From Diphasiastrum complanatum (taxonomy: Eukaryota; Streptophyta; Lycopodiopsida; Lycopodiales; Lycopodiaceae): a stretch of DNA of 64,000 bases. The stretch is from contig CM055095.1 of assembly GCA_029204225.1 (NCBI GenBank), forward strand, positions 40,416,141-40,480,140, written 5' to 3'. Of this stretch, positions 1-64,000 are shown in pieces. The first letter of the stretch is position 1, and each line of letters begins with the position of its first letter. Made by a program: the position numbers and the translations under genes. The notes below the pieces were generated by a model that was not told the origin of the DNA, ran no database searches, and was given only the letters and a program-made list of their open reading frames with translations.

Positions 1-684
1 TCTGATTAGTCATTGCTGCTATTATATGAGGATCTGCAGATTCATATAGAAGCCTTTGGACTAGTTACTAAACTGAACTACTCTTGGAAGGGACGATGTC
101 ATCATAAAAATGGCCTTTCCACCACACCTTTCTATTACAATCTGCTTTCGCATCTTTGCTAGGTGTTGGAGCTCCACGCGCTTTCAGCAGGTTTTGGTTT
201 GGACTATTATTGCTGATTTTGTCAGTCTAGATTTTTGTCTAATGCAGCAGGTTGTGGGTTCTCAAAGGACGTGATCTTTTGCTTTCTGAGCTTGTCTTAT
301 CACAGTGGAAGTTATGGTTGGCTGTCGTAAAGCTGTGTGCAGTTGAAGCTGTGTTCAGTTCTGATTTGGGTGGGTTTTATATCCTTAGAGGATTCCTTTC
401 CTTGTTATTCAATTCATCTCAATTGTTACCTTCGACTTAGATGTGCTTGCTTTGCTGTGTCCGTAGATTTAAAGCCAGGGACACGTGCAACTTGTTTAGT
501 ATGATTCATTATAAGTTCCAGTCTGCCAGTCCCCAAAATTTTAGCAGCAACTCTACCAACAAATCCGCTTACTAATCCTCCAGTGCTTGTAGCTTAGGCA
601 GCTCCATAGCAAGAACTGGGCCATCTAGTTGCATGCATGAGAGGTTTCCACACATTTTTCAGAGCTCCACAATTTCAGGTGTGC
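1..684. other. No recognisable gene
   Basis: I see no family motif, exon with convincing splice sites, or LTR terminus here. One short open frame (252-440, +) has no recognisable content. The stretch may be flanking sequence or the LTR of the gypsy relic that follows. Confidence 0.5.
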
Positions 685-1013
685 GAGTCATTTCAAGGTT
701 TTTTGCCTTCTTCCGATCTGTGAGCATATTTGTTGTGCGAGTCTTTCCAAGAGCTGTTGTGCGAGTCATTTTCTGAGGTGTACGAGTCATTTTTGTCAGA
801 TCTGAGTCATTACCTCTACCATTTTGTTATACGAGTCATTTTTGAGGTGTACGAGTCATTTTTGAGGTGTACAAGTCATTTTTGAGGTGTACAAGTCACT
901 TTTGTCAAATCTGAGTCATTACCTCTACCATTCTTGTGCGAGTCATTCTTCAACTGTGCGAGTCATTTTCTTTCAAACCTGTGCGAGTCATTTTCAAGTT
1001 TGTACGAGTCATT
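685..1013. repeat. GAGTCATT-rich degenerate tandem repeat
   Basis: Eleven exact copies of GAGTCATT lie in 329 bp (starting at 685, 763, 784, 804, 833, 853, 913, 930, 960, 985 and 1006), with further one-base variants such as AAGTCATT. Most sit in a loose 18-20 bp unit of the form gtgtacGAGTCATTtttgag. A longer unit (ctGAGTCATTacctctaccatt) occurs twice. Another exact copy lies at 1349. Unit length is irregular, so this is not a clean satellite. The core resembles the bZIP-type TGAGTCA site, but in most copies the base before GAGTCA is C rather than T. Confidence 0.75.
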
Positions 1014-1935
1014 TTCCTTATGATATTCTATGAACAACTTTCCATTAAACCAACCACTCGCTTTCCATTAATTGATGCGAGTTTATAAACCTTCCGAGTC
1101 AAGTATGCGGGTACACACAGTCAGGTAAATTGTGCTTAATCCCAACCGCGGTATTTCAGCAAGTAAACCACTCGCCCAACATGAAAATCGATGTGTGGTA
1201 AGCTGATCTACACTCTAATGAAGTGGGCAAGTACTCCCTGAGACCAAATGGTATGACATTTATTAATAATAAAAAAACTCCTCTCGGAAACACCAAATTA
1301 CATCAAAAATTCACCTGTACGACTTGCTTCGTGGTCATTTGAGTTGACGAGTCATTCCTTGATATTTGCACTGACTCTTGTCAGCTACAAGAGCACTAGA
1401 GAAGGTGAGACCAAAAAAAAAAATGAAGACAAAATCTTAAATTCGCCCAAACGGGTGACATAAGCTACTCGCTCACCACATTTTGGGCCTCCACTGATCA
1501 TAGTTGAAAGCTTTTATCAATGGGCGAGTACGTTATTCACACAGATTCTCAACATAGAAGAAATTGTCGTTTGAGCAAAACGTCTAGCCACTTGTGTGCA
1601 TTTCTTGAAAAACCCTGAGCATTTTGTGTTGACCAAGCTTTGCCCACTTGCCCAGCTATCTAGCATCTCTCAAACGTATTCGACCAACCGACCATCCCAA
1701 CTGTGTGGCATTTTAACTCCGTTCACTCTGCATTTTAGCATCAATCCTTGCCACTACAATGACGATGGTTACGCATACCTCAGATCTGATGGATCTCATC
1801 GCCCATCCTTGTACATAGCCATCACACCGAAGCAATCCAATACTACTTATTCTAGTTGGGACAGGTCTTAGACATCTCCAGTAGGAAATGCCTTGGACGT
1901 GCACTAGCAGGAAGCCATAGACCACCATTCTAAAG
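1014..1935. other. Non-coding stretch, probably LTR/leader of gypsy relic G1
   Basis: No gene is recognisable. The sequence leads without interruption into a gypsy gag reading frame on the plus strand, so it is probably the 5' LTR and/or leader of that element. No clear TG...CA terminus or primer-binding site was found. Confidence 0.35.
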
Positions 1936-2512
1936 AGTAGTGACACCCGCTTAGATCAAGATGCAAGGCCCTTGGAATCCACCGCGGGTAGAGAAGAGAA
2001 TACCCTGGATAGACGCACAAGTATGACGGGGAATCAGACCCAGTCAGATTCCTCCAGGATTTCGACAATGCTTTATGGCGACAGCTCTGAAACCGAAAAG
2101 GTGAGGTTGTTCCCTATGATTCTTCAAGGCGACGCCAAGGAATGGCTTTTAAACCTTGAAGGCCCGGACAACACATCTTGGGAGACCATCACCGCAACAC
2201 TCATCAAAAGGTTTAGACCTTCCAAGCTCACCCAAAGCCCTTCTATCCAATTGACTCTGATCAAGATGTGAAGTAAAGAATCAGTATGCACCTACATCGA
2301 GCACTTCAAGCATCTTAAAGTAGACTATGTCGATGATAAAATCACTGAGAAAATGGCCATTAAATTATTTCTAGTTGAGTTACCCAAGGCCATTAGAAGA
2401 GAATTGAACCCCGTAGACTCTTACATGATGCTAAAGGACGTGATGGATGATGTCATCCGAGAAGAAGATGAAAGGTCTGATGAGGATTACGATTATCGCG
2501 AGAAAAAGGGTA
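1936..2512 (+). pseudogene. Ty3/gypsy gag fragment (element G1, 5' part)
   Basis: The frame contains the retrotransposon gag (capsid-like) signature LFPMILQGDAKEWL followed by SWETI and an FRPSK motif. After an in-frame TGA at 2269-2271 it continues as IEHFKHLK...ELPKAIRRELNP to about 2512. This is the usual gag region of Tat-like gypsy elements. It is interrupted at 2512/2513 by insertion of copia element C1. Gypsy RNase H and integrase resume beyond that element at 7025, on the same strand, but protease and reverse transcriptase are missing. Confidence 0.8.
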
Positions 2513-3194
2513 TGTAAAAATTAAAGCAAATAAGGATCCTAAAACACTTGAAATGATGAGGGAAACAATAGATTATGATTTCATAAGATTAGCACAAGTT
2601 GAACCATCAAAATCCATCAAAAATCTATGCTTGAACCTCACTAAATGGCCCAAATCCTTGAAGAAGGCTTCACACGTGTGAAAGTACGGCCTCCCACAGT
2701 CTGAGTACTATACACTAGACCTACATTCAATCCTATAATCATTAGTAATCACAAGTACTCAAACAATTATGAGCATAGAGAGCAATTGCACCATTATGAG
2801 AGAAAAAACATGAAATTGCTTGATTAATTTTGGTGAGATATCATCACCTATATATACATGATCCATCACGGTTTTGGGCAGGTATGAGTAGCCCTAAACC
2901 TATCCCTAATGCTAATTTTGGTGGATCTTTCATCCCTACCAAGTTAGGGTTGGAATCTTGGAGATCCCTCAACAATGCAAAAATTACCAAAAATAGCTCC
3001 TATTTTTTCTCCCTTGTATCTAAGCATAATTTGGACTCATTCCAAAGGTTCTAACACTTAGGTCTACTTGAGAACATCCTTATGAATGGAATCCTATGCT
3101 ATTTGGCATGTGTGACAAGCCACATCATGACCATCTAACTATTTACAAGTCATATGACCAAAACTAGTCAAGCTAGAATTGTGAATTTTTAACA
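2513..3194 (-). repeat. 3' LTR of copia C1 (682 bp)
   Basis: This LTR is bounded by TG...CA and abuts a polypurine tract on the minus strand. It is 260 bp longer than its partner at 6603-7024, and the extra segment is 2661-2920. That segment contains the only good TATA-like run in the LTR (tatatata at 2849-2856). Confidence 0.9.
2849..2856 (-). promoter_or_regulatory. Putative TATA box in copia C1 LTR
   Basis: An eight-base TA run lies within the U3-like half of the 3' LTR, oriented for minus-strand transcription. The matching segment is deleted from the 5' LTR. Calling it a promoter is inference from position and composition. Confidence 0.35.
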
Positions 3195-3205
3195 CTCCTC
3201 CTCAC
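3195..3205 (-). other. Polypurine tract of copia C1
   Basis: Read on the minus strand, the sequence next to the 3' LTR is gtgaggaggag. This is the plus-strand DNA synthesis primer site expected immediately before TGTTAAAAATT. Confidence 0.8.
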
Positions 3206-3208
3206 TAT

Positions 3209-6200
3209 CTAGCTTGGTTCAATCATTGCTTTACTAATCACTCCAAGTGATGATCTGAACTTCATAAAAGGTGTCTTTTGAAGTGGTTTAGTAAGTAGAT
3301 CAGCTACACATTCATTTCTTGGAACATGCTCCAAAGCAATCTCCTTGGCTTGCACCATTTCTCTCACAAAGTGATGGCATATCTCAATGTGCTTAGATCT
3401 TGCATGGAAGATTGGGTTAGATGCAAGGTGTTGGGCTGATATATTGTCATTGTAGATGATTGGTGCCTCCTCTGAATCCATGATCTTTAGCTCCACCAAT
3501 AATCTCTTGATCCAAAGTACCTCCTTTGTAGTGGTTGTCAAAGCTTTGTACTTGGCCTCGGTTGAAGATAGAGATATAGTTTCTTGTTTTTTTGAAAGCC
3601 ATGAAACCACACCTTCTCCTATGAAAGTTGAATAGGCACTTGTTAATTTCCTATCCCTCTTGTCCCCTACAAAATCTGAATCACTAAATGCATGAAGGTC
3701 AATCACATCTCCTCTATATAGAATCCCAAAATCCAATGTACCCGAATGTATCTTAGAATCCTCTTAGCCTTTTTCCAATGGATATTCAATGGCTTTTGCA
3801 TGGATTGGCTCAACCTACATACACTAAAGCTAAGATCTGGTCTAGTTATAGTGATCCACATTAAGAAACCTATAAGTTGCCTAAACAAAGTGATGTCCAT
3901 GAAGGATCTTTCATCACCTTCATTTGGCACTTTTACATCTTGCTCCATTGGTGTGTCAACACTTTTGCATACTTCCATCTTAAACTTCTTCAAAAGACTT
4001 TGAGCATAGTTTACTTGACTTATAAAGATAAGATCAGACCCTCTAAGTACTTCTATGCCTAAGATGAAGTGAAGACACCCTAGATCTACCATCTTGAACT
4101 CTAAGAATAGATCTATCTTGATTTTTTCAATACCATCAACACTATTTTCACTAATGATGATGTCATCTACATAAATGAGTAAAAGTACAATACCAACATC
4201 ATCAAACTGAATGTAAAGAGTGAGATCATATTCACTTTGAACAAAAGAAAGTGAAATAAGATAGCAATGTAGTCTTGAATTCCAAGATCTCGAGGCTTGC
4301 TTCAAGCCATAGATGCTTCTTTGGAGATGACATACTTTGTTCTCCATTCCATGCTTGATGAACCCTTGTGGCTGCTCCATATAGATATCCTCTTCCAAAA
4401 AACCATTCAAGAGAGCATTAGAGACATCCATTTGACATAGAATCGATCCAAAATGTGATGCAAGTGCAATGATTAGCCTTATTGTAACCATCTTGGCCAC
4501 GGGTGCAAAAGTTTCCTCATAGTCTATCCCTCTCTCTTGAGCATAACCTTTTGCAACTAATTTTGCTTTATGTTTGTTAACACTCCCATTTGCATTCAAC
4601 TTAAGCTTGAAGACCCACTTGCATCCTCTTACATTCCTTTGAGGTCTCTCAACAAGCAACCAAGTTTCATTCTCAATCAAGGCATCATACTCATCCAACA
4701 TAGCTTTATACCATTCTTTGGAGTTCAATGCATCTTCAACATTAGATGGTTCTTCAAAACTAGATAAAGCATAAGAAGTGGATGAGATACCCTCAACTTG
4801 CTGTCCTTTGCCTTGATATGTGAGCCTTGATGGCTCCACTTTTGCCCTTGAAGATCTCCTTGGTGTAATAGGTGGGTTTGGTGCTTGCTCCTCCATGAGC
4901 TCCTCCTCAAAACCAAGATCTTGCTCCTCGGCCATCTTCTTCTTGATTGTTGGAGCACTTGAGCCTTCTTCAAGCATATGCATATGATGTTCATCAAAGA
5001 TGACATCCCTTGAAACAACAAATTTGTTCAAGGATGGGAGATAGACTTTGTAGCCCTTGCTTGAGCTTGCATATCCAAGCATGATCCCTCTTGTGGAAGA
5101 TGGATCCTCCTTGGTTCTTGTTTCCAATGGCACATGCACATAACATATACACCCAAAAACTTTCAAGTGATTAAGATTGGGTTTCTTTCCATACAACATC
5201 TCATAAGGAGTTTTGCCTTCAATTGCTTTGCAAGACACCCTATTCATCAAGTAGTTTGCACATACAAGAGACTGACCCCAAAAGGATTTGGGCAAACAAG
5301 CATCTAATCTTAAAGCCTTAGAACATTCACATAATGTTCTATTCCTTCTTTCAGCAACTCCATTTTGTTGAGGAGTGTAAGGACAAGAAGTCTCTTTCTT
5401 GATCCCTTCCTCCTCACAAAAGGCCTTGAACTCATTGGAGATGAATTCTCCACCATTGTCACTTCTAAGAATCTTGATGCTATGATTATGATGCTTTTCC
5501 ACAAACAACTTGAACTTTACAAAAGTGTCAAATACTCGAGACTTGAAGAAAAGTAAGAACACCCAACAATATCTTGAGTAGTCATCAATGAAGGTTAAAA
5601 ACATGGATGAACCTCCATTAGATTTGGTGCTAGCAATGTGCACATCCGAGTGTATGAGTTCAAGAGGATGAGATGACTTTGTGATGGAGTTAGGAAACAC
5701 CTTCTTATGTGCCTTGGATAAGGCACAAGCTTCACAAACCTTGTCTTCCTTCCCAATAGACCTTGGTAGGCCTAAAGCATACTCCTCCTTGATCATAGCC
5801 TCCATGGAACCCGAGTTGACATGTCCAAGTCTTTTGTGCCATAAAGTAAAGGTAGATATCTTGCTCTTCTCGGCCAACATGACAACATTAGTATCCACAA
5901 ATGCATCCAACTTATAAAGTTTGCCAAGTCTAGTGCCCTTAGCCACTATCTTACCCTTCTTCTTGATGAAACATTCATTTGAAGCAAAGTCAACATTGAA
6001 ACCATTGTCTACCATTTGGCCAACACTTAGTAGATTCTTTGTTATTGTAGGAATGTACAAAACACCTTCTATGTTGATCTTTTTGGAAGATCCTAAGCAA
6101 AGGGGAATGCTACCAACTCCTTCAATCTTACAAGCTTCATCATTTGCTGTAGAGATAGACTTTATAGGTCCATCATAAGATAAGAGAGAAGAGAAAAATT

Positions 6201-6336
6201 CTCTTTTACTAGTCATGTGTGAACTAGCACCCGAGTCAATCCACCAAGGATCTTTACCTTTGAAGCTTGTTGAAGAAAATATGGACATCATGAGAGAGTC
6301 CTCATGTGAACTCTCCTCCTCCTCCTCTTTGCTCAT
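3209..6336 (-). pseudogene. Copia C1 pol (protease-integrase-RT-RNase H), frameshifted
   Basis: The frame from 6336 runs 877 codons. It contains the aspartic protease motif WWIDSGASSHM near residue 31, a pre-integrase LWHKRLGH motif near 165, the integrase core (HSDV, DNGGEF, and the E of the NGVAERRNR motif), and reverse transcriptase with LIYVDD. It ends at 3703. The RNase H part continues in another frame at 3736-3209 (AFSDSDFVGD ... STEAKY ... ADLLTKPL), so a one-base frameshift lies near 3730. All enzymatic motifs are otherwise recognisable. Copia polyproteins are normally one frame with gag, so this copy is defective. Confidence 0.9.
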
Positions 6337-6520
6337 GTTGGCTTGGCTTTGATCTTGCTTCCTCTTGAATCATTTTGAGGCATAATGCCCCATCTTGCTA
6401 CAATAGTAGCACTTCACCTTTGATTTGTCCTTCTTGACTTTGGTGGTTGATGGAGATGCCTTTGAGGGTCCTTCTTGATCCTCAAGCTTTGTAGACTTCT
6501 TGAATGTTGATCCAATCTAC
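6337..6520 (-). pseudogene. Copia C1 gag remnant with broken zinc knuckle
   Basis: Only about 60 codons of gag-like sequence separate the PBS from pol. The minus-strand frame reads KVKCYYCSKMGHYASK and then TGA, where the fourth zinc ligand (Cys) of a CX2CX4HX4C knuckle should be, and continues FKRKQ. The capsid/UBN2 part normally found upstream is absent, which implies a large internal deletion close to the primer-binding site. Confidence 0.75.
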
Positions 6521-6590
6521 ACAAGGTTTAGATCAAAAATTGTGATCAAATTGAATGAAAACCAAGGATTTAGCTCATTTTAGCCTTTAG

Positions 6591-6602
6591 GCTCTGATAC
6601 CA
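6591..6602 (-). other. Primer-binding site of copia C1
   Basis: On the minus strand the bases directly after the 5' LTR are TGGTATCAGAGC, the standard complement of initiator methionine tRNA used by plant copia elements. Confidence 0.9.
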
Positions 6603-7024
6603 TGTAAAAATTACAGCAAAAAAGGATCCTAAAACACTTGAAATGATGAGGGAAACAATAGATTATGATTTCATAAGATTAGCACAAGTTGAACCATCAA
6701 AATCCATCAAAAATCTATGCTTGAACCTCACTAAATGGCCCAAATCCTTGGTGGATCTTTCATCCGTACCAAGTTAGGGTTGGAATCTTGGAGATCCCTC
6801 AACAATGCAAAAATTACCAAAAATAGCTCCTATTTTTTCTCCCTTGTATCTAAGCATAATTTGGACTCATTCCAAAGGTTCTAACACTTAGGTCTACTTG
6901 AGAACATCCTTATGAATGGAATCCTATGCTATTTGGCACGTGTGACAAGCCACATCATGACCATTTAACTATTTACAAGTCATATGACCAAAACTAGTCA
7001 AGCTAGAATTGTGAATTTTTAACA
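6603..7024 (-). repeat. 5' LTR of copia C1 (422 bp, internally deleted)
   Basis: It matches the left LTR with about five substitutions but lacks the 260-bp segment equivalent to 2661-2920. The deletion endpoints in the intact copy share TTG (2658-2660 and 2918-2920), which suggests microhomology-mediated loss. Confidence 0.9.
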
Positions 7025-8774
7025 AGGTAAGGGGCTGGTTCATTTTTCACTTTTACTAGTGGAGGATAAGGTACTTTTGTAGATTTTTATTTCTGTTGTG
7101 GATTGTATTTCTGACACCCATTAGATCCATTTAGCAGATTTTTGAGCTGTTTATGGCTAGAAGTATATGGCGAGGACAGAGCAAACTGCAAGGGAGCCTG
7201 ACAGAATCAGGATATTTGCGCAGCAGCTGCAGACTATTAGGCGAAATGAGATTTTGAGAAATCTTCGCATGGCAACCCGTGTCTGTTGAGCCCTCCAACT
7301 ACACCTCGAATCCCCATGCCAGCGAACGAAGAACTCCGTAATTTAATCGAATCCGACATGCAGGATGGACAACTGAAGCCACTGAGGCTTCTCACAAAAA
7401 CAAGAAGGCCTTAGTCACTGCACCAATCCTTCGACCCCCTATCTGGACCATAGAGTTCCATGTCCATACAGACGCTTCTAAGTATGTCATAGGGAGTGTT
7501 CTGACACAGTCTAGGGAGTAGAAGAAGGATTACCCGATTTATTTCTCCAGTAGGCAGTTGATTCCCGCAGAGATAAACTATACAACCATCGAACGAGAAG
7601 CACTAGCCATGGTATATAGCATGAAGAAATTTCACCGTTACCTGTTAGCCAATCCATTCGTCTTCTTCGTAGATCACCAAGTCCTACTATATCTAGTAAA
7701 CAGACCATGCACAATCGGACGGATCACTTGATGATAGTTGCTTGCAAGGGGAAACAACACTGTCTGGCTGATCACCTCTCACGGATCCGCAATGTTCATG
7801 AGAGCAGAGGGATCGATGATGAACTCCTTAACACTATCCTATTCCACGTCGATGCCATCCCTGAGTGGGCTGCCGATATAGTTGGATATCTTATGTCAAG
7901 ACGGCCTCCCTCTGAGATGAGCAAGGTAGAATGATGCAAGTTGATCATTAAATCTGCTCCTTTTACATTGATAGCAGGACAGCTCTATCACATTTGTAAC
8001 GATGGAATTATACGCCGTTGTGTCCTACCACACGAAGTGTCCCAAGTCATAAGTATCGCCCACGAAGGAATAGGGGGGTGACACTTTGCTACCGAAGCTA
8101 CCAGTAGGAAAGTGCTACAACACAGCCTATGGTGGCCCACAATGTTCAAAGACATTCACTATCAGGTTAAAAGGTGTGACGTGTGAAAGGATAGAATGTC
8201 ATTACAACCTATTTTGGCTGAAATGTCGTTTGAGAAATGGGGCATTGTCTATGTCGGCCCTATTCGTGTAGCTACCCGTGGCCCCCAAGCTCGCTATATC
8301 ATTGTAGCCACCAACTACTTGACCAAATGGGTAGAAGCCAAAGTAGTGAGAAAAGCCGATGGCAACTCCACTACTAAATTCTTGTACGAGAATATCTTAG
8401 TGCGTTTTGGGTGCCCGCTGGAACTTGTGAGTGATCGCGGAACACATTTTCTAAATGAGACTATCACTCACTTGTTATCCTCTTATCTGGTTGTCCATAG
8501 GAAGAGTACACGCTATTACCCACGTTGCAATGGACAAGCAGAATCATCGAACAAGATCCTATGTGGAATTATCACGAAGATGGTTGAAGCTTCACGATCG
8601 GATTGGGAACATAAGATTCATGCAACTTTATGGGCTTTCAGAACCACATTCAAAGTGAGTACTGGACAAACTCCATTTCAAATGGTGTATGGACAAGAAG
8701 CCGTAATGCCTGCTGAGTTTGTCATTCCAAGTTTGAGAGTGGCGATCGCCGAACGACTTATGTTGTTCTTTTAG
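7025..8774 (+). pseudogene. Ty3/gypsy G1 RNase H and integrase (Tat-like), decayed
   Basis: This is the continuation of the gypsy element interrupted by C1. From about 7390 the frame reads as RNase H (FHVHTDASKYVIGSVL, YFSSRQL, TIEREALAMVYSMKKFHRYL, DHQ) with a stop at about 7519. At 7730-8190 follow the LADHLSRI motif and the integrase zinc-binding region (RRCVLPHE ... AHEGIGG, then stop, ... LWWPTMFKD). The integrase core is open at 8196-8774, with VSDRGTHFLNE and the NGQAES glutamate. The first catalytic Asp, usually within a W-x-x-D-x-x-GP motif, is replaced (WGIVYVGP). Protease and RT are missing between gag and RNase H. Confidence 0.85.
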
Positions 8775-8784
8775 TTTTTTTCTA

Positions 8785-9403
8785 TGTTCTATTATGGCGG
8801 TCTCCCATCTAATAGAATTAGAAGGATCCTAAAATGTGTTGTGTAGGGTGAGTATGAGTAGGATCCACTCTATTCATGGTTTCTATTGTTTGTCTATGGG
8901 TTCTTCTATGGCGGTCTCCCAACTAGAAGAGAACTAAAAATGAAAGAATGAATAAACTACACCAAGGCGATCTCCCTATTAGTGTAATGCAAGGGACTAA
9001 ACAAATCCTAAACTAACTCCACAAGGGAATGGAAGCAAAGTGAACGAAAGATAATCCCATAATAACATTCACATAAATTAACCAAATGAGGAAAGCTTAG
9101 TGGGGCTCGAGCACCTACCACCAAGTATTCTATCCACAAGTGGGAACACAAGTTGCATGCATAAAGAATCACAAAAATGTCTTTATTATCACAATGCTTA
9201 TACAAGTGTTGTTGGAGGCCCAAATCCACTCCCATATATAGAAAGAGTGGTGGGCCTAAGCTTAAACATGCTTATGGGACTAAGTCCAAACTTAAAGCTA
9301 ACTAACTTGTGCACTTACACTAACTTAGAATTAAACTTACCTTGAACTTAGGGAAAACACATGCCACAATAATTCCTATGTTGGGCTAACATAAGGGACA
9401 ACA
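8785..9403 (-). repeat. LTR-like repeat R1, copy A (gypsy type, minus strand)
   Basis: The start (about 8785) is marked by a TGT and the end (about 9403) by gggacaaca. On the minus strand the preceding bases are purine rich (gaggggggataa-like), as a polypurine tract would be. It shares the motif tatggcggtctcccaactag and its 3' terminal sequence with copy B at 18204-18913. The motif also recurs inside copy A (8793 and 8907). Boundaries are approximate because the two copies are diverged. Confidence 0.4.
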
Positions 9404-9711
9404 TTATCCCCCTCTTTATTGGATTGGCGGTCCCATGCCGATGGCAGCTGCTCTTTGTCGAGTTGTGTCGTCATAGGTCTCCTTATTGAGGGTGACTCTG
9501 ATGGCATGCAGCTCTTTGCCAACGTGCTCCAACATTTGCCACCGTAGCTTGTTCAAAAAGGGCCGCGGGCCATAATAGTAGAGCATGTTCTGGAGGAAGC
9601 CATGTGGTGCCCGATTTCCATCATGTCGACATGTAGGGCACTTGTCATGGCCGCATGGGATGAAGATTAAAAACTGATTAGTCGATTAGTAGGAAGGAGA
9701 ATAATCCAACA
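9404..9711 (-). other. Non-coding segment ending in an LTR-like terminus of copia C2
   Basis: It ends with aataatccaaca at 9711. On the minus strand this abuts a purine tract (aaggaggag, 9712-9720), as expected at the U3 end of the 3' LTR of C2. No matching partner was found at the other end of C2, so the LTR is probably truncated or composite. Confidence 0.4.
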
Positions 9712-9718
9712 CTCCTCC

Positions 9719-12700
9719 TTAATCTGAATCCATGAATGCCTTGACCTTCAAACTTAGTTCCGCACAGAACTTTTTGTGTGCTTCCAAGCTTAATGCTTTA
9801 GTAAAAATATCCGTTGTCATATCTTGCGTTCGATAGTACTGCAATTTGACCTCTTTGTCGAGAACTTTGTTTCTGACATAGTGATACTTCAGTTCAATGT
9901 GCTTACTCCTAGAATGAGCTATAGGGTTGGCTGACAAGGCAATGGCACTTTGATTCTCACAAAATAATGATGTCGGAGCATATTGATTCAGACTGATATC
10001 TAAAAGTAAGTCTCTCAACCAAATTGCTTCCTTTGCAGCTTGAGAGGTTGCGATATACTCTGATTCTGTAGAAGATAGAGCTATCGAAGATTGCTTGCGA
10101 CCGTTCCAGGAAATTGGACCATTGTTGAGGAAGAATGCAAATCCAGAAGTGGATTTATGAGTGTCTACATCTCCTGCCCAACTTGCATCTGTAAAACCAA
10201 TGAGTAAATTGAGTTTGTCATTGTCTATTGCTCAATAACAAATGCAAAAGTCCATAGTAGCTCGAAGATATCTCATGGCTCTGATAAGAGCCTTCCAATG
10301 TGTCACACCAGGGTTGGCCATATACTGACTTAGGGAGCTGACTGCAAAAGCTATGTCTGGCCTGGTACAGATCATGGCGTACACAAGAGATCCTATAATA
10401 GAACGGTAATGATACTCATGCATCTGCTCCTTTTCTTGAATTGTTTGAGGACACTTGTCCTTTGACAATTTGAGACCTAATTCCATTGGTGAGAGAGGCA
10501 ACGTGCAATTAACCAGATTATATCTGACTAACATATTGTAAATGTACCTCTGTTGAGTAATGTATATCAACTTATGTTTTCTGTCTCTGTGGATTTGAAT
10601 ACCAAGGCAAAAATGAGCTTCGCCCAGATCGGTCATGTCGAATTCGGAAGATAGCATTGTCTTGGCCTCTTTTATCATGTCGGTACTATTGTTGAAAAGC
10701 AATGTATCATCCACGTATAAAGTAATAATGATAAAAGACTGTTGTACTGCTTTGAAGTAAACATTGGAATCTGAAGAGCTAGGTGTGTAGTCGTGATCAA
10801 TAAGAAAAGTACTGATCCTTTGAAACCATGCTCGAGCATATTGCTTCAAGCCATTAAGTGCCTTATGGAGTTTACACACATGATTGTGTTTACCCTTGAT
10901 AATGTAACCTTCGGGTTGCACCATGTAAATGTCTTCTTTGATAACTCCATTGAGATATGTTATCTGTACATCCATTTGATGTATTTCCAAATCTGCTGCA
11001 ACAACAAACGATAGCAAAAGTCCAAGAAGAATGCTTGACTACTAGATTGAAAGTCTCAGTGTAATCGACATTGTATACCTAAGAAAATCTTTTGGCGATA
11101 AGTCAGGCCTTTCTTTTGTCGATGCTTCCGTTTGCTTTGTACTTGACTTTGAAAATAACTATGCTTCTGCTAGCAGGTAATTCGGCAATCGTCCATGTCT
11201 GGTTCTTGATAAGAGATGAATACTCTTTATCCTAGCTTCTTTCTAGAGATTGGAATATGGTTAACTGAGTGCCTCTTTGACAGTCATTGGCTCGTGAACA
11301 AGACAGGCTGCAGACTCATCGATATACCTGATAGGTGGTCTGCTAGCTCTCGATGATCTTTTGGAAAATAGAGGAAGTTGATCATTTTCATCATACTGTA
11401 GTTGTTGAACTGCAACATCATCAACTTCTGATTCATCGTTGATATGTTGTTCGTCGAAAGTAGATGAGCTTGGACCTTCAATGGGAATAGTCGACTGAGG
11501 AACTGGGAAGTTCAATATGTCAGAAGAATCTGACAGGTCGGCTAAGTGGGCATTGTCTTTTCCTTTGAGGTCGATAAACTGATCTTCGATGAAGATGATA
11601 TGCCAGCTAATGAATATCTTCAACTCAATGGGATCGGACAACTTATAGGCTTGATCTGAAGTAGTGTAACTGATGAAAATACATTTGATACTCTTTAAGT
11701 CGAGCTTTTTCCTGAGATCATGAGGAATCTACGCATAAGCAGTACATCCAAAAATTCGTAAGTTTGATAAAGAAAGTTTGGTACTTGTCCAAACTTCGAA
11801 TGGTGTTTTGTCTGAGAGACCTTTAGTAGGACATCTGTTCTGAATATAGGTTGCTGTTGAAACAGCTTCAACCTAGAAGAACTTCAGAAGTGTCACATGT
11901 GATAACATGCACTTTTCCTAAACGATGATGCCATAGTAATGCTTTATTGAGCTCCGGAATCTAGAAACCAAGAATCATCCAAAACTGTGCTTTGGCCTTT
12001 GACCATAAATTCGTCTTCATCCACTTCGACCTGGGGAGATGATGTAACTGTATTTATTTGTTGATCAGGTTGCTTGGATGCATTCTTTGCTTGAGAATTT
12101 GGCAATCCTGAATCTCATGGTTATTGTGCTTGCAATATTCGCAAAATATCTTCTCCTTCGATTGTGGATTTGATGATTGTCCTTGACTTTGAGTTGGCTT
12201 CTGATTCGTTGCAGACTTCTTGGAGCTTTTCTACTTTTGTCGTTTTGAGCCTTTGTTGATGTATAGAGCCTGAGATGAGAAAGTAAACGAAGTGTCTTGA
12301 TTTCTTCGATATCTTCTTGCAGCAACATAGTGATAACTTTGGTAAGAGTTAAATCTGAGTTTGTTGTGATGATCATCACCTAGTTCTCATATGTAGAGGG
12401 CAGACTTGAAAGCAATGTCATAATTGCATCTTGATCGTTTGACTGATCCGACAGCGTCCATCTATTGCAAGAGATTCTTAAATTGGTTAATATGACTCTG
12501 AAGAGAATCACCATTTGACATCTTGAGTGTGAAGAATTTTCTTCGTAGGTGTAACTTGGTAGTTACGTTTCTCACATCATATAGTGAGCTCAGGATGTCC
12601 CAAACTTCTTTTGAAGTTTTGGCTTCAGCTATGTGTCCACTCTGCATATCTAATATATTGAGCATGATAAGCACGAAAGCTTTACCATCCTTCGATTTCC

Positions 12701-12863
12701 ACTTTGAGTCTTTTGTGTCGTCTTCACGTTTGACTTCGATACCTGTAACAACATCCCACAACTCGTTGGCAATTAGCAAGGTCTTCATCTTAAATTTTCA
12801 TAAATGATATTTGGATCCATTCAGCTTGTCTGCGATAAGACCGACTTTACTTTGAGAATCCAT
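9719..12863 (-). pseudogene. Copia element C2 gag-pol, collapsed by deletions
   Basis: Reading from 12863 on the minus strand: a gag start (MDSQSKVGLIADKLNGSKY, then a stop), UBN2-type gag (NELWDVVTG ... KEVWDILSSLY), a zinc knuckle CEYCKHNNHEIQDC near 12140, and a protease-like WFLDSGA near 11960. This runs almost directly into a pre-integrase WHHRLGK and then the integrase C-terminus (NRCPTKGLSDKTPFEVW), so most of the integrase core is deleted. A linker (11641-11261), a frame-broken RT N-terminus, open RT (11017-10232, LYVDD) and RNase H (to 9719, DIFTKAL) follow. There are multiple stops and frameshifts. Confidence 0.85.
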
Positions 12864-12929
12864 ATGGGACTTAGTCTGTCGATTGTATCGATGATGCTAG
12901 TATGTAGTGATGCCAACAATAGGAAATCA

Positions 12930-13204
12930 GTTCTCTGATATTGAAAAAGATGATATGAACCGAAGAATATGATATCAATTTGATATCATGAAAAATATCA
13001 AGTATTAGAGCTATGCGCTTTGATATTGTGATAGTATTAGGCCTTGATAAAGATCACGTCTGATACCGTGGCGGTTCAGATAAAGAGAGTAGTAAAAACT
13101 ACTCTGATATCGTGATCTAGCACTAATACTATGATGGATCAATCTGATAAGAGATTAGAAATATTTTGATACTAGATTAAAATGCTTTGATACCAAATTA
13201 GAAT
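12930..13204. repeat. TGATA-rich degenerate repeat in copia C2 leader
   Basis: I count about thirteen TGATA motifs in about 280 bp between the C2 gag start and its PBS. Several occur as t(c/t)tgata(t/c)c, for example tctgataccgtgg, ctctgatatcgtga and tttgataccaaatt. These resemble degenerate copies of the PBS-containing sequence ctctgataccatg. Confidence 0.6.
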
Positions 13205-13216
13205 GCTCTGATACCA
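13205..13216 (-). other. Primer-binding site of copia C2
   Basis: The plus-strand gctctgatacca is, on the minus strand, TGGTATCAGAGC, complementary to initiator methionine tRNA. It is directly followed by TGTCGG, the probable end of the 5' LTR. Confidence 0.8.
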
Positions 13217-13365
13217 TGTCGGAAATAGGTGAGTAATAGAATATCAAAAACTTCCTACTTCCAATGCATGACTACGCTTATCAATATTGAACAAAACAAT
13301 AGTGATGGAAATCACGTTCAATCTTTAGTAACTAACCTTGAAATCGCTAGAAACTAAGTGATTAC
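13217..13365 (-). repeat. Truncated 5' LTR of copia C2
   Basis: The segment starts TGTCGGAAATAG directly at the PBS but is cut after about 150 bp, where plus-strand copia integrase sequence (C4) begins. It does not align with the putative 3' LTR end at 9711, so the assignment rests on position alone. Confidence 0.4.
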
Positions 13366-15567
13366 GTGGGTAAGATGTCACGTACTCCTTTTGTCAAGGA
13401 CTCCTTCAGAACGACAAAGATTCTAGAGCTACTACATTCAGACATTTGTGGACCTTTCAACATGATCTCAATAGGAGGCTCGAAATACTATATCACCTTT
13501 ATTGATGATTGCAGTAAGTTTTCCAGAGTCTACTTCATTCACAATAAATCAGATGCATTTGACAAATTCACAGAGTTTGTGAACTGGACAGAAAGATGCA
13601 CAAAAAACAAGGTGAAACAGATCAGAACTTATCGGGGTGGAGAATACATCTCAAATCGATTTACTGATTTCTACAATAATCAAGGAATCATTCACAGAAG
13701 GACAACATCCTATACACCGCAGCACAATGGTCTTGCGAAAAGAAAGAACATGACTCTTATGGAAGCCGTTAGCTGCATGATGGCCTATTTGAAGGCTCCA
13801 AGAGTGTTGTGGCCTGAAGCAGTAGCTACAGCTGCTTACATTTAGAATAGGACAGGAAAATCTGGTGTTCCTCATACAACACCACACGAACTATGGTGGG
13901 GTGAGAAACCCAATCTGACTCATATTGGAATCTTTGGTTGTGCAGCATATGCACATGTTCCTGACAAGCTTTGAAAGAATCTTGATGAGAAAGCAGAACA
14001 AGGATATCTTGTAGGATATGACAATCATTCGTCATATTACATCATCTATATGCTAGAGACAAACACAGTGAAGACAATCAGAGACGTCAAGTTCGATGAG
14101 AGCAGAACAATGGCCAACAATGATCTTGTCAGTTATGAAGTCCTTGGAAGACAATATTATGATCTACCAAACGTGACAAAGGGAGCAGAGGACAAACACT
14201 CAGATGAAGATGTTCGAGTCACGAGCGACAAATCAGACGAAGAAAGATTCACAAGCCTACTGCTACAACACTTGTAAACCAAAATGGTTCTGGAGCTAGC
14301 AGAACAGATAAAGACAAGAGCATTGCAATACCAGAAGGATCTGCTAGAAGATCACAAGAGAACAAAGAGCACCAGCAAGATTTGTGTTACTATTTGCATA
14401 TGCAGCCGCTTATGATCTCAAGATTCACATCGTGGATGAGAAAATTGTTCTTACATGGTGAGCTAGACGAAGAAGTCTACATGGATCAACCTCCAGGCTA
14501 CATTTCGAATGCAAAATGCACATGAGTATCTACGGCCTGAAGCAATCAACGCGACAATGGTATAAGAAGATAGATCAAGCCCTAAAATCCTTAGGATTCA
14601 AGCCACTAATAGCTGATTCCAATGTTTTGTAAGAATTACAGATGGGAAGATCATCATTATAGTTGTATATGTGGATGACACTCTGATACTCTGCAAAAGT
14701 AAAGAACTTATTGCTGAGGTGAAGTATGACATCTCGAAACATTTTGAGATCACAAACCTAGGGGAAGCCAGATATTATCTTGGCTTACAGATTGATAGAG
14801 ACTATGACAAAGAGAAATTGTACCTTCATCAGTCCAGATATACCCAAAAAATCCTAGAAGATTTTGGGATGATGAATTGCAAAGGAGAAAATACTCCAAT
14901 GCTTGCAGGAACAATCCTGACAAATGAAGATTGCTCGAAGACTGAAGAAGAAAGAGAATTGATGGAGCATACACCATATAGGAAGTTAATCGGATCACTA
15001 ATGTATCTTGCAGATAACACACGTCCTGACATTGCTTATGCCGTGTTCAGAATGAGCCAATTCAGTACAAATCTAGACTCGACTCATTGGAAGATCGCAA
15101 AATGAATCTTGCAATACCTTCAATTAAATAAGCATTTTGGATTGTGTTATTCTCGTGATGCAGGGTTCCAGATGCTTTCATACAGTGATGCTAGCTGGGC
15201 ATCTCTCAAGGACGACTGCAAAAGTGTCTCGGGAGGATGTACCATCACATCAGGAGCAGCAATTCTCTGGGTTTGCAAAAAGCAGACCATCGTGGCTCAG
15301 TCATCCTACGAAGCAGAGTACGTAGCAACAACAAATATGGCCAATGAAATCACTTGGTTCAAACAGTTCCTTGACGAACAAGGTGAAAAGAAGATGGTTG
15401 CTATCTTCACAAAGGCCTTAGACAAAGGTCTGTTCGAGAAACAAAGGAGCAGTTTTGGAGTCATCAAGCTATTACGCTTTGAGAGGGAGCTGAAGAAACA
15501 AAATGTTTCTGTTATTAAAGCTCTACTAGCTCTTGACTCCCAACCTGATGAAAAGACACGAAAATGA
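13366..15567 (+). pseudogene. Copia fragment C4 (integrase-RT-RNase H)
   Basis: The fragment begins inside integrase (GKMSRTPF ... HSDICGPF ... FIDDCSKF ... TPQHNGLAKRKN). It continues through an integrase C-terminal/linker region with two stops (about 13843 and 13973), then a broken RT (VVYVDDTLILCKS near 14670, LGLQIDRD, SLMYLADNTRPDIAYAV) and RNase H (YSDASWASLKDD ... SYEAEYVA) to 15567. RNase H has an internal deletion: WFKQFLDEQG joins directly to a VAIFTKALDKGLFEK motif. There is no gag, protease or LTR. Its closest relative in the window is C3 on the opposite strand at 18922-20283, and the two converge on the H3-Ulp1 gene. Confidence 0.85.
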
Positions 15568-15731
15568 AATGTTCATGAACAACATGAACAATAGGAGAAA
15601 GTCAAACGACACGAAGAGAAAATGTTCGCGACACAACAGGAGTCAAACAATGCGAAGCGACACAAATTTTTTTGTTTTGATCCACGTTTGTTCTGTTCAA
15701 ACTTCTTTTTGTTAATTTTCTTCTTCCGAGA
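15568..15731 (+). promoter_or_regulatory. 5' flank / possible promoter of the H3-Ulp1 gene
   Basis: Only 164 bp separate the end of copia fragment C4 from the H3-like start codon. The stretch is A/T rich with a pyrimidine-rich run just before the ATG (ttcttttttgttaattttcttcttcc). I see no clear TATA box. If the gene is transcribed, its promoter or an upstream untranslated exon may lie within copia-derived DNA. Confidence 0.25.
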
Positions 15732-17841
15732 ATGATGGCCAGGACCAAATGCACCGCCCGTGCCATCACCACTGTACAACCATCCCATTCCTGTATTCCC
15801 CCTGGTATTGGCCGTAGGCATGGCAAGAAGCAAGTCTGGCTGAGGGAGATCAGAAAACTTCAGAGATCAACTGAATTGTTGATCCCTAGAGCTCCTTTCG
15901 GTCGATCTGTATGGAATGTCACTCTGTTATTTGGGCTGGATGTTCCTTTTGTCATGATAGGCATGCAGGCCTTGCAGGGTGCTGCAGAAGATTTTTTGTC
16001 CCAGTTTTTTGAGGATACTTGTCTTTTGGCAGTGCATGGTAAGCGTGTCACCATCATGCCAAAGGATTTTGTCATTCTCAAAAGGCTTCGGGACAAATAT
16101 TCTGGTCTGCATGTTGATAATGTCGGCACCTCCAGAGACCTGCCTCTAGATAGAACCAACGTGCCTATTATCTCTAGGAGGAAGAGAAAGCAGGTTGTCC
16201 CCAAGAAGGCTGAATCTCGAAGGCCAGCTGCTTCCCTTCCTCCTATACATATCTCGGCCAAGAGACCTCGTGTCTTCCTGAGCTCTGAGTCAGATGCTGG
16301 AGAATCTGACTCAGATCGAGAATTTTCACCCAGTCCTCCTCCTGTTATTCGTCCAGCTCCTCAGCAGGTTTCATCACCAAAAGTATTGATTACCCAAGAG
16401 GAGCTAGACCAAATAATAGAGAAATCTGTAAATATTCTTTTCACTTTTGTTTTTGCTCCTGTACATAATGTTTTTGTGAGAATTCCATACGATCCAGCCC
16501 AAGTTTTTTTTTATTCTGACCATTATAATCAATACGAGGCCTACCTAGCTAGCAACATTGATCTTCTTGACAACTTTTTTGATTTTTTTCTTCTAGATAC
16601 ACGTATAAGCTTTAGATTAGGTCCCAAATTTTGTGTCGAGCTAAAAGATAAGACCTCAAAAATTTCAGATGCAATAGTAGAGGCTGGAGTTTCTTTTTTG
16701 CAGAATAGTATTAGTTTCGATTCTCGTGGTACAGTTTTTGTAGTTAGTCCATTTTTCATGGGAGCGATAAAGGCGAAAGAAGCCAATTTTGAGAAGGCTG
16801 TCTATTTTATCGAGTGCAGTCTTATGGCGAAACCTTATTTGATTCCATATGAAAATAAGTAAGGATTGCTCTTTTGTTTTTGTTGCTTTAATCTGGATTG
16901 TTGCATGTGTCATTGCTTTAATAAGAACGGAATTTTTTCATAAATATGAACTTAACAATATTTGTATCTTGGCTGTTGCAGTCGGCATTGGAGCCTAAAC
17001 ATTCTTTTTGTAAAGATAAATAAGGAGGGAGTATCAAATTTTCTATGTGTGAAAATAAACTCAGCTGCAAATACACATAGAGAATTTGATTCTCTACTTC
17101 ATGATGCCGTTCGGGAAATACCGACAACGACAATTTCAATTGGAGATATAACCATTAAATCTCTCAAGGTATATTCAATTTATCTCAGATATGCATGTAT
17201 TTCTTTTTTAATTCAAATGTATCGTCATAGCATAAATAAAATTTCTATCATAATATTACTAATTTTCGTTCTGTATATGTAGTGTGTACAGCAAAATGAC
17301 GTTTTTAGTTGTGCATGGTTCGTCTTGTACAATACGAAGCTATTTTTTGAATGGTATAATTTACAAACGGATGTAGATATTGAAAAGGTAATATTCTATT
17401 CATTTGTAGTTCATTTCATTCTGATTCATATTTTATTACTATCATTGTTTGTAATTTGCTGATTCTTGTGTTTTGTGATGACAGTTCACTCTTGAGCTGT
17501 ATACTCCTGATGATGTATATAGATTTTGGCAAGAGTTAATCAGAACCTTTGCTCAGTACGGTGTAAGCGTTGCACCTGCAATCAAGGGCCCTCAAAAGGA
17601 AGCTGCTCCTGTCTTAACAGCCTTTCAGGTTGTTCAGGATGCAGATATTATTTCATATGATCAAAAAGGAATAAAAGTCCTTCCTAATACAGAGGAAGGC
17701 AATTTTGTAGCAGATATTTCTCTTGTCTTAAAAGGCATTGAGGCCCTTCCCGAAACAAAAGAGGGTGAGATTTTAGAAGGAGCTATTGATTCATCAGTTC
17801 CTAATACTGATATAGAAAATATAGAAAAATTGATTGAATAG
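15732..17841 (+). CDS. Histone H3-like / Ulp1-like cysteine protease fusion, four exons
   Basis: Exons are 15732-16858, 16982-17168, 17283-17387 and 17485-17841, all with GT-AG introns and matching phases, giving 591 residues. Residues 1-123 match histone H3: an MARTK start (second Met), a shortened tail, then LREIRKLQRSTELLIP (37-52), LFGLDVPF loop 1, AAEDFLSQFFEDT (84-96) and KRVTIMPKD (104-112), without gaps against canonical H3 from LREIR to MPKD. A linker holds RRKRKQVVPKK, nuclear-signal-like, and an acidic serine stretch (184-198). Residues about 250-465 resemble Ulp1/SENP: LIPYENNRHW with the catalytic-like His378, QQNDVFSC with Gln442 and Cys448; the usual Asp is probably Asn402. The tail carries two KGI-x-x-LP-x-T-x-EG repeats. 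Ulp1 enzymes remove SUMO-type modifiers; whether this protein enters chromatin or cleaves anything is unknown. Ulp1-like domains also occur in plant MULE transposons, so mobile-element origin is possible. The frame is open while its neighbours are broken. Confidence 0.8.
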
Positions 17842-18203
17842 AGATCTATTTGTAAATCGAGAGACATATAAGAAAAAAGATACAATCATTTTACTTGTAA
17901 GCAACTCGTTTATGGGTTTTTTTTCATTGATATCACAATAGATTCTTACAATCAGCTTGTGTCCATAGTCTAATAATGGAATGCAATTTTTCTATAATGA
18001 TAAAAAGACATTGGCATGTATTTGCCGATAGTGAATCTCAATGTTCTTCCATAAGTTAGAATTAGTACAGAGTTTGTATTAGAAAGTTTTGATTGAAACT
18101 ATTCATAAAAGATCGAGTGTTTAAAGACTTACGAGTTTACCATTGAAAATGAATCTGAAGTCTGAAAGTACATCATCTTGTAGGAGCAATAGTTTCTGCC
18201 GAA
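17842..18203. other. 3' flank of the H3-Ulp1 gene, nothing else seen
   Basis: A/T-rich sequence with no AATAAA signal, LTR terminus or coding motif that I can recognise. It probably contains the 3' untranslated region of the gene. Confidence 0.4.
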
Positions 18204-18913
18204 TGTAGTTTAGACTAGCGTATATGGCGGTCTCCCAACTAGCATGCACTATGGCTTAATCCAACTAGCATGGCTGGCCAAGGGATAGCATGGTGGTGAG
18301 TATTGTGAGGGTAAGATCCACTTTTTCTTGCATAAGCTCATATTGTTGCTAACACAAATGAGAAAATACTATTAAGAAATCCTAGATTAATCACTATGGC
18401 TGCCCCAACTAGTGGCTAAGATTAAATCTAAAGATGAAACCCTAATCTTCCTTGAATCCCAACCCTTAATTTGAGGCATTCCCTTCCAAACTAAGGTGGC
18501 TATCCTATACTCTCTCTTGAGGCTTACCCAACCAAGAGGACACAACTAACTCAATATTAATATATTTCATACAAGATGGGAAGATCCAAAATGTAGAATT
18601 CCTCTACAAGTGTTCGCCTACAAATGAGCTCTCCACATTGACTTATACTTGGAGGCCCTTGTTTTACAAAGAACCGTCAAAAACTTGAAACCTAATAATT
18701 TAGTTAAGTTACAAGCCGTAGTAATTTAAGTACAGAACTAAGTCACTTACAATAGGTTTCATGGGACAAACCCCCAATGGACCATATGACTTATTTTTAT
18801 AAGTTAGGTTCCATGGGACAGACCCCCAATGGACCTAAGCTAGAGTCCCCTTAAATAATATGACTTGAACTAATTTGAATTATCATATGGCTAGAATATT
18901 CATAGGGAATATT
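18204..18913 (-). repeat. LTR-like repeat R1, copy B
   Basis: Starts TGTAGTTTAGAC, includes tatggcggtctcccaactag at 18223-18242, and ends near catagggaatattatcc. On the minus strand both copies start alike (GGATAATATTCCCTATG here, GGATAATGTTGTCCCTTATG in copy A). Its purine-tract side abuts copia fragment C3, not a gypsy body, so the junction is secondary. Confidence 0.4.
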
Positions 18914-18921
18914 ATCCTACA

Positions 18922-20283
18922 GATGGTTTTGAGTTTGATTTTGCAAGTTTCGAGTTCGATTCTGATTCGAACTTTTCTGCTGGAATTCGAACTGGTGATT
19001 CGAGTTTGTCAAGTACTCGATCTTGACCTCTCTCTGAATCTGGTAATTCTCTTTCATCTTCTGCTTGTTTTACTTCTGTCAACGTTGGTAGCTCATAATA
19101 GTTTTTGAGAATTTCATAGCCGACTAGATCACTGTCTGCTATGTATTTCGACTCATCAAATTTAACATCTCGAACAACTTTTATCTTGCGAGTTTCGGGT
19201 ACATAGACAAGATAATATGACGAACGTAACTCGAATCCTACCAGAAAACCTTGTTCTGTCTTTTCATCGAGTTTCTTTCTCAGCTTATCTGGTATGTGCA
19301 TATACACTGCGCATCCGAATGTCCGGACATGTGTTAGATTTGGCTTCGACTTCCACCATATCTCATGAGGAGTTTTATCCGGTATTCGAGATTTCAAGAT
19401 AGATTCTAAAGATAATTTGATGTAGCCACTACTTCTGCTCACAAATGTTTTGGTGCTTTCGCATGAGCCATCATACACCTTGCAGCTTCCATCAGTGTAC
19501 GATTCCTTCGTTCAGCTATTCCATTGTGCTGAGGTGTGTAAGATGCAGTCTTCATGTGCATAATACCTCGATCAGTGCAATAACCTTTGAATTCGTTGGA
19601 AATGTACTCACCTCCACGATCTGTGTGAATTTGCTATAGCTTATTGCTTGTCTGCTTCTCAGCCCAATTCGTATACTCAATGAATTTCTCGAAAGCTTCA
19701 GATTTAGTACGAATAAAGTATACTACAGCGAACTTGCTGAAGTCATCAATAAACGTAATGAAGTACTGTGCATCACCCAACGACAATACTCCGAATGGTC
19801 CACAATTATCTGAATGCACAATTTCAAGTACCTTAGTTGCTTTATAAACATCCTTACTGAAAGGTGTTCTAGTCATCTTGCCTTTAAGACAAGATTCGAA
19901 AGTAGTTCGAATATCTCTACTTTTGATTTCGACTCGAATTCTCTGACTTTTGTTGGCTTGGTACAAGGCTTCCATGTTCATGTGACATAGCCTCTTGTGC
20001 CACAGTACATCTGTTGATTCCTGAGTTTGATTGACTTGTTCGATTCTTGTTCGAATGTTCAGGTGATATAAATTTCCTTATCTGTTGCCTTTAGCAACCA
20101 GGTTATCAGAATCTTCCTCGAACAGTTTACAAGAGTTCTTCGTGAAGGTTACTGACATGCCTGTATCGATTATCTTAGCAACAGATAGAAGATCTTTATC
20201 AAGAGTAGGACATAGAAAACTTCCTCCAGTTTCTTGTCTCCCTGATTCGTGTCTAATCATAATACACCAGTTCCATCAACTAC
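18922..20283 (-). pseudogene. Copia fragment C3 (pre-integrase and integrase)
   Basis: Reading on the minus strand from about 20283: a protease/pre-integrase region (LDKDLLSVAKIIDTG), then integrase (KGKMTRTPF ... HSDNCGPFGVLSLG ... FIDDFSKF), followed by the integrase C-terminal part (KTPHEIWWKSKPNLTHVRTFGCAVY ... DEKTEQGFLVGF) and an acidic linker ending at 18922. RT and RNase H are missing. It belongs to the same copia lineage as C4 (GKMTRTPF vs GKMSRTPF, and the same order of motifs) but is inverted. Several stops and a frameshift lie near 19480-19640. Confidence 0.85.
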
Positions 20284-22068
20284 GTGTTTAGAACCATCTC
20301 CAAGTATAATGAATCTCGAATAGTTCGTGATTGTGTGAATGTTGACTATGCCCAGCATCAGGATAATTGTACCTCTCCACTCCCGATCGATCATGACCAA
20401 CTACTTGATCTGAATACACCTATCATCAATATCAATTTTATTGATACTCTTCCACACCATGATGAACTGCTAAATGTTGCATGGCTACCTACTAATGAAT
20501 CAGACAATTTATTCATTGATGACGAGAACGTCTTACGAATTCAGAATTGCAAAGAAGATATGGACATTTCTGATATTCAGATCCTCAACTATATGGAAGC
20601 ACTCCCACCTAGGACCTATCCGCAACATGCTTCCAAGGTGGAACCAGTTGCCAAGGTTGCAATTGGAAAATCTGAGACAAAATTCTACCATCCCAAACGC
20701 TCACACTATCCATGGGATCTTTGTGAGGAGGAGACTATCTTATAAATTGATGTCGAGATCCTCCATGACATACCAATTGTCCCTCATCCACACACATCTC
20801 CACCACCGAAACCTCAACCACGTGGTCATACTATGAAAGAGAAAATGAAAAAACCACTTCAAATTCAACCGTCGGGTGACCTCACCATTGTTTGGGAAGT
20901 TCCTAAGATTACCTCTAGTCCTACACCAGTCCCCGAAAAATTCCAAGCGCCATCTTGGCAAGAGAAAAGCAAGGCTCCCCTCGAATCTCCAGCCCATGTT
21001 GTTCCTACATACTTTAAGGACTATACAATCGAGGATGTCACAATCCAATTACCCCAAGCTCAACGTGAGCCAATTGGTAATTCGCCCTACGAAGGCCTTG
21101 CACAAACCATAACCCTTTCCCTGAGTGAGCCAAATGGAACCAACGAATATCTTGTCCACGTCAGAGCTCATCTCAATCGCGAACAACGCATACGGCTTGA
21201 AAAGCTCCTGCAAAAATATCTACATGTCTTTGTTTGGACCTATAAAGACATGAAAGACATCTCACCCCAAGTAGTTGTGCATCGTATCCCGCTTAAACCG
21301 GGTGCGAGACCCACTACGAGTCGTCCATACAGATGCAATCCCATCTATAAGGCCAAGATCAAAGAAGATTTACAACGCCTCTTAGATGCGGGATTTATCT
21401 ATGAAATTGAGCATACTGAGTGGGTCTCCCCAATTGTCATCGTCCCCAAGAAAAATGGAAAACTCCGCATCTGTGTCGATTTTAAGAAACTTAACATCGT
21501 CACTAAACGTGATCATTTTCCATTACCTTTCGGATAATCCATCTTAGAAAATCTAGCAGGAGATGAGGCTTACTCATTCTTAGATGGCTTTAGTGGATAC
21601 AATATGATCCAAATCGCTGAAGAAGATCAACACAAAACCGCGTTTGCCACAGATCGCGAAACCTTTTGTTGGAAAGTCATGCCCTTTGGTCTCTGCAATG
21701 CTCCTAGCACCTTCCAACGTGTTATGCAAGTGGCCTTTTCTCAACAGATGGGCGATACCTTAGAAGTTTACTTGGACGATTTAGGAGCACATTTCGAAGA
21801 AATACGCCATCTGTCTGTGCTCGAAAATTTTTTAATCCAATGTCAACGCTTCGACATCTCTCTTAATCCTGAAAAATGCCAGATTTGGGTAACCCATGGT
21901 ATTGTATTAGGACATATTATCTCACGAAATGACATTGCCACTGACCATGAAAAGATCCTTATCATTCAAAATCTATCGGAATCGCGTACGATACGTGAAG
22001 TTTACTCCTTCCTTGGCCATGCCAACTACTATTGGTGCTTTATTTTCGATTTCGCTAACAAATGGTAG
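20284..22068 (+). pseudogene. Tat-like gypsy fragment G4 with reverse transcriptase
   Basis: An open but unassigned gag-pol spacer (20284-20745) is followed by RT from about 20833: HRIPLKPGARPTTSRPYRCNP, WVSPIVIVPKKNGKLRICVDF, a stop at about 21535, then FLDGFSGYNMIQIA, MPFGLCNAPSTFQR and YLDD (about 21772), and further RT/connection sequence to 22068. The residues after YLDD are shortened compared with the usual gypsy motif. It is cut at 22068, where a minus-strand gypsy protease fragment begins. Confidence 0.85.
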
Positions 22069-22940
22069 CTAGACTGTGACTCCAGTTTATGATATCAGTA
22101 GATTTAACATAATGACCTTTTTCGTGGCTGGACTGGTATGGCTCAAATACTGAGTTGGTGGTTGAGGATCCCTCATCATGGATGCATGCAGGTTTGAGTT
22201 TACCCGTTGAGTCAATGGTGACAGAACTGTCATGATCTCCAAAAGTGACTCGACCTTTGCTCCAGTCATGAACGACTCGTGCATTGGTGAGCCACGGACG
22301 ACCAAATAGTAATTCATAAGAAGAGGCATTATTAGGAATATCAATACTACGAGATCAACAGAAAACTTGAGACCTCCTAGTTCAGCACGTGCGGAAGGAA
22401 ACCGATAGGTCGGACCACACTTTGATCAGCCATCCGAAGCTGACAAGTAGGTTTGGCTAGCTTGTCGCTCAGATTCCATTCCATCATGAGGGATGTGAAA
22501 ATGATATTGACCCTGGAACCTCCATCAAGTACTGCTAAAACTTCACGGGATTGATGATGGGTAGCTGGGATTTTGATGTTGTCTCGTTCGCTGAGTGGAT
22601 TGGTTAGATGTAAGGGCATTTCAAGCAACTTATCAGTAGTGGTGGTGGTATTGGATTGGATCTGTTGTTTCCACTGGCCAGCATGCTTCCAGAGTACATG
22701 GAAGGGAAGAGTGACATTGGCTTGTAGTAAATTCTCCCAAAAAACTATTGACGAGGGGATGGGTACTGATTTGGTACAGGTGGTCGTGGTTGGTAAACCC
22801 CTGTTCGTGGTACAGGTTGTTGTGGCGGGTAAGGGTGGTAAGCTCGATAGATGGTGGGTCTGGTGGCTGCTGGAAAATGATTTCGCAATTAAGGGCATTC
22901 ATTAGCAGTGTGATGCTATGAGCAGATTGGACACCAGATA
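22069..22940 (-). pseudogene. Gypsy fragment G3 (protease region)
   Basis: Read on the minus strand, the frame contains an aspartic protease-like motif VLAVLDGGSRVNII and downstream ELLFGRPWLTNARVVHDWSKG, typical of Tat-like gypsy elements. A stop lies at the LPHVLN junction near 22377. The upstream part (to about 22940) is a gag-protease spacer joined to the truncated 3' end of copia C5. Confidence 0.7.
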
Positions 22941-25900
22941 TTTTCCCTTGCTGGAAAATGCCAACAACATAGCATATATCCGGTCTAGTTGTGGTAAGGT
23001 AAATTGAGCTCTCTACTAATTGTCTATACAATGTAGCATCAAATGACTGTGACTCATCAAGCTTAGAAGCTTTTTACCTAGTTCAATAGGAGTGTTTATT
23101 GGTTTGCAATCCTGCAACCTAAACCTGTGCAGCAACTTTTTGACATACTTCACCTATGTTAAACCCACTTCATGTCCTTTTTGACACACTTCTACTCCAA
23201 GGTAGTAATGCATCAGGTTGAGATCTGTCATCTCAAATTGCTCCATGAGGTCTTTCTTGATCATGTCTATCATCTGTTGATTATTTCCCGTAATAATCAA
23301 GTCATCAACATAAAGAGCAATCAAAGCAACCATACCATCAAAGCATAAGACATAAAGATTTGGATCAGAATGTGTCCTCACCATTCCCTTTGAACGAAAG
23401 TAGGCATCAATCTTGCTATACACGCATGTGGTGCTTGTTTAAGACCATAAAGCGCTTTCTTCAAGGGACATACTTTATTTTCCTGTCCCTTCGCTACAAA
23501 GCCTTCAGGTTGATCCATGAACACTTCTTCTTCTAACTCACCATTTAGAAAAGCAGATTTCACATCCATCTGATGCAAAGGCCAACCAATATGTGAAGCT
23601 AAAGCAACAAGTAGATGTAGAGTATTCCACTTACAAACTGGCGCAAAGTTCTCCTCATAGTCGATGCCTTTATCTTGTGCATACCCTTTGATCACCAATC
23701 TTGCCTTGTGCTTTGCTATACTTCCATCTGCATGGTACTTAGTCCTGTATACCCATTTGCAACCAATGGGTTTCTTGCCAACTGGTGGTTCTACTAAGTC
23801 CCATGTGCTATGCTTAGCAATTGACTCCATCTCCTCTCCCATGGCCTTGACCCAAATGTCATCATCCTTCGCTTCGCCATAAGTCGAAGCTTCTTTGCTT
23901 TGAATAATGCTAGATAAGAGAGCATAATTTGCTTCATACCTTTCAGGTTGAGTCTTCTCTCTTGTTGATCTTCGTAGCTCTCCCTGGTTAGATGATCCTG
24001 GAAAGTCATCTATGTCGCGGCTCTCCAACAATCTCTCAAACCACTTAGGGAGCTTCCTGTCAGGTGATCGGCTTCCTGGTGAAAATGTATCCCACGGTAC
24101 ATCTTTCTTCTTGCGTTTGTCACCTGCAACTTCAATCCTTCTTGCACCAAAAGATTTGTCCCTACCTCTCCAACCTGTCTCTTGAGGTTGAGTAGTAGTA
24201 TCTTGAGATGTATCCTCATGTTCATCACTCGGAAGGTCAATGAATGGATCATCATCAGGTGGTATCCTCACTATACCATCTTTCCCACTGGATGTGTCTA
24301 TCTTCTTAGCATCCTCGTCTTCATACATCTTGGATTCATCAAAGATAACATTACGGCTTATATGGATTTTGTTTTCCACTGGATCAAAACATCTATAGCC
24401 CTTCACACGATCATCATATCCTAGGAATATGCACTTGATAGCTTTTACATCAAGTTTATGTCTCTCTTCCTTAGGAATGTGTACAAAGGCCTTACATCCA
24501 AAGATTCACAAGTGGTTCACCTTTGGCTTCTTCTTCGTGAATGCTTCCTCAGGTGTTATCTTTGGTATGGCAATGGTAGGACTTCTATTTTGAAGATAGA
24601 CTGTCGTGCTACATGCTTCTGACCAAAAATCTTTTGGTAGTTTCATCTCAACTAGCATAGATCTGGCACTTTTCACAATTGTACGATTCTTGCGCTCAGC
24701 TACACCATTGAGAGCAGGAGTATGAGCTTGCGTAAATTGTCTTTTAATCCCACATTGATCACAAAGATCATTGAAGTCATTAGACTTGTACTCACCTCCA
24801 CTATCTGATCTTAGGACTTTGATCTTCCTACCTGTCTGATTTTCGACCAATGCTTTGAAGCTCTTGAAATTATCAAATGCATATGATTTCTTCTTCAAGA
24901 AGTAGATCCACGTCTTACGAGACATATCATCAATAAAGGTCATGAAATAGAAGGCTTTACCTAAGGACATGGTCCTCATAGGCCCGCATAAATCTGTGTG
25001 GATTAAATCCAGGATGTTCTTTGCTCTTGCAACAACCCCCTTTATTGAACTTCTCTCGATGCTGCTTCCCATATACATAAGATTCGCACGTCGATTTCAA
25101 GTGATCTTCTATGGTAGGAAATCTTGTTACCATCTCCAATTTTCTCATCAAACTGAGACTTCCCAAGTTCAAGTGACCAAGCCTCTTATGCCACAACTTA
25201 GTGTGCAATGGAATGGATGATACAAGTCCATGTTGCCCCTTAATTGTAGCATTCAACCTGTACAATTTTGTATTGGGCTCTCTTACTCCATCCGCAATAA
25301 CTTTGAACTTTTGGTTCACATCCTTCACAAAGCAACGATCATGGGCGAATTCTACTTTCAATTTTTGATCAGTAATGACTCCAACAAAAAGTAGATTTTT
25401 CTTCAAACCCGGTACGTAAAGTACCTCCCTGATCATCCTGCTTTTGCCATCAGGTAGTTGGATTGAAACGATGCCTATCCCCTTGATCTTGCACACCTCA
25501 CCATTTGCTTGTGAAACAGATGTTCCATTATCCAACACCTTCAAACAACTGAACCAATTCTTGTTACCTGTCATGTGTCTTGTGGCTCCCGAGTCAATAT
25601 ACTATGCTTGATCATCTTGATTAGATGACAATGCAGATATGAAGATACTAGAGTCTTCAATCTCACCCTCATCGACAAGGTTACCTGCTTGTTTTGGTTT
25701 CCCCTTGCCTTGTTCCGCCAGGAATTTGCAACATTCACTCTTCCAATGGCCCTTTTTATCGCAATGGAAACACTTTCCTTTCTTCTTAGTTTTAGTGAAA
25801 GATCCCTCGTCCTCCTGAGACTTGGCAAATTGCTGCTTAGACTTCTTCTTGCCCTTGCCCTTGCCTTGTTTTTGCCGTGTCGCAAATGCCTGATCGTCAG

Positions 25901-26460
25901 TATTTTGATGTCTAGCTTTCACCATTTCTCTACGTTGCTCTTCCTGCATCAAGATTCTTGTGAGTTCGTCAAAGGTTGGCAATCTTTCTCTTGATGCTAT
26001 TCCACTCACAAACATCTGATAGGGTTCGACAATGCCGCACAATGTATTGTGCACCAGCTCCACATCACGTATGCGCTCACCAATAGAATGCAGTTCATCT
26101 CTCATTGTCTTGATTCTGGTCATGTACGTCTGAATGTGCTCTCCTTGCTCCATGCAGGCACTATTCAACTTTGACTTCAGAAACATGATTCTTGACGGAT
26201 TTGACGTCTCGAACTGCTCCTTTAGCACATCCCATGCCTGTCTGGGTGTAACAGCATCACAAATGTGGGTAATGATGTGATCCTTCACTGACAAGTTAAT
26301 GAAGGTCAAAGCTTTCCTCATCTTTTTGTCGAACACTTTGATATCTGCTTCATTTGGCGGCCTTCTCTCATCACCTGTGACAACTTCCCACACGTCTTTC
26401 TCCATCAATATGTTTTTCATTTTGAATTTCCACACTGCATAGTTGGAAATCCCATCCAAT
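22941..26460 (-). pseudogene. Copia element C5 gag-pol, 3' truncated and frameshifted
   Basis: From 26460 on the minus strand: a UBN2-type gag (SNYAVWKFKMKNILMEKDVWEVVTG), a zinc knuckle CFHCDKKGHWKSEC near 25755, protease/pre-integrase (TKLWHKRLGHLNLGSL near 25190), integrase (HTDLCGPM, RSDSGGEYKS, NGVAERKNR; 25078-24506), then RT (WVYRTKYHADGS, DYEENFAPV, QMDVKSAFLNGELEEEVF; 24406-23378) and LIALYVDD in another frame (23423-23154). It stops in the YLTTTRPDI region near 22950, so RNase H and the 3' LTR are lost. Three or more frameshifts separate the blocks. It is the most complete gag-pol copy in the window by domain content. Confidence 0.88.
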
Positions 26461-27022
26461 TTACTCGCCTATGGATCAATTTGAGCATGATCTGAGGCCT
26501 GGAGCAAGGTTGTCCTACTGATTCCAAGTCTGTAGAGTGTTCACTCAAGAAATTCTGTGGAGAAACAGTGATTTTAGCTCAACTTGATAAAGTCACTTTT
26601 TTCACCTTTTATCGCAAATCTGCTAGGTTAACTGTCTGGAGACAAATCTCTGACATAAACCTCAAAATCTCTCCATGGCTGGTTGACAATGTGATTAGCT
26701 TCCTTCTTGTCCTTACGACATTCAAAACGGTGCACAAACAACGAAGAAATCACCAGTTATGTATAAAAACTGTAACCCCAAAACCAGTTTCAATTTTCAG
26801 CTGGCTTCAAAATTGTCAAATTTTCACCAAATTTTTCCCTGTCTGATGCTATGCACAGGCTAATAATCCCTCTGCTGAGCTTAGCAAGCCTCTATAAACT
26901 AGAAACCGTGCACCAGTGCTTCTCTTTCCATCTTCAACCCGTCGTAAACCCCGAACTCTCAGAAGACAGTTCTCCCGAAGCTCTCTTCAACGACGATTCT
27001 GTACTATGTACACTCCCTGTAC

Positions 27023-27035
27023 GGCTCTGATACCA
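27023..27035 (-). other. Primer-binding site of copia C5
   Basis: Plus-strand ggctctgatacca; on the minus strand TGGTATCAGAGCC, complementary to initiator methionine tRNA. It lies about 560 bp upstream of the C5 gag frame. Confidence 0.8.
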
Positions 27036-27308
27036 ACTTAGAATTTGCTTTGCACAGGAACACAGATCATGCTACACAGTAACACAGACAGAAAACACTC
27101 TACACAGCAAGCTCACATAGCAATTTTATTTCTCAAAATGAAGTTACACTGTACATATAGTTGTTCACTCAGGCAACCCATGCATGACCCAGGTTGCCGT
27201 TGGCGGGACGCGTGTCCCGTCGACTTGCCTCGTGGCGAGGCCAACTGATCCTTATCCATTGATAGGACCCACAGTATAGTAACACAGTGATTCTACTTTA
27301 ATTCTAAC
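27036..27308 (-). repeat. Probable 5' LTR of copia C5, with GC-rich hairpins
   Basis: The segment directly outside the C5 PBS runs from acttagaattt to aattctaact, which form a short imperfect inverted repeat. The usual TG/CA ends are not seen, so the boundaries are approximate. It contains two perfect stems: ggcaacc/ggttgcc (27172-27178 with 27192-27198) and gcctcg-tgg-cgaggc (27227-27241). Confidence 0.45.
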
Positions 27309-27339
27309 TATTTTAGCATGATAAATCCTAGTATTAATA

Positions 27340-27694
27340 GCAAGTACATGTTTTGTGATCTTGATCAATGTGATTTTCACAAGACATGGAGACATTAGAT
27401 TTCCTTCAAAGAGAAGTATCAAGATCAAGGAGCAAGTTTCAAGTTCATGTATCTTCACTCAACATGGAAGAAATCAAGTGCAAAGGTGCAAGGAAGAATC
27501 AAAACTCTTCAATTCATCTTGGAGGAGATCAAGATCAAAGAAGCTCTATCTTGGATATGGTGATAGATCATCTCCTCATCTTTAGGGGCTCATTAGTCAT
27601 CTTCAAACCTGAACATGATTCATTTTTTATGTTAAGATCAGGTCTTAGAATTGTACATAGATACATTATTGTTTCCAAGGCTAGATTTGAGGAG
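27340..27694 (+). other. 3' internal end of a copia-like element C7 with polypurine tract
   Basis: Non-coding, purine-rich sequence that ends gatttgaggag (27684-27694) immediately before an LTR start TGTCAAAATAG, so it is best read as the end of a plus-strand element whose body is missing. No pol domain is recognisable. Confidence 0.5.
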
Positions 27695-28370
27695 TGTCAA
27701 AATAGCCTAATTTGGCAAATCTAGCCATGTAGAACTTTGTAAATATTGTGTATAGTTGGATTTCACACATGGAAGGCCAAGATGCCACGTGGCAACCCAC
27801 TCCTAATGTAGTTTAGGTCAAGTCAAGGGAGTTGCTCATGTCTATTTGGTGGTCATTCTTACTTTATAGGACCTACACGTAAGTTTAAGGTGAAAATTTG
27901 ACCAACTAGCTACCTACCAAGCATAACTCTAGGATCTAGGCTAGGGTTTCATTTTAGGACAAGAAGAGTGAGTTAACTTCCTTATTACATGCTGGAAATC
28001 CACCTAACTTCAAGAAGGAAGTCAAATTTGCTATGTATTCCAAGCTCTCATAGTGAGAAGATAGAATATTTTTGGAGCTCATTGGCAATCTCAAGCTAGT
28101 TCACTATGTACATTGAGTTTTTGTGACCAAATGCAACCAAATCAATTTCTACTTGTTTCTCAGCTTGAAGTCCATACTACAGCCTGTAGTACACACGTGT
28201 GGGCACGAATTTCAATGTCGATCAATGCTTTTGATTGTTAATGCTCATTGTTTGTCAAATTGCCAATATAGATCAACTTTTTTGTGTCTAGTTTTTTGAT
28301 AGATTGTTAAGCAAGCATCCAATCACTCTTGTGGATCTTTTGTAGATCCATTTATGGTACAGTACTTTCA
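27695..28370 (+). repeat. 3' LTR of copia C7
   Basis: Starts TGTCAAAATAG directly after a purine tract and ends about gtactttca. Its 3' third (cacacgtgtgg ... ggatcttttgtagatccattta) is closely related to the LTR ending at 57567 and, inverted, to 63334-64000, so all three are one LTR family. Confidence 0.6.
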
Positions 28371-29606
28371 CAGGTCTTTTGTCCAAGTCAGAGGACCCAA
28401 ATTTTATCAAACTGGGACCATCTTTTGAGCTAAATTTTCAATCTGAGATTCAACCCCCTTCAAAGTGCAGTTTTCTCTTTGTGATATTTATTGAGGTTGA
28501 AGGCATTATTAATGTACCTTTCAGACTTCAAGAATGAATTTTTTGGGTCCAATGAATTGCCCCCATCTATGTTGGCATGGGATTTAACAATGTTTGATCT
28601 TTTGGTCCTATAAACTGTGCAGCGAACAATCCTCAACACTTGCATGAAACATTTTGTATGCTAATTCCAGTGTGAAGTTTGGATGTGCAAATTAGTCCAC
28701 AACCAACTCCTTTCTCCTTTCATCAACACATAGTCTAAAATTATTTGAAAGTTTCTATCATGCTCTTTTAGCATTTGCATTGATGAAATTGTAAGTATCA
28801 TTGTCTTTTGGCATTACTTGTCTTTTGTGTAATATGTTTTACTTCTTGCCTAATGTTACATCAATAAATGCTTTTTCATATGAATTACATAGACTCTAGG
28901 ACACTTTGCACTTGTTGATAGTTTTTTTACGTCAACTATATGATTATGCGATGGTTTATTTATTTATTTATGTTTCTTGCCCTTGAAATACAAATTTGTT
29001 GGATATTCTATTTTTCACTATAAATACCCAATACCATAATGTTTCACTTTTGCACCGTATCCTAGACAATTTTGTACCCCACAAATATGTAAGATAAGCT
29101 AAGCAATCCAATACAAGTTTGGATGTTTCATTTAGACTAGATTTAATAAATACGATTTCAAAATATGTTTTTTTTTTTTTTGGCGTTCTGAGAGTCAAGT
29201 ATTCATTGGTTGATATCATATCTTCTTTTGCTAATGGAACACATTTGCCAAGAAGATCAAGTTTAGACATTTCAAAAACATGAATATAGAGCATCAACAA
29301 TGTTAGTTCAAAATACAGTCGTAATAGACTATATAAGAAGGGTACCTTGGACTGCACATTGGGCAATATATTATACAATAATATGTGTAGAATCATGTTT
29401 GAGTGAAAAAAAATTCTTCTTGCAAAATTTATAATGAAAATGGTGCTCATTATAGATAGCTGACTCAAAAGTTTATTGAAGAAGGAACAAACTAGAAGTT
29501 TCCAAGAGCCCTTGCCATACAATCAGAAAACTCTTAGGTGATTTCAAGATTTAAAAAAAAAAGTAGTGTTGTGTCTGTAGAAGGGAGGATGTTGTTGGTG
29601 GTTTGT
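28371..29606. other. Non-coding, nothing recognised
   Basis: A/T-rich sequence with no family motif on either strand. The open frame at 28968-29522 (-) has no recognisable content. Confidence 0.4.
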
Positions 29607-29652
29607 GGGGGGAAAGGGGGGGAGAGGGGGGGGGGGGGGGGGGGGGGGGGGG
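29607..29652. repeat. Poly-G tract
   Basis: Three guanine runs (6, 7 and 27 Gs) in 46 bp on the plus strand, with only A-containing interruptions. The G-richness is enough to form quadruplexes. Exact run length may be uncertain in the assembly. Confidence 0.8.
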
Positions 29653-30301
29653 TGGTTGAAAAAGATGGGACTCTTTAAAATTAAGATTCGAATCTTAAGT
29701 AGTTTTGAAGTTTTGACATAAGAATGAAATAATGGTGTTGACAACGTATTGCCAAATAGCAAGGCCCTTGATGAAGAGGGCATAGCTATTTGTTCAATGA
29801 GACAAAGTGGAGTGGAGGGATGTTGAAAAAGGTTGAATAGAGATGACGGAAGGTTGAAGGCAAAAAGGACAACCGAATTGAATGCCACCAAAAAAAAATG
29901 TCAACTAGAGGTATGCATGCTAAAACAAGTTTTAGAAGAAGCATTGGGATAAAGCAACGTTCAAGAAACCTTTTTTGAGTTATCTTTAAAAAAACCTGCA
30001 TTCTTTTAAGCTTTTCAATTTTTGAAGTACTATTACACATAAAAGGGTTTATTTGCCCATATAAAAAATTGTCAAAAATTTTGTGATGTTGATTTTTGAA
30101 AGAATATGTTAGTTTCATTTCTGAAGAGCTTTGGCATTTTGCGAGTAATTCATTTGCAAGTTTTGTGAATTTTGGAATTTTGTGGTTTGTGGACATTTGT
30201 TCTTGCCATATTTAATTTTTCTCTAGCTAAAATTTATTACCTAACTGATTACCACCATTTTCTTCAAGCTAAATTTTTTTATCCCAGTCATTACCATCCT
30301 T

Positions 30302-31290
30302 GGCACTTGAAATTTCAAGCATGCCAACGTGCTCTCAACTTCGGCTACAATAAAAAGAAAATATCTAAATTTCATAGAATCAATGGATTCTACATACAAA
30401 ATGGACCATTTTTTGTTTTTGGATCATTTCAATCTGAGCTATATATAATAAAGGCTTTATAGCCGTTTAATGTTTTCAAAGTTAAGAACAAAATTTGTCC
30501 TCGGCACTTGAAATCCTGAGCACGCCGACATGCTCAAAATTTCAACTGCAAAGATAAATAAAATCTAAATCTGATTGAACCAATGGATTCTACATGCAAA
30601 ATGGAACATTTTTGCTTTTTGGATAATCTCAATCCGAGCTATATAATAAGGAAGTTATAGTCGTTCACAGTTTTCAAAGTTAAAAACAAAAATTTGCCCT
30701 TGGCACTTGAAATCTTGAGCACGTCAGCATGCTTAAGATTTCAACTGCAAAGACAAAATAGAAACCTAAATTTGATTGAACCAATGGATTCTACATACAA
30801 AATGGACATTTTTGCTTTTTGGATAATCTCAATCAGAGCTATCATAAGAAAGTTATAGTCATTCAAAGTCAAAAACAAAAATTTGTCCTTGGCACTTGAA
30901 ATCTTGAGCACGCCGACGTGCTCAAAATTTCAGCTGCAAAGATAAAATACAAACCTAAATTTGATTGAACCAATGGAACATTTTTGCTTTTTGGATCATC
31001 CCAATCTGAGCTATAATAAGAAAGTGACGGCTGTTCAAAGTTTTCAAGGCTACAAACGAAAATTTGCCCTTGGTAGCTAGAGTTGAGAGCATGTCGTCGT
31101 GCCACCAATTTCAGTTGCAAGGCTTACAGTTGAAATTGGTAGCACGCTGGCTCTCAATTCTAGGTGCCAAGGGCAAATTTTCTTTTCTAGCCTTGGAAAC
31201 TTTGAACGGTTGTAACTTTCTTATTACAACTCGGATTAGATTAAATCCCAAAAAAAAAAATATTCCATTTTTTATGTAGAATCAATTAGT
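30302..31290. repeat. Tandem array of ~180-200 bp units ending in a fold-back
   Basis: Five successive units start with a ggcacttgaaat-like anchor at 30302, 30503, 30702, 30891 and 31072 (spacings 201, 199, 189, 181). Each carries gagcacgccgac-tgctcaaaatttca, a gattgaaccaatggattctacat block and an aaaatttgcccttgg block. The last unit is followed by an inverted copy: arms of about 145 bp (about 30970-31116 and 31126-31285) around a short centre near 31120. No coding potential. Confidence 0.8.
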
Positions 31291-33091
31291 GTAATCAAAT
31301 TAATATTTTATTTGACTACAAGTTGAGACTGGTCTACGGAGGATAACAAGATATATCCATCGCTTTCTAATGAGCCCTACACTATATATGAAAGATAGCA
31401 AAGCCTATACTTGATAGCATGTCATGTGTCAATCATGAAAGTTTAAAAGCTAGATAGGAAAAAAAAATCACAAAACTCGTAGGTAATTTACTCGCAGATT
31501 GTCAAAACCCATTCCTTAACATTGGGGTAAAGAGCACAAGCTAGACAATAATTAAAAGGCTATTCCAACTTGCTGCAGTCGAAATATATGTACTCTCAAT
31601 TTATCTTGCGAAAGATTGTGCCCAAGTCTATTTTGCACATTAAATCTTTCTCGATTTCCAATAACACGAGTGACTGTCTGGCATGTTGGAACTAGTGTCA
31701 AGATGAAGCCAAATTGGGATATTACATGAAGCGGCAAATAGGGAGCATGCATGTTGGAAAGAATTTCAATCAAGAAAGTTACCTTTTAGGCCATCACAGA
31801 AGGAACAACAAACTACACCATGCAAACTTGAGGGAAAAGGCCTACATAGCAAAAATGCAACTCCTCAAACATGATAGGGCAATGTAGCATGCCAACATAT
31901 TGAAAACTCTAAAAAGTTTCACATTTGACTTGAAATAAAGGGTGTTAGAAAGCTACAAATGAACAATAATGTCTTTGACATTTTGTTAACTCTCAAAGCT
32001 CTTTCCTTTCAAAAGCAAGGCTATATAGACTATAAAACCTTTGAGTATTTGGAGTTTGTGACTCCCATTGAACATGGAAGCAGGAGGGGACCCCATGATT
32101 GAGCCAACTTGTGTTTGCTTCTTCTAGCAAACCTTCAAGTCATGTACACCTATTCATTCCCTCATAATGTGAATGTGCTTCAAAGAACCTTTGCAAATGG
32201 AGTGTAGATGGTCTTTTATTGTTCCTACCTACCTTCTTGACAAACAATGATTTAGGTATAGATAGCATGAGATTGGACTAGCAAGAGGACAAGGGTGGTA
32301 TGGATCGCAAGATTACATGAGGGGTTTATAAAAAGTTTCACATGTCTTGACATTTTGTGACTCCCATTGAACATGGAAGCAATGGAATATTGGTTGGCTT
32401 CAAGATGTAATAGAAACAATATAGGCCTGGCTAGCTCAATCGCAAGTTTATAACCAATAGTGCTCCTGCAACGTGAAGACTCTGAAGAGTATATCCCAAA
32501 AACAGTAATTACATGAATAACCAGAATGCTTTTGATAGTTAATCAAGGATGTCCAATGGATGTGTAATGTAAATCAATAAGGCGAACCTCTTTTGTTGTG
32601 TCCCACTGATTGTTGATTTGCCCTTGAGAACCGGAATTGCAGGAATGCCAATAATTAGCTGAGCTAACCAAAAAAACATGAATACCGTTATAAACCAGTG
32701 AGAGCAGAAGGCTGTGAATTAAGAAAACAATACATTGGAGCCGGCAAAGGTAAAGGGTATTGATATCAACCATCTGACTTAAAAATTATACAAAGCTCAA
32801 TAAGAGTCTTCTGCTCTGCCTAAAACACAATGATGGCAGTTACCTCATCAATTACAGTACAGGACTGTGATTGTGTGAATAAACTCATGTATAATTGTAC
32901 CAAATGTGAATGGAACCTAGCAAACAATGGCTTTCCAAACATTGCTAGGTTTCAGTAACTTGGAAGCCTTCAATACAACAAACAGATAGTTTCCAAGAAA
33001 GCAATTGAATGTAGGAAACTAGTCACGAGTGTGCCAAGAAACCAAATCTGATACTCTTTCCACTGCTGGGAGTCGATTGTCAATCCTTCCA
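31291..33091. other. Non-coding downstream flank of the AMMECR1 gene
   Basis: No gene is recognised. A 25-bp segment, gtgactcccattgaacatggaagca, occurs twice (about 32057 and 32350). The part nearest 33091 probably includes the 3' untranslated region of the AMMECR1 gene. Confidence 0.4.
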
Positions 33092-35659
<2,568 letters not shown>

Positions 35660-36242
35660 TTTTGACCACTTGATGCGGTTCGAGGCAAATAATAGATGCA
35701 GCTGAAGATCGAATCGATTTTAAATCAACAAATTGCTCTGATAAGACCACAGGCCCAGCCCAGAGTCTCAAGTACTACCCACCTTTACTGCCGTTGCGCG
35801 TCCGGGCTTCTACTATGCCCCAGGCTGGTTGAAAATATGATGGCTTAATTAGCTGATAATTTGTAAGAAATGCTTAAGGCAAAAATAAAAAATCTTTCTT
35901 GCATGCTGCCACTAATTAACAAGCGTCCAATTAGAAATGATAAGCATCATTGAACGCAAACAAATGCGCAGCTAGTAAAGAAGCATCAACTTACAAAGAA
36001 TAAGCGTTTATTGAACCGAAACAAATGCACAAAAGGCCCTACATTTTTGACCTCCACTCCTTTGTATTTGCAGCCAAGTTCACATTTCTACATTTGGAGC
36101 TTGTTGGCTTCTCCTTTTCTTGTTTTCCCTCCATTTTATGTTAGAAATACAATGATAATCTTCATTGACTAAGTTAGAATTAGAATAGGTTAAATCTAGT
36201 TGTACTCTAGACTATAGACTTATGACTAGTCAAACCCCTAGA

Positions 36243-36245
<3 letters not shown>

Positions 36246-36295
<50 letters not shown>
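36246..36295. repeat. (TC)25 microsatellite
   Basis: Perfect dinucleotide repeat, 50 bp, in the intergenic region between AMMECR1 and RBD1. Confidence 0.97.
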
Positions 36296-36297
<2 letters not shown>

Positions 36298-37006
36298 GGA
36301 TGCTATTTAACAACACTATGATGTTTGCCAAATAGTTAGCCAAAACCCAATTCCACTTGTTTTTTTTTTGTGGGTTTTTACTACATGTCTTCAGTTCTCT
36401 TTGTAGGAGTGAAAATAGCTTACAAGCTTATACCTCTAAAGTGCACCTTCGACCCACCAAACTATTTAGAAAATCATTTGTACATAAGACAAACATTTCA
36501 TGAGGTCAGTATATGAATTTGTGAGAGTCCACGGTTGAGAGACCTATGCCAATAATCCGTGAGGGAAATTGCGACCAGATTTCAAATCATCTCTGAGAAC
36601 CTATTTCACAATGGATGCCAACCTTATTGCACTATAAAACAGACCTATTTCTAACAAAGAGAGCTATGACCTATCTCTGGGCATTCATTACACTTTCACA
36701 CATCCATAGCAAATGATTTTGGAGAAGGTATACTGCCTTTTGATACCTAAAATGTATTCACCTATAATGAATATTTTTGAACTACATTACTAACTAGAAT
36801 AATAGAATAACTATAGTTTTAAGCTTTCTTTATACAATGATTTAAAGTTCCATTTTTGGATAGTTTTACTACATGCTGAAACTCATTGCTGCGACAATCA
36901 ACCATACTTTGCTTTGCTTTGTTAGCTGGCATTTGGTGACTATTCATTAGATATCAAGCACACACTCTGACATCTTCTCAAGTGAGAATGAGCTGTTTCA
37001 TAATGT

Positions 37007-37034
37007 TGTGTGTGTGTGTGTGTGTGTGTGTGTG
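37007..37034. repeat. (TG)14 microsatellite
   Basis: Perfect dinucleotide repeat about 520 bp upstream of the RBD1 start codon. Confidence 0.95.
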
Positions 37035-37400
37035 AACCTAACCAAACTAAACTATTCAAAACAAAATAGTTTTGCCAATGAACCATAAGTTAAGAAATTA
37101 TAAGTGAATCGTAACCGATGTCTTCCTTACTTTTCATAACATATTTGGGTTGAAGAGAAAACCCTCACTGCATCCATCCACAACAATAACCAAGTAAGAA
37201 TAGGGGAATCCTTGTGGGAACCACATGTGTCAATGCATTTTCTCAGTTGTTATCCATGTCACAACTCAAGAATATCGTATCAAGTACTAGACTATGTTTT
37301 CAATTATGTAACGAATTAGTATTTGTTTTTGTGTGAAGGTGAAGCCACTGAGTGGAAAAGCAAAGTACCAAAAAAGGCCATGGGTTGCTTGGGAGTGAAG

Positions 37401-37440
37401 TTTTTTTTTTTGGGGGGGGGGGTGGGGGTGGGGGGTTGGG
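37401..37440. repeat. T11 / poly-G tract upstream of RBD1
   Basis: Eleven Ts are followed by G11 and further G runs of five or more separated by single Ts, about 120 bp before the RBD1 start codon. It could form a quadruplex on the coding strand. Confidence 0.85.
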
Positions 37441-37557
37441 GGTTTTAAGCACTCTATCCCTTCAGCCTCTGGGCAGCCTTTCAACCAACGGAGACATTCC
37501 CACCAACACAGGCAGCAAGAAGGAGGAGAAACGGTGCGCCAGAAACGGTGCGCCGCG

Positions 37558-37849
37558 ATGGCAATGGCGTCGATGTGGTCTATGAGGAGTGTTAACATCA
37601 GCAGCGGCTCGCCTTTGCACCAATGCAGCAGCGTAACAAGCCACCAGGGGTTGTTCACAACACACACCTTTCCTGCTGCTGCTACCTCCACATCCCGCAG
37701 TTCCTCGCAGTTGCGTACAACAAGAAGAAGAAGACTAGGTCATGGAATTGGCGACCCTTGTCCCTGCTGCATGTCCGCTGAGCTCAACAGTGAAAATTCG
37801 GTTGATTCCACCACATTGGATGACAGTTTGAGCCTAGACCCTCGAAAGG
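37558..37849 (+). CDS. RBD1: Plastid rubredoxin, exon 1 (transit peptide)
   Basis: The frame begins MAMASMWSM and is rich in Ser, Thr, Arg and Ala with few acidic residues for about 60 residues (for example RSSSQLRTTRRRR), as expected of a chloroplast transit peptide. It then becomes acidic and Ser-rich and ends DSLSLDPRK plus the first base of a Gly codon at 37849, before a GTACGC donor. The phase and sequence fit the exon at 55478, giving DPRKG-LEERFAIRNTG across the junction, which matches the conserved lead-in to the rubredoxin fold in plant RBD1 proteins. No other exon with a suitable phase was found nearby. The start at 37558 is the first in-frame ATG. Pairing two exons 17.6 kb apart is inference, supported by phase and by the transit-peptide/mature-domain logic. 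Confidence 0.8.
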
Positions 37850-38579
37850 GTACGCAATTTCTTTAATTTTTGTTGGTATGTCAATTTCCTCTACTTAAGA
37901 GGCTATATAGAAGGCTAGGCTAGTTCATGCTTAGACAGGTCATCCGCTCAGGATTTTATCTTATTTTTCCTTGCATTTTGTGAAGAAGGTTCTTCATTGA
38001 AAGAAACCGAGCTCCGAGAGTTACTCTTACACCCTATTACTTGATTTGACATAGATAAGTCTAGTATTTAATTATCTAATCTAGCTCAAAAGTAGGTGAG
38101 GAAACATTTAGCATTCTCTTCATGGATGGAAGTGTACTAAGGCATATGTAGATTTTGAGCGTAGCAGTGTAGCTTGCCTTGCTTGATGTTGCACTTCTTT
38201 ATAAGACGTGCTAAGTGCACCAAATTGTTCTCGAGTCCCACCTATTGTCAAGATTCATATGTAACTCCCGACTCCCACGATCCATACTACACAGTACATA
38301 CATTTATGGTCAAGACTCAAGGGTCATGTAACATCCCTCGGCATGGTCTCGACCCTCTCTCAGCCCTACATCTAACATTAGACTCTAACTTCCAACACTA
38401 ATCTCACACTTATTAGTAAGCATACACTAATTTACTCTATTATCTAACGCTGATGATCAATAAGTAATGATCAATCTTAAGTTCTAACAAGTAATGATCA
38501 ATCCTAAGTTCTAACAGTGTTGTAGATTCTAATCTATGTTCCATCTCATTCCATACCCTCACACAAAAAAGCATTACTA

Positions 38580-38582
<3 letters not shown>

Positions 38583-38620
<38 letters not shown>
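38583..38620. repeat. (TC)19 microsatellite
   Basis: Perfect dinucleotide repeat within the RBD1 intron. Confidence 0.95.
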
Positions 38621-38623
<3 letters not shown>

Positions 38624-39059
38624 CCCTACACAAAACATAAATCATATTCCATTTCAGAATCTATGCTTCTGTGCTTGGTCAGGGTTTCCTTTTATAGTTG
38701 ATAAAGCTTGAGTGGCACATTTACATTTAGATAGAATATACTCCTGTTTCAAAACAATTTGTTTTTGGCATAAGCTATATAGGTGGAATTGTGTGGAACT
38801 GAGGACTTAGAACGTATCATGCATGATAACATAGTCATCTGTAACCATGAGACACTAGCTTAGTTCATTGAGGTAAGACTCGTACACCATGCCTCTACTA
38901 CATATAAGGTTGTTGGGATGACAATATGTCATGTACTACATGTAATTAGCCCATGTGCTTAATAATTGCAATGCTAAATATAGCCATGGAGCTAAATTAG
39001 ATTATAATTAGTCAATAAGATAATCAATAAATTGGCTTAAACAACCGTGCTGTATTGTA

Positions 39060-39490
39060 GCGCGATTGTAGTAATGGTTGTAAGGCCCAGTTTAGCTAAA
39101 TAAGGGTTATAAGGCCTAGTTTAGCTAAATAAGGTCCCAAAATCATAGTAGAGGCACAAAGGATCACTATAAATAGTTGAGGTCATGCTAAATTTGGAGG
39201 CTATTCTACATTTGTGATTTTATGCACATGAACCACAAATTACATCAAGAAGGCTCTTAAAGAGAAGCTTAAAGAACACTAAGAGTTCAAAAATCACAAA
39301 TATAAAATAGCCTCTAAGACCTTAGCTATTTATAGTGGCCCGATTTAGCTAAATACGGCCCCAAACTTATACTAGAGACACAAAGGACCACTATAAATAG
39401 CTAAGGTCGTTCTAAATTTGGAGGCTATTCTATATCTGTGATTTTTGAACTCTTAGTGTTCTTGAGCTAAATACGGCCCCAAACTTATAC
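39060..39490. repeat. Repeated LTR-like segment with fold-back
   Basis: Two direct copies of a block containing tttagctaaata, gcacaaagga-cactataaatag and aaatttggaggctattcta lie at about 39083-39225 and 39345-39450. Between them, 39272-39338 is an inverted copy matching 39388-39463 almost completely (the right arm has a short extra stretch). A third partial copy follows at about 39465. The TATAAATAG in each copy suggests an LTR or MITE core promoter. Confidence 0.65.
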
Positions 39491-42400
39491 TAGAGATCTA
39501 AGTTCTACAAATGCATTGGTTTGCTAGTAGATATCCACCCTTGGAGAAGTCATTCTCTTTGCTAGATGTTCTTGACTTTTGAATAGGGTCATCTCTTTCA
39601 TATTTTTTCGCAACAAAAGTTGGAAATACATACATTTTTGGGAGCATGGGATCAAGGCGCACCTATAGAAAAGACACATTGATCACAATTCTCTTTATTG
39701 AAAAATAAAAAAAATTGTACTTTTTACATTTTATTCGAACAACACTTTTCTATTCATCTTCTGAGTGGGCTACTTGTTTTATGTTGTTCTACATGCCTTA
39801 AGATCCACCGTGAAGTTATTGCAAATTCAAACTTTGGTCAAGTCGGAGTACTCCATTTTCTATTCTACAAGATTTAGTTTTAGATTTCTCTTATGTGTCA
39901 TGGGCTGGTTAAAATTGTGTTTGAATCGATTGGGCCTGGTTCAAATCATTGAATTTAGGTTTTTTCTTACAACTAATTTAATTGCTAATCTTTTGTTATA
40001 GCATAAATAAGTGCTAGTTTAATGTTTAGGGTGCAATAACAACTCTATGTAGTGTAGATTATAATCGATTGATTATCGAATCTTGTCTCTACTTCTTGCC
40101 ATTTGTCATCTCTTTGGATCACTTGGACTTTTGTTGGATGTTGGTTCCTTGAATCTTCTATGTTTCTTAGCTTACTCTTCAAGTGGTAAACTTGGTCTAT
40201 CTGATTGTCTTTGGGTATCGATTCTTTGCACTCTTGTGGATCCTTTTACATTGAGGGCTCTTTTTTCATGATGGTTCTATGTACAAGGGTGGCTTGGTTA
40301 TTTCACATATGGTAAAGGTTTGGTTACCAGAGTCTTTTATAACAATTTTTCCTGTATGCGTGGTCCCTTTAGATACCTTGGGATCTTTGTTGTTGGAGCT
40401 TAGTAAATTCTTTGAGTGGTTGGCTTGATCGCTCAAATTGGCTTTGGATATGTTTGATAACATGCTGCTATTTGATAATATAATTGGATTTCTGACAAGG
40501 TTCCTCCACTGACATTGGATGTAGATTTGAATTTCAACCCACATACAAGGATAGTGCAGGAACCGCCATTGGTTTCTTCTTCATAAATGTAGAGATTTGT
40601 GTTCTTCCTAGGGTTCTTTTGCTTATCGGTGTGCAAGTGGATATGAAACTATTCAATCTTCAGAGCAGTCCTGTTACACGTCTTTGGTGTATGTGTTTTC
40701 CATCAGATGCATCTTATTTAGTTCTTGCGCATGATGTCTTACATTCATTAGCTCTTGGTTTTGCTGTTATTCCAATTTCTGGTGCAAATTTCTGACATAT
40801 TTGGTTAATTCCTATGGCTTGGGATCTCCTTAGGCGTTGCAACATATATGGTAGTATATAGTCCTTAACCAAGGATCCTATTCTAAGCAAGCCAAAACAA
40901 GCAACCACAAAGGGAACGGATGGTGTGGACAAACCAACCCAACCAATTCTAGATCGAACGGATCTAGCCCCCAAGCTATGGATCAATCTCAAAGAGGAAT
41001 GGGGCATCACACCAGCAGCATACGACTACTAGTCTCACAATCAAGGATACACTAGTGAGAGCCCAATAGGTATACTTATACCCTCCAAGGCCCATGCACC
41101 ACTAGTAGTGCATTGTGACTATCTGGGCCACATCATCAGTTCCCCAATGACTCACTGATAGACCCATATAAATCCACCATCATGAGTTTAGGCCTACAAC
41201 CATTAATTATGACCTTATACACATAAGGGCCCCAATTCCCTTATAGTCACAATTAACTTACAGGTTGTTGGTCTACCGTTCCCTAGCGTGGACATGCTAC
41301 CCGAGACCAGTCGTGGGCATGACAGGTAGTGCTCTTCTATAGCTTTACTGGTTGACATGCGTGATCCATTGGAGGCGTGGTGGTTTTCATACCTTATCAG
41401 GGTTTATTTCATATTTTCCGTTGTTTTAGGAGCATTGGTACAATGATATAGCCTATTATCTAAAATGATATTCTTATTCATCTAGTTACAACATTTGTCC
41501 TATGGGGGAGGGGAGCTGCTTTGATGAACCTTTTGATACCTTTATGTGGTATCTTTGGACCATATGATTGGCTTAATATATCCACATTTGTAGTCACCTT
41601 TTTGGGAGACAATTACCATGCTGCCTTCATTTGGAATTCTTGTGCCATCCATGTTCTTGATAGAGCTTCATGAATGACACTCTTTGTGTTGTGCTTTATT
41701 TTGCTATGCACTTCTACAACATATATATTGCAGAAGCTACTATATTTTAGTTTCTATCATAGCCACATCGAGGGTAATGTTTTTGAGGGTGGGAGTTTTA
41801 TAAACAGATAGTTTCATACTTCTCTATAGGCATACCTCACAACTACTTTTGGGAGTCGCAACTATTTTATGATATCTTTTTATGAAGTTTAGACTCCCCT
41901 TTACTTTGGATCAGGTTATTTATAAGGATAAGAGTGTTATGCCCTGAGTTGGGTGCCTATAGGAAAGGAGCCTTCTAGAGATTTGCTAACTTGCTAAATA
42001 AGGGTCAAAGACTACCATTTTTGAATTTGACGAGTTTGGTGTTTCGAGCTTCTTGTAGGAGAGTTCTATATTTTTTGGAGATCTACTCGAGCTATCACCA
42101 TCCATTGATGCTCATTAAGTTTTTTTAGTCGGAGAATGCTTGGTGATTGTCAAAGATCCAAAGTGGTCATGATGGCTTAATCTCTAATCAATCATCCCAT
42201 TTCTAACTTTTAATGTAGGAAATTCTCTAAAAAAGATTTCTATGAGATGTGACGAGTTCCTTGGCTCTCCAACTATTTGCTCCTTTTGAGTTGGTGTTGT
42301 CTAAAACTAAAATTCCAAGTATCTGAAGGTTTCACCCTTGTATTGGTATGTGCATGCCTAGAGTGCCTAACACTAGGAGAATAGAGAGAATTGTTTAGGA

Positions 42401-43390
42401 GTTGACTGTTTTTACTGAATTCTCCAGATTCTCTTGCATATTGCACAATACTTCTGGTAAGCTATTTCAAATTTTGTTACTGATAGAATAATCATGTCTC
42501 TCTTGATTTTATGACCATCTTGTAACTCAACACATACTTTTGTCGTTGAAGAAAATTTCCTTTACTGACCAAGAGTATTTGCCTTTGACTTAATGGATCA
42601 TAGTTTACAACCTTAGTCCTAACTCTTTGATCATTAAGATCAAGCCAGGTATCAAAGTAGCAGTGTATTTAGGAATATATAGTCAACATCCAAACACAAC
42701 TTTAGAGATAACATCTTTAAAGTGTAAGATACCACAAGAAATCAACACATGCTTTAGTCATCACCTTGCTAATCAAATGTAGCTAGTCTTTCTATATAGG
42801 AATTGATCGGATTGCCAAAATCACTAGTAGTTGTCCTAACCATAATAGGTTTACTAGGATGAGTGATTTGTAAGTCTGGGAATTGAGACAATCAAATCCT
42901 AAGAATGACAAATTCTCTATAACTCCTCATTCCATAGATAGATATAACAACTTTACTTTTCCACATTGACAGATTTGTATATCATAGGAGTATTACTACT
43001 ATTCGTATGCTCCATTAAGTTCCTCAATTCACTTTACTATTGGAATCAGACATTGGTTAATTGTATTCATCTTGTTCAATTTTGATAAAGATAAAGCATA
43101 TGTAGTTTTCTTTTATGGAGCTTCTCAAGATAGTACTGAACTATTCAATCACCTGATGATCTTACAATCAATTTCATCATCTATATCACTGCTAACACGT
43201 CCAATTATACAAGCACTTTCCAAAGTGATCCCATAATCACCAAGAAACAAAATTCTCATTCAAGACCAAGTAGGGATAATCTTTGGTTATTATTGGGATT
43301 TGAGAAATATTGGCATCCGCACCAATAATATTTAGGCCCAGGCAGCAGACTCTGGATCGTTGTGGATGGTAGAGAGAGCAGCATGCCCAA
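39491..43390. other. RBD1 intron interior, no recognised element
   Basis: Nearly 4 kb without a motif I can identify on either strand. A block at 39990-40014 (cttttgttatagcataaataagtgc) recurs at 56869-56894. The segment 41035-41350 has LTR-like composition, but no termini are clear. Confidence 0.4.
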
Positions 43391-43399
43391 TGCACCCGA

Positions 43400-45270
43400 T
43401 TGGTTGGTCAGTTCTTTTATGAGTGTGGCATCCCTTTTGCCATTGTTGACACTTTGGTATTTAGGGAGCTTTGCGAGCAGATTGCAGCAGTGGATGCTAC
43501 ATGGAGGCCTCCTAGGCGAGAGGCACTATGAGGCAGGATGCTCCGCCAGGAGGAGGAGACATCATGCGAGAGCTGAGTTCCATTCGCTCAGCGTGGCAGA
43601 GGTAAGATTTTTGTCTCCTAAAACTCTTTGCAAGTATTGCACTTTTTTGCATGTGGCTAATAAATGTTTTGTGGCAGATATGGATGGACGATATTGAGTG
43701 ATGGATGGACTGACATTCGTCGGTGATCCGTCATCAATATCTTGGTTTCTTGTCCGCTTGGCATAATCTTCTTGTGTGGCATGGATGCCACTCGAGGTGT
43801 CAGTTTCATCACCAAGAAGAAGCACGTGTTGGCCTTGTTTCGCACATTCTCGCCGCTGGACCTGAAGAAGCCAACACCCACTCGCTTTGCCTACTACTAC
43901 TTGGTTCTAGAGAGACGGCTGGCAGTAGGAGACCCCTTGTGGCGGATGGTCGTTAGTGAGGGCTTCCTGGATTTTAGAGGTGTCAGCGTAGATGCGATAC
44001 ATCTCCAAACCATTGTGTTTGGAGATGAGTTCCGGACACGGGCAGCGGAGCTTGTGGGGGTCCTTTGACCCATTTTCTAGTAGACTGTGAGGGGTGCACT
44101 CTCGGTCTCATTTACGAGTTCATGGACTGCATCAGACCTTGGCCTTGGATGAGGACATGTATGACTCTTCAGTGTCTTGTACTTTATTTGACTCAAGTTT
44201 GTTGTGTTTTCTTTTAAGCAACGACGCACTGATGATTGTAATGTGTGTCACAGGAAGGACGAGATCTTGCAGATTTGGGAGGCTAGATGGGATTACATCC
44301 ACCGACCCATCCATGTCGTAGCCTACATGTTGCTTCCGTTGTGGCACTCTACCAGAAATTTGGACGATCTAGAGCTGCACAGGGAATGGGTGGAGTACAA
44401 TGAGCGCGTATGGCCTGGACCAGGTGTATGTGAAAAACCGCTTAATAGTCATATTTGTTGTCAATGCATGTGTGTGAATTTAGTGGATCGACGTTTTCCA
44501 TGGTTCTTTTGCCAATAGGCCCGCTGCTCATGAACATAGCACGCCAGCTGGTTAACAAGACTGTTCAGCATCCGCTTGTGAGCAGAATTGGAACATCTGG
44601 GCCTTGTATCACACACAGAAGAGGAACATGCTATCCATCTAGCAGTGTAGGTGGTTGGTGTTTGTGAACACCAACGGATGTATGTTGAGAGACACACACG
44701 CGTAGAGGGCCAGATGATCGAGGTGAGTCACTTTATTACCCCATGTTGGAGATATGTAGTATTGATGAATTGAACTGCTTTCAAAATTTGCAATATTGCA
44801 AAGGATACATGTTTGACAACAACATTTGTTTGTGGTTGCAGGTGAACCCTGACTTGCTGGGTTGGCTCGGCAGCGGCGGCTGCTCCTCAGAAACCACTCA
44901 CATAGGAAGAGTTAGATGATGAGATCTATAGAGAGCTATATAGGCAGGCAGAGGAGGGCAAAGAGGGGGCGGGAGAGGGCTGAGGAGGGTGATGATGAGG
45001 GCTCGGAGGGTGGAGAGGAGCTCAGGGTTGATTATGAGAAGGAGGAGGAGTGGATAGAGGAGGGGGATATTGAGGGGGAGGACGAGAGGGGGCAGAGGCA
45101 CAGGGGGATTACCTAGCTGACCTGTTAGTGGACCCTGACGTGGAGACAGAGGAGGAGCCAGCCATTTCTGCACGTAGGCCTAGAGAGCGAATGGACGGTT
45201 GCGGATCGGAAGTGTGTCAACGTAGCAACAACTGTCAAGATGGATACAGTCTGTAACAAGAGGTTCGAGG
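43400..45270 (+). pseudogene. hAT-family transposase relic (DUF659 and dimerisation domains)
   Basis: Five exon-like blocks are recognisable. Block 1 ends at 43601 with a DUF659-type motif (YECGIPFAIVDTLVFRELCEQI ... WRPPRREA). After an intact GT-AG intron (43602-43677), block 2 reads YGWTILSDGWTDIRR, stop, SVINILVSCPLG, then FAYYYLVLERRLAVGDPLWRMVVSEGF to about 44158. Block 3 (about 44254-44430) has KDEILQIWEARWDYIHRPIHVVAYMLLP. Block 4 (from about 44520) contains the C-terminal dimerisation motif (QNWNIWALYHTQKRNML). Block 5 (from about 44842) is acidic. Several stops and frameshifts disable it, and part of the catalytic centre is missing. Two stops sit where Arg is expected, fitting CGA to TGA decay. 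The N-terminal zinc finger was not found. The chromovirus at 45278 splits its tail. Confidence 0.82.
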
Positions 45271-45277
45271 GGGGGGG

Positions 45278-45635
45278 TGTTACGAGCTCGTAACCAGTGC
45301 CGAACCCTAGAGAACAGAGATAGGTCAGATACCACAGTCAAGGTCGTGTCCAGCGTACATGACCAACAGGGCAAGACAGTGTGAGTAGTGTGCCCCAGCA
45401 CGGTCCATAGCCATGGCGGGCCTAACACAGCCTAGGGACCCTGTCAGCAGGATAGGTCCCCCAGTTGGGTCCCGACGTGCAGTCGGCCACGTCAGTGCCA
45501 CGTGGCCGACACTTGGCAGTAGCATGCTACCAGTCCTCACACTGGGCTAGGAGGGGCTTACTCTATATCAGGGAGTAGGCAAGGTTGGGTGGATCAGTTA
45601 GTGTTTGCCCTACTGTGGTGTTAGGATCTATTACA
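45278..45635 (+). repeat. 5' LTR of chromovirus G2 (358 bp)
   Basis: TG...CA ends. Positions 45279-45294 form a perfect 16-bp palindrome (GTTACGAGCTCGTAAC). It is 82 bp longer than the 3' LTR. Confidence 0.95.
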
Positions 45636-45636
45636 C

Positions 45637-45649
45637 TGGTATCAGAGCC
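45637..45649 (+). other. Primer-binding site of chromovirus G2
   Basis: TGGTATCAGAGCC, one base after the LTR end, complementary to initiator methionine tRNA. Confidence 0.92.
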
Positions 45650-46532
45650 ATCTCCATCCTAGGGAACTCAGTTTTCAGCAGTGGAGAAAGTAGCTAGATT
45701 GCTCAGAACTTCTTCAAGTTCTCAGAAAGAAATAGAGGAGGAGACTCGCTGTAGGAACAGTCTCCTACTGAGGAAATCTTGGTGGATTTACTTGCTTTTT
45801 TGACAGAATCCGAACCAGAATTCAGGGGTAGTTCCATCGCTGCAAAATCAGATAATTACTTCTGATTTTTGAGTGTAAAACACTGTTATCTGAGCGGAAT
45901 TTCAAGGGAAAAAGATCCATCGTTGTATAGACAGCCCTCAACTCTGAAATTTGTGTGAAGTTTTGAGTAGATTAGAGCAAGTTCTAATCTGAATTAGTGT
46001 AGCAGGGTCAGCGCTGGACAAGGAGGAGAAAAGGTGAAAATTCATCCCTGTTTGTTGAGAATTCTCAGAAGTTTGAGCTTCAAACTTACTTGCTACAGAC
46101 CAGCGACCTACAGGCTTGGGTCAAATCGGAGATTTGAGGTGATTTTAGAGCTGTAAATTGGACAAATCGGGCCGGACAGGTTGCTGTCCAACCAGCGAGG
46201 GCAGGGACTTAAAAAATTCCGGATTTCTTTTTGTAAATTTCCGGCTTTTACTCGGTTTGTTGGAGCCCCACACCTGAAATCAGATCAGTTAACTACTCAA
46301 CTCAAGAACCGGGAAATTTGGCACCGTTTTGAAGCTTCAAACTGGCATTTTCCGGGACAGCAGGTCTGAAATCTTGGGTAAAAGAGCTAAGAGGGTTCCT
46401 CTTCATTCTTTCTTTGGAAGTACAGTCCTCAGAAACAGCTAAGTCATCTTTCCTTTCCCTTGTACAGTTGTAAATTAGCCTTTTAGACTTTTTTCCTTCA
46501 GAAGTTAAGGTAGCTCTCTTTCAGTTCCGAAG
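45650..46532 (+). other. Leader of chromovirus G2
   Basis: Untranslated leader of about 880 bp between PBS and gag start; no coding motif seen. Confidence 0.7.
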
Positions 46533-49500
46533 ATGACCACTCCTCAGGGACCTGATCAACCCTAGGAGAGAGGCTTCGACGAACTTGAAACAGAAGCCTT
46601 GGCTTACAGAAAAGGGAAGGAACTCATGGAAGTGGAAGAACAGGAACAGTTCGCCGAAGAACTCGACGAACTGGTTACCAAGGAGCAGTTTCTCCAATTG
46701 GTAACAGAAGTGGATGAACTGAAGTTGGCATTAGCCAGTTTCAAGTCCAATGTGGACGACTCGTTCGCTGAACTCAAAAACTTGATTTTGAGTTCCGCGA
46801 AAGGAAGCCTTCCCTCCACTTCTCAGTTATCCCCTTCTCCACTTCCATCAGTTTCGGGTGAGACTTTACGGTCTCACCCCAGTGTTTTTAAAGATTTAAA
46901 ACCACCTACTTTTAATGGGGAAGAGAAGGATAGAAATGCAGATATTCTACAAACATTCCTCAGCAAATGGAAGAACATTCATGCTCTTAAACAGACCCCT
47001 GACCATTTGCAAGCTATTGAGGCCAGTCTTTCCTTAGGGCCTATGGCCTATAAGTGGTGGTTAAATCTCCAAGAGACTGGGCAGACTCCCCGGTCATGGA
47101 AAGCTTTTGAAGAAGCTTTTCTAAGAGAATTTCTACCAGAAAATGAACTTGATAGAGCCTGGGAAGCCTGGGAAAGAACAGTAATGGACAAGTCCCTCAT
47201 CCAATATATCTCGCAGTATCGAGAAGCAATTTTAAAGATTAAAAATATGGATGACTATCAGAAAATTAGGGGATTTGTCCGTGGCCTCAAAGATGAATAT
47301 AAAGTAGAGGTCCAGAGAAACTCGCCTACTACCCTTGAGCAAGCTCTCAGATATGCTCAAATCTATGATGATTCAGTGGGTAGGAAGAGGGCGAGACAAC
47401 AACCACTTTCTGAGCAGCCTCCTCAGAAAGACTTTCAATTTAAAAAGACATTTTTTAAAAAGAAAGAAAGAAGATAAATTTAAAGGTGAAGCTCCTCAGA
47501 AACGCCCTTCACTCATACAGCCCTTAAAACCAGATGATTTTGAAAAAGCCAAACAAGAACATTTGTGCTTTGTGTGTATGGGCAAGGGACACACAGTCAG
47601 ACAGTGTCCCAAGGGGCCTTTCACTAAAAAAGATAAGAAAGATAAAAAACAAGTTCATCTTGTTCAGACTGTATGTTTCCCCAGTGACTCGGCAGCTTCC
47701 GAGATCAAAGTGTATCATGAAGATCATGAACACTGTTGCCAGCTGACCTCTGCAATGCTAGCGAGACCCTTCAGCTTTGGGCCGCATGACCTAGTACGTA
47801 TGCATGGGAAAGTTGGTAACCAGTCAGTAAGAGTCATGGTTGATGATGGGGCAACCCATAATTTCATCAACTACACCCTGGTTAAAACGCTTAAACTACC
47901 AGAAGTACCTAGTTAGCACAGGTACATAGTTTCATTAGCTAAGGGTGAAGATAAAAAAATATGGGAAACTATGGTAAGTAAGTTAAATCTTGGTATTCAG
48001 GGGTACCAAGATGAAATAAACTTTCAGATAATGTACCTGGATCGAACAGACATTGTTCTCGGGAGAGATTGGCTCTACAGTTTAGGACCTTCCCTCCACA
48101 GAAACTATCAGGAGAACACCCTCAGCTTTCAGCATAAAGGCCGAGAGATCCAGTTGCATGGGGAGCATGATGTTCCCAACAGCCCTATGGTCTGCAGTTC
48201 AGAGCTCTGTCAGCTAATCGGAGACGAAGACCATCAGGTATTCTTATGTGACTTTCAGTTTATTCTTGAAGTTTCTATTTCCAGTTCTATTCAGCAGAAA
48301 ATCAGTAAATTAGAAACTTTATTGTCTAAATTTAAAGATGTTTTTCTTGAAGATTTGCCACATGGTTTACCACCTAGCAGAGAGGTAGATCATGTAATAA
48401 ACCTAGTACCAGGTACAACACCTGTTTCTAAACCTCCGTATCTGGTCAGCCGAACAGAGGATGAAGAAATAACTAGGCAGTTAACAGATTATCTTGGGAA
48501 AGGCCAAATTCAGACCAGTAGTTCACCATGGGCCTCACCAGTCCTTTTGGTGAAAAAGAAAGAGGGGTCTATGCGTCTTTGCGTAGACTACAGAGCCCTC
48601 AATAAAGTCACAATTAAGAATAAATACCCTATGCCTCGGGCAGACGAGTTGTTTGACCAACTCGACGGGGCTAAGTTTTTCAGCAAAATAGACCTCAGAT
48701 CGGGATATCATCAAGTCCGTATAAAATCGAAAGATGTCTCGAAAAAAGCTTTTAGGACTCGTCACGGTCATTATGAGTTTAAGGTGATGCCATTTGGGCT
48801 CACAAATGCTCCAGCTACCTTTATGACCTTGATGAACAGTGTCCTCAGACATACTTGGGTAAGTTTGTAGTCGTATTTTTAGATGACATTCTCGTCTACA
48901 GCAAAACGAGGAAGGAGCATCTAAAACACCTCAGAAAGGTGTTTCGACTGCTCAGAAAGCATAAGCTCTATGCTAAACAATCCAAGTGTGAATTCTTCGT
49001 TGAAGAAGTAGCATATTTGGGTCATATTATCTCTTCAGATGGGATTAAGATGGACCCAAATAAGGTTAAAGCCATACTCAGTTGGCTGAGACCTCAGAAT
49101 ATTTTGGAACTTCAGATCTTTCTTGGTTTGGCGGGATATTACAGACGATTTGTCAAGGAATATGCTCAGATAGCAGTTCCTATGACAAATCTCCTTAAGG
49201 GGAAGGGAAAGGAGTTCATTTGGGAGTCCGCACAGCAGGAGAGCTTTGATGCTCTCAAAACAGCCTTAGCTACAGCACCAGTTTTAAAAGTCGTCGACCC
49301 CAATCAACCATTTGTGGTCGAAACAGATTCTAGCGACTTTGCAGTAGGTGCCGTGCTAACTCAGGGTGGACGACCAGTTGCGTTCGAGAGTAAAAAACTC
49401 GAGCCAGCTCAGACTAGGTACAGTGCCTATGAAAAGGAACTCTTTTCTATAGTCCATGCCCTTAAGACTTGGAGGCATTATTTGTATGGTGCCAACTTTG

Positions 49501-51305
49501 AGGTCCTGACAGACCATGAGAGTCTCAGATACCTTTGCAATCAACCTGAGCTTAGAGGTCGGAAAGCTCGTTGGGCAGAGTTGATGCAAGAGTTTGACAT
49601 GTCTATTAGATATAGACGTGGAAAATTCAATACAGTAGCAGATGCCCTTAGCAGAATGCCTATGATAAACGAGCTGAGTTTTACCCAGATTCGTAATGAG
49701 TTACTCGAGTCCTTGAGGGGGAAATGCCAGCATGATGCATTCTTCTCTACTATCTGGAACTCAGTCCAGAGCAGACAGTTACAGACTCCAGAACCAGTTC
49801 CCGGGGCTGGTGCCAGTTCATCCAAGAATACGGCAGCTTCCGTTGAGGATGATGATGAGTCCGAGTATACGTCGTCAGATGACGTTGAGGATTCTGAGCC
49901 TGTATTACCCAAGCAAACCCCAGTGGTTGAGGGTCAGTTGACTCAAGTATTCAAATGGAAACAGTATTCCATTCAGGATGAGTACTTGCTCTATAGAGAT
50001 AGAGTATGTGTCTCCAATTCAGAGGATTATAGGCAGCAGGTCCTATATGAATGTCATGACAATCCTAGTGCGGGACACCCAGGCATACAGAAGACCTATG
50101 AGCTTCTTCGTAGGCAATTTTTTTGGCCCAGTATGAAAAAGGACGTCCACCAGTATGTAACCAGTTGCCAGAAATGTCAAGTAAATAAAGCAGAGCGTTT
50201 AAAGGCAGGAGGGTTGTTGCATCCCTTAGAAATACCAGCTGGTAAATGGGAGAGTATCTCCATGGATTTTATAGACCCAAAAGGGTAATGACGCTATATG
50301 GGTCACAGTTGACCGTCTGACCAAAATGGCTCATTTTATTCCGACCAAAACAACCATTAGAGCTCCAGAGTTAGCGAGGTTGTTTGTAGACGGGCTATTT
50401 AAATTGTACGGTCTACCTTCCGGCATAGTCATTGACCGGGACAGTAAGTTTACTGGAAATTTTTGGAGGGCAGTATTCCATCATCTCCATACTAAACTTA
50501 ATATGAGTACCACCGACCATCCACGGACGGACGGTCAAACAGAAAGGGTAAATCAAGTGCTGGAGGATATGCTTCGTGCATATGTCAGCAAGAAGCAGAC
50601 TAATTGGGAGGGGTATCTCTCGATATTAGAGTTTGCTTACAACAGTACCAAACATTCAGCTACGGGATACAACCCATTTATGTTGATGTACTGTTTTCAG
50701 CCACGCTCACCCACAGCTGTAGGGTTTAACAAGAAAAAGTTGAAGTAGCCAGAAACTTTTTAGAGGACCTAAACCAGATGATAGAACATGCTAAGCGTAG
50801 CATTATGCAGTCCCAGGATTGAGCCAGGCATTATGCAGATCCACACAGACGGGATGTGCAGTTCTCCACTGGTGAGAAAGTCTACTTGAGAGTCCCAGTT
50901 GACTCTAAAACCCTCAAATCAGGAGTGTGTGCTAAGTTGTCTCCAAGGTATTGTGGTCCCTTTACCATCAGTAGGAGACTAGGCGAGGTCACCTATGAAC
51001 TAGAACTCCCACACAGCAGTAAGGTTTTTCCAGTCTTTCATGTAAGTCAGTTATGAAAAGCCTTAACCAGATCAGACAATCTGGTAGGGGACAATGTTCT
51101 AGTTCTCCCATTGGATCCTCAGCAACCTCCACATGAACCAGAGGAGATTCTTGATAGTAGAGAGACGCAGACTCGTCATACTCTATACCGAGAATATCTG
51201 GTTAAGTGGAATGATCAGCCTGTTGAGAATGCCACTTGGGAAAGAGGCAGCGTCCTTCGCAAGATTTTTCCAGACTTTGTCTTAGAGGACCAAGACGGTT
51301 CTTAA
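46533..51305 (+). pseudogene. Chromovirus G2 gag-pol with chromodomain, several stops and frameshifts
   Basis: Gag starts at ATG 46533 (MTTPQGPDQP) and meets a TAG at 46563. Capsid continues (PPTFNGEEKDRNADILQTFL) until a frameshift in an A-rich run near 47460. The zinc knuckle is CFVCMGKGHTVRQC, the protease VMVDDGATHNFI. Further breaks: TAG at 47914, a frameshift near 48846, a frameshift near 50285, another near 50735, TGA near 50820 and TGA at 51054. RT ([36 protein letters not shown]), RNase H (ETDSSDFAVGAVL), the integrase zinc region (HPGIQKTYELLRRQFFWPSM) and core (DRDSKFTGNFW), and a C-terminal chromodomain (EYLVKWNDQPVENATWE) are all present. The chromodomain can direct insertion toward modified histones in this clade. 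Confidence 0.92.
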
Positions 51306-51316
51306 GGGGGAGGGAG
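51304..51316 (+). other. Polypurine tract of chromovirus G2
   Basis: Purine run aagggggagggag directly before the 3' LTR and just after the chromodomain stop codon. Confidence 0.85.
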
Positions 51317-51592
51317 TGTTACGAGCTCGTAACCAGTGCCGAACCCTAGAGAACACAGATAGGTTAGATACCACAGTCAGGGTCGTGTCCAACGTACATG
51401 ACCAACAGGGCAAGACAGTGTGAGTAGTGTGCCCCAGCACGGTCCATAGCCATGCCACGTGGCCGACACTTGGCAGTAGCATGCTACCAGTCCTCACACT
51501 GGGCTAGGAGGGGCTTACTCTATATCAGGGAGTAGGCAAGGTTGGGTGGATCAGTTAGTGTTTGCCCTACTGTGGTGTTAGGATCTATTACA
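51317..51592 (+). repeat. 3' LTR of chromovirus G2 (276 bp, internally deleted)
   Basis: Same ends and terminal palindrome as the 5' LTR. Lacks 82 bp: ccatggcggg...gtcagtgccacgtgg in the 5' copy is ccatgccacgtgg here. Confidence 0.93.
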
Positions 51593-51600
51593 GGGGGGGG

Positions 51601-51970
51601 TCGAGTTCACTTTTTGTAGAGAGGAGCAGAGCGTCACAGGTAGTTGTTGGCTAGGTATCATCACAGTGGGTAGAGCCATCCCAAGGTGTAGGATCATAGC
51701 CTCCCGACACACTCACACGCATGCAGAGACAGAGGGGGGGGGGGCGGAAACCAGAGGGGGGCCAGAGGAGGAGAGAGAGGCAGAATTAGGGGCAGGTCTA
51801 GGCACAACACCGACAACAGAGTTAGAGCTGGCAGTAGCAGAGCTAGAGTCTCGCCACGGTGTATGGTTCCCTCTGATTCATCTGTAGGCAGCAGACTGCC
51901 ACAGCCTCGGAGGATCTTAATTACCATGACGATGATGAGTCTTCTTAGTTGTATAGTTTTCATTGCGTTC
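51601..51970 (+). pseudogene. hAT relic, 3' part beyond the chromovirus insertion
   Basis: The sequence resumes after the inserted chromovirus with G-rich, acidic-coding composition like that at 44950-45130. It includes an open stretch (51666-51887) rich in Glu, Gly and Arg. No catalytic motif. Assignment rests on continuity across the insertion. Confidence 0.5.
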
Positions 51971-52049
51971 ATCGAACATCATTGTACCCCATTTTGGTGC
52001 CATGTGGCCCGATCTTATATTATATGATGGTTTTTTTCACACGCATGCC

Positions 52050-52053
<4 letters not shown>

Positions 52054-52105
<52 letters not shown>
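52054..52105. repeat. (GA)26 microsatellite
   Basis: Perfect dinucleotide repeat just left of the MITE target duplication. Confidence 0.96.
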
Positions 52106-52108
<3 letters not shown>

Positions 52109-52121
52109 TTTATTTTGGAAT

Positions 52122-52594
52122 CATAGAACCCACGGTTCTCAGAACCGTGGGTCCTGGGAACCGTGGGGTGAACCGTACCACGGTTCATGTACCGTGGTAC
52201 GGTTCCTCTATTTAATTAATTAATCAATTAATTAAATACCAAATTCCCCACAAAACCCTCCCAAGGCATTTTTGGTCCTCATTTCACAGATTTCACAAAT
52301 GGTCCTCAGATTTCACAGACCATTTCACAGATTCAAATGATTTCACAGATTTTTGGCATTACACAGATTTCACAGATTCAAATGATTTCACAGATTTCAA
52401 AGATTCAAATGATTTCACAAATTTCACAGATTTTTTTGGCCTTTCTTTTGCATATTTTTGGGCTATTTTTGGGGGTGGAAAACTAAAAGAAAAATTAATC
52501 AATTAATTATACGGTTCACCATGGTTCCCCCTTAAATTTTCAGTGAACTGTACGGTTCTGAGAACTGTGGTGTACATGGTTCTCAAATTCTATG
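52122..52594. mobile_element. Hairpin-rich MITE with 8-bp target duplication (hAT-like)
   Basis: The 473-bp segment is flanked by exact direct repeats TTTGGAAT (52114-52121 and 52595-52602) and has CATAGAA inverted termini, as a hAT-type non-autonomous element would. Its left end contains two perfect hairpins: 52128-52152 (12-bp arms, 1-base loop) and 52170-52205 (14-bp arms, 8-base loop), both built on AACCGT. The middle has seven exact TTTCACAGA copies. It has no coding capacity. Confidence 0.8.
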
Positions 52595-52720
52595 TTTGGA
52601 ATGCTGATTCCTGAAATGGAAATTTATAACATTTAATTTTCAGTCAATGCTGGATCGGTGGATCAATATGCATGAACGTGTTGTGGATCACTGATGTGCA
52701 ATCTTCTTCTTCACGATACT

Positions 52721-52722
<2 letters not shown>

Positions 52723-52788
<66 letters not shown>

Positions 52789-52840
52789 GCACGCGCGCGC
52801 ACACACGCACGCACACGTGCTCGCGCGTGCGCGCACAAGC
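52723..52840. repeat. Compound (TC)n-(CA)n-(CG/CA)n microsatellite
   Basis: A TC tract from 52723 passes into a CA tract (about 52755-52786) and then an alternating purine-pyrimidine region rich in CG (to about 52838). The latter could adopt Z-DNA. Confidence 0.93.
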
Positions 52841-53407
52841 ACACATTCCATGAAATTCTTGGAATCCTGTTGTAAAATGACAAGCCATTCGGAATTTTTA
52901 TCCGTGCCAGAATCCAACAGGGATTGAATCACCTAAATTGGACCACACTGTAACCAAAACACTCGGCAACCTACATAAATGCAATGCCCTTGATTAGAGC
53001 TTTAATTTGATACGCATATTGCCCACAAAAAAAAACCGTTTCTGAGAAACGCTGGCCCAAACCAGAAACGTGGTTCAGAAACACATTTCTGAACGCGTTT
53101 CCACAAACGTAGTGCAACTATGGGCTAAGATTGCATGTCTCCTTTGTTATGTTAGGCATGATCATAGACATAGCTTTCATATATTTAAGGTGGATTAGGA
53201 TTTGATGACACTCCTCTATTTTTTAATGAAACCCATCGCAATATAAAAGGGTAGTCCAGAAAACGTGGGTTATACTTTACACATTCTTATCACCTAGCTC
53301 TAATCCCGGACATGTGCATTAAAACTTTTATTGTGTGATTAATCATCACATATATTCCTCCTCCAATGGCTACTTAACTAGCAATCAAGGAATGTCATGT
53401 ATCAATG
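52841..53407. other. RBD1 intron segment with short hairpin
   Basis: Mostly featureless. A cluster of gaaacg motifs at about 53035-53110 includes a perfect stem TTCAGAAA-caca-TTTCTGAA (53074-53093) and CGTTTC-tga-GAAACG nearby. This could be another small fold-back element. Confidence 0.5.
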
Positions 53408-53507
53408 TCACGATCCCCCTGGACTTGTCATAACATCATCCACATGTTTCAAGAAGTCTGCCTCTGAAATTTCCCTGATATTGCTTGCGCCAAGCAAATC
53501 CAAATTT
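53408..53507 (-). other. Possible terminal exon of an unidentified minus-strand gene
   Basis: After an AG acceptor (cacacag), the minus strand reads 32 residues, containing LDLLGASNIREISEADFLK and ending MTSPGGS with a TGA stop. Composition and the acceptor look exon-like, but I cannot name the protein and found no partner exon. It lies within the RBD1 intron. Confidence 0.3.
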
Positions 53508-53979
53508 CTGTGTGTTAATTTACATCAACAGCCTTGATGCAATAACAAACCATGGAGCTGATGCCTCCCTGTTATAGGGTTTTGGAATGTTGGTAACACT
53601 GTTTGCTTTAACCGTGGTTCATTCTACACTCCAAAGCAATGGATGAGTTATTTTCTTAATGTCTATATTATAAATGAAAGATACAGGTAGTCCTAGAGAG
53701 TAAGGGATTCTTGACATAGCACAACCACCACGTCACACATACAAAAGATAGAGATAGCAACAATACAAAGCACACAGCTTATGGACAACAACCATAATGT
53801 TCAACACATCACACACATTCATAGGCTAGGGGTTAGTCTCATCCTTAAGTCTCCATCAACTATGCGTATACCCCAATGGAGGTCCAAGTATAGGCCAATC
53901 ATAGACAGTAGACCCGCCTATGGATTGTTGACACAGCCTGCTGTTAGTAAATTTTCATTACATAATATGGTTTGCCTTA

Positions 53980-54960
53980 TTGGCCCTGTCTAGCATTATA
54001 AGTCTACCCAATCCTCTCAGTATTGACCAAACATTTGGATAAGCTTGCTCGGTCTTATCTAGCTCCTCATCTTAACTTGCTGGATTTTCCAGTCAACTAT
54101 AAATAGGCATGATGCCTCCTTATCAGTTGGAACTTGGCCAGTGGAAAACTCAGCGTTTAGTTCAACTTAATTCAGTTTAATCTCAAATTATCATTACATA
54201 GAGCCTTATGTTGATGTCGTTTAGGCTATAATGTGGTATCAGATCTCTTTCTTGGGCTAGTGAGAGTATTTACATCACCCATCAACAGTCAAAAATGAAT
54301 TAAGATCTGGACTCATATGAAGCATTTGTTCCTTAATCATTTGTCTTCCCTGCCAGCTTCATCTTCTTTCAACTCCCTCCCCACCTCTTCCCCTCTTTTT
54401 TGTGCTGGCTCCCCTGGTCTTCTTTCTAGGATTAACTTGTGATTCAGAATCGATGACAGAAATCAGCAATGAAGGTCAGGAAGTATCTGAACGATTATGA
54501 GATGGAGTGCTCATGGAGCTCATGGGACCACAGAATGTTAGAAATGACAGCTCAATTTACCAACTCCTGAGAACCTTTAGTATGCTATTTTTCCAAGCAG
54601 CTTACTTAGCTTAGTTATATAGCATGCAATGTGGTGTATTGGCCTATTGGCTGCATCATGGCCGACTCACTGGGACACTTTGAATCAGTTCAGCTTTGAG
54701 CTTGCTGGTTCAAATTGAATTGGCCTCTTTGAATAAAAGTTAGTATGGTCCTCCTTAGGGATGGGATTCTAGTCAGCCTCATTCATGGGTTGCAGCAACC
54801 TCTCAAAGAGAAACCATTTCGTAGTTGAGGCCCAATTTGGGTGGTAGAAGCCAAAATAGGCAGATGCCTCTTGGCCCTAGACAGGGATGTCAATCTGCAA
54901 GTGACCAACTTGCAGAACTAGCAAGATATTTGAGGCCATTTGTGCTTCCCTTTCAATAGG
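53980..54960 (+). mobile_element. Decayed LTR retrotransposon relic
   Basis: A TATA-like tataaatag (54098-54106) precedes a PBS-like tggtatcagatct (54234-54246), one or two bases off the initiator-tRNA site. The downstream sequence is gag-like but full of stops; a frame near 54780-54850 reads LIHGLQQPLKEK, a motif in the style of gypsy gag. Left LTR end uncertain. Confidence 0.45.
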
Positions 54961-55477
54961 ATGGAAACATAGAAGCATAGTGTATTGTAGAGGAATAGGT
55001 CAGTTAGAGCTCAATTTTTTCCTTGAGAAAAATCATGAGTTCACCTACCAGTTGAATCGGGTTTGCTATACTAGCAAAAGATGGAGAAAGTGTAGCAGGA
55101 GCCTGATTCTCTCTTTTTTACTTTGGCTCTGATTTATATTTTATATGATATGAAGCCTTTCCAAGCTGATTTTTTCAAAGTTCAATATTGAACATCTAAA
55201 TTAGCATATGTTTTCTGTGGAGTCATAATTATCATATCTGAAATGTGCAAGGAAGTGTATATATGTAAAGTTGCATTTGTAGCTGGTTTCACATGGGTTT
55301 AAACTTTGAAGCAGACACCACTTGAAGCTATATAATGGATTGATGCTAGGCCAGTTCAAATGCTTCAAAATGGGGGAGTAGAAATGCATTGTTATGGCTT
55401 GAAGTGATTCAAACCAGCTTTAGATTGAAACGCTGAAACTTATGATTCAAGAAAAACAAAATGGTGTGTATTTTCAG
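54961..55477. other. 3' end of RBD1 intron
   Basis: Nothing recognised except the acceptor site (tgtattttcag) at its end. Confidence 0.5.
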
Positions 55478-55806
55478 GCTTAGAAGAGCGATTTGCTATA
55501 CGAAATACAGGAAAGTACGAATGCCGTTCTTGTGGGCATGTCTATGATCAATCAGTAGGAGATCCGACATATCCAATTGCTGCAGGGTTGGAATTTCAGA
55601 AATTACCAGATGATTGGCGTTGTCCAACCTGTGGAGCTGCAAAATCTTATTTTAATAGCCTTAGTGTTGAGGTGGCAGGTTTTGCTCAGAATCAAAACTA
55701 TGGCTTGGGTACAAATACATTAACATCAGGTCAAAAAAGTATACTAATCTATGGGTCTCTCATACTGGCCTTCATCCTATTCCTAAGTGGATATTTTCTT
55801 CAATGA
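55478..55806 (+). CDS. RBD1: Plastid rubredoxin, exon 2 (rubredoxin fold and membrane anchor)
   Basis: The exon follows an AG acceptor and encodes residues 98-206. LEERFAIRNTGKYEC leads into a rubredoxin fold with the four iron ligands Cys113, Cys116, Cys146 and Cys149 in CRSCG and CPTCGA, plus the usual YPIAAG and LPDDWRC segments. A linker (VAGFAQNQNYGLG) precedes one hydrophobic helix of about 20 residues (SILIYGSLILAFILFLSGY) ending the protein at FLQ. Plant and algal RBD1 is a thylakoid-membrane rubredoxin needed for photosystem II assembly; the anchor and ligands seen here fit that family. A poly(A) signal AATAAA lies at 55921. An in-frame TTG near 55588 is not a plausible start because the first two iron ligands lie upstream of it. 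Confidence 0.93.
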
Positions 55807-55940
55807 TAAAGCCTTTCAGTGCCTTATTTAGTGGTAAATAATTAGTCAGGCACATTGTATGATAGTGCAGATGTCAATTTCTGAAAACAAATGTTTAATA
55901 TAGCTATTGCACCGAGTTGCAATAAATGCTGAAAATATTC
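55807..55940 (+). terminator. RBD1 3' untranslated region with AATAAA
   Basis: AATAAA at 55921-55926, 115 bases after the stop, in A/T-rich sequence; the likely polyadenylation signal. Confidence 0.5.
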
Positions 55941-56980
55941 AATGTAGATGGGTAGTTTATACTTTTTGATTTCAACATGCTCTTCAAAGGAGCAGAATTA
56001 TCATCTCTGAACAAAGAAACCAAGATATAAAATAGTGAATAAAGTCACTAAGTACATTGTGTTTAGCTAGTGAGGGAAGACCAGATTAATTATTTATTGG
56101 AGACATGAGTGCAAATAAAGTGTGACAAATATAGGCCTGGAATGGAGCAAAGAGTTTAGTTACAGAAACTTTGAAAACCCGAAAAGTGCCAAGAACATTG
56201 CTGAATGGCCAAATAATCTAAAATACAGAATGAGCACATTCAATGAAGGAAGGGATGCCTAAATGTAGATTCTTGCTCATCACACTTGTTTTTGAAGTCA
56301 TCCTTGGAACCACTGATTGAATATAAAGAATTTTTACACATAACTAAAATAATAAATCGTCGGTACAACATAATAAACGGAATAAAAACATACCTGCCAA
56401 GAATGATGTGGCATCTTTTGTTCTGTGCAATAGTAGACTTCTATTTGTAGTTCTATTGCCCTTCTTTTGTTTTCAAATACCTTAAAAAATGCTAGAAAGC
56501 TTCTGTTTTTCATGTGCTGAAGTTCAATGGAACCAGCATAACCTATTGTCACCCCACTGGGAACCCCAAGCCTCCTAGATGGCAACATTCCTGAATTCTT
56601 TCTAGACTATGGGGAGCACATAAAATACAATCTTTGAAGCACAATGCAACCAGCTTTTTATTTGGGCACTTTTTCCTCCTACATTATTGAGGGCCTTCTA
56701 AAACTGATAACTAAAAGGGAATGCCCTAACCAAGTGAGCTATTTTAGACTCCTCACCATGTTAAACACAACCGACAATGTTTCATCCATACCTTTTTAAA
56801 ATGGATTTGAAATGGAAAAGAATTGGTCATATGGTTTTAGGTTTTCATTTATTGGAATTTATTTTTAGCCTTTTGTTATGGCATAAGCAAGTGCTTTTTT
56901 ATTATTTAGATTGCAATGTAAATTATGTCAATCAACAATCAATTTTGAATCTTGATTTGAGAGTTCGAACTCCCGAGTCC
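55941..56980. other. Flank between RBD1 and copia C6
   Basis: No gene is recognised. It contains the second copy of the dispersed segment (56869-56894) also found at 39990, and one exon-like stretch on the minus strand described separately. Confidence 0.4.
56394..56590 (-). other. Exon-like open stretch, minus strand, unidentified
   Basis: The minus strand is open for 197 bp between an AG (attcag) and a good donor (TTGGCAG|gtatgt). It contains GVPSGVTIGYAGSIELQH and ELQIEVYYCTEQK. I do not recognise the protein, and no neighbouring exon was found. Confidence 0.25.
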
Positions 56981-57567
56981 TGTTAAAATTGTCACATGAA
57001 GTTAGATCCTAATCATAGGAGTTAGATAGGAAGTTTGGTCAAGTTTCTTGAAATCGAGGAGCTACCTCCAAAATTTAAAGAAGTTGGTGTTGATCTATCT
57101 ACCATAGATGGTATACCTAATGGTTAGGTCAAATTGACTTGAGTAGGTTAAAACCTAATGACTTTTTGGTACACACATGTTGTACCTGCTCAGCCAGTCA
57201 AGGATGGGATCTTTTTTGTACTTGCAAATCATCTAATCAATGTGAGAGAGATCATGATTTTGGAGCACTTGACAATTTTGAGTTTTTACACCATTTGTAT
57301 TGAGATTTTTTGATTGGAATGCAATCCAAATTTAGTAAAGTTGATTCTCTGTTATTAGGTCGTACTACAGATTGTACTTCACATGTGTGAGGTCGTTCTA
57401 TAGTGTTTTGATCAAAATTAGATTGTTCTTGCTTGATTAGATCAAAATTGCCAATCTAGATCAAGATTTGAGTGCTAGGTTTGCAATAGATTGATTAACC
57501 AGCTATCCAATCGCTGTTGAGGATCTTTTGTAGATCCATTTAGGGTTCTGAACATTGGTTTTCAACA
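56981..57567 (+). repeat. 5' LTR of copia C6 (587 bp)
   Basis: TGTTAAAATT...TTTTCAACA, immediately followed by a PBS. Its R/U5-like part is nearly the same as the LTR at 27695-28370 and, inverted, 63334-64000. Confidence 0.85.
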
Positions 57568-57578
57568 TGGTATCAGAG
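57568..57578 (+). other. Primer-binding site of copia C6
   Basis: TGGTATCAGAG directly after the LTR, complementary to initiator methionine tRNA. Confidence 0.9.
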
Positions 57579-58225
57579 ACAAGTACAAGAGTTTAATTGT
57601 TGATCAAAACTTAATCCAAATTTTGCAAGTTTGATGGTAAAGAGCTAGTTTTGAGAGTGCGAGCTTATATTAAGTGATTGCTTCAAAGTTTGAGGTAGTT
57701 TGTTGATAGTGGGATGCAGGTGTTCTTTTCACACGTGGGGAGCTGCTATACCTACATTTAAAGTTCCATTATTGATAGGATCCTCATAAATTTTTCTACA
57801 CATCATCTTGATGAGATTTTTGATGCAAATCACAAAGGAAGCATCAAAGATCAAATGCCATTATTGAGATTTCCAATTAATGAGAGCTTAAAACAAGTCC
57901 TAAAAAGTGAATTTGCAGGTCTTGTTAGATCATCAAGAAGAAGGGGTGTAAGAGAGTCATTGTTTTGCCAAAATAATTGATTTTTTGATTTGATTAGAAT
58001 TTGAAGTGAACTCATCATACTTCCATTCAATCTTAGTCAGAGGGTGAGAGGGGCGAGACTAGAAGTCTTTTGGAAGGCTAGAAGTCTATTTTGAGTCATT
58101 CAAATCAAGTGAAGTCTTTGTCAACTTCTCGAATCAAATTTTCTCTATCAAGTGAGAGTTGTTTTTGTAGAGATCCTAGTGAGAGCCGAGAAGTACATTA
58201 TTGATTGTACAAGTCACTAGCAAAG
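57579..58225 (+). other. Leader of copia C6
   Basis: About 650 bp of untranslated leader between PBS and gag start; no coding motif. Confidence 0.6.
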
Positions 58226-58870
58226 ATGGGATCAAAAGCTGCATTCCTCTTAGAAGCGAGTGAGAGTTTAAACTCTACAAATTACTCCATTTGGAAAGTG
58301 AGGATGGAGTTATTCCTTGTGCTTCAAGACCTCTATGATCTTGTCCTAGATGAAGAGGATGGACCTCTAGGTGGACAAGACTAGCATTACAAGAAGAGGG
58401 CAAGACTAGCATTACATTGTGTGAGAATGAATGTTAGTAATAACCTTTTTAAGGAAGTTGCCACTTGCACTTCAGCCAAGGAAGTTTGGGATTCACTGGA
58501 GGCTATTTATGAATCCAACAACATTTCAAGAGTGCTCATGCTAAGAAACCAAGTTTGCAAAGCATGAGGAGAAGTGATCAAAGTGCACAAGAGTATGTGC
58601 TTACAATCAAATCTCTTAACAATAAATTTGCTTCAATAGGAGATAAGATTCATGATAATGAACTTGTTCAAGGGATCCTAAATGGATTTGGAGATGAGTA
58701 CTCCAACTTTGCCCAAAGATTTGTCATTCAAGAGAGGCACTTTCCATAGACAAGCTCCATAGTGTGCTTGTAGCCGATGAAATTGAAGACCCGTCTTCCT
58801 CATCGGAGTCAACTCACATATCTTTTTATGAATCAGCATCTAATGTCAACAAAAAACTTTGTCAATTAGT
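58226..58870 (+). pseudogene. Copia C6 gag fragment
   Basis: Starts at ATG 58226 (MGSKAAFLLEASESLNSTNY) and continues SIWKVRMELFLVLQDLYDLVL to a TAG near 58382. The UBN2-type part follows in other frames (VWDSLEAIYESNN; 58555-58749 IHDNELVQGILNGF). The fragment breaks off around 58870 before the zinc knuckle; pol and the 3' LTR are absent. Confidence 0.8.
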
Positions 58871-58906
58871 TTTTTTTCTTCATTGGTGACGAATTGAGAA
58901 TGATGG

Positions 58907-60640
58907 TCATGCCATTAGCCCAAGTCGTTTTTTTAGAATACCTATAGTTGAGTTTTGTAAATAATTCGTCATTGCCAACTCAAAATTAAAAGCTAAGACA
59001 TATACATCTAGATCATTTAGATTTGAATCATCAATCCTTGGTAGATTTTTCAACAAACGTTTTCTTTTGCTTTTTGGATCTATTTGCAACATTTCCAAAT
59101 CATACCTTCTTCGAAAAACATTTTTTGAGGTAATCCACAACCAATGGACCCGTAATACTTTTGACTGATTATTGTTTGGAATGAATCCAAACACTTTTGC
59201 AATCCAAAATGGATGTTTTTCACTATTTTCTAAAGCCAACATTGCAATAAAATTTTCAATTTGAATTTCATTAAGATCACTACACTTCATTTTGGCAGAT
59301 TTTTAGTGTTTGTCTATTTAGTATTAGTTTGATTACACTTAATCTTAAACTGATGCTAGAAGCTATTGTGTTAATATTAGTTATGCAACGTTCTGTTTCA
59401 CTAACGTTGAAAATCATATGTATGTTGAATTAACACAAACGGTTTTGGCCAATATGATTCCTCAACAATATTGTAAAGCACTGGTAAAGAAAGTCCCTTT
59501 TTGTGTAAGTCTTTAAAAAAAATAGCTAAATATTTGATCAATTTGATCGTGTGGCCGACTAACAAAAATTCTATAATTTTAATTTTTTTTGAAAGGTCTA
59601 TTTTTTCGACCAATTCAGGCAAATATGTATGCACAGTTTGATTCATACATTCTCTCGTAGTGTTGTCAAACTACTAGTAACGTGTTTTTGGCCTATGAAG
59701 TCTTTGCAAGCTGTTTGGTAAATTCAAAGGTTCACAAGTTGACCAGACGGTCATGCTTGATTTGGTAGGAATCTTCACTAGAGCAAAATCTCTTTTTCAA
59801 ATTCTAAAGAACACGAATAACATGAATGTGGCCCATTTTTTTTCTTTGGAGAAGTCATTGCACATCATAAATATTTTTGATTTTGTAAAATTGTCAAAAA
59901 GGTGAAAATATAAAAATTTGGCAATTCTTTTCCATGCACATCTATGAAGTGCTTTAACCAAGCAGTCACATTCAAAGCATCTATAGATATTGTTTGTCCT
60001 TGCAAAGAGCTTTGTAATGTCATGTCTTTTTGCAATCTTACATGCATTCTTAGAAGTCTAGAATTTCCAATTGCATGAATGACCTTGTAAGCCTTATGAT
60101 AAATTTCTCGTGTTTAAAAAATAGGAATAACAACTTTTGTCTAATAGTTGCACATAAATAATAATTCTTTTCATCTTTGGTTTGTACAAAAACATTGATC
60201 GCAATTCTTTAATTTTTTTGGAATTTAGTTTATGCAAGGAAGAGGATGAACAACAAACTATGTACCCTTACAAATCTCAAGTCTGGCAAGCAATTGCTTT
60301 TGACGACCAATTAAAAGTGGTATAGATTGAAAGTTAGGCTTCTGTACTTTTTCTTTGTTTTTTTGTTCTAATTTGTACAACGATCTTGTAAAACATGCGG
60401 TTGTTAGCATTGATTGACCACCACTTGCTTCATGCAATGTTTGAAAAGAGTCACGTTCTCTAACTTTAGTGTCGACATTTTGATCTCCATAATTTCAACA
60501 TGTTGAACAGGTTATTTCAATTATTTAAACACAACGAAAATCATCGGGAGTGTTCTCATGAAAAACAGTTACATTATCAATTGTAGAAGATGAGCTCACT
60601 TGTTTCTCAGTGTTGAACCACAACGAAAGAGATGGTTAAA
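58907..60640 (-). pseudogene. Unidentified decayed coding region, possibly a DNA transposase
   Basis: Minus-strand frames show protein-like composition over about 1.7 kb with many breaks. From the 5' side: SFQTLHEASGGQSMLTTACF, then YHKAYKVIHAIGNSRLLRM (about 60095) with a following WLKHFIDVHGKELP segment, a middle frame (59646-59401), and a C-terminal frame (59290-58907) containing HPFWIAKVFGF and VLRVHWLWI. The Phe-Trp-Ile-x-Lys-Val ... His-Trp pattern resembles C-terminal regions of some large DNA-transposon proteins, but I cannot name the family. Confidence 0.4.
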
Positions 60641-60989
60641 GAAGAGCTCCTAGACATTGTAATATGCAAACATTTAATTTCACTAGTTATGCTCAATATT
60701 TGAAGTTGACAATAGTACAACAAATTATTTTAGTAATGTGAAAACAAAAATTAAAAATTGAACTAGTTGCTATGCTTGGCATGAGAACATATTAAAATGC
60801 TATGCAAAATTCACTAGTTTGAAACGAACAATAGAGTCAAAAAGTGCACAAAACAAATTTAAACCTTCGAAATAAAACAATAGGCATTGGGCACCTACAA
60901 GTATGTCTTTAAATATTTGTAGATTAGGGATAGAGGAGGGTTAGAGTAAGGGCTAGGGTGTGATAATGATGAAGATGAAGGTAGCAATG

Positions 60990-62946
60990 CATTCAATCCC
61001 TCTTTTGGATTGAGTAAAGTCCATTTGAAGTCCAAAAGTTTCAATATTCACAACCTACTGGTCTTTGTTAATAAAACTGGACCAATGCAACTTCTTCAAG
61101 CTATACCAAGAAACAAGCCAAGACAGTGGAAGTACTACAAGCTTTCAACCAATAGAAATTTGTCAAATCCATTTGTTTCGCCATTGATCGTGTGCTTTCT
61201 ACAATGGTGCAATTCTCCCTTTCCGCTTACTCCATTGCTTTGCAGCGTATGTGCTTGAGTAAGGTGCCTCTTTATTCCATGTTTATTGCAAAAAAAATCA
61301 AATTTACCTGATTTGTACTCACCCCTCTATCTGACCTCAACACCTTGATGCGTGCATCCATATGGTTCTCTACTAAGGTTTTGAACTCATTAAAACAAGC
61401 CAATGCATCTGACTTACTTTTCAAGAAGTAGATCCATGTCCTTTTAGAATAATCATTTATGAAAGTCGTTATATAGTAGAGGCTCTACCCAACGACATGG
61501 TCTTCATTGGACCACACATGTCACTATAAATCAATTTAAGTACCTTTTAGCCCTTGCGCTCCGCCCTTCTTGAATTTCTCTATGTGATGTTTTCCCATTA
61601 TGCAAGCTGGTAATCCACTCATAGTTTTTCAGCTTATCCATCAAACAAAACTATCATAGTTCAAATAGCTCATGTTACAGTGCCAAAACTCAAACTATTG
61701 ATGATGCTAAATCATACTCACCAGGTTTGGCCACTTCTAGCCTATAAAGATCACAATTGTTGTCCCAGTATCCTGTCGCAATTATCTTTTAGTCATGATC
61801 CATATCTTTCATCAAGCAACTATCTTTGATAAATTGAACTTTCAAATGTTGATTTGCCGTAACACCAACAGAAAGCAAATTTCTTTTAGCCTGAGCATGT
61901 AAAATACGTTGGTAATGTTCTTTTTTTTTTTTTAAATAGCACAGGTACATTGCATTCCTTTCCATCAGTTTGTGTGACTTTTTTTCCCATAATCAATTGG
62001 TAAAAATTTTCAAATCAATTTTGTTTTCCAATCAAGTGCCAAGTAGCACCCGAGTCACTGAACCACCTTGAGCCATCATCAGTCTGCGAAACCAATGCTG
62101 ATGAGAACACATATCTCATTATCTTCCGTATCTTTTCAGATAAGTTTTCTTGTTGTTTCGCTTTCCCTTGCTTGATGCTAGTTTTTTTCTTATAGCACTC
62201 TCTCACCCAATGGCCATGCTTATGGCAATATTAGAATTTACCTTTCTTTTTCTTTTGCTTTGTAGATGACTCTTCATTTTTCTCTGAGTCTTTGTCCTTC
62301 TTAAGAATATTCTTTCGATCTGTTTGCTTGCCTTTGGCCAACAATGCCTGATCTTCTTATGTGGCTTGCCTCGATTTCACCACCTCACATTTCTGTTTTT
62401 CTTTTGATAGAATCTTGTGCAGATCTTCAAAGGTCGGTAATCTCTTTCTTGACGCAATGCTACTTGCAAGTATTTGTCTTTAGTTACACCACTCATGGCC
62501 TCATGGACAAGCTCTACATCTCTAATGAGTTCACCAATCATGGGTAGTTGGTCCCACTATTCCTTGATTATGGTGAAAAATGATCTCGTGATCTCATTTT
62601 CCTCCATGTTTATGGTGTTCAACTTAGTCTTCAAGAACATCATGCATGATGGATTCGTGGTTTGATACTGAGTCCTCCATGCTTCCCAAGCACCTTTTGC
62701 CATAGCATCACTGATGTGTGCGATCACACGATCTTTCACGGATAAGTTTATCAATGATAATGTCTTTTGAGCCCTTTTGTCATATGCTCTCATATCTGCA
62801 AGAGTTGTGTTTGGCCTCAATTCCACTCTTGTCCCAATATCTCGTAGTTCCTTTTCCATAAGGATACTCTTCACTTTGAATTTTTGAATACTGTAACTGA
62901 ACACACTGTCCAATTCACTAGCATCTCCAAGCACGAATTTGTTCAA
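60990..62946 (-). pseudogene. Copia fragment C8 (gag, protease, integrase), C5-like
   Basis: From 62946 on the minus strand: gag related to C5 (KVKSILMEKELRDIG ... KTLSLINLSVKDRVIAHISDA), then a zinc knuckle-like YCHKHGHWVREC with a stop at its first Cys, and protease WFSDSGATWHL (62206-62015). The pre-integrase and integrase (GPMKTMSLG near 61500, then AAKQWSKRKGELHH near 61240) are heavily broken. RT and RNase H are missing. Confidence 0.8.
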
Positions 62947-63333
62947 ACCTACTAGTGATCTTGGTAAGAACTACGATCCGTGAATTGATGCAAGACAAGA
63001 AATTCACTCTAACAACATATTCTTTTGAGATAATCTTCGGTTGAGATGTTGGAAAATAGCACTCTTTGAGAAATATTATCTCTTAGAGTTACCTGAGTTA
63101 CAAGGTTCTCAATTGAAAAAGTATTGTTTACAGATTGTGTGAAATCTGTAGAGATATGCTATGTAGTGAATCATTGTAAGATCACGATATCTTTGCACAT
63201 TTTCTTACTCGTGTAGATTTACAACGAGTTCCTTGGACTGAATTTATATGCTTGCATAAAATAATCAATAAAAACATAACCATATTGATGGGAATTGTTT
63301 GAAGACAATTACTCGTAGGTAATTATTGCTCGA
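62947..63333. other. Leader-like stretch beside copia C8
   Basis: No coding motif and no initiator-tRNA PBS are visible between the C8 gag start and the LTR at 63334, so the two may not belong to one element. Confidence 0.4.
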
Positions 63334-64000
63334 TGAAAGTACAGTGCTTAGGACCCTAAATGGATCTACGAAAGATCTTCAAGAGTAACTGGTACTATCA
63401 ATCTATTGCAAAACTAGCACTCAAATCTTGATCTAGATTGGCAATTTTGATCTAAACAAGCAAGAACAATCAATTTTTGATCAAAACACTGAATCACCAC
63501 ACGTGTGAGAATCAGTCTGAAGTACGACCTAATATCATAGAATCAACTTTATTAAGTTTAGATTGCATTTACATCAAAAAATTTCCAAAACAAGTGGGTA
63601 AAAGCTCCAAATTGTCAATCGCTCCAAAATCGTGATCTCTCTCAATGGGCTTTTTCACACATGTGAGGACTCTCAAATCATGTGGTTGATCTTCTAAGGT
63701 AGGTGTGATTGCACATAGATCTACAAGATTGATTTACACAATCTCGATTGACAATTCTAAGGCAAGAGCACACAAAACATGCATCAATCATTCAACATGT
63801 ATCATTCACTATGAGAGACCACTTTTGAAGAGAAAACTAACTATGTAATTAGCTTGCTCTCGGGTAGAGAGAGAACGTACATGAGGCACTCAAGTAGAGA
63901 GAGAAGATGGAGACAAAACTAGGTCTAGAAGCTCTCAATCTCTTCAAAAAACTTAGTGCAAATGAGCTCTCTTTCACTCTCTAATAGTAGCTCGAGTTCC
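63334..64000 (-). repeat. LTR of the C6/C7 family, minus strand, running off the window
   Basis: On the minus strand the end reads gatccatttagggtcctaagcactgtactttca. The preceding 200 bp match the C6 LTR closely (ttgccaatctagatcaagatttgagtgctag). The other terminus lies beyond 64000. Confidence 0.7.

Follow-up and report, generated by a model that had tools for sequence, protein, structure and literature searches.

The 64,000-nucleotide stretch of the Diphasiastrum complanatum genome studied here (the window, C4:40416141-40480140) contains a gene of four exons which encodes, in one frame of 591 residues, a histone H3-like part, a linker, a region resembling the Peptidase C48 (Ulp1/SENP) proteases, and an acidic tail (Table 1). 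The gene lies in a fragment of a repeated element. Elsewhere in the window, a copia polyprotein frame (3703-6369, minus strand) is open for 888 residues, so the description of every neighboring element as broken, made in the first-pass annotation of this DNA, does not hold. Also, an ORF at 55429-55803 (plus strand) has a rubredoxin domain (PF00301, E 8.1e-19) with a hydrophobic end after it; it is apparently a host gene, which we take to resemble plant plastid rubredoxin.

Table 1. Features of the H3/C48-like gene and of the element that carries it. Positions are those of the window unless given relative to the ATG in copy L025.
Feature	Position	Strand	Basis
Element fragment, both ends missing	15663..18216 (~-69 to +2484 relative to ATG)	+	blastn against 20 copies
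Exon 1: H3 part, linker, and first half of C48-like part	15732..16858	+	frame, codon composition, copy alignment
H3-like N terminus M-ARTKCTARA, K4 kept, K9 = Ala	15735..15764	+	alignment, copy columns
Histone H3 fold, residues 28-121	15813..16094	+	Pfam and PDB matches, plant H3 alignment
Basic stretch SRRKRKQ, possible nuclear localization signal	16173..16193	+	position in alignment, motif resemblance
RVFLSSESD, acidic/Ser tail, possible SUMO-interaction motif	16269..16295	+	position in alignment, motif resemblance
C48-like region, residues ~311-473, over exons 1-3	16662..17387	+	PF02902 below threshold, H/Q/C columns
Intron 1, GT-AG, 123 bp	16859..16981	+	unspliced frame reaches TAA at 16860-16862
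Exon 2, putative catalytic His378 at 16986-16988	16982..17168	+	frame, copy alignment
Intron 2, GT-AG, 114 bp	17169..17282	+	unspliced frame reaches TAG at 17280-17282 (intron end)
Exon 3, Gln442 at 17292-17294, Cys448 at 17310-17312	17283..17387	+	frame, copy alignment
Intron 3, GT-AG, 97 bp	17388..17484	+	length no multiple of three
Exon 4, acidic tail and stop codon	17485..17841	+	frame
ORF A	L025, ~-5000 to -2960	+	motifs across copies
Further element ORF	L025, ~-2909 to -1219	-	no credible domain match
Further element ORF	L025, 2417 to 3655	-	no credible domain match

Reading frame and gene structure

The single spliced frame with canonical introns proposed in the first-pass annotation is borne out by the copies of the gene found elsewhere in the genome. 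All three introns are needed, because the first two would introduce an in-frame TAA and an in-frame TAG, respectively, and the length of the third is not a multiple of three. The donor dinucleotides of introns 1, 2, and 3 recur in 20/23, 21/21, and 17/20 copies and the acceptor dinucleotides in 16/19, 19/21, and 14/20 (23 aligned copies, rows with gaps alone at a site being left out). Moreover, the probability that the 375 codons of exon 1 are free of stops by chance is only ~1e-9, and in each exon G+C peaks at codon position 1, as do purines in all but exon 3. The reading frame is real. Since a single exon encodes both the H3 part and the first half of the C48-like part, their fusion in one gene, as first annotated, is certain at the DNA level.

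The histone H3 part

Profile searches agree with the earlier description of an H3-like tail and a histone fold. The window protein matches PF00125 (Histone) over residues 28-116 with an E-value of 5.5e-19, over the cut-off, and its best PDB match is an H3 chain (E 6.6e-21), the top PDB chains all being H3. In the fold of the window copy, 46/89 residues are identical to plant H3, including 16/20 in the H3-H3'/L2 segment (residues 104-123), and clustering of the identities within the fold is not significant (permutation p 0.081). The alignment with plant H3, considered for a distinction between the H3 and CENH3 types, runs without a gap through loop 1. The AlphaFold2 model of exon 1 is poor (mean pLDDT 41.8), and fold comparison with this model gave no match.

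The N terminus is the best preserved portion of the tail. In the window copy, ARTKxTAR is identical to plant H3 at 7/8 positions versus 4/35 across the remaining tail (p 7e-5, gaps counted as differences). For the residue columns, 23 copies were compared (the window, L011, L012, and L014-L033), the commonest N terminus being M-M-A-R-T-K-S-T-A-R-A. K4 is present in 20/22 copies, the K9 position is Ala in 21/23, and residues 7-30 contain no lysine in 21/23; a tail without lysine from K4 to about residue 31 has no counterpart of K9 to K27. Thus, the protein shares the ARTK end and the histone fold with canonical plant H3 but differs from it in a shortened, nearly lysine-free tail, in the divergence of the fold, and in the second domain fused to it.

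Among the other residues compared, H113 (22/23 copies), K115 (23/23), and D123 (22/23) are kept, R116 is kept less often (18/23), R63 is Pro in 21/23, and Arg is found in 15/23 copies at R72 and in 10/23 at R83. Both of these last positions are changed in the window copy, and neither of its changes is the commonest state. With R63 lost and R83 and R116 partly lost, the DNA contacts of the H3 part may be weakened.

The C48-like part

The assignment of the C-terminal half stays below threshold, and we speak of a C48-like domain only. PF02902 (Peptidase_C48) matches the whole window protein with an E-value of 0.098 and the C48-like part alone with 0.022-0.024, the scores of the protein and its parts (12.9-15.0 bits) being below the curated cut-off of 20.7. 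It is nonetheless the sole family matched in 7/7 sequences, that is, the window and six element copies, with a best E-value of 0.0081 in one of the copies. The catalytic His, Gln, and Cys occur in the expected order (H378 in 18/19 copies, Q442 in 21/21, and C448 in 19/21). These columns and that of the catalytic Asp were assigned by eye against SENP1 and P0002, the latter a protein of 549 residues on an ENA contig of 6349 bp. In that alignment, the putative Asp position is Asn (N402) in 19/21 copies, and an aspartate conserved in 17/19 (D412) is located past it. Hence, of the C48-like core initially annotated, the motifs NRHW and QQNDVFSC are indeed present, but the family score and the Asp position do not follow the canonical protease. 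A PDB search with the C48-like part gave no relative, its hhalign comparison with SENP1 and P0002 gave a Prob of 0.1, and region 225-505 had no match with E up to 10 in the protein database among 884 candidates of similar length.

A repeated element with terminal inverted repeats

The H3/C48-like gene belongs, almost certainly, to a repeated multi-gene element, and we do not regard the window copy as a gene of the host. In the genome searched (1.7447 Gb, 5176 contigs), the window protein matches 208 stretches. From 15053 candidates, 74 exon-1 places were scored, which are 60-85% identical to the window protein, the window itself aside; in 2/74 no stop is listed, and a terminal TAA may be the intron's own. 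The longest blastn blocks between the window fragment and 20 copies with flanks are 86.6-92.8% identical. Sequence common to the other copies extends from 5-6 kb upstream to ~4.1 kb downstream of the ATG, and in copy L025 the element measures 10.2 kb.

The element has the termini CATTAGAGAAA...TTTCTCTAATG. Its outermost 11 bases form a perfect terminal inverted repeat, and further inward the two ends match in part. The left end CATTAGAGAAAATATGGGCCC... was found in eight copies, one of them with a single change (including 5/7 left-end stretches examined), and the right end ...TTTCTCTAATG in 12/21 copies searched, 10 exact and two (L025 and L015) with one change. Tags drawn from the element are abundant: the left-end tag has 929 genome matches (454+475) and the right-end tag 721 (364+357), one mismatch being allowed, and the H3-gene tag has 908 (442+466) with three mismatches allowed, a number that may include a few ordinary H3 genes. 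Reversed control tags had no genome match. The similar numbers of gene tags and left ends suggest that the H3 gene is present in many elements. Also, 11/12 H3 tags have the left end on the same strand at a distance of 3.8-17.8 kb upstream; these tags were hand-picked for a left end listed near by and are no sample.

No target-site duplication was found in any of the six copies with both ends (0/6). For two of them, the flanks, once joined, align with copia proteins with no gap where they meet; therefore, insertion there neither gained nor lost host bases. At the L031 site, a distant copia (window 24957) aligns with gaps and a closer copia without. CATG was rejected as insertion target, because four added bases would break the copia frames at these two sites. 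Helitrons have ends of the form TC..CTRR between A and T, and such ends were likewise rejected here, since CA and TG are part of the element. For a copia or LTR origin of the gene, no long direct or inverted repeat pair was found around it in the window, where the ends of the element are missing.

Two copies (L028 and L021) have retroelements with LTRs of ~0.67-0.70 kb inside or beside them, indicating nested elements. The end tags also form clusters near contig middles: at least 17 exact right-end tags lie within 1.8 Mb at C1:48.43-50.24 Mb, and at least eight exact left-end tags within 0.56 Mb at C4:42.32-42.88 Mb. Among the matches listed, the opposite end does not reach equal density there, so end fragments seem to have been amplified, perhaps near centromeres.

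Other open reading frames of the element

Upstream of the H3 gene, ORF A, which appears to contain an intron, has at least 150 genome matches. Its motifs LKLD, GDLKTL, CLYC, and HICTLH are conserved among the copies with a match (6-12 copies), the residues concerned being D (6/6), D (8/8), CxxC (10/10 and 8/11), and Hx4H (10/11 and 11/11). An H3 gene stands beside ORF A in 1/3 ORF A copies checked, and other repeats are found there in 2/3. In L025, minus-strand ORFs flank the H3 gene on both sides.

Neither ORF A nor the element ORF pieces gave a relevant Pfam transposase or PDB match; no hAT or DUF659 domain was found in the 14 element ORF pieces scanned, in whose broken frames a piece may be missed, and the scanned pieces likewise gave no match to a MULE transposase. 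The CMCT group comprises EnSpm/CACTA, Mirage, Chapaev, Transib, Plavaka, ESTA, and Lanisha. A report on these transposases gives D, D, C(2)C, and H(3-4)H as their residues, termini CA..TG, and target-site duplications of 2-5 bp (PMC12730594). ORF A resembles them in having D, D, C(2)C, and H(4)H in this order, as does the element in its CA..TG termini; however, its target-site duplication is of zero bp (0/6 copies) and no Pfam transposase is matched. Since ORF A has no Pfam or PDB support and its last acidic residue is unplaced, we note the CMCT resemblance and do not file the element in a class. The lack of a target-site duplication is shared with Spy (PHIS) transposons, whose preferred site is AAATTT (PMC4482050), but none of the six insertion sites of our element is AAATTT.

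Selection and decay

The window copy shows no purifying selection. Its 24 private coding changes comprise three synonymous changes, 21 replacements, and no stop, with a neutral expectation of 2.39 for N/S and of 0.029 for the fraction of stops, i.e. ~0.7 stops. The absence of stops versus ~0.7 expected means that the open frame needs no selection, and this copy has lost sequence at both sides; an open frame, treated earlier as the mark of a functional gene, does not have that meaning here.

A different picture is obtained for the family. Variants were compared in 21 aligned copies, leaving out L011 and L012, where the sequence ends early, and five regions were tested; 'shared' denotes a variant in at least two copies, which recurrent mutation or kinship of copies can also produce. 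In the H3 part, replacements are depleted among the shared variants (S39:N57) compared with singletons (S20:N84), with p=0.0011, or p=0.0010 when CpG changes are left out. The corresponding values for the C48-like part are not significant (p=0.083, and 0.29 when they are left out), and the same test shows no selection in linker and tail. This supports the view that the H3 part was under selection in the active family; for the C48-like part, selection is unproven. The comparison of dN/dS between copies suggested in the first-pass annotation, made on pairwise sums, gives a mostly neutral-looking 0.75 overall and 0.94 for the tail, but 0.59 for the H3 part. Introns diverge no faster than exons, so that most differences between copies look like post-insertion decay.

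Comparison with known systems

The architecture of H3 joined to Ulp1, thought at first to have no reported counterpart, is not unique. P0002 combines PF00125 (9e-42) with PF02902 (6.5e-23) and has the same order of H3, linker, and C48 domain; unlike the window protein, its H3 is near-canonical and its protease canonical, SENP1-like, and intact-looking. By BLASTP, P0002 and the window protein are significantly similar in the H3 part only, and hhalign does not support the C-terminal half. Without meaningful similarity there, the fusion in P0002 is probably independent. Moreover, PF02902 was found only in P0002 among the best 120 of its 2889 relatives, and the H3-Ulp1 architecture thus probably arose more than once. 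A database search with the whole window protein returned seven matches, P0002 among them; all have a histone domain, and each aligns with 15-25% of the window protein. A scan of genome contigs with P0002 identified five loci, all with the H3 part only and on contigs labelled bacterial; three H3 genes on contigs labelled bacterial MAGs (L001, L002, and L003) are probably eukaryotic contamination. The viral collections yielded no confirmed relative of P0002 or exon 1, and no H3-Ulp1 fusion is named in the open-licence literature among the matches listed.

Histone H3 carried by a transposon is already known. The accessible text on Dothideomycete fungi describes ~9.5 kb TIR hAT transposons that captured and multiplied histone H3, with 471 H3-carrying elements in Pseudocercospora fijiensis (133 full length, all inactivated) and many potentially active copies in Pyrenophora tritici-repentis; these elements have a plain H3 coding sequence in one or two copies and 8-bp target-site duplications, and in that text it is not claimed to have a role for the element (PMC6710886). 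The lycophyte element is likewise a TIR DNA transposon with a multiplied H3, but it differs in the altered H3 tail, the C48-like fusion, the termini, the transposase motifs, and the absence of an 8-bp duplication (0/6). What is new, then, is the fusion of H3 to a C48-like part, the altered tail, and the element. As for the second domain, in non-TIR MULEs of Arabidopsis (Kaonashi, KIU), a transduplicated Ulp1 (C48) gene is one of three genes (Hoen et al. 2006, as related in PMC13317346), which sets a precedent for Ulp1 on a transposon. The Diphasiastrum element is also a plant DNA element with a gene of C48-like type. It differs in that H3 is joined to the C48-like part, in its terminal inverted repeats, and in the lack of a MULE transposase match in the ORF pieces scanned.

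Possible roles of the fused protein

The reading that we prefer, in confidence evenly poised, is that a family of multi-gene DNA transposons carries the H3/C48-like gene as an accessory gene acting on chromatin, the copy in the window being dead and truncated at both ends. It comes close to an alternative raised in the first-pass annotation, a transposon-encoded protein making use of host nucleosomes; membership in an element was found, and entry into nucleosomes is what we infer. A real but lesser possibility is that H3 and C48 pieces were captured as passengers and multiplied with the element, the fused protein being useless to it. The mostly neutral-looking divergence, lowest in H3 but close to one in the tail, and introns that change no faster than exons fit this explanation, which has precedents in the captured and inactivated H3 of Pseudocercospora fijiensis (PMC6710886) and in the transduplicated Ulp1 pieces of plant MULEs (PMC13317346). 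Knowledge of the fungal elements reduces the novelty of our finding and somewhat favors this passenger explanation. However, several observations speak against useless cargo: the depletion of replacements among shared H3-part variants (p=0.001), the similar numbers of gene tags (908) and left ends (929), and a frame still open and spliced in spite of a fold only about half identical to plant H3.

It is unlikely that the protein served as a histone decoy, in which the ARTK end would bind H3K4 readers or writers and the C48-like part would bind SUMO without protease activity, the H3 part never being in nucleosomes. The contrast between ARTKxTAR and the remaining tail, the Asn at the Asp position, the loss of R63, and the weakening of R83 would suit a decoy, but the H3-H3' and L2 residues, needless for a tail decoy, are mostly kept in the window copy, and H113, K115, R116, and D123 are kept across the copies. 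That the window locus holds a functional host gene, a domesticated H3 variant acting as a deSUMOylase, is highly improbable: all four exons are open there, but the private changes (21 replacements to three synonymous, no stop) show no purifying selection and only ~69 bp of the element are left upstream. We rejected this reading on account of these changes and of the truncation. It is scarcely conceivable, finally, that the gene model is an artefact joining H3 and C48-like parts of separate transcripts, given the single open exon of 375 codons that holds the H3 part and half of the C48-like part, and the layout and splice sites common to the copies.

For an accessory chromatin gene of this kind, we tentatively propose an anti-silencing mechanism, although we regard it as doubtful. 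The active family would have produced the fusion of an H3-like protein with a C48 (Ulp1/SENP)-like domain. Supposing that the protein was expressed and reached the nucleus, its H3 part, which could not take K9/K27 silencing marks, would enter nucleosomes or compete with them, either at the element or where the host establishes silencing, and its C48-like part may remove or bind SUMO on silencing factors, the protein overall acting as an anti-silencing device. The fullest form of this proposal, which we consider a slighter possibility still, is that the transposon encodes its own silencing-proof H3, with K4 kept and K9 and the other tail lysines up to the alpha-N helix lost, together with a SUMO-protease-like domain, and so would protect the chromatin of the element from H3K9/K27 methylation and SUMO-dependent silencing.

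Transposons are silenced via histone H3 marks, and some of them carry anti-silencing enzymes or regulators; the regulator of Vandal elements is VANC. Genes with an effect on silencing that transposons are described to carry include a Vandal-encoded regulator, SET in HarbingerS, and TET/JBP (PMC12730594). The Diphasiastrum element would resemble these systems, including TET/JBP in fungal elements, in its proposed accessory gene acting on silencing, but it differs from them in that the accessory protein itself contains a histone. If the proposal is true, an element spread to hundreds of copies would escape silencing more directly by means of an H3 that lacks the silencing lysines and has a SUMO-protease-like domain joined to it, and the residue pattern makes this idea testable. 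Also, the element would add a lineage with terminal inverted repeats and without target-site duplication.
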